A stretch of 46,398 nucleotides of DNA from Adlercreutzia sp. ZJ473 (GTDB lineage: Bacteria; Actinomycetota; Coriobacteriia; Coriobacteriales; Eggerthellaceae): contig NZ_JAAVTO010000014.1 of the NCBI RefSeq assembly GCF_013185065.1, positions 1-46,398 on the forward strand, given 5' to 3'. The notes beneath the pieces are model-generated. The model saw nothing but the letters and a program-made list of their open reading frames with translations. It did no database searches and had not been told where the DNA came from. Position 1 is the first letter of the stretch, and every line of letters starts with the position of its first letter. This document shows positions 1 to 46,398 of this stretch, one piece after another. The position numbers and the translations under genes were made by a program.

Positions 1-435
1 GGAGCGAGCACGGGCACGGGCGCCGGAGCGGGCGTGGGCGCGGGTGCAGGTCGCGCGGCGGGTGCGCGCGGGCGCGACGCGCAAGCCGGCGCCGGCGTCG
101 TCACCGCGTTCGTGGGCGACGGCATCAACGACGCCCCGGCGCTCGCGGCGGCCGACATCGGCGTGGCCATGGCGTCAGGCACCGACGTGGCGCTCGACGC
201 GGGCCAGGTGGTGCTCATGCGCAACAGCCTGGGCGACCTCGTGACGGCGCTGCGCCTCTCGGCGGCCACCATGCGCAAGATCAAGCAGAACCTGTTCTGG
301 GCGCTCGTCTACAACTGCGTCATGATCCCGCTCGCGGCGGCGGGCATCCTGGCCCCGGCGCTCGCCGGCGCCGCCATGGCGTTCTCGAGCGTGAGCGTCG
401 TCAGCAACTCGCTGCTCCTCAAGCGCTTCAAGTAG
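1..435 (+). CDS. P-type metal (probably copper) ATPase, C-terminal fragment
   Basis: Only the last about 144 codons are in the window; the frame is open from base 1. The P-domain hinge motif GDGINDAPALAAADIGVAMA is present, followed by a GTDVA segment and the last two membrane helices (NLFWALVYNCVMIPLAA and a Ser-Val-rich final helix), ending in LLLKRFK. This order is typical of P1B heavy-metal pumps of the CopA type, which export Cu(+) using an aspartyl-phosphate cycle. The metal-binding CPC helix lies outside the window, so the metal is inferred. Oddity: the roughly 32 codons before VVTAFVGDG encode almost only Gly, Ala, Arg and Thr, where family members have an ordinary helix of the P domain. 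A GC-rich hairpin follows the stop. Confidence 0.85.
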   Translation, partial: GASTGTGAGAGVGAGAGRAAGARGRDAQAGAGVVTAFVGDGINDAPALAAADIGVAMASGTDVALDAGQVVLMRNSLGDLVTALRLSAATMRKIKQNLFWALVYNCVMIPLAAAGILAPALAGAAMAFSSVSVVSNSLLLKRFK

Positions 436-442
436 GGCTTGC

Positions 443-488
443 CTGCGGGGAGGGGCGCGCTCGCACGTTCGCCGCCCCTCCCCGGCAG
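443..488 (+). terminator. GC-rich hairpin after the P-type ATPase
   Basis: An 11-bp perfect stem (447-457 with 473-483, GGGGAGGGGCG) begins a few bases after the ATPase stop codon. There is no U-run, so it is either a weak intrinsic terminator or a 3'-end stabilising hairpin. Confidence 0.5.
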
Positions 489-517
489 CATGCGACACGT
501 TCTCCTCTCCAAACCGT

Positions 518-663
518 CGAGAAACACGCGATCTGATACCGATCTTCGTGTCTGAGGCATGTTGTCGCACAAAACGGCAAAACCCCATCAGGGGTTTTGC
601 CCCGTGACAGCCTAAAGGCAGCGCCTAGGACGCTCTTCGCGGTATCGGATCGCGTGTTTCTCG
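518..663. repeat. Long inverted repeat enclosing a perfect hairpin
   Basis: Arms at 518-540 and 641-663 are inverted copies of 23 nt with one mismatch. Inside lies a perfect 11-bp hairpin, 576-586 with 591-601 (GGCAAAACCCC, loop ATCA), which read on the minus strand is followed by GTTTTGTG and could terminate in that direction. A further 9-bp pair, GCGACACGT at 492-500 and its complement at 680-688, lies outside the arms. The stretch 436-832 has no convincing gene. It may be a structured leader, a mobile palindromic element or a terminator complex. Confidence 0.6.
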
Positions 664-758
664 CATGTTGGTATGCGCTGACGTGTCGCGTGATCTTCCC
701 CGGCCGCGTCCCGCGCGCCCCTCTCCGGCTGCCCGCGCGGGGCGAAACGCGCCAGTGC

Positions 759-764
759 TATACT
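759..764 (+). promoter_or_regulatory. Candidate -10 element for glmU
   Basis: TATACT stands in an otherwise very GC-rich stretch about 70 bp before the glmU start. No good -35 hexamer is visible 16-18 bp upstream, so the call rests on the -10 alone. Confidence 0.4.
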
Positions 765-832
765 TTCGCCTAATGGGCGCACCCCGTCAGGGGCCGCGCC
801 GCTCGCTTTGGTCCGCTGACGAAAGGTCTGAC

Positions 833-2206
833 ATGAACACCGCCGCTGTTGTGCTTGCCGCTGGCGCGGGCACGCGTATGAAGTCGAAGAAGCCCAAGGT
901 CGCGCACGAGATCCTGGGGAAGCCGCTCGTCCGATGGGTGGTTGACGCCGCGAAGGACGCGGGCGCCGAGCGAATCGTGAGCGTGGTGGGCCACGCGCGC
1001 GAGCAGGTGGCTCCGCTCGTGGAGGCCGACACCGAGGTGGTGGTGCAGGCCGAGCAGCGCGGCACGGCCGACGCGGTGGCGGCGTGCGAGGGCGCGCTCG
1101 CGGGCTTTGAGGGCTCGCTCGTGGTGCTCTCGGGCGACTGCCCGCTCATCACGCCCGACACCATCTCCGCGCTCGTGCGCATGCGCGACGAGAACGACGC
1201 CGCCGTGGTGGTGCTCACCATGCAGCTCGACGACCCCTTCGGCTATGGCCGCATCATCCGCGACGAGGCCGGCGAGGTGGCGCGCATCGTGGAGCAGAAG
1301 GACGCCACGCCCGAGGAGGCCGCCGTCACCGAGTGCAACTCGGGCTTCTACTGCTTCGACGCCCGCGCGCTCTTCGGCGCGCTCAAGCAGGTGAGCAGCG
1401 ACAACGCGCAAGGCGAGTTCTACCTCACCGACGTTCTGGGCATCTGCCGCGCCGAGGGCCGCCGCGTGCTGGCGCTGCCGGCGACCGACGCCGCCGAGTG
1501 CCTGGGCGTGAACTCGCGCATGCAGCTGGCCGAGGCCGCGGGCATCATGCAGCGGCGCGTCAACGCGCGGCACCTGGCGAACGGCGTGACCATGTGGGAC
1601 CCCGCGCAGGTGTGGATCGGCCCCGACGTGGAGATCGAGCGCGACGTGGAGCTTCTGCCCCAGGTCATCCTCATGGGGAAGACCTCCGTCGGCGAGGACA
1701 GCGTGATAGGTCCGAACACGCGCCTGACTGACACGCGCATCGGGCGCGGCTGCGTGGTCGACGAGACGGTGGCCGTGGAGGCGCAGGTCGACGACGGCGC
1801 CACCTGCGGCCCGCGCGCCTACCTGCGCCCGAAGGCGCACCTGTGCGAGGGCGCGAAGGCCGGCACGCACGTGGAGATCAAGAAGTCCACGGTGGGCAGG
1901 GGCTCGAAGGTGCCGCACCTGAGCTACGTGGGCGACGCCACCATCGGCGAGGGCGTGAACCTCGGCGCGGGCACCATCACCTGCAACTACGACGGCGCGA
2001 ACAAGTGGCCCACGCACATCGGCGACGGCGCGTTCGTGGGGTCCTCCACCATGCTCGTGGCGCCCGTCTCGCTTGGCGAGGGCTGCATCATCGGGGCCGG
2101 CTCGGTGATCACGAAGGACGTCTCGGCGGGGGCCCTCGGCCTCGGCCGCGCGCGCCAGACGGAGATCGCTGGCTGGGCTGACGAGAACCGCAAGGTCAAG
2201 GAGTAG
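833..2206 (+). CDS. glmU: Bifunctional UDP-GlcNAc pyrophosphorylase / GlcN-1-P acetyltransferase
   Basis: GlmU makes UDP-N-acetylglucosamine, the precursor of peptidoglycan, in two steps: acetylation of glucosamine-1-phosphate and uridylyl transfer. The 457-residue product has the usual length. The N-terminal nucleotidyltransferase domain starts with LAAGAGTRMKSKKPK (the signature loop) and has a SGDCPL metal-site strand. From about residue 250 it becomes a left-handed beta-helix of hexapeptide repeats. The acetyltransferase site is recognisable: RPKAHL, then HLSYVGD near residue 362 with the expected catalytic His, and NLGAGTITCNYDG. The ATG at 833 is chosen because the family N-terminus begins there and a GAAAGG ribosome site precedes it; the open frame extends upstream to 665 without homology. 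prs follows on the same strand. Confidence 0.96.
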   Translation: MNTAAVVLAAGAGTRMKSKKPKVAHEILGKPLVRWVVDAAKDAGAERIVSVVGHAREQVAPLVEADTEVVVQAEQRGTADAVAACEGALAGFEGSLVVLSGDCPLITPDTISALVRMRDENDAAVVVLTMQLDDPFGYGRIIRDEAGEVARIVEQKDATPEEAAVTECNSGFYCFDARALFGALKQVSSDNAQGEFYLTDVLGICRAEGRRVLALPATDAAECLGVNSRMQLAEAAGIMQRRVNARHLANGVTMWDPAQVWIGPDVEIERDVELLPQVILMGKTSVGEDSVIGPNTRLTDTRIGRGCVVDETVAVEAQVDDGATCGPRAYLRPKAHLCEGAKAGTHVEIKKSTVGRGSKVPHLSYVGDATIGEGVNLGAGTITCNYDGANKWPTHIGDGAFVGSSTMLVAPVSLGEGCIIGAGSVITKDVSAGALGLGRARQTEIAGWADENRKVKE

Positions 2207-2214
2207 CAGACGCC

Positions 2215-2410
2215 ATGGGCAGCGGCCGCGGCGACGGGCGGCCGCTGCCGCGTCGGCGGGCTCGCCAGGCCGCTGCCAGGCCGCTGCCGCGCTGGCGGGC
2301 TCGCCAGGCCGCTGCCGCGTCGGCAGCTTGCCGGGCCGCTGGCAGGCTGCTGCCGCGCTGGCGGGTCGCGTCGGCGGGTCCGCTGGCAGGCCGCAGGTCG
2401 CGGCCGCAAG
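2215..2410. repeat. Degenerate GC-rich tandem repeats between glmU and prs
   Basis: The gap 2207-2522 has no gene. Its first 200 bases are imperfect tandem copies of units such as GGCGGGCTCGCCAGGCCGCT, with GCCGCTGCCGCG and GGCGGGTC variants. Homopeptide-like open frames crossing it on both strands (Arg/Ala-rich) are low-complexity artefacts. Confidence 0.7.
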
Positions 2411-2450
2411 TATTCGGCGTTTTCAGGCGCCGGATCGCCGTGCGAGATAC

Positions 2451-2456
2451 TACAAT
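2451..2456 (+). promoter_or_regulatory. Candidate -10 element for prs
   Basis: TACAAT occurs 67 bp before the prs start, immediately after the repeat tract. No clear -35 is visible at the usual spacing. Confidence 0.45.
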
Positions 2457-2522
2457 GGTAAGTCGCATGCGCCGGGGCGGCGCGTGCTGTTTCAGCCCAT
2501 GCGAACGAAGGAGAGAGCCTTC

Positions 2523-3488
2523 ATGATGGAAACGAAAAGGCCCATGGCCGTGTTCACGGGCACGTCGAACCCCGAGCTTGCCGACAGCATCGCGAGGGAG
2601 CTGGGCGTGTCGCTGGGCAACGTCAAGCTCGAGAAGTTTGCCAACGGCGAGATCTACGCGCGCTACCAGGAGAGCGTGCGCGGCAAGGAAGTGTTCCTCA
2701 TCCAGTCGGTGTGCGCCGGCGAAGGCTACGACGTGAACGACGCGCTCATGGAGCTGCTCATCATGGCCGACGCCGCCAAGCGCGCGAGCGCCCACAACGT
2801 GTCGGCCGTCATCGCGCACTACGGCTACGCGCGCCAGGACCGCAAGGCCGCCCCGCGCGAGCCCATCACGGCGAAGCTCGTGGCCGACCTGCTCACGGCC
2901 GCCGGCGTTGACAACGTGATCACCATCGACCTGCACCAGGACGCCATCCAGGGCTTCTTCGACATCCCGGTGAACCACATGACGGCCATGACCATCTTCG
3001 TGGACTACTACAAGTCCATGGGGCTCGACACCGACGAGCTGTGCGTGGTGTCGCCTGACGTGGGGCGCGCGAAGGCCGCCAAGAAGTTCTCCACCATGCT
3101 CGACTGCGACATCGCCATCATGCACAAGGACCGCCCGAAGCACAACCAGGCCGAGATCACGGCGCTGATCGGCGACGTCACCGACAAGATCTGCGTTCTG
3201 AACGACGACATGATCGACACGGCGGGCTCGCTCGTGGCCGCGGCGGCAACGCTCAAGGCCAAGGGCGCCGCGAAGGTGTACGCCTGCGCCACGCACGGCC
3301 TGTTCAGCGGCCCGGCGTACGAGCGCATCGAGAACTCCTGCATCGAGGAGGTCGTGGTCACCAACGCCGTGCCCGTGCCGCTCGAGCGCCAGACCGGCAA
3401 GATCAAGGTGCTCTCGGTGGGCCCGCTGTTCGCCCAGACCATCAGCAACGTCTACGACAACGGCTCGGTCTCCAGCCTGTTCGAGTAG
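2523..3488 (+). CDS. prs: Ribose-phosphate pyrophosphokinase (PRPP synthetase)
   Basis: Prs transfers pyrophosphate from ATP to ribose-5-phosphate to give PRPP for purine, pyrimidine, histidine, tryptophan and NAD synthesis. The 321-residue product matches the class I length. Visible hallmarks are FANGEIYARYQESVRG (ATP/flexible region), YGYARQDRKAAPREPITAKL (catalytic flexible loop), DLHQDAIQGFF, and the ribose-5-phosphate loop DDMIDTAGSL near residue 229, where DTGGT is more usual. Start at the first of two adjacent ATGs (2523/2526), nine bases after AAGGAG at 2508-2513. glmU-prs-pth adjacency is common in Gram-positive bacteria and supports a cell-wall/nucleotide housekeeping block. Confidence 0.96.
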   Translation: MMETKRPMAVFTGTSNPELADSIARELGVSLGNVKLEKFANGEIYARYQESVRGKEVFLIQSVCAGEGYDVNDALMELLIMADAAKRASAHNVSAVIAHYGYARQDRKAAPREPITAKLVADLLTAAGVDNVITIDLHQDAIQGFFDIPVNHMTAMTIFVDYYKSMGLDTDELCVVSPDVGRAKAAKKFSTMLDCDIAIMHKDRPKHNQAEITALIGDVTDKICVLNDDMIDTAGSLVAAAATLKAKGAAKVYACATHGLFSGPAYERIENSCIEEVVVTNAVPVPLERQTGKIKVLSVGPLFAQTISNVYDNGSVSSLFE

Positions 3489-3629
3489 GCGTGCGCGCGG
3501 GGCCCCGCCGCGCGCGAGGGATGATTTGCTCGTCAACCTCGGCTTCCGCCTGGTTTCCCGAAACCGGCGGGAGCCGCGTTGCATCAGGGGCGCCAAGGGC
3601 TTCGGGGCGCCCGAGGCGTCTGGATGGAG

Positions 3630-3667
3630 GCGCGCCAGGCGGAGGGACCGCGCTGCGCCTGGCGCGC
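3630..3667 (+). promoter_or_regulatory. 12-bp perfect hairpin in the pth leader
   Basis: GCGCGCCAGGCG (3630-3641) pairs exactly with 3656-3667 across a 14-nt loop. The right arm ends 19 nt before the pth GTG and just before its AAAGGA ribosome site, so it could act as a terminator of prs read-through or affect initiation. Confidence 0.45.
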
Positions 3668-3686
3668 GAAGCTGAAAGGAAAGCAC

Positions 3687-4244
3687 GTGTATCTTATCGT
3701 TGGCCTGGGGAATCCCGGCGAGGAGTACGCGCACACGCGCCACAACGCGGGGTTCGACGCGGTGGACGCCATCGCCGAGGAGATCGGCGTGCGCTACTGG
3801 AAGACCGAGTGCGGCTCGCTCACGGGCAAGGGCGCCTACCGCGACGTCGACGTGGTGCTCGCGAAGCCCCAGAGCTTCATGAACACCTCGGGCGGGCCGG
3901 TGAAGCAGCTGATGAACGCCTACGGGGTCGGCGCCGACCACCTCGTGGTCATCCACGACGAGCTCGACATCGACCCGGGCACCATCCGCGTGAAGTTCGG
4001 CGGCGGGCACGCCGGGCACAACGGCCTGCGCTCCATCTGCGACAAGACGGGCACGCGCGACTGGTACCGCGTGCGCGTGGGCATCGGGCGCCCGCCGGGG
4101 CGCATGAACGTGGCCGACTACGTGCTCTCGCTTCCTAAGAAGGAGGCCAAGGACGACTTCGAGTACGCCGTGGGCCGCGCCGCCCAGGCCGCGCTCTTCC
4201 TGATCCAGCACGGCCTGGAGAAGGCGCAGCAGGAATTCAACTAG
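3687..4244 (+). CDS. pth: Peptidyl-tRNA hydrolase
   Basis: Pth cleaves the ester bond of peptidyl-tRNAs that drop off the ribosome and recycles the tRNA. The 185-residue length is standard. The N-terminus YLIVGLGNPGEEYAHTRHNA contains the invariant Asn and the catalytic His; further motifs are PQSFMNTSGG, HDELDIDPG with the catalytic Asp, and FGGGHAGHNGLRS. The start is GTG at 3687, because it aligns with the family start and AAAGGA lies just upstream; the frame is open back to 3579 but that part is not Pth-like. An MFS gene follows after 55 nt. Confidence 0.95.
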   Translation: MYLIVGLGNPGEEYAHTRHNAGFDAVDAIAEEIGVRYWKTECGSLTGKGAYRDVDVVLAKPQSFMNTSGGPVKQLMNAYGVGADHLVVIHDELDIDPGTIRVKFGGGHAGHNGLRSICDKTGTRDWYRVRVGIGRPPGRMNVADYVLSLPKKEAKDDFEYAVGRAAQAALFLIQHGLEKAQQEFN

Positions 4245-4299
4245 GAGGACTCCCTCGCTGCGGGCGACGAGGAAGGCTTGGTTTGAAGGGAGAGATGAC

Positions 4300-5661
4300 G
4301 TGATCAAGCTCAGCGAGAGAGGCAACACGTACGCGCTGTTCGCCATCGTGGTTCTGGGATGCGCGCTCGGGTCGCTCACCCAGACGGTCATGAACGCCAT
4401 GCTCGGCGGCGTAGGCGCCGACTTCGGCATCGACGCGAGCGTGGGCCAGTGGCTCACCACCGTCTACATGTTGGGAATCGGCATCACCGTTCCCGCCGTC
4501 ACCTTCATGGCGCAGAAGATGTGCTCGAAGGACCTGATAGCGCTTGCCCTCGGGCTGTTCGCGGCGGGCGCCGTGGTCGACTTCGTGGCCGACAGCTTCC
4601 TCGTGCTGATCCTCGGCCGCGTGCTGCAGGCGGTGGCCACGGGCATTACGCTGCCGCTCGTGCAGTCCATCGCCATGATGCGCTTCCCGGCGGGGCAGAA
4701 CGGCACGGCCATGGGCATCGCCGGCATCGCCATGGGGTTCGCGCCGAACATCGGCCCGCTCATCGGCGGCGCGCTCGTGGACTCCTGGGGCTGGCGCAGC
4801 TTCTTCGTCATCCTCGCGGTGCTGCTCGTGGTGCTCCTGGCGGCCAACGCGCTTCTGGTCGCGCGCGAGGAGGCGCCCTCGAGCAAGGCCACGCTCGAGG
4901 GCGTGTCGCTTCTGCTCTCGACGCTCGGCTTCGGCGGCCTTCTGCTGGCGTTCTCGAACGCGGCGAACATGCCGGTGGCGAATCCCGCGGTGTGGGCGCC
5001 GGCCGTCCTCGGCGCGGTGTGCCTCGTGCTGTTCGTGCGGCGCCAGAAGCTCGTGGAGCGCCCGCTCATCAGCATGCGCATCTTCGAGTCGGCTCGCTAC
5101 CGCGCGAGCTTCGCGGCGCAGTGCTGCCTGTTCGCGTCGTTCATGGGCATCACGCTCATCGTGCCGCTCCTCGTGCAGGGGCCCATGGGCCTCACGGCGC
5201 TCGAGGCCGGCATCGTGTTCATCCCCGCCACCATCTTCGCCATCATCGTGAACCCGCTCGCGGGCATCCTGACTGACAAGCTCGGCGCCCGCCCGGTGGT
5301 CATCGTGGCGGGGGTCCTCTTGACGGCGGGCGCGGCGTCCATGGCGCTCGTCGGCGTTGACACGCCGCTGTGGCTGCTCACGCTCATGCAGACCGTGCGC
5401 GGCCTGGGCGTGAGCGCGCTCATCGGGCCTCTGAACTCGTGGGGCATGGCGGGCCTGCCGCGGGAGATCACCATGGACGCGAGCGCGTTCGTGGCCTGCG
5501 TGCGCCAGGCGTGCGCGTCTTTGGGCACGGCCGTCATGGTGCTCGTGATCGCCGCGGTGTCCCTCACCGCGCCGGGCGCCCTGGGATACCAGCTGGCGTT
5601 CGCGCTCTCGGCGGCGCTCTCCGTCTGCGTTCTGGCGTGCGCCGTGTGGAAGGTGCGGTAG
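4300..5661 (+). CDS. MFS transporter, DHA2 drug-exporter type
   Basis: The 453-residue integral membrane protein has the repeated hydrophobic segments of a 12-14 helix major facilitator. Family features are the start ALFAIVVLGCALGSLTQTVM followed by IDASVGQWLTTVYMLG, as in EmrB/QacA-like proton-drug antiporters, and a GRVLQAVATGITLPLVQS helix resembling motif C. The second half carries DKLGARPVV, the loop between helices. Substrate cannot be told. It starts at GTG 4300 after a GGGAGAG ribosome site, 55 nt downstream of pth, and the next gene begins 3 nt after its stop, so it is probably cotranscribed with the ABC-F gene. Confidence 0.88.
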   Translation: MIKLSERGNTYALFAIVVLGCALGSLTQTVMNAMLGGVGADFGIDASVGQWLTTVYMLGIGITVPAVTFMAQKMCSKDLIALALGLFAAGAVVDFVADSFLVLILGRVLQAVATGITLPLVQSIAMMRFPAGQNGTAMGIAGIAMGFAPNIGPLIGGALVDSWGWRSFFVILAVLLVVLLAANALLVAREEAPSSKATLEGVSLLLSTLGFGGLLLAFSNAANMPVANPAVWAPAVLGAVCLVLFVRRQKLVERPLISMRIFESARYRASFAAQCCLFASFMGITLIVPLLVQGPMGLTALEAGIVFIPATIFAIIVNPLAGILTDKLGARPVVIVAGVLLTAGAASMALVGVDTPLWLLTLMQTVRGLGVSALIGPLNSWGMAGLPREITMDASAFVACVRQACASLGTAVMVLVIAAVSLTAPGALGYQLAFALSAALSVCVLACAVWKVR

Positions 5662-5664
5662 CGC

Positions 5665-7632
5665 ATGGCGTTTCTGCTGGGATGTGAGAAGGTCGGCGTC
5701 GAGTTCCCGACCAAGACCGTGTTCGAGGGCGTGTCGCTCGGCGTGGAGGCGGGCGATCGCATCGGCATCGTGGGGCGCAACGGCGACGGCAAGTCGACGC
5801 TGCTGAGGCTTCTGGCAGGCGAGGTGGAGGTGGACGCGGGGCGCGTGATCCGCACGCGCGGCGTGAGCGTGGGCGTGCTGGGGCAGGCCGACGAGCTCGA
5901 CGACGCGTCGACGGTGGAGCATGCGGTCGTGGGCAGCCGCCCCGCGTACGAGTGGGCCGGCGACGTGCGCGTGCGCGACGTCTTGTCCGGGCTGCTCGAT
6001 GACGTCGACTGGCACGCGCGCATCGGCGAGCTCTCGGGCGGGCAGCGCCGCCGCGTGGACTTGGCGCGCCTGCTCGTGGGAGAGTGGGACGTGCTCATGC
6101 TCGACGAGCCCACGAACCACCTGGACGTGCGCGCCATCACGTGGCTCGCGCGGCACCTGAAGGCGCGCTGGCGGCCCGGCTGCGGCGCGCTTCTGGTGGT
6201 CACGCACGACCGCTGGTTCCTCGACGAGGTGTGCCTGCGCATGTGGGAGGTGCACGACCGCGTGATCGAGCCGTTCGAGGGCGGCTTCTCAGCCTACATC
6301 ATGCAGCGCGTCGAGCGCGACCGCCTGGCCGACCTCGCCGAGCAGAAGCGCAGAAACCAGCTGCGCCGCGAGCTCGCGTGGCTCTCGCGCGGCGCGCGGG
6401 CGCGCGCCACCAAGCCGAAGTTCCACGTGGCGGCGGCGCGCGAGCTCATCGCCGACGTGCCCGAGCTGCGCAACCCCCTCGAGCTCAAGCGCATGGCCAT
6501 GGCGCGCCTCGGCAAGCAGGTGGTCGACCTGGAGCGCGTGAGCGTGCAGTTCGGCGACCGCGTGGTGCTCGACGACGTGTCGTGGATCATCGGCCCGGGC
6601 GACCGCATCGGCATCGTGGGCGGCAACGGCATCGGCAAGACCACGCTCCTGCGCGTGGTCCAGGGGGCGCTCGCCCCCACGCGCGGGCGCGTGAAGATCG
6701 GCGCCACGGTGCGCTTCGCCGTGCTCTCGCAGCACCTGAGCGAGCTCACGCGGTTCGGCGACGACCGCGTGCGCCAGGTGATCGGCCGCTATACGCGCCG
6801 CACCATGCTCGACGGGCGCGAGATGACGCCCGGGCAGCTGCTCGAGCGCCTGGGCTTCTCCGCCGCTGACCAGAACGAGCCGGTGTGCGACTTGTCGGGC
6901 GGGCAGAAGCGCCGGCTCGCGCTCATGCTCATCCTGCTCGACGAGCCCAACGTGCTCATCCTCGACGAGCCGGGCAACGACCTCGACACCGACATGCTGG
7001 CTGCCGTGGAGGACCTGCTCGACGGCTGGCCGGGCACGCTGCTTCTAGTCACGCACGATCGCTACCTCATGGAGCGCGTGACCGACGACCAGTTCGCCAT
7101 CTTGGACGGCAAGGTGCGCCACCTGCCCGGCGGCGTGGACGAGTACCTGAGGCTGGTGGGGGAGGAGGACAGGGCGCCGCATGCGGGGGCTGGCGCTGGC
7201 GTGAGCTCTGGCGTTGGGGGGCGCGGGGCCTCCGCCTCCGGGCGAGCTCAGGGCAGGGACTCTGACTCTCCAAGGAGCGTCGCCTCCGGGCGTGCTCACC
7301 AAGCGAGTTCCGCACGAGCCGGAAGCGCCGGTGGCGCTTCCGTGCGAGCAGGACTGTCCGAGCGACTGAGCTCGCCCGGAGGCGACGCGGACGCCGCCCC
7401 TAGGCTCTCGGGGGGCGAGCAGCGGCGGCTGCGCAAGCTCATGGCCTCCAACGAGAAGAAGGCCGACACGCTGCGCGGCAAGATCGAGGCCAAGCGCGCC
7501 GAGATGACGACGGCCGACCCGTCCGACTACCTGGCGCTCACGGCCATCCAGGAGGAGATCGCCGCCTTCGAGTCCCAGATCGAGGAGCTTGAGCTCGAGT
7601 GGCTCGAAGCTGCGGAGGCGCTGGGGGAGTGA
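5665..7632 (+). CDS. ABC-F family ATPase (Uup/Ettα-like), with in-frame palindromic insert
   Basis: The 655-residue protein has two ABC ATPase domains and no membrane segments, as in ABC-F proteins that act on ribosomes. Domain 1: Walker A GRNGDGKST (37-45), LSGGQRRRVDLARLL, Walker B LMLDEPTNHLD (about 143). An arginine-rich linker with FSAYIMQRVERDRL follows. Domain 2: GGNGIGKTT (about 318), LSGGQKRRLALMLILLDEPN (about 409) and LILDEPGNDLD (about 431), where DEPT is usual, so Thr is replaced by Gly. Residues about 507-578 are Gly/Ala/Ser/Arg-rich and coincide with a palindromic DNA element; after it a Glu/Lys-rich coiled coil (about 580-655) forms a Uup-like C-terminus. The ATG overlaps the MFS 3' region by proximity (3-nt gap). 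Role in translation or antibiotic protection is inferred from family. Confidence 0.9.
   Translation: MAFLLGCEKVGVEFPTKTVFEGVSLGVEAGDRIGIVGRNGDGKSTLLRLLAGEVEVDAGRVIRTRGVSVGVLGQADELDDASTVEHAVVGSRPAYEWAGDVRVRDVLSGLLDDVDWHARIGELSGGQRRRVDLARLLVGEWDVLMLDEPTNHLDVRAITWLARHLKARWRPGCGALLVVTHDRWFLDEVCLRMWEVHDRVIEPFEGGFSAYIMQRVERDRLADLAEQKRRNQLRRELAWLSRGARARATKPKFHVAAARELIADVPELRNPLELKRMAMARLGKQVVDLERVSVQFGDRVVLDDVSWIIGPGDRIGIVGGNGIGKTTLLRVVQGALAPTRGRVKIGATVRFAVLSQHLSELTRFGDDRVRQVIGRYTRRTMLDGREMTPGQLLERLGFSAADQNEPVCDLSGGQKRRLALMLILLDEPNVLILDEPGNDLDTDMLAAVEDLLDGWPGTLLLVTHDRYLMERVTDDQFAILDGKVRHLPGGVDEYLRLVGEEDRAPHAGAGAGVSSGVGGRGASASGRAQGRDSDSPRSVASGRAHQASSARAGSAGGASVRAGLSERLSSPGGDADAAPRLSGGEQRRLRKLMASNEKKADTLRGKIEAKRAEMTTADPSDYLALTAIQEEIAAFESQIEELELEWLEAAEALGE
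7234..7386. repeat. Palindromic element inside the ABC-F coding region
   Basis: 18 nt at 7234-7251 (GCCTCCGGGCGAGCTCAG) recur as an exact inverted copy at 7366-7383. A second direct copy of the core GCCTCCGGGCG sits at 7282-7292, and its 14-nt extension (7279-7292) is also exactly inverted at 7373-7386. At the centre is a perfect hairpin, GGAAGCGCC (7321-7329), loop GGT, and its complement (7333-7341). The block stays in frame and encodes low-complexity Ser/Gly/Ala/Arg. Confidence 0.75.
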
Positions 7633-7667
7633 GGGCTCCGCTTGCGTGCGCGGGACGAGCGGAGCGG

Positions 7668-7792
7668 GCCGGCGCCGCAAAGCGCTGACGTGCGCACGGC
7701 GGATGCTCTTGCGCTTGCCTTCGCGTATGAAGCACGCTCAGCCGCTCGGCATGTCCGCCGCACGCACGTCAGCGCTTTGCGCCGGCTTTTTT
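7668..7792 (+). terminator. Long hairpin with T-run between the ABC-F gene and yigZ
   Basis: The left arm 7668-7706 and right arm 7749-7786 are near-complete inverted copies: GCAAAGCGCTGACGTGCG in the left arm pairs exactly, the outer GCCGGC ends pair with a 3-nt bulge, and the inner GGCGGA.GC part pairs with a few mismatches. Six T residues (7787-7792) follow the stem directly, as in an intrinsic terminator. The 42-nt loop is unusually long. Confidence 0.65.
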
Positions 7793-7812
7793 GCCGAAGG
7801 GAGGGTTACTGC

Positions 7813-8463
7813 ATGGTTGAGGGAGCGTCGTTTCGCACCGTAGAGGGCCGCGCGACGGCGGAGATCGTGGAGAAGAAGAGCCGCTTCATCGGGCAGATCG
7901 CCCACGTGGAGACGGAGGAGGAGGCGCTCGCCTTCCTGACCGAGATCCGCGCGCAGCACCGCATGGCGCGCCATAACGTGTACGCCTACGTGCTGCGCGG
8001 GCAGGGCGCGGAAGGGGGCGCGACGGGGCGCGTGCGCTACTCCGACGACGGCGAGCCGGCCAAGACCGCCGGCATGCCCACGCTCGAGGCCGTCCAGCAC
8101 GCGGGGCTCGCTGACGTGGCCGTGGTGGTCACGCGCTACTTCGGCGGCATCCTCTTGGGCACGGGCGGGCTCGTGCGCGCGTACACGGCCGCCACGCAGG
8201 CTGCCATCGAGGCGGCGCGGGTGGTGGTCATCTCGCAGTGCGTCGAGGTGGTGGCCGAGGTGCCCTACGCGCTCTACGAGCAGACGGTGCGCCTCGCCGA
8301 GGCGAGCGGCGCACGCGTGATGGGCGCCGACTTCGGCGCCGAGGTGCTCGTGACCCTGCGCCTGCTCGACGGCACCCAGGACCCCCTGGTGGCGGCCCTC
8401 ACCGAGCTCACCCGCGGTCAAAGCGAGCTTTTGGTAAGCGCCCCCTTCGAAGCCGCCTTCTAG
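7813..8463 (+). CDS. yigZ: YigZ/IMPACT family protein
   Basis: The 216-residue protein matches the UPF0029/IMPACT family. The N-terminal domain has KKSRFIGQ, HNVYAYVLRG and YSDDGEPAKTAGMPTLE followed by DVAVVVTRYFGGILLGTGGL, the signature of the family (here EPAKTAG rather than the commoner EPAGTAG). The C-terminal DUF1949 ferredoxin-like domain follows from about residue 140. Biochemical role in bacteria is not settled; a ribosome- or proline-peptidase-associated role has been discussed. The start ATG 7813 is preceded by GAAGGGAGGG at ideal spacing; the longer open frame upstream runs through the terminator hairpin. The last 56 nt overlap a small convergent ORF on the other strand. Confidence 0.93.
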   Translation: MVEGASFRTVEGRATAEIVEKKSRFIGQIAHVETEEEALAFLTEIRAQHRMARHNVYAYVLRGQGAEGGATGRVRYSDDGEPAKTAGMPTLEAVQHAGLADVAVVVTRYFGGILLGTGGLVRAYTAATQAAIEAARVVVISQCVEVVAEVPYALYEQTVRLAEASGARVMGADFGAEVLVTLRLLDGTQDPLVAALTELTRGQSELLVSAPFEAAF

Positions 8464-8587
8464 GCGCGGATCTGTCCAAAGAGGTCGTCTTGCCGGGCTT
8501 CCAGTCGCCCGTCTCGTAGGGCTCGCTCCTGCGCGCGATGGCCTCTTCGCTGATGTCGAACATCACTTCCAGCTGCTTATCGTCCAT
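8408..8587 (-). CDS. Small truncated antitoxin-like ORF
   Basis: The 59-residue frame starts MDDKQLEVMFDISEEAIARR and is preceded by a strong GGAGG site six bases before the ATG. The N-terminal 35 residues (a helix and then W-x-PGKT) resemble the start of actinobacterial ribbon-helix-helix antitoxins that continue into a GRPRL-like DNA-binding part; this is recalled similarity and not proven. Here the sequence instead runs into Arg-rich residues (RSAPRRRLRRGRLPKARF) and ends inside the 3' end of yigZ on the opposite strand. I read it as a truncated gene whose tail is antisense to yigZ. It lies 96 nt downstream of vapC on the same strand. Confidence 0.4.
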   Translation of the reverse strand: MDDKQLEVMFDISEEAIARRSEPYETGDWKPGKTTSLDRSAPRRRLRRGRLPKARFDRG

Positions 8588-8683
8588 GCTTGCCTCCCAT
8601 CGGTTCGCATTCGCGAAATACTCGGGGAATAGTGAAGCACCTTGCCTTATAGAGCGATAGCGAAAAGAAGAAAACCCCAATGC

Positions 8684-9091
8684 TCAGAACTCTACTTCGT
8701 CCCAGCATTCGATTGACAGCCCTGGGATGCGTTGGAACTCACGGACGTTGCCCGTGACGAGCACGGCCTCGTGCGCGATGGTCGTTGCCGCTATGAGCAT
8801 GTCGTTGCCGCCTATCGTGAGCCCCCGGCTTTCAAGGTCAGCTCGGATGCGGCCGTAAGCCGCGGCGCAGGTGCCGTCGAAGGGGATGATGGCGTAGGGA
8901 GTCAGGAAGCGCTCGAGCAGCAGCCGGTTTTCCCGGGGGCGGGCGCTCTTCTCCGCTCCGACGTGCAGCTCGGCTTCCACGATGGCCGGGATGGCGAAGA
9001 GCTTGGGGCTGCTCGCGCGCATGAGGTCGTAGGTGCAGGGCAGCTTTCCGCGCATGAGGTCGATGCAGGTGCATGAGTCGAGGAAGTACAT
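8684..9091 (-). CDS. vapC: VapC-type PIN-domain toxin
   Basis: The 135-residue protein begins MYFLDSCTCIDLMRGK, the PIN start with the first acidic metal ligand. The other PIN landmarks are present: IPAIVEAELHVGAEKS (conserved Glu), DGTCAAAYGRIRADLESRG, and GGNDMLIAATTIAHEAVLVTGNVREF with the third and fourth Asp/Asn positions. VapC proteins are Mg-dependent RNases that cut tRNA or rRNA. The ATG at 9091 lies 10 nt after the antitoxin stop, typical of a vapBC operon. All expected active-site residues seem to be present, so the toxin is probably active. Confidence 0.88.
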   Translation of the reverse strand: MYFLDSCTCIDLMRGKLPCTYDLMRASSPKLFAIPAIVEAELHVGAEKSARPRENRLLLERFLTPYAIIPFDGTCAAAYGRIRADLESRGLTIGGNDMLIAATTIAHEAVLVTGNVREFQRIPGLSIECWDEVEF

Positions 9092-9101
9092 GGTGACCGC
9101 C

Positions 9102-9335
9102 TCAGAACGTGGGGAGGGCGCCGTCAAGCGCGGGGTCGACGTCGGGCGGGGCCGTGAACGTGTCGTCTTCGAGCGCGCCATATACGTCCCAGTAACCCGC
9201 AGGCCATCCGCCGCTCTCATGGTGGTCGCGCACGAGGTTGGACACGTACTTCGAGAGCGACAGCTCTGCCAGCGCGGAGCTCTCGCGCAAGCTCGCCATG
9301 GTGGGCTCGTCAAGGTAAAGGGAAAGCTGCGGCAT
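9102..9335 (-). CDS. vapB: VapB-like antitoxin
   Basis: This 77-residue protein starts MPQLSLYLDEPTMASLRESS, a ribbon-helix-helix type N-terminus (beta-strand then two helices), and ends in an acidic, Pro-rich tail (DDTFTAPPDVDPALDGALPTF) that would wrap the toxin. It is immediately upstream of the PIN toxin. The ATG at 9335 is preferred over the upstream in-frame start at 9374 because GGAG lies six bases before it and the RHH strand begins there. A palindrome 29-51 bp upstream is the likely autoregulatory operator. Confidence 0.82.
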   Translation of the reverse strand: MPQLSLYLDEPTMASLRESSALAELSLSKYVSNLVRDHHESGGWPAGYWDVYGALEDDTFTAPPDVDPALDGALPTF

Positions 9336-9363
9336 CGCGTCTCCTCTCTGATTTGAACGAAAC

Positions 9364-9386
9364 AAGTATATCATATAAGTATACTT
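9364..9386 (-). promoter_or_regulatory. Palindromic operator upstream of vapBC
   Basis: AAGTATA (9364-9370) and TATACTT (9380-9386) form an inverted repeat, and the inner AAGTATACTT (9377-9386) is itself palindromic. It is an AT-rich island in a GC-rich context, 29 bp before the antitoxin start, where VapB proteins usually bind. Confidence 0.6.
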
Positions 9387-9420
9387 CCAGGAAGAGGCAG
9401 GCGCCTGCGGCAGCTGGTCG

Positions 9421-9429
9421 TGCTATGAT
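9421..9429 (+). promoter_or_regulatory. Extended -10 promoter of the LuxR-type regulator
   Basis: TGCTATGAT is an extended -10 (TGn plus TATGAT), 52 bp upstream of the regulator start. vapBC and the regulator are divergent, so the operator and this promoter share one intergenic region. Confidence 0.5.
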
Positions 9430-9480
9430 TTGTCGTGAGAGTGAAGGGTTTGACGCGCAGCGTGAGGGGGCCGGGCGCAG

Positions 9481-10998
9481 ATGGAGAGCGATCAGAGCAA
9501 CGTTTTCGACGCGTCTGCCCCGTCTCGCCTGCGCGTGTATCCGTCGTTTTTCGGGTTCGGATTGTACTGGGCTTGGCTGTGGCTCATGTTCTTCACGGTC
9601 GATCTCGTCCCTGCCGCTGCTCGCGCTGCGGTTGAGGTCAACGCCATGCGCTCGCTTTGCCTCGCTGTTGAGGGCGTGGCGTTCTTTGCCGCTGTGCTCA
9701 ATCTGGTTCGCAAGGATCCGCTTGTGCTCAAGTACGGGGTGAGCAACTCCGTCATCTGCGTGCTGGGAGCGTTGGGTACGGCGGGCATCATCGCCTGCGG
9801 GTCTTTCGATCTTGCCGGCGGCTTTGCCGGTTATGCGGCAAGCTGGGTTGCCTGGGGCGTTGCCGGCGCGCTTCTCACGGTCATCTGGGGGAGAATCCTC
9901 GACTCTTTGAGTGCGACGGGCATCTGCTTCTATCTGGCAGGGTCTATGGCCCTGGGGGCTGCCGTCGTGTACGTCCTGACCTACATGCCCACGGGCTTCG
10001 TCTGCCTGGCAGCGGTAAGCCTCCCGCTCCTCTCCACGCTGTCTGCCCATCACGCCAGGAACGTCATCAGAAGCGATGACTTCGTCGGCAAGATCCCTCC
10101 GGCGCCGGTGACGGATCCCGCCATCGTCCCACGACCCCTGCTTCGCATCCTGATCGGCGTGCTGACCTACTCCTTGGCGCTTGGCCTTATGCTTGGAATG
10201 ATGGCGAGCCATGGGGAAGGCGGCTTCGACTTGGCCAACAGGATGGCCCTGGCCTCGCCCGTCATCGTCGGCGCGGTTCTCGCGTTCTTCGCCTATTTCA
10301 GGGGAGAAGACGACAGGGCGCTCAGCGTTCTCTACCGGTTCGCCATGCCCATGTTCGTCGCCGGCTTCCTCGTTCTCTCGTATTTCGGAGGGTCCGCGTA
10401 TACGGCAGTGGCTTTCATCGCCATCATGGGCTTTCTGTGCTTCGATGTGGTTGTCATGGTGGTGCTGTTCAGCGGATCCCGTCATTTTGAGCATCTGTCG
10501 ATCAGGTCGTTCATCATGGGAAGGCTTGTCAACGTCTTCGGCCTCTCGGGCGGTTGGGCTCTCGGCCTGCTGTTTGCGATCGGCTCCTTTCCCTTTGGCC
10601 TCACGCAGTCGGGCTTGTGCCTCGTCGTCGCCTGCGTGGTTGTCACGGTGTCTTCGCTGACCCTGCTCGAGAGGGACTTGTTCCCGGACGAGCTGCGCCT
10701 GTCAGGCGGCGCGAAGGCGGAATCTGCCTGCGAGGCGCCGAGGCAAGCGACAGTTCTGACCATTGACGAGGTGATTGTGCAGGTGGCGCGCGAAGGCGGT
10801 CTTTCTGCCCAGGAAACGCGCGTGTTCGCCTACCTTGCGAAGGGCCACAGCCGCAAGACCATTCAGGAGAAGATGTTCATCGCGAGCGCCACCGTGGATA
10901 CGCATGCGCGTCACGTTTACCAGAAGCTGGGCGTGAGGTCGCGACAGGAGCTGATCGACCTCGTTGCGGCAGTTCTCGAAGGTGGTCAGCAGGCCTAG
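9481..10998 (+). CDS. Membrane LuxR-family regulator with MFS-like N-terminus
   Basis: The 505-residue protein has about 12 hydrophobic helices (residues about 20-415) followed by a cytosolic LuxR-type helix-turn-helix at about 435-500: LSAQETRVFAYLAKGHSRKT, then ATVDTHARHVYQKLGVRSRQ. This architecture is greatly expanded in Eggerthellaceae, where such regulators sit beside the metabolic genes they control. Here it is convergent with the molybdoenzyme operon ending at 11012, and divergent from vapBC, so the molybdoenzyme is its most likely target (inference). The membrane domain presumably senses a small molecule. The ATG at 9481 follows a GAGGGGG site. A 17-nt tandem duplication spans its stop codon. 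Confidence 0.9.
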   Translation: MESDQSNVFDASAPSRLRVYPSFFGFGLYWAWLWLMFFTVDLVPAAARAAVEVNAMRSLCLAVEGVAFFAAVLNLVRKDPLVLKYGVSNSVICVLGALGTAGIIACGSFDLAGGFAGYAASWVAWGVAGALLTVIWGRILDSLSATGICFYLAGSMALGAAVVYVLTYMPTGFVCLAAVSLPLLSTLSAHHARNVIRSDDFVGKIPPAPVTDPAIVPRPLLRILIGVLTYSLALGLMLGMMASHGEGGFDLANRMALASPVIVGAVLAFFAYFRGEDDRALSVLYRFAMPMFVAGFLVLSYFGGSAYTAVAFIAIMGFLCFDVVVMVVLFSGSRHFEHLSIRSFIMGRLVNVFGLSGGWALGLLFAIGSFPFGLTQSGLCLVVACVVVTVSSLTLLERDLFPDELRLSGGAKAESACEAPRQATVLTIDEVIVQVAREGGLSAQETRVFAYLAKGHSRKTIQEKMFIASATVDTHARHVYQKLGVRSRQELIDLVAAVLEGGQQA

Positions 10999-11028
10999 CC
11001 CTTGCTCTCGGCTAGCCCTTGCTCTCGG
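10995..11028. repeat. 17-nt tandem duplication across two convergent stop codons
   Basis: CTAGCCCTTGCTCTCGG occurs twice head to tail (10995-11011, 11012-11028). The first copy holds the stop of the LuxR-type gene (+), and the second the stop of the zinc-ribbon gene (-). It looks like a recent slippage duplication. Confidence 0.85.
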
Positions 11029-11212
11029 GCGCGTCGGAGGCGACCCCTGCGGGAGCGGGGGCTTTCGCGCCGCAGTAAGGGCAAGCCGGCTCCTCTTTGC
11101 GGTACTCGGCCGAGCAGGAGAGGCAGCGCCGCGTCGGCGAGTTGAAGAACGCCCTCATCGCAGGGGATGCCTCTTTGCCGCATTGCCCGCACTGTATGCA
11201 GAACAAGCACAT
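11012..11212 (-). CDS. Small zinc-ribbon protein
   Basis: This 66-residue protein carries four Cys pairs: CLFC and CGQC near the N-terminus, then CLSC and CPYC in the middle, ending in an Ala/Pro-rich tail. The arrangement is that of one or two zinc ribbons or a rubredoxin-like metal site. GGAAGG precedes the ATG by a good distance. It lies downstream of the ferredoxin/molybdoenzyme pair on the same strand, but a hairpin at 11240-11272 separates them, so cotranscription is uncertain. I do not recognise a specific function. Confidence 0.7.
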   Translation of the reverse strand: MCLFCIQCGQCGKEASPAMRAFFNSPTRRCLSCSAEYRKEEPACPYCGAKAPAPAGVASDAPESKG

Positions 11213-11239
11213 GGTCTGCTGCCTTCCTTTGCAGATGAG

Positions 11240-11272
11240 GAGACCCCGGCATCGCAGTGAAGCCGGGGTCTC
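11240..11272 (-). terminator. 11-bp hairpin after the ferredoxin gene
   Basis: GAGACCCCGGC (11240-11250) pairs exactly with 11262-11272 across an 11-nt loop. It sits 12 nt after the ferredoxin stop on the minus strand and before the zinc-ribbon start. There is no U-run on that strand. Confidence 0.5.
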
Positions 11273-11284
11273 GTGTGACGCGTT

Positions 11285-11623
11285 TTACCCGAGCGAGTAC
11301 AGGACCTGCTTGGGCTTGGCGGCAAGCTCGGCCTGCAGCTCGTCGAGGTCGCCGTACTTCATGATCGCCGCCTGGCAGTGCTGCACGCAGGTGGGCAGCT
11401 TGCCCTTCCCCTGGCGCTCGGCGCACAGGTCGCACTGGTCGGTGAAGATCGGCATGTTGATCCACACCCACTTGTCCTCACCCTCGGAGAGCTGGTAGGG
11501 GCCGGCTTGGACCATCATGACGCCGTTCTCCCCCTTCGGGAAGTCGTGCTCGACGCGGCACGCCATCTCGCAGGCGCGGCAGCCGGAGCACCACTCGTAG
11601 TCGACAAGAATTCCCTTAGGCAT
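11285..11623 (-). CDS. Double [4Fe-4S] ferredoxin-like electron transfer subunit
   Basis: The 112-residue protein has two four-cysteine groups: CSGCRACEMAC near the start, and CDLC with CVQHC about residues 60-80. It is a shortened DmsB-like subunit, since family members usually hold four clusters in about 200 residues. It would pass electrons to the catalytic partner encoded just upstream, whose stop codon overlaps this start by 8 nt, implying translational coupling. The ATG at 11623 is chosen over the GTG at 11632 because GGAAGG lies eight bases before the ATG. No signal peptide or membrane anchor is visible. Confidence 0.88.
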   Translation of the reverse strand: MPKGILVDYEWCSGCRACEMACRVEHDFPKGENGVMMVQAGPYQLSEGEDKWVWINMPIFTDQCDLCAERQGKGKLPTCVQHCQAAIMKYGDLDELQAELAAKPKQVLYSLG

Positions 11624-13907
11624 GCTGCTCACCTTCCTCGAGCTTGTAAATCTTGCAGATGAGCGCCTTGTAGTCGGCGCCGAACCCGGAGTCGCCGGGA
11701 TGGTGGACGAGAAGGTTGTTGATGTTGAGCTTCTCGATGCCGTACAGGTCGTTCGGATCGCCCTCGGGGCGCCACCACGCGTGGTCGGCGCTCAGGATGC
11801 CGGGCTTGATGGTGGGGACGACCTTCACCTTGCTCTGGGCCCTGCCGATGGAGTTCTCCAGCCACACCCAGTCGCCGTCCTTGACGCCGTACTTCTCGGC
11901 GGTCTCGGGGTTGATCTCGACGCGCGGGTCGGGGTTCATGTCGCGCAGGCGTCCCGGATGCCGGTGCTCCGAGTGGAACATGGCCGCGTTGCGGGCGCCG
12001 GTGATGAGGATCAGCGGGTACTTCTCGAACTCCTCGGGGGTGGAGATGGGCGAGAAGGTCGGCTCCTCGTAGTAGGGCATGGGGTCGATCCGGCAGGCCT
12101 GCTCGAAGAAGTTCGAGTAGAGCTCGAGGCGCCCCGTCGCGGTCATGAAGCCCGGCTGCCCGTCGGGGCGCGCGAGGCCCTTCTCGTGCTTGCGGTACGT
12201 GAAGGGGAGGAACCCGGGCGAGACCTCCTGGAGGTCCTCGAAGGTCAGGTCACGGCCGCCCTCGACGCACATGCCGCCGAACATCTCCTCGACGGTGTCC
12301 CACGGGAACGCGGCGGGGTTCAGGCGACGGCCGATCTCGAGGACGATCTCGGGGTCCGACTTGCTCTCGCCGATGGCGTCGCAGGCCTTGTTGATGGCCT
12401 CGGCGCGCTGTATGCCGCAGCCGGCGACGATGCCGTTGCGCTCGGGGTAGGTCTGCGCGGGGAGGACCAGGTCGCACAGGGCCTGGACCGACGGCGTCAT
12501 GAACAGCTCGTTCGCGAGGATGAAGTCGAGCGTCTCGTAGGCCTTCTTCACGCGCTGGGGTTCGGCGGAGGTGCAGGTCAGGATGTTCGTCTGCATGAAC
12601 CACGCGGCGCGGGGCTTGTAGGGGACGCCCGTCTCGATGGCCTTGAGCACCTCCTCGGTGGAGGCCAGCTGCACGCCGAACGAGAGCAGCGGGTACTTGT
12701 CGATGCCCAGGCGCGCCTTGGCGGCCTTCTCGGTGACCCACTCGTTGCCGGAGGACTGGTCGGGGAGCAGGAAGGTGACGACGGGGGTCATGCCGCCGGG
12801 GACGTCGACGTAACCGCAGATCTGGTAGATGGCGCTGACGGCGTGCGCGGCGGGTATGCCCACGCGGGACATGTCGATGGCCAGGCCCATCTGGATGGCG
12901 CCGGGGCCCTGGGTGGCGAACATGCGGGCGGCCGCGCGGATCTTCTCGGGGTCGACCCAGCAGATCTCGGCCACCTTGTCGACGGGGTACTCCTGGACGC
13001 GCTCCTTCAGGGCGTCGAAGCCGTAGGTCCAGCGGTCGACGAAGTCATGGTCGTAGAGGTCCTCGTTGATGATCACGTTGAGCATGCCGAGGGCGAGCGC
13101 CGCGTCGGTCTCGGGGCGGATCTGCAGGACGATGTCGGCCTTGGTCGCGAGCCACGTGATGCGCGGGTCGACCACGATGAGCTTGCTCCCGCGCTTGAGG
13201 ACGTCGGTGAACCAGTGGCCGTAGAAGCCGTCGGCGTTCGCGACGACGGGGTTGTTGCCCCACAGGATGATGGTCTCGGGCCTGCGCCACTCGGGGTTGT
13301 CGTAGCGGTCGGGGAACTGCTGGGAGCAGTCCATGACGTAGAAGCCGCCCGCGGTGGCGAAGCCGGCGGCCATGCGCGGGATCCAGCAGGACTGGCCGTC
13401 GAGGGCGTAGCAGTAGTTCGAGCTGCCGTAGGCGTAGCAGATGCGGGTGAGGTAGGCGCTGATGTCGCGGCCGGTGCCCTGGTAGAAGCACACGGTCTCG
13501 GGGCCGTAGGTCTCCTTGATCTCGTTGAGCTTGGTGACCACGATGTCGATGGCCTCGTCCCAGCTGATGCGCTCCCACGCGTCGGGGTTGCCGCGCTGGT
13601 CGCGGGCGCGCTTCATGGGGTACTTCAGGCGGTACTCGCTGTTGACGACCTCGGGGAGGTTCAGGCAGCGGACGCAGAGGCGGCCCTGGTTGTAGGGGTT
13701 CTCGGGGTCGCCCTCCACCTTGACGAGCTTGCCGTCCTTGTCGGTGTACATGAGCACACCGCAGCCGTCATGGCAGCCGGGGCCCGACCAGCCGCTGCCG
13801 CGCGTGACGGTGAGGTCGCCTTCCTGCCACTGGTGCTCCTTGTGCACGTGAGGAACCTGGATGATTTCCTCTTTTTTGGTCAATGGCCTTCCGGGCATTT
13901 CGTCCAT
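11616..13907 (-). CDS. Molybdopterin oxidoreductase, DMSO reductase superfamily
   Basis: The 763-residue catalytic subunit begins with an iron-sulfur motif, GCHDGCGVLMYTDKDGKLVK then GRLCVRCLN, and continues with RISWDEAIDIV, YQGTGRDI, ILWGNNPVV and IVVDPRITWLATKAD, the usual bis-MGD-binding order. A Cys in QSCWIPRM lies where this superfamily places its metal ligand; this is a candidate only. The C-terminal cofactor domain has LITGARNAAMFHSEHR and VKDGDWVWLEN. There is no Tat signal and no NrfD-type membrane subunit nearby, so the enzyme is probably cytoplasmic. Related Eggerthellaceae enzymes reduce or dehydroxylate catechols and other aromatics; the substrate here is unknown. The start at 13907 follows GGAG by eight bases; the frame is open to 14066. 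Confidence 0.92.
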   Translation of the reverse strand: MDEMPGRPLTKKEEIIQVPHVHKEHQWQEGDLTVTRGSGWSGPGCHDGCGVLMYTDKDGKLVKVEGDPENPYNQGRLCVRCLNLPEVVNSEYRLKYPMKRARDQRGNPDAWERISWDEAIDIVVTKLNEIKETYGPETVCFYQGTGRDISAYLTRICYAYGSSNYCYALDGQSCWIPRMAAGFATAGGFYVMDCSQQFPDRYDNPEWRRPETIILWGNNPVVANADGFYGHWFTDVLKRGSKLIVVDPRITWLATKADIVLQIRPETDAALALGMLNVIINEDLYDHDFVDRWTYGFDALKERVQEYPVDKVAEICWVDPEKIRAAARMFATQGPGAIQMGLAIDMSRVGIPAAHAVSAIYQICGYVDVPGGMTPVVTFLLPDQSSGNEWVTEKAAKARLGIDKYPLLSFGVQLASTEEVLKAIETGVPYKPRAAWFMQTNILTCTSAEPQRVKKAYETLDFILANELFMTPSVQALCDLVLPAQTYPERNGIVAGCGIQRAEAINKACDAIGESKSDPEIVLEIGRRLNPAAFPWDTVEEMFGGMCVEGGRDLTFEDLQEVSPGFLPFTYRKHEKGLARPDGQPGFMTATGRLELYSNFFEQACRIDPMPYYEEPTFSPISTPEEFEKYPLILITGARNAAMFHSEHRHPGRLRDMNPDPRVEINPETAEKYGVKDGDWVWLENSIGRAQSKVKVVPTIKPGILSADHAWWRPEGDPNDLYGIEKLNINNLLVHHPGDSGFGADYKALICKIYKLEEGEQHA

Positions 13908-14164
13908 ACGGATTCTCCTCTCCTCTTTCCTCGTTAGGGAGGTGGCAGCGAGGCGGTTCGGCCGGCGCGATCCGCCTTTGGACGCTGCTCCTCTTGAGAA
14001 GAAGGTAATGCCGAGGGAGGTTCTCCGCATCCACGAAACAGCATGCCCCTGCGTTTTCCGGGTCATGGAAAAACCTTGATACGAGACTTTGACCTGCGAA
14101 TACTCGCGAGCTTGCCGGTCTGCGCCCTTGCGGTTTCCGACGAGGAGCGCAGACGCGGACGATG

Positions 14165-14187
14165 CCCCGCTGCCTGGGGCAGCGGGG
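14165..14187 (-). terminator. 10-bp hairpin downstream of the phosphofructokinase gene
   Basis: CCCCGCTGCC (14165-14174) pairs exactly with 14178-14187 over a 3-nt loop, just beyond the phosphofructokinase stop. The rest of 13908-14226 is the leader of the molybdoenzyme operon and shows no gene and no convincing promoter. Confidence 0.6.
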
Positions 14188-14226
14188 ACGGTGGGCGGGG
14201 TGGCAAGGGCGCCGCTGCGGGTTGCC

Positions 14227-15444
14227 CTAGCGCTTGTTGAAGGGCTTGAGGGTGGCGGGGAGGCCGTCCTCGTAGACGAGCTTGGGCTCGCCGGCGATCA
14301 GCGGGCGGAAGTAGGCGAGCGCCTCGTCGCTGATGCCCTGGTAGTCGGGCAGGATCCACTCCTGCGGGAAGTGGCGCACGTAGTTGGCGAACTCGCTTGC
14401 GGGCGCGGCGAAGAAGCGCGCGTCGTACGCGCCGCTCGCGATCTGCTCGGGCGTGCGCGGCGCCACGCCGACCACCTGGCCGGTGAACGCGGCGTCGGCG
14501 GCGCGCATGTGCGCGCTCATGCCCAGCTCGTAGGCTTCGGTGACGTCGACGAGCGACTGCGCGAAGTTCGAGGAGCGCGCCGCGCGCGAGAGGTCCTGCA
14601 CCACGCCGCGGGGCGCGATGCCCGCGTCCACGATCATCTGCTTGATGGTGAGCGCCGCTCCGCCCAGGACCGCGTGTGCGAAGCCGTCATGGGCCGTGTC
14701 GCCGGCGGAGACGTACGTGCCGTCGGCGTAGTGCGCGCCCTCGGACACCACGATGTAGCACTCGCCCGTCTCGTCCATCTTCCGCTGAACCTGCGCGAGG
14801 AAGGCGTTGCGGTCGAAGTCGACCTCGGGCAGCACGAGCAGGTCAACGTCTCCCGTGGCGCAGCAGCTCGCGGCGAGCCAGCCCGCGTCGCGGCCCATGG
14901 TCTCGAGCACGAACACCTCGGGGCGCGTGTAGGCGTCGTAGTCGAGGCGCGTGGCGTGCGTCACCTGGCAGGCGAGCTTGGCGGCCGACGGGAAGCCGGG
15001 GCAGTGGTCGACGGGCACGAGGTCGTTGTCGACCGTCTTGGGGATGCCGACGAAGCGCTCGGGGCGGCCGTTGGCGGCGGCCCACTCCGACAGCGCGTCG
15101 ACGGTGTCCATGGAGTCGTTGCCGCCGATGTAGAACATCACGTCGACGTCGTGGGCGCTCATCACCTCCACGAGGCGCTGGTAGTCGGCGTCGTTCCCGC
15201 GCTTGAGCTTGTAGCGGCAGGTGCCGAGCGCCGACGACGGCGTCTGCCTCAGGATCTCGATCTCGCGGCCGGAGAGCTCGGTGAGGTCGTACAGCTTGCC
15301 CTCGAGCACGCCCTCGATGCCGTGGATGCCGCCGAGCACGCGGTCGAAGACGGGGTTGAGCTGGTTGGCGCGGATGACGCCGGCCAGGCTCGCGTTGATG
15401 ACGGCGGTGGGGCCGCCCGATTGAGCGACGAGACAGTTGCGCAT
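14227..15444 (-). CDS. pfp: 6-phosphofructokinase, pyrophosphate-dependent type
   Basis: The 405-residue enzyme phosphorylates fructose-6-phosphate. GGPTAVINASLAGVIR is the phosphate-binding start. At the donor site the protein reads GGNDSM (Asp where ATP-dependent enzymes have Gly in GGDG), and the catalytic loop is PKTVDNDL with Lys instead of the Gly of ATP enzymes. Asp plus Lys is the known pattern for PPi as phosphoryl donor, so the reaction is probably reversible. Other family motifs are ETMGRDAGWLAA and VVSEGAHY. The ATG at 15444 lies six to seven bases after AGGAGG; the frame is open far upstream into the LysR gene but without homology. Upstream on the same strand is lysR (221-nt gap). 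Confidence 0.88.
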   Translation of the reverse strand: MRNCLVAQSGGPTAVINASLAGVIRANQLNPVFDRVLGGIHGIEGVLEGKLYDLTELSGREIEILRQTPSSALGTCRYKLKRGNDADYQRLVEVMSAHDVDVMFYIGGNDSMDTVDALSEWAAANGRPERFVGIPKTVDNDLVPVDHCPGFPSAAKLACQVTHATRLDYDAYTRPEVFVLETMGRDAGWLAASCCATGDVDLLVLPEVDFDRNAFLAQVQRKMDETGECYIVVSEGAHYADGTYVSAGDTAHDGFAHAVLGGAALTIKQMIVDAGIAPRGVVQDLSRAARSSNFAQSLVDVTEAYELGMSAHMRAADAAFTGQVVGVAPRTPEQIASGAYDARFFAAPASEFANYVRHFPQEWILPDYQGISDEALAYFRPLIAGEPKLVYEDGLPATLKPFNKR

Positions 15445-15533
15445 GGTGGTGCCTCCTCGGGTAGGGTTTCGGTAACGAGTCCATGATACCCGATATGGCG
15501 GAGGGGCGACGGCGGGGGAGCGCCGCAAGCGGC

Positions 15534-15645
15534 GCGCCGGCTCCGCGTCAGCTGCTCGCTTCGCCGCGTGTCGACCGCGCATCGGCTTCGTATCGAGCCG
15601 CGCGCATCGAACCGCGCGCCGACTGTGCGCCGGCTCCGCGTCAGC
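15534..15645. repeat. 19-nt direct repeat between pfp and lysR
   Basis: GCGCCGGCTCCGCGTCAGC occurs at 15534-15552 and exactly at 15627-15645. The intervening sequence is also made of short GCGC/TCGA-type near-repeats. A TATCAT-like hexamer on the minus strand near 15484-15489 could be the pfp -10. Confidence 0.6.
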
Positions 15646-15665
15646 CGCCCGCTGCGCGGCCTGCG

Positions 15666-16595
15666 TCACCCCTGCTCGAAGCTCTCGCCGAACAGCGCGC
15701 CGATCACGTCCTCGAACATCTGCGCGGGCGTCCAGGGCTCGGCGCTCGCGGGCATGCCGAGCGAGATGTCGTAGGTCGCGGCATCCGACAGCCGCACGCG
15801 CACGAGGTCGCCGGTGAGGCTCGACGTGGCGTCGAGCATGTTGGCCGGGCAGAACACCCCGCCGATCCCCGCCACGCTGAGCGCGAGCAGCGTCATGAGG
15901 TTCTCGGACTCCACGAGCCCGCTGGGCTTGATGCCCGCGCTCTGCAGCTCGCTGCGCGCCACGCGCCCCGATATGTCGTCGATGGTCTCGAGTAGAAACG
16001 GGCAGCTCGAGAGCCGCGCAAGCCCCTCCGACTCGAGCAGCGGCACGGCCTCGTCGCACGCAAGCCCGGTGTGCTTCTCCAGAAGGCGCGGGTGGACGGC
16101 GAGCACCACCTCCTCGCGGTACAGCGGGCGCGTGGTCACGCCGGGGTGCGTGCTGTCGAAGTGCGCCACCACCACGTCGGCCTCGTTGCGCTCGGCGAGC
16201 CGCACGAGCTCCTCGTTGGTGCCCTCGATCAGCTTCACGCTCACGCCGGGCAGGCTGCGGTGGAACTGGTCGATCACGTAGGGCATGAGCACGCGCCCGC
16301 GCATGTTCGAGATGCCCACCTTGAGCTTGCCCGAGCCGCCGATGGTGGCCTCGCCCACGTGGCGCAGCATGGCCGAGCGCGCGAGGTCCTGCTCCTGGGC
16401 GTAGGCGAGGAAGGTCTCGCCAGCGCGCGTGAGGGCGAGCGGCGTGCTGCGCACCACCAGCTTGCAGCCCAGCTCGCGCTCGAGCGCGGCCACGCGCGAG
16501 CTCAGCGTCTGCTGCGAGATCTGCAGCTCGTCGGAAGCGCGCGTGAACGACCCGGCCTCCACCAGCCCGACGAACCAATCCCAAGACTCAAGCAC
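15666..16595 (-). CDS. LysR-family transcriptional regulator
   Basis: The 309-residue protein has the LysR winged helix at the N-terminus: WDWFVGLVEAGSFTRASDEL, QISQQTLSSRVAALERELG and RSTPLALTRAGETFL. The effector-binding part follows, with LKVGISNMRGRVLMPYVIDQ at the start of the first lobe and VAGIGGVFCP in the second. The start is taken as GTG 16595, since GGGGAGG lies about five bases before it and the LysR domain begins there; an in-frame ATG at 16667 would add about 24 Arg-rich residues. It is divergent from the TAXI-TRAP operon, the usual arrangement for a LysR target, and a dyad at 16781-16796 lies between them. pfp downstream could also be under its control. Confidence 0.9.
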   Translation of the reverse strand: MLESWDWFVGLVEAGSFTRASDELQISQQTLSSRVAALERELGCKLVVRSTPLALTRAGETFLAYAQEQDLARSAMLRHVGEATIGGSGKLKVGISNMRGRVLMPYVIDQFHRSLPGVSVKLIEGTNEELVRLAERNEADVVVAHFDSTHPGVTTRPLYREEVVLAVHPRLLEKHTGLACDEAVPLLESEGLARLSSCPFLLETIDDISGRVARSELQSAGIKPSGLVESENLMTLLALSVAGIGGVFCPANMLDATSSLTGDLVRVRLSDAATYDISLGMPASAEPWTPAQMFEDVIGALFGESFEQG

Positions 16596-16780
16596 CGCTG
16601 ACCTCCCCAGCTCATCTCGGCGACCCTCGCGCGTGCGCGCCTGCGCTCTCGACGCGGGCGCAGGCATTCATATGCGCCCGCGCGCCCACACGCCCACGTG
16701 CTCTCGATCGCGCCACGCACTCGTTTGCGCGCTCGCGCCCGCGTCGCTCGCACCCGCGCATCCGCGCACCCTTGCGCAAC

Positions 16781-16796
16781 GCTTACAAAGGTAAGC
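16781..16796. promoter_or_regulatory. Dyad between lysR and the TRAP operon
   Basis: GCTTACAAAGGTAAGC has perfect 6-bp arms around 4 nt. It is in the 356-bp divergent region and is a plausible LysR site, although it lacks the exact T-N11-A spacing. Confidence 0.4.
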
Positions 16797-16845
16797 CAAA
16801 ACGCCCCAGTTTTACCGTGAAAACTTGTGATCTCACCGAAATTTT

Positions 16846-16873
16846 TTGTTAAATGTCGCCGTAAGTGTATATT
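16846..16873 (+). promoter_or_regulatory. Promoter of the TAXI-TRAP operon
   Basis: TTGTTA (16846-16851) and TATATT (16868-16873) are 16 bp apart in a markedly AT-rich tract, about 80 bp before the binding-protein start. The rest of 16596-16951 is GC-rich with short repeats and no gene. Confidence 0.6.
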
Positions 16874-16951
16874 CGCCGCCTTTTTTCGCATAAAATGCCC
16901 ACAGACTCTTTACACGAGTTTTCTGTTATCAAACGGGGAAGGGAAGAAGAC

Positions 16952-17962
16952 ATGAAGAAGAAGTTTCTCGCGCTCTTCGCCGTCGCGCTCACCGGCGTGA
17001 TGGCCATGGGCCTCGTCGGCTGCGGCGGTGGCGGCGATACGGCCAAGTCCGACGGCGGCAGCGCGCCTGCGGCCGAGACGGCCAACCTGCGCTTCGTGAC
17101 CGGCGGCGAGTCGGGCACCTACTACGCGTACGGCAACGTGCTCGCCCAGTACGCCACCAACGGCGACTACGGCGTGGCCGTGACGGCGCTTGCCGGCAAC
17201 GGCAGCCAGGCCAACGTGCAGGCGCTCCAGGACGACGACGCCGACATCGCGTTCTGTCAGTCCGACGTGCTCGCCTACGCCTACGAGGGCACCAACCTGT
17301 TCGAGGGCGCCGGCTACGAGGACTTCTCCATCGTGGCTGACCTCTACCAGGAGCAGGTGCAGATCGTGACCTGCGATCCCAGCATCAAGACCGTGGCCGA
17401 CCTCAAGGGCAAGACGGTCTCCGTGGGCGCTGCTGGCTCGGGCGTGTACTTCAACGCGCTTGACGTGCTGGCCGCCTACGACCTCACGCTCGACGACATC
17501 AGCCCGGTGTACCAGTCCTTCGGCGACTCCGCTGACTCCCTGAAGGACAACAAGATCGACGCTGCCTTCATCGTCGCCGGCGCCCCCACCACGGCCATCA
17601 CCGACCTGTCCACCACCAAGACCGCCTACCTGGTCTCCATGGATGACGAGCATGTCGCCAAGCTGCTCGAGGCCTCCCCGTACTACGCCAAGGCCGTCAT
17701 CTCCGCTGACACCTACGGCCTCGAGTCCGACGTGACCACCGTGTCGGTGGGCGCCGTGGTCATCGCCAACAACAACGTGTCCGAGGACGCCATCTACGGC
17801 CTGACGAAGTCCATCTTCGAGGGCGCCGAGAAGAACGTCGACGCGCATGCGAAGTACAAGGAGCTCGCGATCGAGGACGCGGCCGCCATCACCACCGTGC
17901 CGTATCACCCGGGTGCTGCCAAGTACTACGCTGAGCAGAACATCACGGTCGAGTCCAAGTAA
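16952..17962 (+). CDS. TAXI-family TRAP transporter solute-binding lipoprotein
   Basis: The 336-residue protein starts MKKKFLALFAVALTGVMAMG followed by the lipobox LVGC (Cys24), so it should be a lipoprotein outside the membrane. The mature part opens with RFVTGGESGTYYAYGNVLAQ, the hallmark of TAXI binding proteins, and has VQALQDDDADIAFCQSDV, KTVADLKGKTVSVGAAGSG, and DKIDAAFIVAG-like segments (NKIDAAFIVAGAPTTAI here). TAXI-TRAP systems use ion gradients to import organic acids or amino acids such as glutamate; the ligand is not readable. GGGGAAGGGAAG precedes the ATG. The fused permease follows on the same strand with a hairpin between. Confidence 0.93.
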   Translation: MKKKFLALFAVALTGVMAMGLVGCGGGGDTAKSDGGSAPAAETANLRFVTGGESGTYYAYGNVLAQYATNGDYGVAVTALAGNGSQANVQALQDDDADIAFCQSDVLAYAYEGTNLFEGAGYEDFSIVADLYQEQVQIVTCDPSIKTVADLKGKTVSVGAAGSGVYFNALDVLAAYDLTLDDISPVYQSFGDSADSLKDNKIDAAFIVAGAPTTAITDLSTTKTAYLVSMDDEHVAKLLEASPYYAKAVISADTYGLESDVTTVSVGAVVIANNNVSEDAIYGLTKSIFEGAEKNVDAHAKYKELAIEDAAAITTVPYHPGAAKYYAEQNITVESK

Positions 17963-18037
17963 GGCTCTGACGGCGTGATCCGCGCGGCGTGACCGCATGC
18001 GCCGCGATCTGAAGCTGGCCGAAGCGAGCTTCGCCCT

Positions 18038-18076
18038 GAAGGGCTGTGGCGGACGAGATGTTCGTCGCAGCCCTTC
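18038..18076 (+). terminator. Imperfect hairpin between binding protein and permease
   Basis: GAAGGGCTG (18038-18046) pairs with CAGCCCTTC (18068-18076), with further partial pairing inside. Such hairpins after binding-protein genes usually attenuate or stabilise, giving more binding protein than permease. Confidence 0.5.
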
Positions 18077-18107
18077 TCATGGTTTTCAGAAGGCAAGGAG
18101 GGTAGGC

Positions 18108-20204
18108 ATGGCTCTTTTCAAGAGGAAGAAGGACGCCGAGGAGGCCGATGCCATGGTGGCGGCAAGCCCCGCCGGCGACATCGACGCCGAGGAGGTCATG
18201 CGCAAGTACGACAAGGAGTCGAACACGCGCATCTGGGAGGGCATCCCGAAGATCGTGGTCACGGCCGTCATGGTGCTGTTCTCGGTGTACTGCCTGGCCA
18301 TGACGCTGCTGTCAACCGAGCAGGCCGAGGCGCGCCTGGCGCGCTTCTTGGCGTTCGTCATCGTGATCGGGTACATGATGTACCCGGCGCGCAAGACCAA
18401 CCACAAGGTGAACCACATCCCGTGGTACGACATCGTCCTCATGCTGGCGGGCTTCGGCGCGTTCATGTACTACGCCATCAACTGCACCGAGATCCTGCTC
18501 ATGGGCGCGCGCATCGAGCCTCTGCACGTGGCGCTCGGCATCGTGGGCATCCTGGTCTTGGTGGAGCTGTGCCGCCGCTGCGTGGGCCTGCCCATCATCA
18601 TCGTGGTGGGGTGCCTGGTCATCTACGCGTTCTACTGGCAGTTCACGTCGTCCTCGTCGGCTGACCTGTACGCCTCGGTGCGCAAGATCGTGCAGAAGCT
18701 GTTCTACACCACCTCGGGCGTCATCGGCACGCCCATCAACGTGTGCTACACCTACATCGTGCTGTTCGTGATCTTCGGCGCGTTTCTGGAGCGCACGGGC
18801 ATCTCGAACTTCTTCATCTCGCTGGCCAACCGCATCGCAGGCTGGTCGAGCGGCGGCGCGGCGAAGGTGGCCGTCATCGCGTCGGCCCTGTGCGGCATGG
18901 TGTCGGGCTCGTCGGTGGGCAACACCGTGACCACCGGCTCGGTGACCATCCCCATGATGAAGAAGGTGGGCTACAAGCCCGAGTTCGCCGGCGCCGTCGA
19001 GGCCGCGTCGTCCTCGGGCGGCCAGATCATGCCCCCCATCATGGGCGCGGCCGCCTTCCTCATGGCCGAGTACATGGGCATCCCCTACCTCGAGGTGGCC
19101 ACGAAGGCCATCATCCCGGCGCTTCTGTACTTCGCGGGCATCTTCATCGCCGTGCACCTCGAGGCGAAGAAGCTCGGCCTCAAGGGCGTGCCGAAGAGCG
19201 AGCTTCCCACCTTCGGCTATCTGGCGAAGAACTGCTACCTGGTGCTGCCGCTCGTGCTCCTGGTGTGGCTCGTGGCCTCGGGCACGCGCACCATGGCCGC
19301 CTCGGCTGCCATCTCCATCCTGGGCGCCTTCCTCGTGGGCTTCGTGAACTTCCTGCTCACCAACTGGCGTGAGCGCGAAGAGGGTGCCACGTTCGGCGCC
19401 GTGCTCGCCGAGACGGTGAAGATCGCGCTGTTCACCTGCGCCGACGCCTTCGCCGCGGGCGCGAAGAACACCATCGCGGTGGCGGTTGCCTGCGCCATGG
19501 CCGGCATGATCGCCGGCTGCATCACGGTGACGGGCCTGGCCTCCACCATCATCAACGTGATCGTGCTCATGGCGGGCGACTTCATCATCATCGGCCTCGT
19601 GTTCACCATGGTGTGCTGCCTCATCCTGGGCATGGGCGTGCCCACCACGGCCAACTACTGCATCATGGCCTCCACCTGCGCTCCCATCCTCATGCAGCTC
19701 GGCATCGACCCGGTGTGCGCCCACTTCTTCGTGTTCTACTTCGGCATCGCAGCCGACATCACGCCGCCGGTGGCCCTGGCCGCCTACGCCGCGAGCGCCA
19801 TCGCCAAGTCGCGCCCGATGGCCACGGCCGTCAACGCCACCAAGCTCGGCATCGCCAAGTTCGTGGTGCCCTACATCTTCGCGTTCAGCCCCGTGCTTCT
19901 GCTCGTGGGCGACAACGTGACCCCGGTCACGGTGGTGCTGAACACCACGACGGCGCTCGTGGGCGTGTTCGGCCTGCAGTGCGCGCTCACCAACACGCTG
20001 TTCCACCGCCACCTCAACCCGCTGTTCCGCGTGGTGCTCGCCGTGGGCGGCCTGTGCATGATGATTCCGGGTACGTTCACCGACGTCGTCGGCCTTGCTG
20101 TTATCGTGGGCATGTGCCTGGTCCAGTGGATGCTGGCGCGCAGGGACAAGGCGAAGGACGTTGAGGTTTCAGCTGATGACGAGCCGACCGAGGCCGCCGC
20201 GTAG
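18108..20204 (+). CDS. TRAP transporter fused 4TM/12TM permease
   Basis: This 698-residue membrane protein joins the small (DctQ-like) and large (DctM-like) TRAP permease subunits. After a charged cytosolic N-terminus (KRKKDAEEADAM) come the first helices and then the DctM core. The core shows the signature SGSSVGNTVTTGSVTIPMMK, then SGGQIMPPIMGAAAFLMAEY, and the second-half equivalents GMGVPTTANYCIMAS and ADITPPVALAAYAASAIAKS. Fused permeases go with TAXI binding proteins, as found immediately upstream. The ATG at 18108 follows AAGGAGGG; the frame is open to 17997 through the intergenic hairpin. It ends in an acidic tail. Confidence 0.95.
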   Translation: MALFKRKKDAEEADAMVAASPAGDIDAEEVMRKYDKESNTRIWEGIPKIVVTAVMVLFSVYCLAMTLLSTEQAEARLARFLAFVIVIGYMMYPARKTNHKVNHIPWYDIVLMLAGFGAFMYYAINCTEILLMGARIEPLHVALGIVGILVLVELCRRCVGLPIIIVVGCLVIYAFYWQFTSSSSADLYASVRKIVQKLFYTTSGVIGTPINVCYTYIVLFVIFGAFLERTGISNFFISLANRIAGWSSGGAAKVAVIASALCGMVSGSSVGNTVTTGSVTIPMMKKVGYKPEFAGAVEAASSSGGQIMPPIMGAAAFLMAEYMGIPYLEVATKAIIPALLYFAGIFIAVHLEAKKLGLKGVPKSELPTFGYLAKNCYLVLPLVLLVWLVASGTRTMAASAAISILGAFLVGFVNFLLTNWREREEGATFGAVLAETVKIALFTCADAFAAGAKNTIAVAVACAMAGMIAGCITVTGLASTIINVIVLMAGDFIIIGLVFTMVCCLILGMGVPTTANYCIMASTCAPILMQLGIDPVCAHFFVFYFGIAADITPPVALAAYAASAIAKSRPMATAVNATKLGIAKFVVPYIFAFSPVLLLVGDNVTPVTVVLNTTTALVGVFGLQCALTNTLFHRHLNPLFRVVLAVGGLCMMIPGTFTDVVGLAVIVGMCLVQWMLARRDKAKDVEVSADDEPTEAAA

Positions 20205-20239
20205 GGCGTCTCGGGCCAAGCCGTCGAGTGAGGAGAATC

Positions 20240-21082
20240 ATGGCAGATAGAAACATCGTGTGGGTAACGGGCTGCAAGGGCTTCGTGGGCGGCGTGATCT
20301 CCGAGCGCTTCGAGCGCGCGGGCTACAACGTGGTCGGCACCGACGTGGAGCTGTCGGTGTGCGAGCCCGAGCGCCTCGAGGCGTTCGCCGAGGAGATCCA
20401 GCCGGGCGTGATCGTCAACTGCGCGGGCATCCGCCGCGACGCGACCACGCTGGGCACGCGCGTGAAGGCGTACGAGGTGAACGCGCTCGGCGCGCGCAAC
20501 ATCGCGCTGGCGGCGAACACCATCGGCGCCACCATCGTGCAGGTGTCGTCTGACGACGTGTACTCCTCCAAGCTCGACGAGCCGGTGAACGAGTTCGACA
20601 GCCCGCACCCCAACACGCCCTACGGCAAGTCCAAGCGCGCCGGCGAGATGATGGTGCGCAACACCACCGACGACCACATCATCATCCGGTCGTCGTGGCT
20701 CTACCACGCGCAGAGCGGCCGCATGAAGGACATTCTCGACGCGGCGCGCGCGGGCGAGAAGTACGTCGCGCGCATGGACCAGTTCGCGGCGCCGACGAGC
20801 GTGTCGACGTACGTGGCGTTCATGCTCAAGGCCATCGAGCGGCATGCGAAGGGGACGTTCCACATCGTGAGCCGCGGCCGCGCGAGCCGCTACGACTTCG
20901 CGGCGAAGATCCTGGAGTACGCCGGCTACGAGCCGGGCAAGGTGCTCGTGCCCGAGACCGACCCGAAGACGGCCGAGAACGTGGTGCTCGAGAGCCTGAT
21001 GCTCGAGATGGTAGGCGCCGACCTGCCCACCTGGGAGGACGACCTGCGCGCCTACATGGCCGAGGAGAACCTGCTGGCATAG
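20240..21082 (+). CDS. NAD(P)-dependent sugar epimerase/reductase, RmlD-like
   Basis: The 280-residue extended short-chain dehydrogenase begins VWVTGCKGFVGGVISERF, a Rossmann GxxGxxG-type loop. It has IVNCAGIRRDATT, VNALGARNIALAA, QVSSDDVYSS and the catalytic YGKSK (Tyr-x3-Lys). The C-terminal half (RGRASRYDFAAKILEYAGYE) is like RmlD, the dTDP-4-dehydrorhamnose reductase, but no other rhamnose gene is nearby, so the sugar is unknown. The ATG at 20240 is preferred to GTG 20228 because AGGAG lies between them at correct distance for the ATG. It begins 35 nt after the TRAP permease and could be its operon partner. A 34-nt perfect palindrome downstream ends the unit. Confidence 0.85.
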   Translation: MADRNIVWVTGCKGFVGGVISERFERAGYNVVGTDVELSVCEPERLEAFAEEIQPGVIVNCAGIRRDATTLGTRVKAYEVNALGARNIALAANTIGATIVQVSSDDVYSSKLDEPVNEFDSPHPNTPYGKSKRAGEMMVRNTTDDHIIIRSSWLYHAQSGRMKDILDAARAGEKYVARMDQFAAPTSVSTYVAFMLKAIERHAKGTFHIVSRGRASRYDFAAKILEYAGYEPGKVLVPETDPKTAENVVLESLMLEMVGADLPTWEDDLRAYMAEENLLA

Positions 21083-21200
21083 GGACGCGTTCGCCGCGCT
21101 TGCGCCCGTGCGCTCGTGCGAGGCGCGCGACGCGCGGGCAACACGCACGCGCGCCACGCGTGAGCAACGCGCATGGCGCGCACGATGCGCGCGCTGAGGC

Positions 21201-21234
21201 GAGGGCCCGCAGCTCACGTGAGCTGCGGGCCCTC
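21201..21234 (+). terminator. 34-nt perfect palindrome terminator
   Basis: Bases 21201-21217 are the exact inverse of 21218-21234 (GAGGGCCCGCAGCTCAC), giving a 17-bp uninterrupted stem, followed by TTGCGCTT. It closes the TRAP/epimerase unit. Confidence 0.75.
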
Positions 21235-21247
21235 TTGCGCTTGGGAC

Positions 21248-21312
21248 GCCGTTTCGTTCTCCATGCTGGACGAAAAGCGCTTAAAGCCGTCCTATATGGG
21301 GGACGAAACGGC
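21248..21312. repeat. R2 repeat, copy 1
   Basis: GCCGTTTCGTTCTCCATGCT at the left is answered by an inverted partner ending GGGGGACGAAACGGC at 21298-21312, with GGACGAAAAGCGCTTAAAGC between. The same units recur at 23361-23445. Both R2 copies are followed by an R1 copy. Confidence 0.7.
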
Positions 21313-21375
21313 GGCATCCGTCGCGTGAAGGCAAGCGGGCGGCGCTTTCGGGCGCCTGCTGCCTTTCGGCTTGCC

Positions 21376-21477
21376 CTACCCGATGAGGTCTTGGAGCACG
21401 AACTTCCACGCGGGCTTCACCTCTATCGGGATGCCGCCCTCCTCGATGGCGCCCGATTCGCAGTTGATGACGTTACC
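21376..21477 (-). pseudogene. 3' remnant of an interrupted gene
   Basis: On the minus strand this stretch reads VGNVINCESGAIEEGGIPIE followed by VKPAWKFVLQDLIG and a TAG stop. It has the look of a genuine protein C-terminus. It is in the same frame as the DUF262 fragment upstream (21532-22122), separated by R1 and one in-frame TAA at 21532-21534. Whether it belonged to the DUF262 protein or another gene cannot be told. Confidence 0.4.
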
Positions 21478-21669
21478 GACAACGGCGCTTTTCCATCCAC
21501 CTCTCAAGTGATTCTGGATGGAAAAGGGTCGTTATCGGCGATTTCCTGGGAAAAGTGGATGCGAAAGCGCCGTTGTCGGTGGTTTTCGGGGCTCGAATCG
21601 CCGATAACGGGCGTTTTCCAGCCAGCTTTCCCGAGTTGTGGATGAAAAGAGGGCGTTGTCGGTGCTCAG
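21472..21669. repeat. R1 structured repeat, copy A
   Basis: About 198 bp made of five alternating-orientation units ending in CCGACAACG or CCGATAACG (or the complements). Internal pairings: ACCGACAACGGCGCTTTTCC plus ATCCAC (21475-21500) with 21555-21580 (two mismatches), and 21514-21543 with 21596-21625. By eye it is over 90% identical to copy C. It interrupts the DUF262 frame. Confidence 0.9.
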
Positions 21670-22122
21670 TTGAGGCGGCTTCCGCTCGCATGTCGCTAGA
21701 AGCACCGCCTCTAACGTCGCATCGTCATCGCGGGACAAGGTGAGCTTTCGGACGCCTTCGCCGGCGGCATCGTCGAGGAAAAGCATGGAGCGGATATCGG
21801 CTGGAGTCGGAATCCCGCCACTCATCTCATGCGAGTCCGCATATCGCGCAAGCGCCTCCAGAAGAAGAGTGATCGTCGTGATGCGCTGCTGCCCATCGAC
21901 GACCGACAGCCTTTCGACCCCTTCTCCGAGGTCCTCCTCCCTTGTGAGTATCACGATTCCGGAGAAATGATCCCTCTCATCTCGCGCCGCCCGATTGACG
22001 TCAAGCCAAAGCTCAGAGCACTGCCTAGGCGTCCATGAATAAACGCGCTGATAGGGCGGGATATCCAGCTTCAAGGCGGGATTTTCGAAGAAATCCATGA
22101 GGCGCATCTGCTTCACGTCCAT
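21532..22122 (-). pseudogene. DUF262-domain (GmrSD-like) protein, truncated by repeat R1
   Basis: The first about 150 residues are a good DUF262 N-terminus: FFENPALKLDIPPYQRVYSW, WLDVNRAARDERDHFSGIVI and the ParB-like nucleotide-binding motif VVDGQQRITTITLLLEALA, then LTLSRDDDATLEAVLL. At about 21670 the sequence passes into repeat R1 (from QLSTDNALF onward) and reaches TAA at 21532. Full DUF262 proteins have several hundred further residues, often with a DUF1524 HNH nuclease, and act in type IV restriction (GmrSD) and other anti-phage systems. All of that is missing, so this is a broken gene. AGGAG precedes the ATG by eight bases. Confidence 0.8.
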
Positions 22123-22223
22123 CGGACGCGCTCCTAGCGTATTGTCGGTACGCGCACTTATGGGGGCGATACGGAATTGCGGGCTCGTCGAGCGAATCGT
22201 GAGCAGCCCCTCCTCGCCGCAGC

Positions 22224-23279
22224 TCAGACAGAAGTCGTCTCCCCATCCTCGACCTGGCCTTCGAGCTTGTTGAGGGCCCAGAGCACATGGGAGCGAATCG
22301 TCTCGTCAGGATTGCCGAGCTCCATCCTCAGGTCCTGGACATAACGCGCATCTCCGGAATTGCCCATCGCGATAGCGGCATTGCGCTGGAAGGCGACGGG
22401 ATCGTCGACGTAGTTGTACATGATCGGGCGGACGCAGCGCTGGTAGAATCCATCAGGCATGTGGAGGAGCTTTTCCAGGGAGAATTCCGATGAGATCTGC
22501 TCCAGCAGGGGATCCGAGGTCTTTTCGCGGCGCAAGGCCTTCTGGTTGCGCGGGCATACCGCCTGGCATGCATCGCAGCCGTGAACGTGCAATCCCAGTT
22601 TGTCTCGCAAGCCTTCGGGAATGTCGCGAACGCCTGCCCTTGAGTACGACAGGGCGTTGACCCAGACCATGCATTTGCTCGCATCGAGGTTGAAGGGCTC
22701 GCCCATCGCGTCCATCGGACACGCATCGATGCAGGCATGGCAATGGGGCGGGCAAAGGCAGTTAGGCGCTGGCTCATCAGGCTCGAATTCGCAAGTGGTG
22801 AAATATCCGTACAACGTGACGAAAGAGCCCACTCCGTCGACGTAGGCGAAGTTGTTGCGTCCGAACGAGATGACTCCCGCCCTCAAGGCGGCGGGGCGGA
22901 TCATGAGCTGTATGCGATCCGGCTCGAAGTCGACGCCCTCTTCCGCAAGATAGGATTCGAACGCGTCGAGCCGCCCTCGGGCCGGCGTGCCTTCACGGGG
23001 CATGAAGCTGTGCGAAAGGTAGAACCTTCCTATGTAGGGCAACAGGCTCTCCGGGTAGTCGATCTCCGAGTAGTCGTATGCCAGCACGATTATCGAGCGC
23101 GCTTCCGGCGCGATCTGCCTTGGATGCGATCCGCGCTCCGCCAAGCCGAGCAGAAACTCAGGATACTCTCGCCTCCGCGCCTCTTCGCACACGCGGGGCA
23201 GGTCGTCCATTGACGTGAACCCGATCTTGCAGAAGCCCAGCTCCTCCGCCCGCTCCTTTATCCGATTCTTGAGATCCAT
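22224..23279 (-). CDS. QueG-related iron-sulfur reductase with HEAT-like C-terminus
   Basis: The 351-residue protein resembles epoxyqueuosine reductase. N-terminal part: KERAEELGFCKIGFTSMDDL and IAPEARSIIVLAYDYS; middle: RPAALRAGVISFGRNNFAYV, where QueG has a similar cobalamin-site segment. The double cluster motifs are CPPHCHACIDACPMDA and HGCDACQAVCPRNQKA, the latter a QueG hallmark. The last 60 residues look like a PBS-lyase HEAT repeat (AFQRNAAIAMGNSGDARYVQ). QueG catalyses the last step of queuosine synthesis in tRNA, but this sequence is diverged and may be another B12/Fe-S reductase. The start at 23279 follows GGGAGGG by eight bases. Upstream is an AT-rich island (about 23325-23358) that should hold its promoter. 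Confidence 0.75.
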   Translation of the reverse strand: MDLKNRIKERAEELGFCKIGFTSMDDLPRVCEEARRREYPEFLLGLAERGSHPRQIAPEARSIIVLAYDYSEIDYPESLLPYIGRFYLSHSFMPREGTPARGRLDAFESYLAEEGVDFEPDRIQLMIRPAALRAGVISFGRNNFAYVDGVGSFVTLYGYFTTCEFEPDEPAPNCLCPPHCHACIDACPMDAMGEPFNLDASKCMVWVNALSYSRAGVRDIPEGLRDKLGLHVHGCDACQAVCPRNQKALRREKTSDPLLEQISSEFSLEKLLHMPDGFYQRCVRPIMYNYVDDPVAFQRNAAIAMGNSGDARYVQDLRMELGNPDETIRSHVLWALNKLEGQVEDGETTSV

Positions 23280-23360
23280 GGCGACGTCCCTCCCGCGCAA
23301 AGGACCGCGATTCAAGCCTTCACATTATCCTTTACATGTATAGTAACATAGCATACTACC

Positions 23361-23445
23361 GTCGTTTCGTCCCCCATATCGGACAGTTTCAGCATTTTAC
23401 GTCCGGTATGGGGGACGAAGAGCGCTGAAAGCCGTCCGGTATGGG
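23361..23445. repeat. R2 repeat, copy 2
   Basis: Three units: TCGTCCCCCATATCGGAC (reverse), GTCCGGTATGGGGGACGA (forward, 23401-23418) and GCCGTCCGGTATGGG (23431-23445). The first two form an inverted pair around a TTTCAGCATTTTAC loop. It lies between the queG-like promoter and R1 copy B. Confidence 0.7.
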
Positions 23446-23457
23446 CGAGTGCCAACA

Positions 23458-23682
23458 ATACCGACAACGCCGTTTTTCCATCCACCTCTCAGGTGATCCT
23501 GGATGCAAAACGCCCGTTATCGGCGATTTCTCGGGGAAAGTGGCTGCGAAAGCGCCGTTGTCGATGGTTTTCGGGGCTCGAATCGCCGATAACGGGCGTT
23601 TTGCATCCAGCTTTCCAGAATCGTGGATGAAAAAAGGGCGTTGTCGGTGCTCAGGACGAAAAGGGGTCGTTGTCGGTTGCTC
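23458..23682. repeat. R1 structured repeat, copy B (extended)
   Basis: Same unit order as copies A and C, with one extra terminal unit (GGACGAAAAGGGGTCGTTGT to 23675). Its central arms 23499-23528 and 23581-23610 are a perfect 30-nt inverted repeat. Relative to copy A, GATGC/GCATC replaces TGGAA/TTCCA at the same paired position, a compensatory change. It ends 28 nt before the stop of the MoxR-like gene. Confidence 0.9.
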
Positions 23683-23709
23683 GGGCCCCAAAGACTCGAA
23701 GAGACCGCG

Positions 23710-25329
23710 CTAGTGCTTCTTGCCCTGGGCGTTCGAGTCGGACAGCCCCATTCCGACGGCGCTGCCCATGTCGAGCGCCTGCGTCTCGAGGAGCTGCGCC
23801 TCCTTGATCTCGCTCATGATGTCGGTCAGGTCGCGAACGCGCGTCCTCAGGTTCTCGCGGGCCTCGTCCACCTTGAGCTCGCCGCTCCTCTCGTAGTACG
23901 CGTCGCTTCCGAAGTACGAGATGAACTGCGTCGTGATGTTCCTCGTACTCAGCTCGGCAAGGAACATGATCATCTCGCGGCCGTTGCCGAAGCTCTCCTC
24001 CACGAACTTGATGCCGTTCTCGAGCTTCTGCTGGGCTTGCTTGACCAGCGGCTCGATGGCGTCAACCTCCTCGCGGTAGGTTTGGCTCACCACTGCGAAC
24101 GCCGCGCTGCCCGACTCGACTCCCTCCACGGAACACGCTCCTGCGATGCTGCGGATCTTGCGGAAGAAGAGCTTTTCGCCGCGCACGAAGTCCTTGACGG
24201 CGGTGCCCGCCGCGACCTTGCGCTCAAGCTCGGCCTCGCGCTCGCGCAAGGGCGCGAGCACCGCCGTCTCCACCGTCTGGCCTTCCAGCAGCTTCGGCTT
24301 CGCGGTCCTCAGCTCGTCGCGCAGCGCCAGCACGAGCTTCTGCTGGTCGAGCGCTTTCGAGCACTGCGCGGAGAGCGCGTCCAGGATCAAGCTGAGGAGG
24401 GCCACGCGCTCGTCGAACGGGGCGTCTTTGGCGCGGTTGACCACGTCCAGGCTCGCGTCCCCGTCAAGCACCTGGCTGATCTGGTAGTCCGAGCGGTACT
24501 TCTCGAACAGGGTGTAGTACACGGAGAAGCGGTCCGCGATGTCCTCGTCGCGCAGGAACTGGGAGAAGAGGACGTCGTTGCATGCGACCCCCGACTCCTC
24601 GTAGAGCGATATGACCTTCGCGAGGTCCTCCCACCCGCGCGCGGTGACGAAGCTCTTGCCTCCGCCCGGCTTCGACTCGACCTTGTAGAAGCAGTCGGGC
24701 TTGGCTTGCAGGAACGACGTGACGACGGGGTGGATGCCCTTCTCGGCGGCGTAGCGCCCCCAGACGGCGTAGTCGGGCTCCACGTCCAGCTCGCGCAGGC
24801 GGTCCAGGATCACGATGTCGAACTCGTGGACCGACCTGTTGTACTCGGGCGGGTTGCCGGCGCACACCACCACCCAGTTGTCGGGCACCTTGTGGCGCCC
24901 GAACGTCTTGAACTGGAGGAACTGCAGCATGGAGGGGTAAAGCGTCTCCGACACGCAGTTGATCTCGTCCAGGAAGAGGATGCCGCGCTCCTCGCCGGTG
25001 GCCTCCATGTAGTCGTATATCGCGCCCACGATCTCGCTCATCGTGTACTCCGAGGCGTCGTACTCCAGCCCCTTGAACTTGCGGTGGACTATGTGGGGCA
25101 GGCCGAGCGCGCTCTGGCGCGTGTGGTGGGTCATAGAGTACGAGACTAAGCCGATCTGCAGCTCTTGGGCGATCTGCTCGATGATGGCGGTCTTCCCGAT
25201 GCCGGGGGCGCCGACGAGGAACATCGGGCGCTGCCGCTCCGGCTCGATGATGTACATGCCCGCGTCATCTCGCCTGAGGTAGGCGTTCACGGTCTCCTTG
25301 ATCTGCTTTTTCGCTGTGGCGATGTCCAT
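23710..25329 (-). CDS. MoxR-like AAA+ ATPase
   Basis: The 539-residue protein has an N-terminal AAA+ module: Walker A GAPGIGKT (40-47), HHTRQSALGLPHI, Walker B ILFLDEINC (117-125), FLQFKTFGRHKVPDNW and sensor-1 VVVCAGNPPEYN. SFVTARGWEDLAKVI (about 220-235) resembles the MoxR sensor-2/lid region. The C-terminal half (about 280-539) is mainly charged helices with no named domain. MoxR ATPases remodel or activate partner proteins together with VWA-domain proteins, and the upstream gene (9-nt gap) encodes exactly that. It is the last gene of the TetR-LRR-VWA-AAA operon; R1 copy B begins 28 nt after its stop. Confidence 0.88.
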   Translation of the reverse strand: MDIATAKKQIKETVNAYLRRDDAGMYIIEPERQRPMFLVGAPGIGKTAIIEQIAQELQIGLVSYSMTHHTRQSALGLPHIVHRKFKGLEYDASEYTMSEIVGAIYDYMEATGEERGILFLDEINCVSETLYPSMLQFLQFKTFGRHKVPDNWVVVCAGNPPEYNRSVHEFDIVILDRLRELDVEPDYAVWGRYAAEKGIHPVVTSFLQAKPDCFYKVESKPGGGKSFVTARGWEDLAKVISLYEESGVACNDVLFSQFLRDEDIADRFSVYYTLFEKYRSDYQISQVLDGDASLDVVNRAKDAPFDERVALLSLILDALSAQCSKALDQQKLVLALRDELRTAKPKLLEGQTVETAVLAPLREREAELERKVAAGTAVKDFVRGEKLFFRKIRSIAGACSVEGVESGSAAFAVVSQTYREEVDAIEPLVKQAQQKLENGIKFVEESFGNGREMIMFLAELSTRNITTQFISYFGSDAYYERSGELKVDEARENLRTRVRDLTDIMSEIKEAQLLETQALDMGSAVGMGLSDSNAQGKKH

Positions 25330-25338
25330 GGGGGCTCC

Positions 25339-27057
25339 TTAACTCAGTTTGCTCTTGAAGCGGTTGATTCCTTCTTTGTCGATCAGGACGCGCATGGCCC
25401 AAGGGGGCACTTTGGGGATGTAGTTGTCGCCTTCGTCGAGGAACACGAACGCCGTGTCGTAGTCGGGCACCTTCTCGGGGAAGTCGCCGATCCCGTCTGT
25501 GAAGTAGATGATGCCCTTCAGGTCGGACAGCTCGCCGTCCCGCCTCAGCTTGTCGACGTAGCTGAAGGCGGGGCGGAAGTCGGTGCCGCCCATTCCCCGT
25601 ATGGTGAAGCTCTCCATGAGCCTGTCGACGTCGCGCAAGTCGCCTATCTTCGTGTCGGACTGCACTTTCGCGTCGCACTGTATGACGTGGATGTTCACCT
25701 CGTGCGAGCAGTCCTCCTGCTTCTTCAGGATGTTGAACGTGTGCTCGACGAACTTCTTGACGAGCTCTCCCTCGCATGATTCGGACGTGTCGATGCAGAT
25801 GGCGAAGTCGCGGATGCGGTTCGTCTCCTTGTACTCGAGGGGCTCGACGAGCGGCATGTTCCCGTACAGCTTGAGCCCGTAGGTGTAGAAGACGTAGTCG
25901 AACTCGTCGTCGTTGATCTTCATCTCCTCGGAGAGGGAGGCGAAGCGGCGCAGGAAGTCGGAGTAGTCGGTCTTCTTCCTGTTGGCTGCGGACAGCAGCT
26001 TGGTGAAGCCGCCCGCCTCGCAGCCCCACGACGCCGAGAAGGTCTCCAAGTCGGTCTCCACCTGCTTGGCCAGCTCCTCCCAGCTGCGCTCCTCCTCGTT
26101 CTCCTCGGGGTCTCGCGTTGACTCGTCGACCTCGTCGCGAGGATCGTCCGCCTCGCCCGCCTCGGCGTCGCCGCGCTCGCCATCCTCGTCCTTTGCGCCG
26201 GAATCGGAGCTCTCCGAGGTGTTCGGGGCGTCTTCGCCGTCCATGCCGTCGGCGTCGTCGTCTGACGTGCTGCTGTCGTCCTGCCCCTCGGAAAGGTCGT
26301 ACACGTCCTGGCGCTGCTCGTCTTGCGACGACGAGTCCCCGCCCGAGCCGCTGTCCCTGCCGTCGGACTCGCGCTTGTCGTCGGAGCTCTCGACGGTGCA
26401 GCTGTCATCGTCGGGGAGCTCCGTCTTCAGCTGCGGCTTGTACGAGGGCCATCCGCGGTGGTAGTCGCGCTCGAACAGCGCGTGGAGCTCGTTCAGCCGG
26501 GCCCCTCTCACCCTCAGCTCAGCCGGGCCCCGGGCCCACCTGAGCGAACGCGTGAAGAGGCCGTACAGGTTGCCGGGCGTGAGCTTTCCCCCGCAGAGGC
26601 CGCGCAGCTCCTCCAGGGCGGCTTTGCGCTCCCCGTCGAGGGGGCTCGCGAACCGCTTCCCGCAAAGCTCCATGGCGGCATGTTCCGCCAAGACATCGCA
26701 GACGAGCCACCATGCCTCGGTGTTCCCGCGGGTCGTGTCGTAGGGGTGGCGAAAGAGGCAGTGCATGATGGAGTGCAGGTAGTCGCGCACGACCTCGTTG
26801 AACCCAGCGTCGAAGCGCCCTATCACCGTGTAGGGGTCGTAGTAGACGTACGTCCCGTCAACGGCCAGCGCGTACCGTCCGATGTTCTCCGTGAGCCGGG
26901 GCTCCATCTTCCAGAGCGCGACGTCGAGGAAGCGGAACTTCATCATGAGCTGGACGCGGGCTTCGTCGACTATCTCCAGCGCTATGCGCTGGGCCTGCTC
27001 GAAGCGGTCCTCTTCGTCTTGCAGCTTCTGCGGAGAGCTGCTGGATGGGGCGGTCAT
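25339..27057 (-). CDS. DUF2201-type protein: degenerate metallopeptidase-like domain plus VWA domain
   Basis: About 572 residues. The N-terminal domain has HSIMHCLFRHPYD (about 94-106) where DUF2201 proteins carry HExxH, so the catalytic Glu is replaced by Ser and zinc peptidase activity is unlikely. Residues about 210-330 are a long Asp/Glu/Ser-rich linker. The C-terminal VWA-like domain has a complete MIDAS: CIDTSES (about 417), GMGGTDFRPAF (about 487) and YFTDGIGDFP (about 518). It should bind a metal and be the partner of the MoxR-like ATPase. Start at ATG 27057, 20 nt after the LRR gene; an in-frame TTG at 27072 is possible. The ribosome site is weak, suggesting coupling to the LRR gene. 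Confidence 0.85.
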   Translation of the reverse strand: MTAPSSSSPQKLQDEEDRFEQAQRIALEIVDEARVQLMMKFRFLDVALWKMEPRLTENIGRYALAVDGTYVYYDPYTVIGRFDAGFNEVVRDYLHSIMHCLFRHPYDTTRGNTEAWWLVCDVLAEHAAMELCGKRFASPLDGERKAALEELRGLCGGKLTPGNLYGLFTRSLRWARGPAELRVRGARLNELHALFERDYHRGWPSYKPQLKTELPDDDSCTVESSDDKRESDGRDSGSGGDSSSQDEQRQDVYDLSEGQDDSSTSDDDADGMDGEDAPNTSESSDSGAKDEDGERGDAEAGEADDPRDEVDESTRDPEENEEERSWEELAKQVETDLETFSASWGCEAGGFTKLLSAANRKKTDYSDFLRRFASLSEEMKINDDEFDYVFYTYGLKLYGNMPLVEPLEYKETNRIRDFAICIDTSESCEGELVKKFVEHTFNILKKQEDCSHEVNIHVIQCDAKVQSDTKIGDLRDVDRLMESFTIRGMGGTDFRPAFSYVDKLRRDGELSDLKGIIYFTDGIGDFPEKVPDYDTAFVFLDEGDNYIPKVPPWAMRVLIDKEGINRFKSKLS

Positions 27058-27077
27058 GGCATCACCAGGCAATCTGT

Positions 27078-29705
27078 CTACAGGTCATAGTCGAATACGC
27101 TCTCCGAGCACATCAGGCGCTTCGTCTCCAGGAGATGGGCTGACGTCGCGGCGTCGCGCAGGGCGGTGACGCGCTCGATTATCTCGTCGATGTTGCCGGG
27201 GTTCACGTAGCCTCGGTCCACGAGCTCGTCGAAGGTGGCTCGGTCGTCGTGCAGGGCGACGTCGACGCTGATCTCCACGATGTTGTTGCGGACGATCCGC
27301 TCCAGCGACGTCCTGTTCGCGCCGGTGAGCATGAACGGGTCCTCGAACCTGTCGAGGATCAGCCTCACCTGCTCATAGGCGCTGATGTCGTCCTTCTTGT
27401 CGCGCGTGATGGCGAAGCTGTGCGCGTTCGCCAGGCATATGTCGAGCTGCTCCACGATGCCGGGCACGTTCACCCAGTTCGCGCCTCCAAGGCCGACCGA
27501 GATCCCGCGGATGCCGCTTTGCGTGTTGGGGAAGCAGAAGTCGAAGACGCGCCTGCCCTCCAGGGGCTCCGCGAGCTCGACGTGGATGCGCTCTATCCAG
27601 CATCTTGTCGACAGGCCGCTCGAGCCGATGACCTTGAGGCTGGGGTTCAGGGACAAGAGCTCTATCCCGCGGGCGTTGTTGAACGCGTAGTCCTCGACCC
27701 TCACGATCTCGTCGGGGAAGACCACCTCCGGCTCAGAGCCGACGTAGATGATGACGGAGTCGCCGCGCTCCGACCTTCTGCACAGCATTCCGCATGCCAG
27801 GTAGAAGGCGTCGTTCGCGGGGGACACGTCGACGCGCGCAAGGGACGGCACGCCTCTCCCGTAATGCGCCCCCTCCGTCACCAGGGCTCGGTCTCCCAGC
27901 GACTCCAAGCTCGCGGGTATGCGGACCTCCTCGAGGTTCGTGTCGAAGAACGCCTCGTCCCCGATGGTCTGCACGGAGTCGGGGAGGCTCACGTGCCGCA
28001 GGTTCTTGCACACCCTGAACGCCGACTCCCCGATGCTGCGGACCGTGTCCGGGATGCGCACGCGCGTTATGCGGTCATGGAAGGCGAAGGCCATCGGCTC
28101 GATCGCGACGGCGCCGTCGTAGACGCTGTAGATCTCCTTCTCCGCGTCGATGAGCTGCACGAGGTGGATCCCGTCGGCCTCTCTCCGGTAAAGCCCCCCT
28201 TCTCCGTCGTAGAACTGGTCCTTCGAGCGCTCGTCGACGAAGAACGTGCAGCGAGGACCCGAGTGCACGATGTTGGTGCCCCTCGTCACGGAGGCCCCGA
28301 TGTGCTTGACCGTGGCGGGGATGGTCAGGCTGTCCAGCGACGACCCTCGAAACGCCGAGCCTCCGATTGACTCGAGCCCCTCGTTCAAGACGGCCTCATG
28401 GAGCTGGGCGCAGTAGAAGAACGCCTTGTCCTCGATGCTCTTGAGGGACGAGGGCGCGACGAATCTCCGCATGCCGGTGTCGGAGAAGGCGAACGGGCCT
28501 ATCGTGGTGACCGAGTCCGGCAGCGAGACGCGCTCCAGGCTCTTGAATCCGTGGCAGCACTTCTCGCCTATGACCTCGCATCCCTGCGCTACGGAGAGCT
28601 CCTCCCGGGGGCATGCGAGGGCGATCATCTGCTTGAGGTCGGCGGAGTAGAGCGCGGAGCCGTCGGTGGTGATGAACGGGTTCTCCGCGCTCACGACGAC
28701 CTCCGCGAGGTCAGACCCCTGGAGGGCGCCTGCGTCGACGGCTCGAACGGCCCTCCCGATGACGAGCTTCTTGAGCTTTCCGCTGCTGAGGACGCCCCTC
28801 CTGATCCTCTCGAGCCCTCCGGGAAGCACGAGCTCCTCAAGATGGGGGCATTGGTCGATCCAGCTCGCGTCAAAGTCGGAGGCGCTCTTCGGCAGGACGA
28901 GCCTTCTCAGGTTCGCGTTGCGCCGAAAGGCCCCGCTGCCTATCGTGTCGATGCCGTCCGCGCAGACGATCTCCTCTATCAGGGAGTTGCCGGAAAGGGC
29001 GCTCGACGCTATCGCGAGGACGGGCGCGCCCTCTATCTCTGCCGGGACGCTCAGCGCGCGCGTCGCGGCCTTGATGCCGGTGATCTGCGCGAAAGAGCCG
29101 TCTATCACCACGTAGCGCCAGACGGCGCCGTCCGGGGCCTCGAACATGCGCTCGCCCGACCTGCTTCCCCGCACGGACCCCCGCTCGCGGCGGCTGAAGC
29201 TGACGCGCTTGTCGCCGATCTCCGCGATCTCCTTGAGCTGGGTGTCGCTCAGCGCTATCGCGGCTCCGCTGTCTGAGAAGCCCGTCGGGATCATGGACGG
29301 GAATACCAGCCTGCTTCGGTCGCCTTCCTCCACGACGTGGGGCCCCGCATAGGGCTCGGCAGCGGACTCGTCCGGCTCTAGGGCCGCCTGCTCGTTCGCT
29401 CGCACGTTGCCGGCGATGTCGAATTGCCGGTTCGGCTCTATCACCTCGGAGTAGAGGACGCAGTACCTCAGCCCCTTGAGGGTCGCGCGCACGTTCGCAA
29501 CGGGGAAGCTGCCGTGATGGAGGACTTCGCAGGCGAGAAGCCCGCGGGCGATCATCTCCTGGTACGCCTCGCTGCCCTCAAGCGCCGACAGGGGCATGTC
29601 GGTCGACTGCGTGCGCATGTTGTCTTGTCTGAGCGAGATGTTGTACAGGAGCACCTCGCGGTCTTCGGAAAGCCGTCCTTCGGCCAAGATCTCCTCATCG
29701 AGCAT
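27078..29705 (-). CDS. Cytoplasmic BspA-type leucine-rich-repeat protein
   Basis: The 875-residue protein has no signal peptide and no membrane segment. Residues about 1-200 are of unknown type. From about 215 to 690 it is a series of LRR_5 (BspA-like) repeats such as RVSLPDSVTTIGPFAFSDTG, RVRIPDTVRSIGESAFRVCK, HVSLPDSVQTIGDEAFFDTN and VRIPASLESLGDRAL. The last 180 residues leave the repeat pattern and are helical. BspA repeats are usually on surface adhesins, so a cytosolic one inside an AAA/VWA operon is unusual and suggests a recognition or scaffold role. ATG 29705 follows AAGGAG by about 11 bases and lies 18 nt after the tetR stop; the VWA gene follows after 20 nt. Confidence 0.85.
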   Translation of the reverse strand: MLDEEILAEGRLSEDREVLLYNISLRQDNMRTQSTDMPLSALEGSEAYQEMIARGLLACEVLHHGSFPVANVRATLKGLRYCVLYSEVIEPNRQFDIAGNVRANEQAALEPDESAAEPYAGPHVVEEGDRSRLVFPSMIPTGFSDSGAAIALSDTQLKEIAEIGDKRVSFSRRERGSVRGSRSGERMFEAPDGAVWRYVVIDGSFAQITGIKAATRALSVPAEIEGAPVLAIASSALSGNSLIEEIVCADGIDTIGSGAFRRNANLRRLVLPKSASDFDASWIDQCPHLEELVLPGGLERIRRGVLSSGKLKKLVIGRAVRAVDAGALQGSDLAEVVVSAENPFITTDGSALYSADLKQMIALACPREELSVAQGCEVIGEKCCHGFKSLERVSLPDSVTTIGPFAFSDTGMRRFVAPSSLKSIEDKAFFYCAQLHEAVLNEGLESIGGSAFRGSSLDSLTIPATVKHIGASVTRGTNIVHSGPRCTFFVDERSKDQFYDGEGGLYRREADGIHLVQLIDAEKEIYSVYDGAVAIEPMAFAFHDRITRVRIPDTVRSIGESAFRVCKNLRHVSLPDSVQTIGDEAFFDTNLEEVRIPASLESLGDRALVTEGAHYGRGVPSLARVDVSPANDAFYLACGMLCRRSERGDSVIIYVGSEPEVVFPDEIVRVEDYAFNNARGIELLSLNPSLKVIGSSGLSTRCWIERIHVELAEPLEGRRVFDFCFPNTQSGIRGISVGLGGANWVNVPGIVEQLDICLANAHSFAITRDKKDDISAYEQVRLILDRFEDPFMLTGANRTSLERIVRNNIVEISVDVALHDDRATFDELVDRGYVNPGNIDEIIERVTALRDAATSAHLLETKRLMCSESVFDYDL

Positions 29706-29723
29706 CAGCGGTTCTGCTCCTTC

Positions 29724-30437
29724 TCATGCGCGCGGCTGCGCTTTCGCGCTCGGCGCCGGGTTCGCCGGGTTCTGCTTTGGGCTGGCTGCCATGGCGTCGG
29801 ACAGCCTCGCCTTGAGCTCGTCGAGCGAAGGGGCGTCAGAGCTCCTGTCGTCGAGCTCCCCGTTCGGGTCGAACGGCCCGTCGACGCCGTCGTGAAACGC
29901 CTTGAGTATCTGAATCGACTTCAAGGGAACGTCTATGTCGAAGTCCTGCTTGATCGAGTAGTACATCAGCTCGTAGAAGCCGCCCCATACTTCGATGACG
30001 TGCTGAGATCGGGACTCGAACTCCGGGCGGCTGGGGTCTAGGTTCTCCAAGCCCCACTCGTAGTGCCCGCGCATCAGCTCATCTGCCAGGGCGCGGTCCT
30101 TGAGTATGTCGTAGAGGAGAAGGCGGCCGCCGTTTTTGCTGAGCAGATAGCCGTAGTAAAGGCAGCCGATGCGGTGCGCGTCCAAGTAGCTCAGGCGCGT
30201 CGGGCCCCCGTATTCGACGATGCCGAGCATGTCGGCGATGGTCGACAGGAGCCCGTTCAGGTACTCGACGGCGAAGTCCATCTTGCGCGGGTAGTAGTGC
30301 TGGACGAGGGCCCGTGAGATGCCGGCCTCCTCGGCCACGAGCTGATACGAGGTCGCATCAAGGCCCCTGGTGACAAGGCTCTTTTGGATCACGGCCTCTA
30401 AGCGCTTCCGCAGCTCAGGGTTTTTGGTTCGAGGCAT
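29724..30437 (-). CDS. TetR-family transcriptional regulator
   Basis: The 237-residue protein has a TetR helix-turn-helix: RLEAVIQKSLVTRGLDATSY, QLVAEEAGISRALVQHYYPR, KMDFAVEYLNGL. The rest is an all-helical ligand/dimerisation domain, ending in a Pro/Ala-rich tail from about residue 215. It is first in the four-gene operon, directly behind a promoter with a palindromic operator, so autorepression and control of the whole system are likely. ATG 30437 follows AAAGG by six bases; the frame continues to 30473 without homology. The inducer cannot be predicted. Confidence 0.9.
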   Translation of the reverse strand: MPRTKNPELRKRLEAVIQKSLVTRGLDATSYQLVAEEAGISRALVQHYYPRKMDFAVEYLNGLLSTIADMLGIVEYGGPTRLSYLDAHRIGCLYYGYLLSKNGGRLLLYDILKDRALADELMRGHYEWGLENLDPSRPEFESRSQHVIEVWGGFYELMYYSIKQDFDIDVPLKSIQILKAFHDGVDGPFDPNGELDDRSSDAPSLDELKARLSDAMAASPKQNPANPAPSAKAQPRA

Positions 30438-30476
30438 GCCCAGCCTTTCGGGTCGTTTTCTATATGCTTTCACGTT

Positions 30477-30504
30477 ATGATAGCTATACGCGTATAGTTG
30501 TCAA
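30477..30504 (-). promoter_or_regulatory. Promoter with embedded palindromic operator for the TetR-LRR-VWA-AAA operon
   Basis: On the minus strand: -35 TTGACA (30504-30499, consensus), 16-bp spacer, -10 TATCAT (30482-30477). The spacer contains the perfect palindrome CTATACGCGTATAG (30484-30497), extended to 10 of 12 matched bases per half. A repressor bound here would block RNA polymerase. It is about 40 bp before the tetR start. Confidence 0.8.
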
Positions 30505-30546
30505 TAGGGAAAACTCTACTCAGCCCCCCTCGTGCGGAAAGACAGC

Positions 30547-30580
30547 AAGCGGGCGGCGAGGATGTTCCCGCCGCCCGCTT
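30547..30580 (-). terminator. 12-bp hairpin downstream of the second ferredoxin/molybdoenzyme operon
   Basis: AAGCGGGCGGCG (30547-30558) pairs exactly with 30569-30580 over 10 nt; on the minus strand it is followed by GCTGTCTTT. A second perfect 12-bp hairpin, CGCTCTCGCGCC at 30601-30612 with 30623-30634, lies next to it. The rest of 30438-30739 contains short CCGTCATGCC near-repeats and no gene. Confidence 0.6.
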
Positions 30581-30739
30581 CGTCGCGCTCTCGCCTCCTG
30601 CGCTCTCGCGCCGTCACGCCATGGCGCGAGAGCGCAACGGCGCCGCTATGCCGTCATGCCGTCATGTTGGGCCGTTCGTGCGCGACAGCGCCGTCATGCC
30701 AGGCCGCTTGTATGCCACGGCGTTGCCACGCCTTCTGCG

Positions 30740-31156
30740 CTATCGTGCCGTGGCGTACTCGACGGCCGCGCGCGTGGCCTCGCCGGCGTCGTCAAGCGAC
30801 CACACCTTGGCGCCGCGCCCCTCCACGCGGGCCTTCGCCTGCGCATAGGCGCTCTCGGCGTCCGCGTCGTCGCCGAGGGCGAGCGCCTGCGTCGGGCAGT
30901 CCATCACGCAGAACGGCAGCTCTCCGGCCGCGACGCGGGGCGCGCAGAACGTGCAGCTCGGCAGGTAGATCGGCTGCCACCACATGTGCAGGTCGGGGTA
31001 GGCGCCGGCCGGCCGGTCGATGCCGATGCCCGAGCCGTGCGTCTTCACCTCCACGCGATACTCGTCGTCGTCCAGGTGGTTGCCCACCTTGCAGCCCATC
31101 GCGCAGGTCCAGCAACCAATGCAGCGGTCGATGTCGACCAACATCTTGCATGCCAT
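30740..31156 (-). CDS. Double [4Fe-4S] electron transfer subunit
   Basis: The 138-residue protein has two four-Cys groups, CIGCWTCAMGC near the N-terminus and CTFC with CVMDC about residues 70-90. The CVMDCPTQAL segment is typical of DmsB-like subunits. The C-terminal 40 residues (Ala/Glu-rich, helical) have no cofactor motif. It begins 4 nt after the stop of the molybdoenzyme gene, with AAGGAGG ahead of the ATG, so the two are one operon. It has the same reduced two-cluster plan as the ferredoxin at 11285-11623, but the two are only distantly similar. Confidence 0.88.
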   Translation of the reverse strand: MACKMLVDIDRCIGCWTCAMGCKVGNHLDDDEYRVEVKTHGSGIGIDRPAGAYPDLHMWWQPIYLPSCTFCAPRVAAGELPFCVMDCPTQALALGDDADAESAYAQAKARVEGRGAKVWSLDDAGEATRAAVEYATAR

Positions 31157-31160
31157 GGCT

Positions 31161-33548
31161 CTATGCCTCCTTGCCAGCGTACTTGCGAATGTTGCACCAA
31201 GAGTCCCAGTAGCAGTCGGTCGAGCCCGTGAGCGAGCTCATCGACTCCACGTAGGGGTTGGGGTGATGCCCGGCGGCCAGCCAGTCGGCGAACCACTTGT
31301 CCTCGAGCGGCCCCTGCGAGTCCTGTCCTGCGCACTGGGCCGTGATCTCGGCGTACGTGCCCTCCTCGAACTGGCGGCGGCGCCAGCCGAACCACACGTG
31401 CACGGTGCCCTCGGGGATGCTCTCGTCCAGGTCGAGGCGCGTCACCACGTGCCCGCGGTCGTTGTACACCTCCACCTTGTCGTTCTGCGCCAGGCCCGCG
31501 CGCTCGGCGTCGGCCGGGTTCAGGCGCGTGGCCGGCGTCTCGCCCGAGAGCTTCACGGTGATGGGGTCGTCGGTGAAGCTCGACTGCATGAAGAAGCGCT
31601 GGCGACCGGTGAACAGCTGGTACGGATAGTCCTTCGACTTGCCGATCTTGTTCGGCTCAAGCACGCGCGTCGTCGCCATGCCCAGGTCGGCGAGCTTCTC
31701 TGCGTAGATGATCTCCATGCGCCCCGTCTCGTTGTCGAGCACTTCCGCGGGGTTGAGGTACGGCGTGTACTTCGGCTCGGGCGGCGCGGCGGCACGGATG
31801 ATCTTCTCCTCCTTGAGGCGCGCGTAGGTGACGGGCGGCTGGATGCCTGCCACCAGCGGGTACTTCGTCTGCAGGCGGATGTCGATGTACTCGGGGATGG
31901 ACAGGGTGAAATAGTCGCCGAGGCCCACGCGCTTCGCGAGCTCGCTGAACACCCACACGGGCTCGTGGCCGTCGACCTGCGGCTCGATGGCCGGCTCCTG
32001 CAGGATGAGGTGGTTGTAACACGCGCCGGTGATGAGGTCCTCGCGCTCGAACGACATGAGGTCGGGCAGCACGTAGTCGGCGATCTCACCGGTGTCGGTG
32101 AGCCACACGTCGTAGTCCACCACCAGCTCCATGTCGCGCACCACGTCGAGCCAGCGCTGGCGGTCGGGCTGCTGGTGCACGGGGTTGCCGCTGCATACGA
32201 TGAGCGCCTTGTACGGGCTGTCGTCAGCCTCGGCGGCGGCGAACCACTGCGCCATGCGCACGGGCACCGACTTCACGTTCGCCGCGCCGTCGGGGCAGCT
32301 GATCGGCGCGTCGTTGAACACCAGGGGCCAGCTCTGCAGCTGCAGGGCCTCGAAGACGCCGCTCTTCGGCTTGCCGAGGCGGCCCGTCAAGCACCCGAGC
32401 AGCAGGAACTGGCGGTACGTCTCGTTGGAGTTGCGGTAGCGCAGGCCGTAGCCGCTCAGGATGAAGGCGTTCTCGGCCTCCACCCAGTCGCGCGCGAGGC
32501 GCTCGGCGTCCGCGGCCGAGATGCCGCACTTCTCGGCGGCCAGCTCGAACGTGTACTCCGCCGAGGAGTCCTTCAGCTTCTGCAGCGCCGTGGTGAGGCC
32601 GCGCCCGTCAACCTGGTAGGCGCCGAGCAGCTGCACGTCAGCGCCCTCGGGGTAGTCCCCGCGCTTGGGCGCAACGGGAACGGGCGCGCCTGACGTCGCG
32701 TCCCACACGAGGAAGTTGTTCTCCGCGTCGCGCGCGAGCTGGCCCGTCTCGTCGTCGACGAGGTAGGCCGCGATGGAGCGCGCCAGCAGGTAGTCGTTCG
32801 CCTGCAGGTCGTTCTGCAGGATGTAGCTCACCATGGCCATGGCGAGGTAGCCGTCGCTCGCCGGCTTCATGCCCACGAACTCGTCGGCGAACCCGGCCGT
32901 GCCGTCGAAGATGAGGCCCAGGTCGACGATGCGTGCCCCCGCTTCGCGCGCACGCACGAGGTTCTGGGCGCAGCGCATCTGGTTCTCGATGGGGTTGCAG
33001 CCCCACACGTAGATGAGGTCGGTGCCCACCATGATGCGCGGGTCGACCACCGTGCGCGGGAACTCGCTGCCCGCGTTGTAGAACTCGGCGTAGAACGGCC
33101 CGTTGTCGAGGCCGATGGACCCGAGCGGCACCGTGACGCCGAACGTGTTGGCGAAGCGGAACGGCATGAGGTTCTCGAAGCTGTACTGCGCGGGCACGCC
33201 GGCGCCGAGGTTCCACAGCACCACCGAGGAGGCGCCGTAGGTGTCGCGGACGTGGCACAGCTTCTCGCCGATTTCGTCAAGCGCCTGGTCCCAGCTGATC
33301 TCCTCCCACTGGCCGCCTCCGCGCTCGCCGACGCGCTTGAGCGGCTTTTGCAGGCGCTTCGGGTCGTACGGCTGGCGCCCGGCAAGGCATCCTTTCTGGC
33401 AGATGTGCCCGTCGGGCTCCTCGGGGGCCGAGTAGACGATGCGCTCCATGCGCTCGATCTTGCCATCCTTCACGATGGTCTTGAGCGCGCAGTAGTCATG
33501 GTCTCCCCAGCCAGGACATGCGGTGTATACGAAAGACTCTTCCGCCAT
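31161..33548 (-). CDS. Second molybdopterin oxidoreductase, DMSO reductase superfamily
   Basis: The 795-residue subunit starts with an atypical cluster motif, ACPGWGDHDYCALKT then GHICQKGCLAG (eight residues between the first two Cys instead of two or three). Family segments follow: WEEISWDQALDEIGEKL, VVLWNLGAGVPAQYSFENLM, LIYVWGCNPIENQMR and the C-terminal cofactor domain from about residue 650 (LFTGRQRFFMQSSF, NPADAERAGLAQNDKVEVYN, WFGWRRRQFEEG). No Tat signal is present and no membrane subunit is nearby. Sequence features differ enough from the enzyme at 11616-13907 to suggest a different substrate. GAGGAG lies 5-6 bases before the ATG. An HSL-type esterase upstream on the same strand may supply the substrate (inference). 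Confidence 0.9.
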   Translation of the reverse strand: MAEESFVYTACPGWGDHDYCALKTIVKDGKIERMERIVYSAPEEPDGHICQKGCLAGRQPYDPKRLQKPLKRVGERGGGQWEEISWDQALDEIGEKLCHVRDTYGASSVVLWNLGAGVPAQYSFENLMPFRFANTFGVTVPLGSIGLDNGPFYAEFYNAGSEFPRTVVDPRIMVGTDLIYVWGCNPIENQMRCAQNLVRAREAGARIVDLGLIFDGTAGFADEFVGMKPASDGYLAMAMVSYILQNDLQANDYLLARSIAAYLVDDETGQLARDAENNFLVWDATSGAPVPVAPKRGDYPEGADVQLLGAYQVDGRGLTTALQKLKDSSAEYTFELAAEKCGISAADAERLARDWVEAENAFILSGYGLRYRNSNETYRQFLLLGCLTGRLGKPKSGVFEALQLQSWPLVFNDAPISCPDGAANVKSVPVRMAQWFAAAEADDSPYKALIVCSGNPVHQQPDRQRWLDVVRDMELVVDYDVWLTDTGEIADYVLPDLMSFEREDLITGACYNHLILQEPAIEPQVDGHEPVWVFSELAKRVGLGDYFTLSIPEYIDIRLQTKYPLVAGIQPPVTYARLKEEKIIRAAAPPEPKYTPYLNPAEVLDNETGRMEIIYAEKLADLGMATTRVLEPNKIGKSKDYPYQLFTGRQRFFMQSSFTDDPITVKLSGETPATRLNPADAERAGLAQNDKVEVYNDRGHVVTRLDLDESIPEGTVHVWFGWRRRQFEEGTYAEITAQCAGQDSQGPLEDKWFADWLAAGHHPNPYVESMSSLTGSTDCYWDSWCNIRKYAGKEA

Positions 33549-33809
33549 TTCAGCTCCTCTCGCTCGCTGATGCTTGGCTCCGCGTGCGGGACGCGTGAGC
33601 CTGCTCTAAGGATACGCCTGATGAGAGCGGGGGAGAAGGCTTCTCTGCTGATAATTCCGAATGCTTGGGAGTGTCGTCGCGCATCAAGGCAACCCTTCTC
33701 CGAAGGACGGTGGAGCGGCTGCGGGACGTCAGGTGAGCGGCGGAGCAGCTGCGGAACAGCGTTGGGGCTGGGAAGGTGCCTGCATGTGGATCGGGCGCAC
33801 ATGCGTCTC

Positions 33810-33845
33810 GCTGCGCTCCCCGTTGAGTGCGACGGGGAGCGCAGC
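33810..33845 (-). terminator. 14-bp perfect hairpin downstream of the esterase gene
   Basis: GCTGCGCTCCCCGT (33810-33823) pairs exactly with 33832-33845 across 8 nt, 9 nt beyond the esterase stop on the minus strand. The remaining part of 33549-33854 is the leader of the molybdoenzyme operon; no clear promoter is seen. Confidence 0.65.
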
Positions 33846-33854
33846 GCTCGGCAG

Positions 33855-34739
33855 CTACAGGTACTTGCGCAGGGCGTCGATCATCATCAGCTGGCATTCC
33901 TCGGCAGCGGCCTCGGCGACGGGGGTCTTGCCCATCCCGTACCGGGGCATGCTGTAGCCGTGCCCGACGCCGAAGAACCGCTTGCCCGTGGTCGTCACAC
34001 CGGCTGCCATCAGGTGCTTGGCGTACTCCTCCGCTTCGAAGCAGAGCGAGTCGCCCTCGGCGGTGAGGATGAGGTGCGGGGGCAGGCCGACCAGCTGGTC
34101 CCGCTCGGCGAACAGCGGCGAGAGGTGCGGGTTTTTGCCGTCTTTGGGGTCGCGGTAGCACAGGTCGAATACCGCGGCCAGGTCGGGCGGGATGCAGCCC
34201 TCCGGGGTCGGCTTGGCGTGCGCGTCGGTGTTGAGGTCGACCGTCGGGTAGTCCATTATCACGCACTTCAGCTCGAACGCGCCCGTCTCCTTGGCCATCA
34301 TCGCGACCACCGTCGAGATGTTCCCGCCGGCGCTGTGGCCGCCTATGGCCATGCGAGCGGGGTCGACGCCGAACTTCTCGGGGTTGTCGTGGACGTACTC
34401 GACCACGTCGAACACGTCCTCCTTGTCGGCCGGGAACATGCTCTCCGGGGCGAGGCGGTAGGACGGGCTGATGACCACGACGCCCAGCTCGTCGGCGACC
34501 CTGCGGCAGAACTCGTCGTCGAGCTCCGGGCGGCCGTAGATGAACCCGCCGCCGTGAACGTTGATGAAGACGGGCAGGGGGCCCTCGGCGGCGTCCTCAG
34601 GCCTGTACACGACCACCTGGCGCTGGCCTGACCGCACAGGTACCTGGGCGTACTCCCCCGTGGTGCCGAGCTTCTCGACGATCTTGTCCGCGCCGGCGCG
34701 GAGGGTCTGAATCATTTCCATAACCTTGGCGTCAACCAT
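33855..34739 (-). CDS. Alpha/beta hydrolase, hormone-sensitive-lipase (acetyl esterase) type
   Basis: The 294-residue enzyme has the HSL oxyanion motif HGGGFIYGRP (about residue 70), RLAPESMFPAD, the nucleophile elbow GGHSAGGN with catalytic Ser, and a C-terminal GVGHGY with the likely catalytic His; LTAEGDSL holds the probable acid residue. Such enzymes cleave short-chain acyl esters and lack a signal peptide, as here. ATG 34739 follows GAGGAGGAG at four bases; an upstream in-frame start at 34769 is less likely. An 8-bp hairpin, CGCATGGC with its complement (34765-34783), lies in the leader. The gene precedes the second molybdoenzyme operon with 306 nt and a terminator between them. Confidence 0.88.
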   Translation of the reverse strand: MVDAKVMEMIQTLRAGADKIVEKLGTTGEYAQVPVRSGQRQVVVYRPEDAAEGPLPVFINVHGGGFIYGRPELDDEFCRRVADELGVVVISPSYRLAPESMFPADKEDVFDVVEYVHDNPEKFGVDPARMAIGGHSAGGNISTVVAMMAKETGAFELKCVIMDYPTVDLNTDAHAKPTPEGCIPPDLAAVFDLCYRDPKDGKNPHLSPLFAERDQLVGLPPHLILTAEGDSLCFEAEEYAKHLMAAGVTTTGKRFFGVGHGYSMPRYGMGKTPVAEAAAEECQLMMIDALRKYL

Positions 34740-34961
34740 CTTCTCCTCCTCAAGTAGGTTGCCTCGCATGGCTTTGCCATGCGCTTTGATTATGGCACAT
34801 TTGCAAAACAGGGGGAGTGCACCGTGCAGAGGAGGGCGTTAGCGCAGGTCGAACATGCCGCGAATTCAGCCGGGGATGGCGTTCGTGGATGCGTCGTCGG
34901 CGTAGCCGCTGGCGTAGCTGACAACGCTGCTGACAGCGCTATCGAAAACGTAGCCGACAAC

Positions 34962-35159
34962 GTTACCGACAACGGCGCTTTTTCATCCACCTCCCAAGTG
35001 ATTCTGGATGGAAAGGGGTCGTTGTCGGCGATTTCCTGGGAAAAGTGGATGCGAAAGGCCCGTTGTCGGTGGTTCTCGGGGCTCGAATCGCCGATAACGG
35101 GCGTTTTCCAGCCGGCTTTCCCGAGTTGTGGATGAGAAAGGGGCGTTGTCGGTGCTTCG
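34962..35159. repeat. R1 structured repeat, copy C
   Basis: Same length and unit order as copy A, with roughly a dozen substitutions by eye. Just upstream (34914-34961) are extra degenerate unit ends (GTAGCTGACAACG, GTAGCCGACAACG), as if the element has grown by short duplications. The whole stretch 34740-35282 has no gene. Confidence 0.9.
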
Positions 35160-35282
35160 GGCCCCCGTTGCTTTCGCTTCGCCTATTGTCCGGGCGCCGC
35201 GCGGGCCATGACAGGGCGGGAGGTTTGTGCGAAAATAGGCTCCAAGACAAGAAGAGCATGCTTAGCCTGTTAGGTACCCGTT

Positions 35283-38200
35283 ATGTCAGCGCAGTTCAAT
35301 ATACGCACAGCCGACAAGGCGAGGGTCGCGCGCCTCATGCAGGACCTCGGCCTCCCGCGGTTCATCGCGGCAACGCTGGTTGCGCGCGGCGTCGCCACGC
35401 CGCATGCGGCGCGGCTGTTCCTGCAGCCCTCGCTTGAGCGCGACTGGCTCAACCCCTACGACATCCCCGGCCTGTCCGAGGTGGCCGACGCGCTCGAGGA
35501 CGCCATCCGCCGGCGCCTGCACGTGGTGGTGTTCGGCGACTTCGACCTCGACGGCATCTCGGCCACCACGGTGCTCACGCGCGGCCTGCGCGCGCTCGGC
35601 GGCAAGGCCACGCCCTTCATCCCGCGCCGCTTCGACGAGGGCTACGGCCTCACGCAGGCGGCGTACGCGCGCGTGAAGGCGCTCGAGCCGGACTTCATCG
35701 TGACGGTCGACTGCGGCATCGCCTGCAGGGACGAGGTGGCCGCCATCGTGGCCGACGGCGTGCCCGTGTGCGTCACCGACCACCACGAGGCGGCCGACCT
35801 CGTGCCGCGCGGCGTGCCCGTGGCCGACCCCAAGATGGACCCGGCTTGCGAGAGCTCCATCCTCGCGGGCGTCGGCGTGGCGCTCAAGCTCGTGCAGATG
35901 CTCGGCGCGCGCATGGGCTACCCCTACCTGTGGCGCTCCTACACCGACTTCGCCACGCTCGGGACCGTGGCCGACCTCATGCCCATGCGCGGGGAGAACC
36001 GCGCGCTCGTGGCCGACGGGCTCGCGCGCATGAACGCCAACCCACGCCCCTGCGTCGCGGCGCTCGTGGGCACCACGGGCGCGGCGGGCAAGCCGCTCAC
36101 GGCCACCTCGCTGAGCTTCTCGCTCATCCCGCGCCTCAACGCGGCGGGCCGCATGGGCGACGCGCAGCTCGCGCTCGACCTGCTCATGTGCGACAACTTC
36201 GGCGAGGCGTGCGCGCTCGCGGAGAAGCTCGAGGGCGTGAACGACCAGCGCCGCGCCATCGAGGCCGAGCTCTCCGAGATCGCCAAGGCGCAGGCCGCCG
36301 AGGTCTACCACGGTCAGCGGGCGCTCGTGGTGGCGGGCGCGGGCTGGCACGAGGGCGTGAAGGGCATCGTGGCGAGCCGCCTGGTGAACACCTACGGCGT
36401 GCCCGCGCTGCTGTTCACCGTCGACGGCGACGAGGCGCGCGGCAGCGGGCGCTCCGTGGGCTCGGTGAACCTGTTCGCGGCGGTGGAGAACGCGTCTGAC
36501 CTGGTCACGCGCTTCGGCGGCCACGAGGCGGCCGTGGGCGTGACGCTGCCCGTGGCAAACCTCGAGGCGTTCGCGCGGCGCCTGTGCGCGTACATGGACG
36601 CGCTTCCCGAAGACGACTTCCACCCCATGGTCGAGATCGACGCGTGCGTCGATCTCGACGAGCTCACGCTCGAGACCGTGGGCATGCTCGATATGCTCGC
36701 GCCGTTCGGGCAGGAGAACCCCCAGCCCACCTTCCTCGCGCGCAACGTGTCGCTCGAGCGCTGCCGCGCGGTGGGCGCCGAGAAGAACCACTTCTCGTGC
36801 ACGCTCACCAACGGGCGCTGCGCGGTGAACGGCATCATGTTCCACTGCGGCTACATCGACACGCTGCTGTACAACGAGTCGGTGGTCGACGCGGCGTTCT
36901 CCGTGCAGATCGACGAGTGGCGCGGCCGCCGCTCGGTGAAGGCCATGCTCGAGACGCTCTCGCCCGCGCGCTCGTGCGGCGCGCTCAAGGCGTGCCTGAA
37001 CCCCGCGTCGCTCGCGTTCTTCGACGACCTGTTCGGCATGAGCGACGAGGAGCTCTGCGCCCAGGCCGACGCGACGGCCGACGAGGAGCCTGACGCGCTC
37101 GTGCAGCGCGCGGCGGCGCGCGCCCGCTGGGAGGCGCTCGCCCGCGAGGACGCCGACGCGCTCGAGGAGGCCATCGTGCGCGCCATCATCGGGACGAGCG
37201 CGCTGCACCCCTCGCAGCGCGAGATCCTCGACCGTTTGCGCGCGGGCACCTCCACGCTGGCCGTCATGGCCACGGGGCGCGGCAAGTCGCTCACCTTCCA
37301 GGTGCACGCGGCGCTGCGGGCGCTTCTGGCCCGCGAGGCCAGCGTGTTCGTGTACCCGCTGCGCGCGCTCATCGCCGACCAGGCGTTCCACCTCACGACG
37401 GCGTTCGAGCGCTTCGGGCTCTCCTGCTGCATCCTCACCGGCGAGTCCACGGCGGAGGAGCGCGCGCGGGTGTGCGCGGGCCTGGCCGCGGGCACGGTGG
37501 ACATCGTGCTCACCACGCCCGAGTACCTCATCCGCCACGTGGGCGAGATCGGCGCGTGCGGGCGGATCGGGTTCGTGGTGGTCGACGAGGCGCACCACAT
37601 CGGCTTGGCGAAGGCGGGCTCGCGCGTGGCCTACACGCAGCTCGGCATGGCCGTCTCGCAGCTCGGCGCGCCCGTGGTGCTCGCCGTCACCGCCACGGCG
37701 CCCGACGGCGTGGCCGCCGACATCGACGCCACGCTCCCGCTCCAGGACAGCGTGATCGACGAGACGGCGCGCGAGAACCTCTCCGTCGACGACCAGCGCA
37801 ACATCCGCAACCGCGACGACTACCTGGCCAACCTGGTGGCGGCGGGCGGCAAGACGGTGGTGTACGTGAACTCGCGCGAGCAGTCCATCACGCTGGCGCG
37901 CCTGCTGCGCCGCCGCGTGCCGCAGCTCGCGCCGCTCATCGGCTTCTACAACGCGGGCCTCACGCGCCCCGAGCGCAAGCGCGTTGAGGAGCTGTTCCGC
38001 AACGACGAGATCATGGTGCTCGTGGCCACGTCGGCCTTCGGCGAGGGGGTCGACATCCCCAACATCCGCCACGTGGTGCTCTACCACCTGCCGTTCAACG
38101 AGGTGGAGTTCAACCAGATGGCGGGCCGGGCGGGCCGCGACGGCAAGCCCGCGTGCGTCCATCTGCTCTACGGGCGGCAGGACGTGGCCTTGAACGAGCG

Positions 38201-38627
38201 CATCCTGGCGAACATGACGCCCGACCACGACGTGATGGCGCAGGTGTACCGCCGCCTGCGCGCGCGGCAGCGCCAGACCCCGGGCAGCTACTTCTGCATG
38301 GAGAACGGGGACCTGGCCGCGCTCGCGTCCGACGAGCTGCACGTGGTGGCGCCCGAGGCGGCCGCCTGCGGCGTGGCGGTCTTTCGCGAGCTCGGGCTCA
38401 TCGAGACGCGTGTATCATGCAACGCGGGGCAGACCGAGCGCTGGATCCGCGTGAACGAGGGCGCGTCGAAGGTGGAGCTCACCGACTCGGTGCGCTACCG
38501 CGAGGGGCTCGGCGAGCGCGGCGTGTTCGACGCGTTTCGCGACTGGGCCCTGGCCCAGGACTCGCAGGGCCTGATCGTGAGGGTCTCGCACCCGATCGTC
38601 CCGCGCGGCTGGCGCGGGGGAAACTAG
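35283..38627 (+). CDS. RecJ-type exonuclease fused to a RecQ-like helicase
   Basis: A 1114-residue fusion. Residues 1 to about 560 are RecJ: VVFGDFDLDGISATTVLTRG (DHH motif I), VDCGIACRDE, CVTDHHEAADL (DHH), and the DHHA1 part with GRSVGSVNLFAAVENASDLV, RFGGHEAAVG. From about 635 it is a superfamily-2 helicase: HPSQREILDRL, Walker A MATGRGKSLTFQ (RecQ usually TGGGKS), VVVDEAHHIG, LAVTATAP, VATSAFGEGVDIPNI and NQMAGRAGRDGKP. The C-terminal 150 residues lack a clear HRDC domain. Both nuclease and helicase motifs look intact, so one chain probably unwinds and degrades ssDNA 5'-3', as separate RecQ and RecJ do in RecF-pathway repair. The ribosome site before ATG 35283 is weak. rel follows. Confidence 0.9.
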   Translation: MSAQFNIRTADKARVARLMQDLGLPRFIAATLVARGVATPHAARLFLQPSLERDWLNPYDIPGLSEVADALEDAIRRRLHVVVFGDFDLDGISATTVLTRGLRALGGKATPFIPRRFDEGYGLTQAAYARVKALEPDFIVTVDCGIACRDEVAAIVADGVPVCVTDHHEAADLVPRGVPVADPKMDPACESSILAGVGVALKLVQMLGARMGYPYLWRSYTDFATLGTVADLMPMRGENRALVADGLARMNANPRPCVAALVGTTGAAGKPLTATSLSFSLIPRLNAAGRMGDAQLALDLLMCDNFGEACALAEKLEGVNDQRRAIEAELSEIAKAQAAEVYHGQRALVVAGAGWHEGVKGIVASRLVNTYGVPALLFTVDGDEARGSGRSVGSVNLFAAVENASDLVTRFGGHEAAVGVTLPVANLEAFARRLCAYMDALPEDDFHPMVEIDACVDLDELTLETVGMLDMLAPFGQENPQPTFLARNVSLERCRAVGAEKNHFSCTLTNGRCAVNGIMFHCGYIDTLLYNESVVDAAFSVQIDEWRGRRSVKAMLETLSPARSCGALKACLNPASLAFFDDLFGMSDEELCAQADATADEEPDALVQRAAARARWEALAREDADALEEAIVRAIIGTSALHPSQREILDRLRAGTSTLAVMATGRGKSLTFQVHAALRALLAREASVFVYPLRALIADQAFHLTTAFERFGLSCCILTGESTAEERARVCAGLAAGTVDIVLTTPEYLIRHVGEIGACGRIGFVVVDEAHHIGLAKAGSRVAYTQLGMAVSQLGAPVVLAVTATAPDGVAADIDATLPLQDSVIDETARENLSVDDQRNIRNRDDYLANLVAAGGKTVVYVNSREQSITLARLLRRRVPQLAPLIGFYNAGLTRPERKRVEELFRNDEIMVLVATSAFGEGVDIPNIRHVVLYHLPFNEVEFNQMAGRAGRDGKPACVHLLYGRQDVALNERILANMTPDHDVMAQVYRRLRARQRQTPGSYFCMENGDLAALASDELHVVAPEAAACGVAVFRELGLIETRVSCNAGQTERWIRVNEGASKVELTDSVRYREGLGERGVFDAFRDWALAQDSQGLIVRVSHPIVPRGWRGGN

Positions 38628-38705
38628 CGGGAAAAAACAACCTACCGCCACGTGGCGCGCCTGCGCGCCGCGACGGCTGAGCTTGACGTACGGAAGGGGG
38701 CGCTT

Positions 38706-41099
38706 ATGGGCGCGCAGGGCAACAACGAGGAGATGCTGGGCAGGGCTCGGAAGGGAGTCGCCGTCAGGCAGACGGTCGACCTCATGCTGGGGCGGCCCTA
38801 CGTTGCCGAGCGGTCCATGGCCTCGGGCGTCGAGGCGGACCGTCGCACGCGCACGCCCGAGGAGCGCTTCGCCGAGCTGCAGGAGTTCACGCGCCCGTAC
38901 ATGACCGCCGACGAGGAGGCCATGCTCGAGCACGCCTTCGCGTTCGCCAACGCCGCGCACAAGGGGCAGTGCCGCAAGTCCGGCGAGCCGTTCATCATCC
39001 ACCCCATCGAGGTGGGCATCATCCTCGCCGACCTGCGCATGGACGCCGAGACCATCTGCGCGGCGCTTCTGCACGACACCGTGGAGGACACCGAGGTCAC
39101 CGCTGCTGACGTGGAGCGCGAGTTCAACGCGCAGGTGCGCCAGCTCGTCGAGGGCGTCACGAAGATCACGCGCATCGAGGTGGAGAGCCTCTCCGACGAG
39201 CAGGCGGCCACCATCCGCAAGATGTTCGTGGCCATGAGCAAGGACATCCGCGTCATCGTGATCAAGCTGGCCGACCGCCTGCACAACATGCGCACGCTCG
39301 CCGCGCTCAAGGAGGACCGCCGCATCTTCAAGAGCCGCGAGACGCTCGAGATCTACGCGCCCATCGCGCACCGCCTCGGCATCAACTCCATCAAGTGGGA
39401 GCTCGAGGACCTGTCGTTCTTCTACCTCGAGCCCAACAAGTACAAGCAGGTCAGCCGCATGGTCACGGAGAGCCGCTCCGAGCGGGAGGAGTACCTGGCG
39501 GGCGTGGTGGACATCATCCACGAGGAGATGGAGAAGGTGGGCATCCAGGCGCAGATCATGGGGCGCCCCAAGCACCTGTACTCCATCTACCAGAAGATGA
39601 CGAAGAAGGGCAAGGGCTTCTCGGAGATCTACGACCTCATCGCCGTGCGCGTGATCGTGAAGTCGGTGAAGGACTGCTACTCGGCGCTCGGCGCCGTGCA
39701 CACGCTGTGGCACCCGATGCCGGGGCGCTTCAAGGACTACATCGCCATGCCGAAGTTCAACATGTACCAGTCGCTTCACACCACGGTGATGGGCCCGGCG
39801 GGCCGCCCGCTCGAGGTGCAGATCCGCACCGAGGAGATGCACCGCGCGAGCGAGTACGGCGTGGCGGCGCACTGGCGCTACAAGGAGTCGGGCGGGAAGG
39901 TGAGCGCCGACGCGCTCGACCAGCAGCTGGCCTGGCTGCGCGAGATGGTGGACTGGCAGGACGAGACGGAGGACTCGCGCGAGTTCCTCAAGTCGCTCAA
40001 GATGGACCTCGACAACTCCGAGGTGTTCGTGTTCACGCCGAAGGGCGAGGTCATGAGCTTGCGCGCCGGCGCCACGCCGGTCGACTTCGCCTACGCCATC
40101 CACACCGAGGTGGGCAACCACTGCGTGGGCGCGAAGGTGAACGGCTCCATCGTGCCCCTGAGCTACGAGCTGCAGGTGGGCGACCGCGTGGAGATCCTCA
40201 CGCAGAAGAGCGCCACGCCCTCGCGCGACTGGCTCACCATGGTGAAGACGCCGTCGGCGCGCAGCAAGATCCGCTCGTACTTCTCCAAGGTGTCGCGCTC
40301 CGACGACCTGCAGCTCGGCCGCGACAAGCTCACGCGCGAGATGCGCAAGCACGGCCTGGGCATCTCGAGCGCGCAGTCGATGCGCGCGCTGAAGTCGGTG
40401 GCCGAGGCCATGGGCTTCAACGACCCCGACGACATGTTCGTGCAGCTCGGGACGGGCAAGGAGAGCGCCCAGCACGTGGCGAACCGCCTGCTGAAGATCC
40501 TCGTCGACAAGGGGACCGAGGACGCCGAGAAGCCGGGCTTCGGCATGAGCGCCTCCGCGACGGGCATCATGCCGCCGATGCTCACCAGCGTGAAGCGCGC
40601 GAAGAAGCACGAGACGCACTCCTCCAACGGCATCGTGGTGAAGGGCGTCGACGACGTGCTCGTGCGCCTGTCGCGCTGCTGCAACCCGGTGCCGGGCGAC
40701 GAGATCCTGGGGTTCGTGACCCGCGGGCGCGGCGTGTCGGTGCACCGGGCCGACTGCCCCAACGCCATCGAGCTCAAGAGGCAGCCCGAGCGCATCATCG
40801 ACGTGTCGTGGGAGGGCACGCCCTCGGCGGCCACGTCGTTCCAGGTGGAGATCTACATCGAGGCGCTCGACCGCATGAACCTGCTGCTCGACGTGACGCG
40901 CACCCTGTCGGAGGTGGGGGCCAACGTGCTGTCGTGCACCACCACCACGCACCGCGACGGCATGGTGGAGATGCGCTTTCTGTTCCAGGTGTCGGCGCTG
41001 TCGGGCATCGAGCACGCCCTCAAGCGCCTGAGCGAGATAGACGGCGTGTTCGACGCGCGGCGCATGGTGCCGGGGCAGTCGATCGGGAAGAGGAAGTAG
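38706..41099 (+). CDS. rel: Bifunctional (p)ppGpp synthetase/hydrolase
   Basis: The 797-residue protein has every Rel domain in order: HD hydrolase (HKGQCRKSGEPFIIHPIEVG, LLHDTVEDT about residue 123, KLADRLHNMRTLAALK), synthetase (RPKHLYSIYQKM, FSEIYDLIAVRVIV, RFKDYIAMPKFNMYQSLHTT), TGS (VFVFTPKGEVMSLRAGATPV), a zinc-finger/helical part with RCCNPVPGDEI, and a C-terminal ACT domain. The intact HD motif argues for hydrolysis as well as synthesis, so it is a Rel-type stringent-response enzyme. ATG 38706 is chosen because AAGGGGG lies five bases before it; the frame is open to 38652. It follows the RecJ-RecQ gene by 78 nt and precedes the MBL gene by 6 nt. Confidence 0.96.
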   Translation: MGAQGNNEEMLGRARKGVAVRQTVDLMLGRPYVAERSMASGVEADRRTRTPEERFAELQEFTRPYMTADEEAMLEHAFAFANAAHKGQCRKSGEPFIIHPIEVGIILADLRMDAETICAALLHDTVEDTEVTAADVEREFNAQVRQLVEGVTKITRIEVESLSDEQAATIRKMFVAMSKDIRVIVIKLADRLHNMRTLAALKEDRRIFKSRETLEIYAPIAHRLGINSIKWELEDLSFFYLEPNKYKQVSRMVTESRSEREEYLAGVVDIIHEEMEKVGIQAQIMGRPKHLYSIYQKMTKKGKGFSEIYDLIAVRVIVKSVKDCYSALGAVHTLWHPMPGRFKDYIAMPKFNMYQSLHTTVMGPAGRPLEVQIRTEEMHRASEYGVAAHWRYKESGGKVSADALDQQLAWLREMVDWQDETEDSREFLKSLKMDLDNSEVFVFTPKGEVMSLRAGATPVDFAYAIHTEVGNHCVGAKVNGSIVPLSYELQVGDRVEILTQKSATPSRDWLTMVKTPSARSKIRSYFSKVSRSDDLQLGRDKLTREMRKHGLGISSAQSMRALKSVAEAMGFNDPDDMFVQLGTGKESAQHVANRLLKILVDKGTEDAEKPGFGMSASATGIMPPMLTSVKRAKKHETHSSNGIVVKGVDDVLVRLSRCCNPVPGDEILGFVTRGRGVSVHRADCPNAIELKRQPERIIDVSWEGTPSAATSFQVEIYIEALDRMNLLLDVTRTLSEVGANVLSCTTTTHRDGMVEMRFLFQVSALSGIEHALKRLSEIDGVFDARRMVPGQSIGKRK

Positions 41100-41105
41100 G
41101 ACGCC

Positions 41106-41783
41106 ATGGCGAGAACCTATGAGGTCCAAGGGCTCTGCGTTGACGTGAGGTACCTGGTGATGGGCCCCATCCAGAACAACGTGTACATCATCTCGGACGG
41201 GCGGGGCACGATGGTGGTCGACCCGTCGTGCGATGCCGAGCGCATCGTGGAAGCCCTTGGCGGCGCGCGCCTCGACGCCATCGTCATCACGCACGCGCAC
41301 TGGGACCACACCGACGGCGCCGCCGACCTGCGCGCGCTCACGGGCGCGCCGGTGATCGCGTCGGCGGTCGACGCGCCGTCGGTGGAGCAGCCGCGCGACG
41401 ACACCGGCACCTCGCACACGGCGGTCCCGTGCGAGGTCGACCGCACCGTGGGGAACGGCGACGTGGTCGAGGTGGGCGGCATGAAGTGGAAGGTGATCTC
41501 CACGCCGGGGCACACCAAGGGCTCGATCTGCCTGTTCATGGTGCCGCAGTTCGGCAACCACGCCGACGGGCTGCCCGTGCTCGTCTCGGGCGACACGCTG
41601 TTCGCCGGCACGGTGGGGCGCACCGACTTCGCGGGCGGGTCTTTGTCCGACATGGCGGCGAGCGTGAGGAAGCTCGCGAAGCTCCCCGACGACGTGGCGG
41701 TGCTGCCCGGGCACAACGACCTCACCACCATAGGGGCCGAGAGGCGCCGCATCTTCGCGCGCTTCGGCTGGGAGCCCGAGTAG
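41106..41783 (+). CDS. MBL-fold metallohydrolase (glyoxalase II-like)
   Basis: The 225-residue protein has the metallo-beta-lactamase motif THAHWDHTDG (HxHxDH, about residues 62-68), preceded by GTMVVDPSCDAERIVEALGG, then VISTPGHTKGSICLFM with the next metal His, SGDTLFAGTVGRTDF with the bridging Asp, and LPGHNDLTTIGAERRRI with the last His. All metal ligands are present. This subgroup includes glyoxalase II and related thioesterases; the substrate is unknown. It starts 6 nt after rel, an arrangement common in Actinobacteria and Firmicutes. Confidence 0.9.
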   Translation: MARTYEVQGLCVDVRYLVMGPIQNNVYIISDGRGTMVVDPSCDAERIVEALGGARLDAIVITHAHWDHTDGAADLRALTGAPVIASAVDAPSVEQPRDDTGTSHTAVPCEVDRTVGNGDVVEVGGMKWKVISTPGHTKGSICLFMVPQFGNHADGLPVLVSGDTLFAGTVGRTDFAGGSLSDMAASVRKLAKLPDDVAVLPGHNDLTTIGAERRRIFARFGWEPE

Positions 41784-41819
41784 TTCCGCTTGCCCTGGCG
41801 GGACAGGCGGAACTACTCG
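41777..41819 (+). terminator. 13-bp hairpin overlapping the MBL stop codon
   Basis: CGAGTAGTTCCGC (41777-41789) pairs exactly with 41807-41819, with more pairing in the loop. The stop codon TAG is inside the left arm. No U-run follows. Confidence 0.55.
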
Positions 41820-41840
41820 ACGCTGCGGCTTCTTGCGGCA

Positions 41841-41912
41841 CCTGACCTAGCCCCTTGTGCAGGGCTCGGCGTGGGCGGAGCCCACTTGGCCCTGCGGCGG
41901 GGCTATCTCAGG
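41841..41912. other. Three-tier stem structure upstream of the PiT gene
   Basis: Nested perfect pairings: CCTGA/TCAGG, TAGCCCC/GGGGCTA, GCAGGGC/GCCCTGC, and GTGGGC/GCCCAC around a GGA loop. Only short internal bulges separate them. It could be a strong terminator or a structured RNA; no T-run follows on either strand. Confidence 0.5.
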
Positions 41913-42020
41913 CACCTCAGCCCTTCTCGCTGACGTTACGAACGACAAGCGGGCTTTCCATTCTTGGCATCCTTCTTGGCGCCCGTCCTGGCGGAACGAA
42001 CGGAACGTCCTTTTCGGTTG

Positions 42021-42110
42021 ACTTTACCTAAACTTTACGAAACTGGCTCACCGTCTGCGTAAAACAGAGGTGTTTGTTTCTTTACAATGTTAAGTAACTG
42101 TTAAACTTCA
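42021..42110 (+). promoter_or_regulatory. Pho-box-like direct repeats and -10 of the PiT operon
   Basis: ACTTTACCTAA (42021-42031) and ACTTTACGAAA (42032-42042) are tandem 11-bp repeats; GTTAAGTAACT (42089-42099) and GTTAAACTTCA (42100-42110) form a second tandem pair. Between them is TACAAT (42083-42088), a good -10 without a -35, as expected for an activator-dependent promoter. Eleven-bp direct repeats are the known form of PhoB/PhoP sites. Confidence 0.55.
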
Positions 42111-42162
42111 GTTGCTTGCACGTAAAGTTGTTGCGTGAAGTCGAACCGTTGGAAGGACGCCT

Positions 42163-43218
42163 GTGACCATCGAGTGGACCCTTTTCCTTTCTGAACTCAT
42201 GCAGAACCCGCTTCTTCTGGTGGTCACGCTGCTCAACATAGGCGTCATCGTGGTCAACGGGGCGACCGACGCCCCCAACGCCATCGCGACGGTGGTCTCC
42301 ACGCGCGCCATGAAGCCCAAGCACGCCATCGTCATGGCTGCCATCTGCAACTTCTTCGGGCTGCTGCTCGTCTCGCTCGTGACGTCGGCCGTCGCCCACA
42401 CCATCTTCTCCATGGTCGACTTCGGCGGCGACGCCCAGCAGTCGCTCATCGCGCTCATGGCCGCCATGGTGGCCATCATCGTGTGGGGCACGGTGGCCTG
42501 GTACTTCGGCATCCCCACCTCGCAGAGCCATTCGCTCATCGCGGGCCTCACCGGCGCGGCCATCGCGCTGCAGGGCAGCTTCGACGCCATCAACGGCGCC
42601 GAGTGGATCAAGGTCATCTACGGCATCCTGCTCTCCACGCTTCTCGGTTTCGGCCTGGGCTGGCTGTTCTACCAGATCATCAGCCGCGCCTTCCGCAACG
42701 CGAACCGCAGGAGCGCCAACAAGTTCTTCCGCTGGGCGCAGATCGCGGCGGGCGCGGGCGTGGCGTTCATGCACGGCGCGCAGGACGGCCAGAAGTTCAT
42801 GTCGATCTTCGTGCTGGCCATCTCGCTGGCGCTCGGCATGGGCACGAGCGCCGAGTCGATGGTGCTGCCGGTGTGGCTCATGGTGTTCTGCGCGTTGAAC
42901 ATGGGCCTCGGCACGGCGGTCGGCGGCGAGCGCATCATCAAGAGCGTCGGCGTCGACATGGTGAAGCTCGAGTCGTTCCAGGGCTTCGCGGCAAGCCTCT
43001 CCACGTGCGTGAGCCTCGTGCTCGCCACGTTCGGCGGCCTGCCGGTGTCCACCACGCACACCAACACCACGGCCATCATGGGCGTGGGCGCGGCGAAGAA
43101 CCCCAAGGGCGTGAAGTGGAGCATCGCCATCGACATGGTGAAGACCTGGGTCCTGACCTTCCCCGGCTGCGGCATCCTGGGGTTCGCGTGCGCGAAGCTG
43201 TTCCTCTTCATCCTGTAG
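42163..43218 (+). CDS. pit: PiT-family inorganic phosphate transporter
   Basis: The 351-residue membrane protein is of PiT/PHO4 type and imports phosphate with a cation. It carries the duplicated family signature: VNGATDAPNAIATVVSTRAM near the start and FMHGAQDGQKFMSIFVLAIS in the middle, each with the essential Asp, and the matching PTSQSHSLIAGLTGAAIA and PVSTTHTNTTAIMGVGAAKN segments. About ten helices are seen. The start is GTG 42163 with GGAAGGA before it. It is followed by the PhoU-like gene after 39 nt and preceded by Pho-box-like repeats, so it is probably phosphate regulated. Confidence 0.93.
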   Translation: MTIEWTLFLSELMQNPLLLVVTLLNIGVIVVNGATDAPNAIATVVSTRAMKPKHAIVMAAICNFFGLLLVSLVTSAVAHTIFSMVDFGGDAQQSLIALMAAMVAIIVWGTVAWYFGIPTSQSHSLIAGLTGAAIALQGSFDAINGAEWIKVIYGILLSTLLGFGLGWLFYQIISRAFRNANRRSANKFFRWAQIAAGAGVAFMHGAQDGQKFMSIFVLAISLALGMGTSAESMVLPVWLMVFCALNMGLGTAVGGERIIKSVGVDMVKLESFQGFAASLSTCVSLVLATFGGLPVSTTHTNTTAIMGVGAAKNPKGVKWSIAIDMVKTWVLTFPGCGILGFACAKLFLFIL

Positions 43219-43257
43219 GGGTGTTAAGGCAAGTCGATTCTTCGATAGGAGACGAAG

Positions 43258-43887
43258 ATGGCAAAGAAGCAGAAGTACGACTACTTCAAGGCGTATGAGA
43301 AGCTGACGGCGCTCGCCGTCGAGGAGTCCGACCTCCTGATCAAGGCGCTCGACGGCTATGCGGGCTCGGAGGACCTGAACGAGGTGATCCCCGCGGTCCA
43401 CGAGCTCGAGCGCAAGGGTGACAGCATCAACCACGACGTGTTCTCGAGCGCCGCGACGGACTTCATGCCGCCGATCGACCGCGAGGACATCGTCGAGCTC
43501 GCGCATGCGCTCGACAACGTGCTCGACTACATCGAGGACGTCGTCACGCACATGTACATGTACGACATCCGCACCATGCCCGAGGACGCCCTGCGCTTCG
43601 CCGATCTCATCAAGAAGTCGTGCAAGGCGCTCGACCGCGCCATGGGCGAGTTCCACAACTTCAAGAAGTCGAAGAAGTTCAAGCAGCTCATCCTCGACAT
43701 CAACGACTACGAGGAAGAGGCCGACGGCCTTTACAGCGCCGCCATGCGCCGCCTCCACACCGTGGAGAACGACGACGTCATGCACGTGCTCGTGTGGTCG
43801 CGCGTCTACGAGCGCATGGAGCGCTGCTGCGACGCCACCGAGCATGCCGCCGACATCGTGAGCACCATCCTGCTCAAGAACATGTAG
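43258..43887 (+). CDS. PhoU-like (DUF47) Pit accessory protein
   Basis: The 209-residue all-helical cytosolic protein belongs to DUF47/PhoU-div. Motifs: VHELERKGDSINHDVFSSAA, PIDREDIVELAHALDNVLDY and ERMERCCDATEHAADIVSTI, which in PhoU folds hold metal-binding Asp/Glu. Such proteins are nearly always paired with Pit transporters and are thought to control their activity. AGGAG precedes ATG 43258. It is last in the two-gene unit; a hairpin follows. Confidence 0.92.
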   Translation: MAKKQKYDYFKAYEKLTALAVEESDLLIKALDGYAGSEDLNEVIPAVHELERKGDSINHDVFSSAATDFMPPIDREDIVELAHALDNVLDYIEDVVTHMYMYDIRTMPEDALRFADLIKKSCKALDRAMGEFHNFKKSKKFKQLILDINDYEEEADGLYSAAMRRLHTVENDDVMHVLVWSRVYERMERCCDATEHAADIVSTILLKNM

Positions 43888-43948
43888 GCGCGCCGCGGGC
43901 CCGCCTGCGCGGCGGGGCCCTCAGGCAAGCTCAGATATGCGAAGGGAA

Positions 43949-43971
43949 GGGGCGGCCCGCCGGGCCGCCCC
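43949..43971. terminator. Bidirectional hairpin between the PhoU-like and phospholipase genes
   Basis: GGGGCGGCCC (43949-43958) pairs exactly with 43962-43971 over 3 nt, between two convergent genes, followed on the + strand by TCGCTTGCTCTT. A second weaker GC-rich hairpin lies at about 43887-43921. Confidence 0.6.
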
Positions 43972-44034
43972 TCGCTTGCTCTTGCGGCGCGGCGGGCGCG
44001 GGCGCGCCGCGGGCCGCTTCGCGCAAGGGCGCCG

Positions 44035-45000
44035 CTACCGTGCGTCCTCCACGGCTATGATCCGGGCGTTCACGGGCTGGCCGGAGAAGTTGAGGTCGCG
44101 GGTGATCTTCCGCGCGCCCTCCAAGGTGAGGGCGGGGGCGTCGAAGGCGACGAGGTCGGCGAGCGCGCGGGTGCGGGCGCCCTCGAACAGCTCGACGAAG
44201 CTCGCGCGCGACTCCTCGCCCGTGAAGGGGTTCTCCCAGGCGGCGTGCTCGCGGTTGTCGAAGGCCGACGCGGTGAGCGCGCGGTTGCGGTGGCTCATGG
44301 CGCGGTAGAACGAGTGGGGGCGCACGAGCGTCTCCACGCGCCCGATCACGTTGTGCTTGAGCCCGCTCGGCGAGTAGAATAGCGCCTGCACGCTGCGGAA
44401 CGCCCGCACGCTCGCCTTGAACGTGTCGGCGGGGATCACCAGGCCGTACACGTCGCGTGCCAGGTAGGCGTACATGGTCGAGACCACGTCGAGCACGTGC
44501 CGCGACGCCTTCAGCACCTCCTTCGAGGGGTTGAACGTGGCGATGGTGGCGTCGCGCCGCGTGGTGAGCACCAGCTCGTCGAGCTCGCTCTCGATGAGCG
44601 CGTGCACGTCGGAGCCGTGCTCGCGGCCAAGCCCCTCGACGCCGGCGTCGCAGAGGGCGTGCTGCCAGAAGAACACGAGGGGGTGCGCCGCCGAGTCGAG
44701 CTCGTAGTGGCACAGAAAGCCCAGCGCGTAGGCGCGGGCGCAGGAGCGGTCGGCCTCCGGCAGCGTGGCGACCGAGCGCTTGAGCGCGAGCAGAAGCTCG
44801 GCGGGCATCTGGTCGTGCATGATCGAGCCCAGGCGATGAGCCGGCGCGAGGCGCGGGTTCACCACGGAGTAGAACAGCGGGTCGGGACCCTGGTTCCCCA
44901 GAAGGAACGCCTCGGCCTCGTCGCGAGTGCCGCCGATGAACTCGAACAGCGTCGAGTAGATCTCGTGTCCGAAGGTGTCGTGCGTGATGATTGCGGGCAT
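44035..45000 (-). CDS. Zinc-dependent phospholipase C family protein
   Basis: The 321-residue protein begins MPAIITHDTFGHEIYSTL and has FLLGNQGPDPLFYSVVNPRL, RLGSIMHDQM and GFLCHYELDSAAHPLVFFWQ, which are the His/Asp-rich segments of the Zn_dep_PLPC family. No signal peptide is visible, unlike secreted phospholipase C toxins, so it is a cytosolic family member of unknown substrate. ATG 45000 follows GGGAG by five bases. It is divergent from the MFS gene and convergent with the PhoU-like gene. Confidence 0.82.
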   Translation of the reverse strand: MPAIITHDTFGHEIYSTLFEFIGGTRDEAEAFLLGNQGPDPLFYSVVNPRLAPAHRLGSIMHDQMPAELLLALKRSVATLPEADRSCARAYALGFLCHYELDSAAHPLVFFWQHALCDAGVEGLGREHGSDVHALIESELDELVLTTRRDATIATFNPSKEVLKASRHVLDVVSTMYAYLARDVYGLVIPADTFKASVRAFRSVQALFYSPSGLKHNVIGRVETLVRPHSFYRAMSHRNRALTASAFDNREHAAWENPFTGEESRASFVELFEGARTRALADLVAFDAPALTLEGARKITRDLNFSGQPVNARIIAVEDAR

Positions 45001-45050
45001 GGCGGCTCCCATCTGACCGTATCTTTACCTGCGTGCTGGGTCACATCATA

Positions 45051-45056
45051 TACAAT
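45051..45056 (+). promoter_or_regulatory. Candidate -10 for the MFS gene
   Basis: TACAAT in an AT-rich island (45041-45095), about 60 bp before the MFS start, in the divergent region shared with the phospholipase-family gene. No strong -35. Confidence 0.4.
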
Positions 45057-45114
45057 AGTCAGCGCATCAAATCAATTTCGTTCAATTTCCGCAAACGGAA
45101 GGGCACGGGGTCGC

Positions 45115-46347
45115 ATGGGGCGCAAGAAGATGACGAGGCAGGAACGCAGCTGGGTGCTCTACGACGTGGGAAACTCGGGCTTCGTCATGCTCTCGACGGC
45201 GCTCATCCCCATCTACTTCGCCTCCCTCGCCGAGCCTGGCTCGTCGGTCGTGGTGGCCTGGGGCTATGCCGAGACGGTGGCCTCGCTCATCCTGGCTCTG
45301 CTCATGCCCGTGCTCGGCAGCTTGGCTGACCTGCGCGGCAACAAGAAGAAGTTCCTCGTGGGGTTCGTCGGCACGGGCGTGGTGGCGTGCGCCGCGCTCG
45401 GCGTGCCCACCCACGCGCTGGCGTTCTTGGTGCTCTACGTGATCTCGGCGGTCATGCTCAACGGCTCCATGGTGTTCTACGACGCGTTCCTGGTTGACGC
45501 CACCACCGAGGACCGCTTCGACGAGGTGTCGTCGCAGGGCTACGCGTGGGGCTACATCGGCTCGTGCATCCCGTTCATCGCGTGTCTGGCGGTGGTGCTC
45601 GGCGGGCCGAGCATCGGCGTCGACATGATGCTCGGCATGAAGATCGCGTTTCTCATCACGGCGGCGTGGTGGCTGGCGTTCTCGGTGCCGATCATCCGCG
45701 ACGTACACCAGACGCACTGCAAGGAGCGCGTGCCGAACCTGATGCGCGCGACGTTCTCGGGCCTTCTGGCCACGCTGCGCGACATCGCGCGCGACAAGCG
45801 CATCCTTCTGTTCATGCTGGCGTACTTCTTCTACATCGACGGCGTGCACACCATCATCAAGATGTCCACGAGCTACGGCACCGACCTGGGGATCGACTCG
45901 ACGCAGCTCGTGCTGGCGCTCCTGATGACGCAGTTCGTGGCGTTCCCGTCAGCCATCGCCTACGGGCGCCTCTCGGCGCGCTTCGGCACGCGGCGCATGC
46001 TCATGATCGCCGTGTTCGCGTACTTCTGCATCACGCTGTTCGCGGCGTTCTTCCTGCGCAGCGCGGTGGAGTTCTGGATCCTGGCGGTGTGCGTGGGCCT
46101 GTTCCAAGGCGGCATCCAGGCGCTCTCGCGCAGCGAGTTCGGCAAGATCATCCCGAAGGAGCGCGCCAACGAGTACTACGGCTTCTTCGACATCCTGGGC
46201 AAGTACGCGGCCGTCATGGGAACCTTCCTTGTGAGCCTGTTCACCCAGCTCACCGGCAACCCCTCCATCGGCGTGCTGTCCGTGTCCGTGCTGTTCGTCG
46301 TGGGGCTTGCCTTCATGTGGAAGATGCCCGAGGACGGCGCCCGCTAG
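45115..46347 (+). CDS. MFS transporter, UMF1 (Vps22/Atg22-like) type
   Basis: The 410-residue membrane protein has about 12 helices. WVLYDVGNSGFVMLSTALIP is the UMF1 N-terminal signature (usually YDFGNSAF), followed by GSLADLRGNKKKFLVGFVG (the MFS loop 2-3), YDAFLVDAT, SQGYAWGYIGSCIPFI and, in the C-terminal half, QGGIQALSRSEFGKIIPKER. Related proteins are annotated as amino-acid or peptide effluxers, but specificity is unknown. The ATG at 45115 is supported by the nearby CACGGGG; an ATG at 45130 is possible, and the frame is open to 44497 antisense to the phospholipase gene. The remaining 46348-46398 are GC-rich repeats. Confidence 0.87.
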   Translation: MGRKKMTRQERSWVLYDVGNSGFVMLSTALIPIYFASLAEPGSSVVVAWGYAETVASLILALLMPVLGSLADLRGNKKKFLVGFVGTGVVACAALGVPTHALAFLVLYVISAVMLNGSMVFYDAFLVDATTEDRFDEVSSQGYAWGYIGSCIPFIACLAVVLGGPSIGVDMMLGMKIAFLITAAWWLAFSVPIIRDVHQTHCKERVPNLMRATFSGLLATLRDIARDKRILLFMLAYFFYIDGVHTIIKMSTSYGTDLGIDSTQLVLALLMTQFVAFPSAIAYGRLSARFGTRRMLMIAVFAYFCITLFAAFFLRSAVEFWILAVCVGLFQGGIQALSRSEFGKIIPKERANEYYGFFDILGKYAAVMGTFLVSLFTQLTGNPSIGVLSVSVLFVVGLAFMWKMPEDGAR

Positions 46348-46398
46348 CGGGCGCGCGGGCGGCATGCGGGCGCGCTAGCGGGCGCGTTGCGGCGCGGC

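Follow-up and report, generated by a model that had tools for sequence, protein, structure and literature searches.

An LRR-VWA-AAA+ gene unit recurring in gut bacteria of two phyla, a possible MoxR-type remodelling machine for metalloenzyme assembly, with a TetR-linked, relocated copy in Adlercreutzia

The genes for an LRR protein, a VWA protein and a MoxR-like AAA+ ATPase in a 46,398-nucleotide stretch of DNA from Adlercreutzia sp. ZJ473 (the window) belong to a true conserved unit found in gut bacteria of two phyla. The unit is read here, with about an even chance of being right, as a three-component MoxR-type remodelling machine for metalloenzyme assembly, the window copy being TetR-controlled and relocated. 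Assembly of metalloenzymes is regarded as likelier than virus defence because relatives of the unit are repeatedly built into oxygen-sensitive metal-enzyme operons. Many relatives are encoded with a metalloenzyme operon, but the window cassette is not, its molybdenum neighbour being incidental. A literature search of incomplete coverage found no published description of the unit. The features of the cassette are as follows:

29724-30473, minus strand: TetR-family regulator, 249 aa (Pfam TetR_N, 24.6 bits)
27078-29705, minus strand: LRR protein, 875 aa (Pfam LRR_5, 193 bits)
25339-27072, minus strand: VWA/DUF2201 protein, 577 aa, TTG start (Pfam DUF2201, 40.6 bits; DUF2201_N, 23.3 bits)
23710-25329, minus strand: MoxR-like AAA+ ATPase, 539 aa (Pfam AAA_22/AAA/AAA_5, about 35 bits)
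23725-30532: cassette of four genes, one block common to congener G028 (92% identity over 6.8 kb)
30477-30504, minus strand: sigma-70-like promoter TTGACA-16-TATCAT (11/12 match) with palindrome CTATACGCGTATAG, directly before TetR
30547-30580, minus strand: hairpin resembling an intrinsic terminator, lying between the cassette and the 4Fe-4S/molybdoenzyme genes upstream of it, a consensus match only

A reading of the sequence alone had proposed a regulated TetR-LRR-VWA-AAA stress or defence machine at an accessory locus. The recurrent LRR-VWA-AAA unit, the sensor or adaptor role of the LRR protein and the accessory nature of the locus are supported; TetR as a core component and the defence function are not. 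The four co-directional genes are all called on the minus strand, in the order TetR, LRR, VWA, AAA, with Pfam domains that match their proposed identities. The gaps between them are 18, 5-20 and 9 nt, the middle value varying because the VWA protein may start at the TTG at 27072 (5-nt gap) or at an in-frame ATG 15 nt (five codons) later, for which the originally given 20 nt holds.

In the AAA+ protein, where the AAA_5 domain scores 33.9 bits (cut-off 22), the Walker A (GAPGIGKTAI) and Walker B (LFLDEIN) motifs are intact, as had been noted, and invariant in 16 relatives. Midasin was the only solved structure reached by a profile of this protein. The window protein is without the methyltransferase domain that is fused to the AAA protein in most relatives and that is present on it or in a neighbouring gene at 37 of 51 loci. 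This ArsM/UbiE-like methyltransferase is fused to the AAA C-terminus or encoded by the adjacent gene in most clade members, as at L064:13479-15803. The VWA protein, with DUF2201 and DUF2201_N matches above their cut-offs of 26.4 and 23.2 bits, is laid out as a helical N-terminal domain, a disordered acidic linker (residues 215-318) and a C-terminal VWA domain; fold look-ups of its model covered the VWA domain (414-573) and not the N-terminal domain. Its MIDAS (DTSxS, T497-D498 and D526) is complete and invariant in relatives, and its HExxH motif is broken, both features having been seen already from the sequence: the catalytic Glu is absent from 28 of 28 sequences and both His are invariant (HxxxH). 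Without that Glu the protein would not be expected to act as a zinc metallopeptidase.

Among 138 Eggerthellaceae genomes, nearly all loci with a long LRR homologue also have the VWA and AAA genes in identical order and strand, and three LRR genes (L049-L051) stand alone. The window genome carries a second LRR-VWA-AAA triad on another contig (C99). A VWA profile (E 1e-20 or better), run against 396 genomes sampled across the phylum, matched in Eggerthellaceae only, and an AAA profile matched many Clostridia in a wider species collection. In most clostridial loci the VWA gene lies directly before the AAA gene, with a repeat protein beside the pair. With an iterated profile, a relative of the LRR C-terminal region was found within three genes of AAA/VWA at 126 of 144 loci, many of the remaining ones being short contigs or having short flanks; low-scoring matches may lack the C-terminal domain, since plain LRR repeats may be picked up as well, and the counts are not of independent genomes since the loci were obtained by two partly overlapping routes. 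The third component stands at gene distance 1 in 54 of 104 positions in Eggerthellaceae and 57 of 123 in Clostridia, and at none of these positions was it beyond gene distance 5 from AAA/VWA. Gene calls in the GC-rich relative loci were based on codon usage. LRR, VWA and AAA genes form a recurrent co-directional unit, and therefore the proposed co-occurrence in other genomes holds, in strict order in Eggerthellaceae and with a relative of the C-terminal region in Clostridia. Many loci have several different LRR proteins, and in some Clostridia several of them lie around one VWA-AAA pair. At L112 and L048 two different triads lie back to back on opposite strands, and L112 has a molybdenum enzyme and an intact 4Fe-4S gene beside the second triad.

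The LRR protein comprises an N-terminal domain (residues 1-95), a disordered linker (104-149), a BspA-type LRR region (180-725), a helical domain (729-865) and a disordered tail (866-875, peptide KRLMCSESVFDYDL) ending in FDYDL. Its predicted structure has a mean pLDDT of 87, and the best Foldseek matches (4gt6, 4cp6 and 4fs7) identify a BspA-like solenoid. No convincing match for the N-terminal domain was found in Pfam or in PDB sequence searches, and a winged helix, which its order of helices and strands resembles, is a candidate fold. The tail was counted over 70 non-redundant third components (32 from Eggerthellaceae, 38 from Clostridia). The form [DE]-[FYWML]-x-[LIF] ends 30 of the 32 Eggerthellaceae proteins, where it may be summarised as D-[FY]-x-L-like, versus 1.2% of 1763 other proteins; the clostridial proteins have the strict form in 6 of 38 and a looser form in 29 of 38, against a 6% background. 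Conservation of an exposed, disordered tail suggests a binding motif. For NorD, the MIDAS has been suggested as the binding site for acidic residues of the target, NorB (PMC9976466), and the acidic LRR tail may by analogy reasonably be seen as a MIDAS ligand. The LRR partner is probably an adaptor, and the conserved partner domain and tail fit the sensor or adaptor role that had been suggested for it.

A DMSO-reductase-type molybdoenzyme gene lies directly upstream of the unit at 30 of 51 loci. The conserved order in Eggerthellaceae is molybdenum enzyme, ferredoxin-like protein, 94-aa protein, N-domain gene, LRR, VWA and AAA, so that what is the N-terminal domain of the window LRR protein is a separate gene in the molybdoenzyme operon of relatives; this N-domain gene also occurs there without the triad (L072, L092). 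Acetylene hydratase is the closest of the solved structures to the linked molybdenum enzyme, which together with its ferredoxin-like subunit is without the usual cluster cysteines that a sister clade retains. In the gene pair exemplified by L080:6112-8463, L062:8006-8365 and relatives, N-terminal Fe-S cysteines are missing from the acetylene-hydratase-like enzyme, and nearly all cluster cysteines are lost from the ferredoxin-like subunit that follows. The enzyme may therefore be a molybdoenzyme that is non-redox or free of Fe-S, its ferredoxin subunit being a relic. The cysteine-less ferredoxin-like subunit (L044:7487-7846 and relatives) ends in F-[QR]-L or W-Q-L, which resembles some third-component tails (FQL, FAL) and may be a coincidence.

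Xanthine-dehydrogenase and Hyp contexts were each found in a single lineage. In three Clostridia loci (L132, L161 and L186), genes for the FAD, 2Fe-2S and Mo subunits of the xanthine-dehydrogenase family, scanned in L132 and assigned by similarity in the other two, are followed by VWA, LRR and AAA and then by one or more small genes and trigger factor; their VWA proteins are 45-56% identical and the hosts are divergent. In three species of one genus (g38), hypF, hypC and hypD precede LRR, VWA and AAA. Radical-SAM genes occur at 11 of the 51 loci, trigger factor at 15 and FKBP at 16. Each single molybdoenzyme adjacency weighs less because Eggerthellaceae are unusually rich in such enzymes. The recurrence of molybdoenzyme, hydrogenase-maturation, radical-SAM, trigger-factor and FKBP partners points to enzyme assembly.

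In the proposed machine, the AAA protein would act as a hexamer pulling on its VWA partner, and the LRR protein would be bound through its acidic tail by the MIDAS metal of that partner. The client would be held by the LRR surface and, in Eggerthellaceae, also by the fused or adjacent N-terminal domain. ATP hydrolysis would then open the folded apo-enzyme for insertion of the metal cofactor or exchange of a partner subunit, as has been proposed for NorQD and CoxDE. A MoxR-VWA-adaptor machine analogous to these two, used in several lineages, is the most likely reading. CoxD and CoxE act in assembly of the Mo-Cu cluster (PMC4240915), and like them the MoxR AAA+ and VWA genes at L132, L161 and L186 follow a molybdenum hydroxylase operon. 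The cox cluster as described is however without an LRR third component, most loci here have a DMSO-reductase-type molybdenum enzyme or none, and the likeness drawn here is one of gene layout. NorQ-NorD, which serves iron insertion into cNOR, shares with the present system the layout of the VWA protein (N-terminal domain, disordered linker, C-terminal MIDAS domain) and an acidic patch that the MIDAS presumably binds; there the acidic residues belong to the target itself, whereas here a separate adaptor with an acidic C-terminal tail is proposed. RavA-ViaA, also a MoxR-VWA pair, has anaerobic respiratory enzymes as its targets; it has no LRR protein and its AAA family is distinct from that of the window.

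Tentatively, the units may represent a new MoxR-VWA class in which LRR or ankyrin-like adaptors share a C-terminal docking domain and a MIDAS-plugging tail of D-[FY]-x-L type, so that swapping of adaptors would redirect the motor to different metalloenzymes. It bears on how MoxR-VWA pairs choose their clients that this motor family has a dedicated, easily recognised adaptor with a short conserved tail; client selection is therefore testable by peptide binding and by a single deletion. The hosts are gut bacteria that rely on many molybdoenzymes, and the unit likely supplies a maturation factor so far missing for the abundant metalloenzymes of the gut by which compounds from diet and host are transformed.

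A general or stress chaperone or disaggregase, not dedicated to metalloenzymes and with LRR proteins binding various unfolded or surface-exposed clients, is thought rather unlikely. A metalloenzyme neighbour is missing at most of the clostridial copies, which counts against the main reading, and most Lachnospiraceae units lie among unrelated housekeeping genes, as would fit such a chaperone; the trigger factor and FKBP genes close by and the several different LRR proteins at many loci agree with this. It does not account for metalloenzyme contexts of three unrelated kinds in which the gene order is conserved, nor for an N-domain common to the LRR protein and the molybdoenzyme operon. That the LRR protein is itself the client, which the AAA-VWA pair would fold, assemble or release, is given a low probability. 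Several LRR proteins do cluster round one VWA-AAA pair in some Clostridia, and only the LRR or repeat protein is nearly always linked; the metalloenzyme operon contexts would be left unexplained, and the highly confident structure prediction for the LRR region shows an ordinary solenoid.

MoxR-vWA ternary systems have been proposed in conflict, in VMAP, iSTAND, FtsH and beta-propeller classes (PMC7159879), and an anti-phage system of this kind, with the LRR protein as invader sensor, is a version of the defence function originally suggested; it is considered improbable. A MoxR protein, a vWA protein and a variable third component, with repeats in the beta-propeller class, are common to both, the cassette is sporadic and relocated, and the DUF262 genes close to 8 of the 51 loci would be in keeping with a defence island. 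The bpMoxR model scores just under its cut-off of 27, at 23.0 bits in the window and 26.1 for L064. Against this, an LRR third component is in none of the four described classes, and the partners here are metalloenzymes and other metabolic and proteostasis genes. PADLOC matched no specific family over most of the protein, giving only partial P-loop matches (IetA, E 2.5e-6, residues 6-62) and a single 13.7-bit match in the linker. The VWA protein has no effector domain, and neither displaced effectors nor variable effector arrays were found at the unit loci. Carriage by phages or plasmids was rejected, as the only matches were to distant MoxR proteins or to fecal contigs that are short and unannotated. 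Phage records such as MT839739.1 and MT837937.1 (short human fecal 'Bacteriophage sp.') encode the VWA protein and look like bacterial DNA.

The window cassette lies in an accessory locus, as had been supposed: 21.1-30.7 kb of the window is missing in two congeners that keep the flanks. The flanks, at ~21099 and ~30739, are separated by 118 bp in G028 and by about 180 bp in G029. In G028 all four cassette genes (84-96% identity) form one block at another site of the chromosome, where it is flanked by homologues of window 41106-41783 and 42163-43218, which are adjacent in the window. Since the block lies elsewhere in G028 and the window site is empty in both congeners, the cassette is a discrete relocated unit. 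A homologue of the window molybdoenzyme (31161-33548) adjoins an epimerase gene in both, with the cassette absent. These two empty sites led to rejection of this enzyme as the client and mark it as a coincidental neighbour; with about 43 molybdoenzymes in the window genome, chance adjacency is likely. The 4Fe-4S/molybdoenzyme pair (30740-33548) is not part of the cassette. A second molybdoenzyme and 4Fe-4S gene pair lies at 11616-14066 and 11285-11632.

In an AAA tree (quick method, LG+G4), TetR and radical-SAM types form one clade (100), nested in a group with Mo-operon types (SH-aLRT 99). Both types are without the methyltransferase, and their N-domain is mostly fused to the LRR protein. Because its clade nests inside the Mo-operon group, the window cassette most likely goes back to a unit linked to a molybdoenzyme, a link that was lost later.

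A TetR homologue is present at the unit only in the window, G028 (84%) and G135 (82%), and no close homologue was found elsewhere among 21 relatives, G028 excepted; TetR is thereby rejected as a core component, contrary to the sequence-only reading. The single promoter predicted there was found just before TetR and is strong. Its palindrome CTATACGCGTATAG is perfect over 14 nt and nearly kept as CTATACGTGTATAG at the same position in G028, and it is naturally seen as a candidate TetR operator. TetR probably autoregulates the cassette, as a local addition to the unit. Around the hairpin at 30547-30580, terminator-like consensus matches are fewer in the real region than in its shuffles.

The terminal repeat described after the AAA gene is present, and proved not to be specific to the operon, since this 208-nt element with long inverted arms (23444-23651) has further copies in the window (21459-21666 and 34949-35156) and many in G028. 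It was rejected as the operon's own repeat in favour of a dispersed genomic element, possibly of a MITE- or REP-like family. The adjacent DUF262 remnant is real: a truncated DUF262 (GmrSD_N) gene at 21532-22122 runs into the dispersed repeat.
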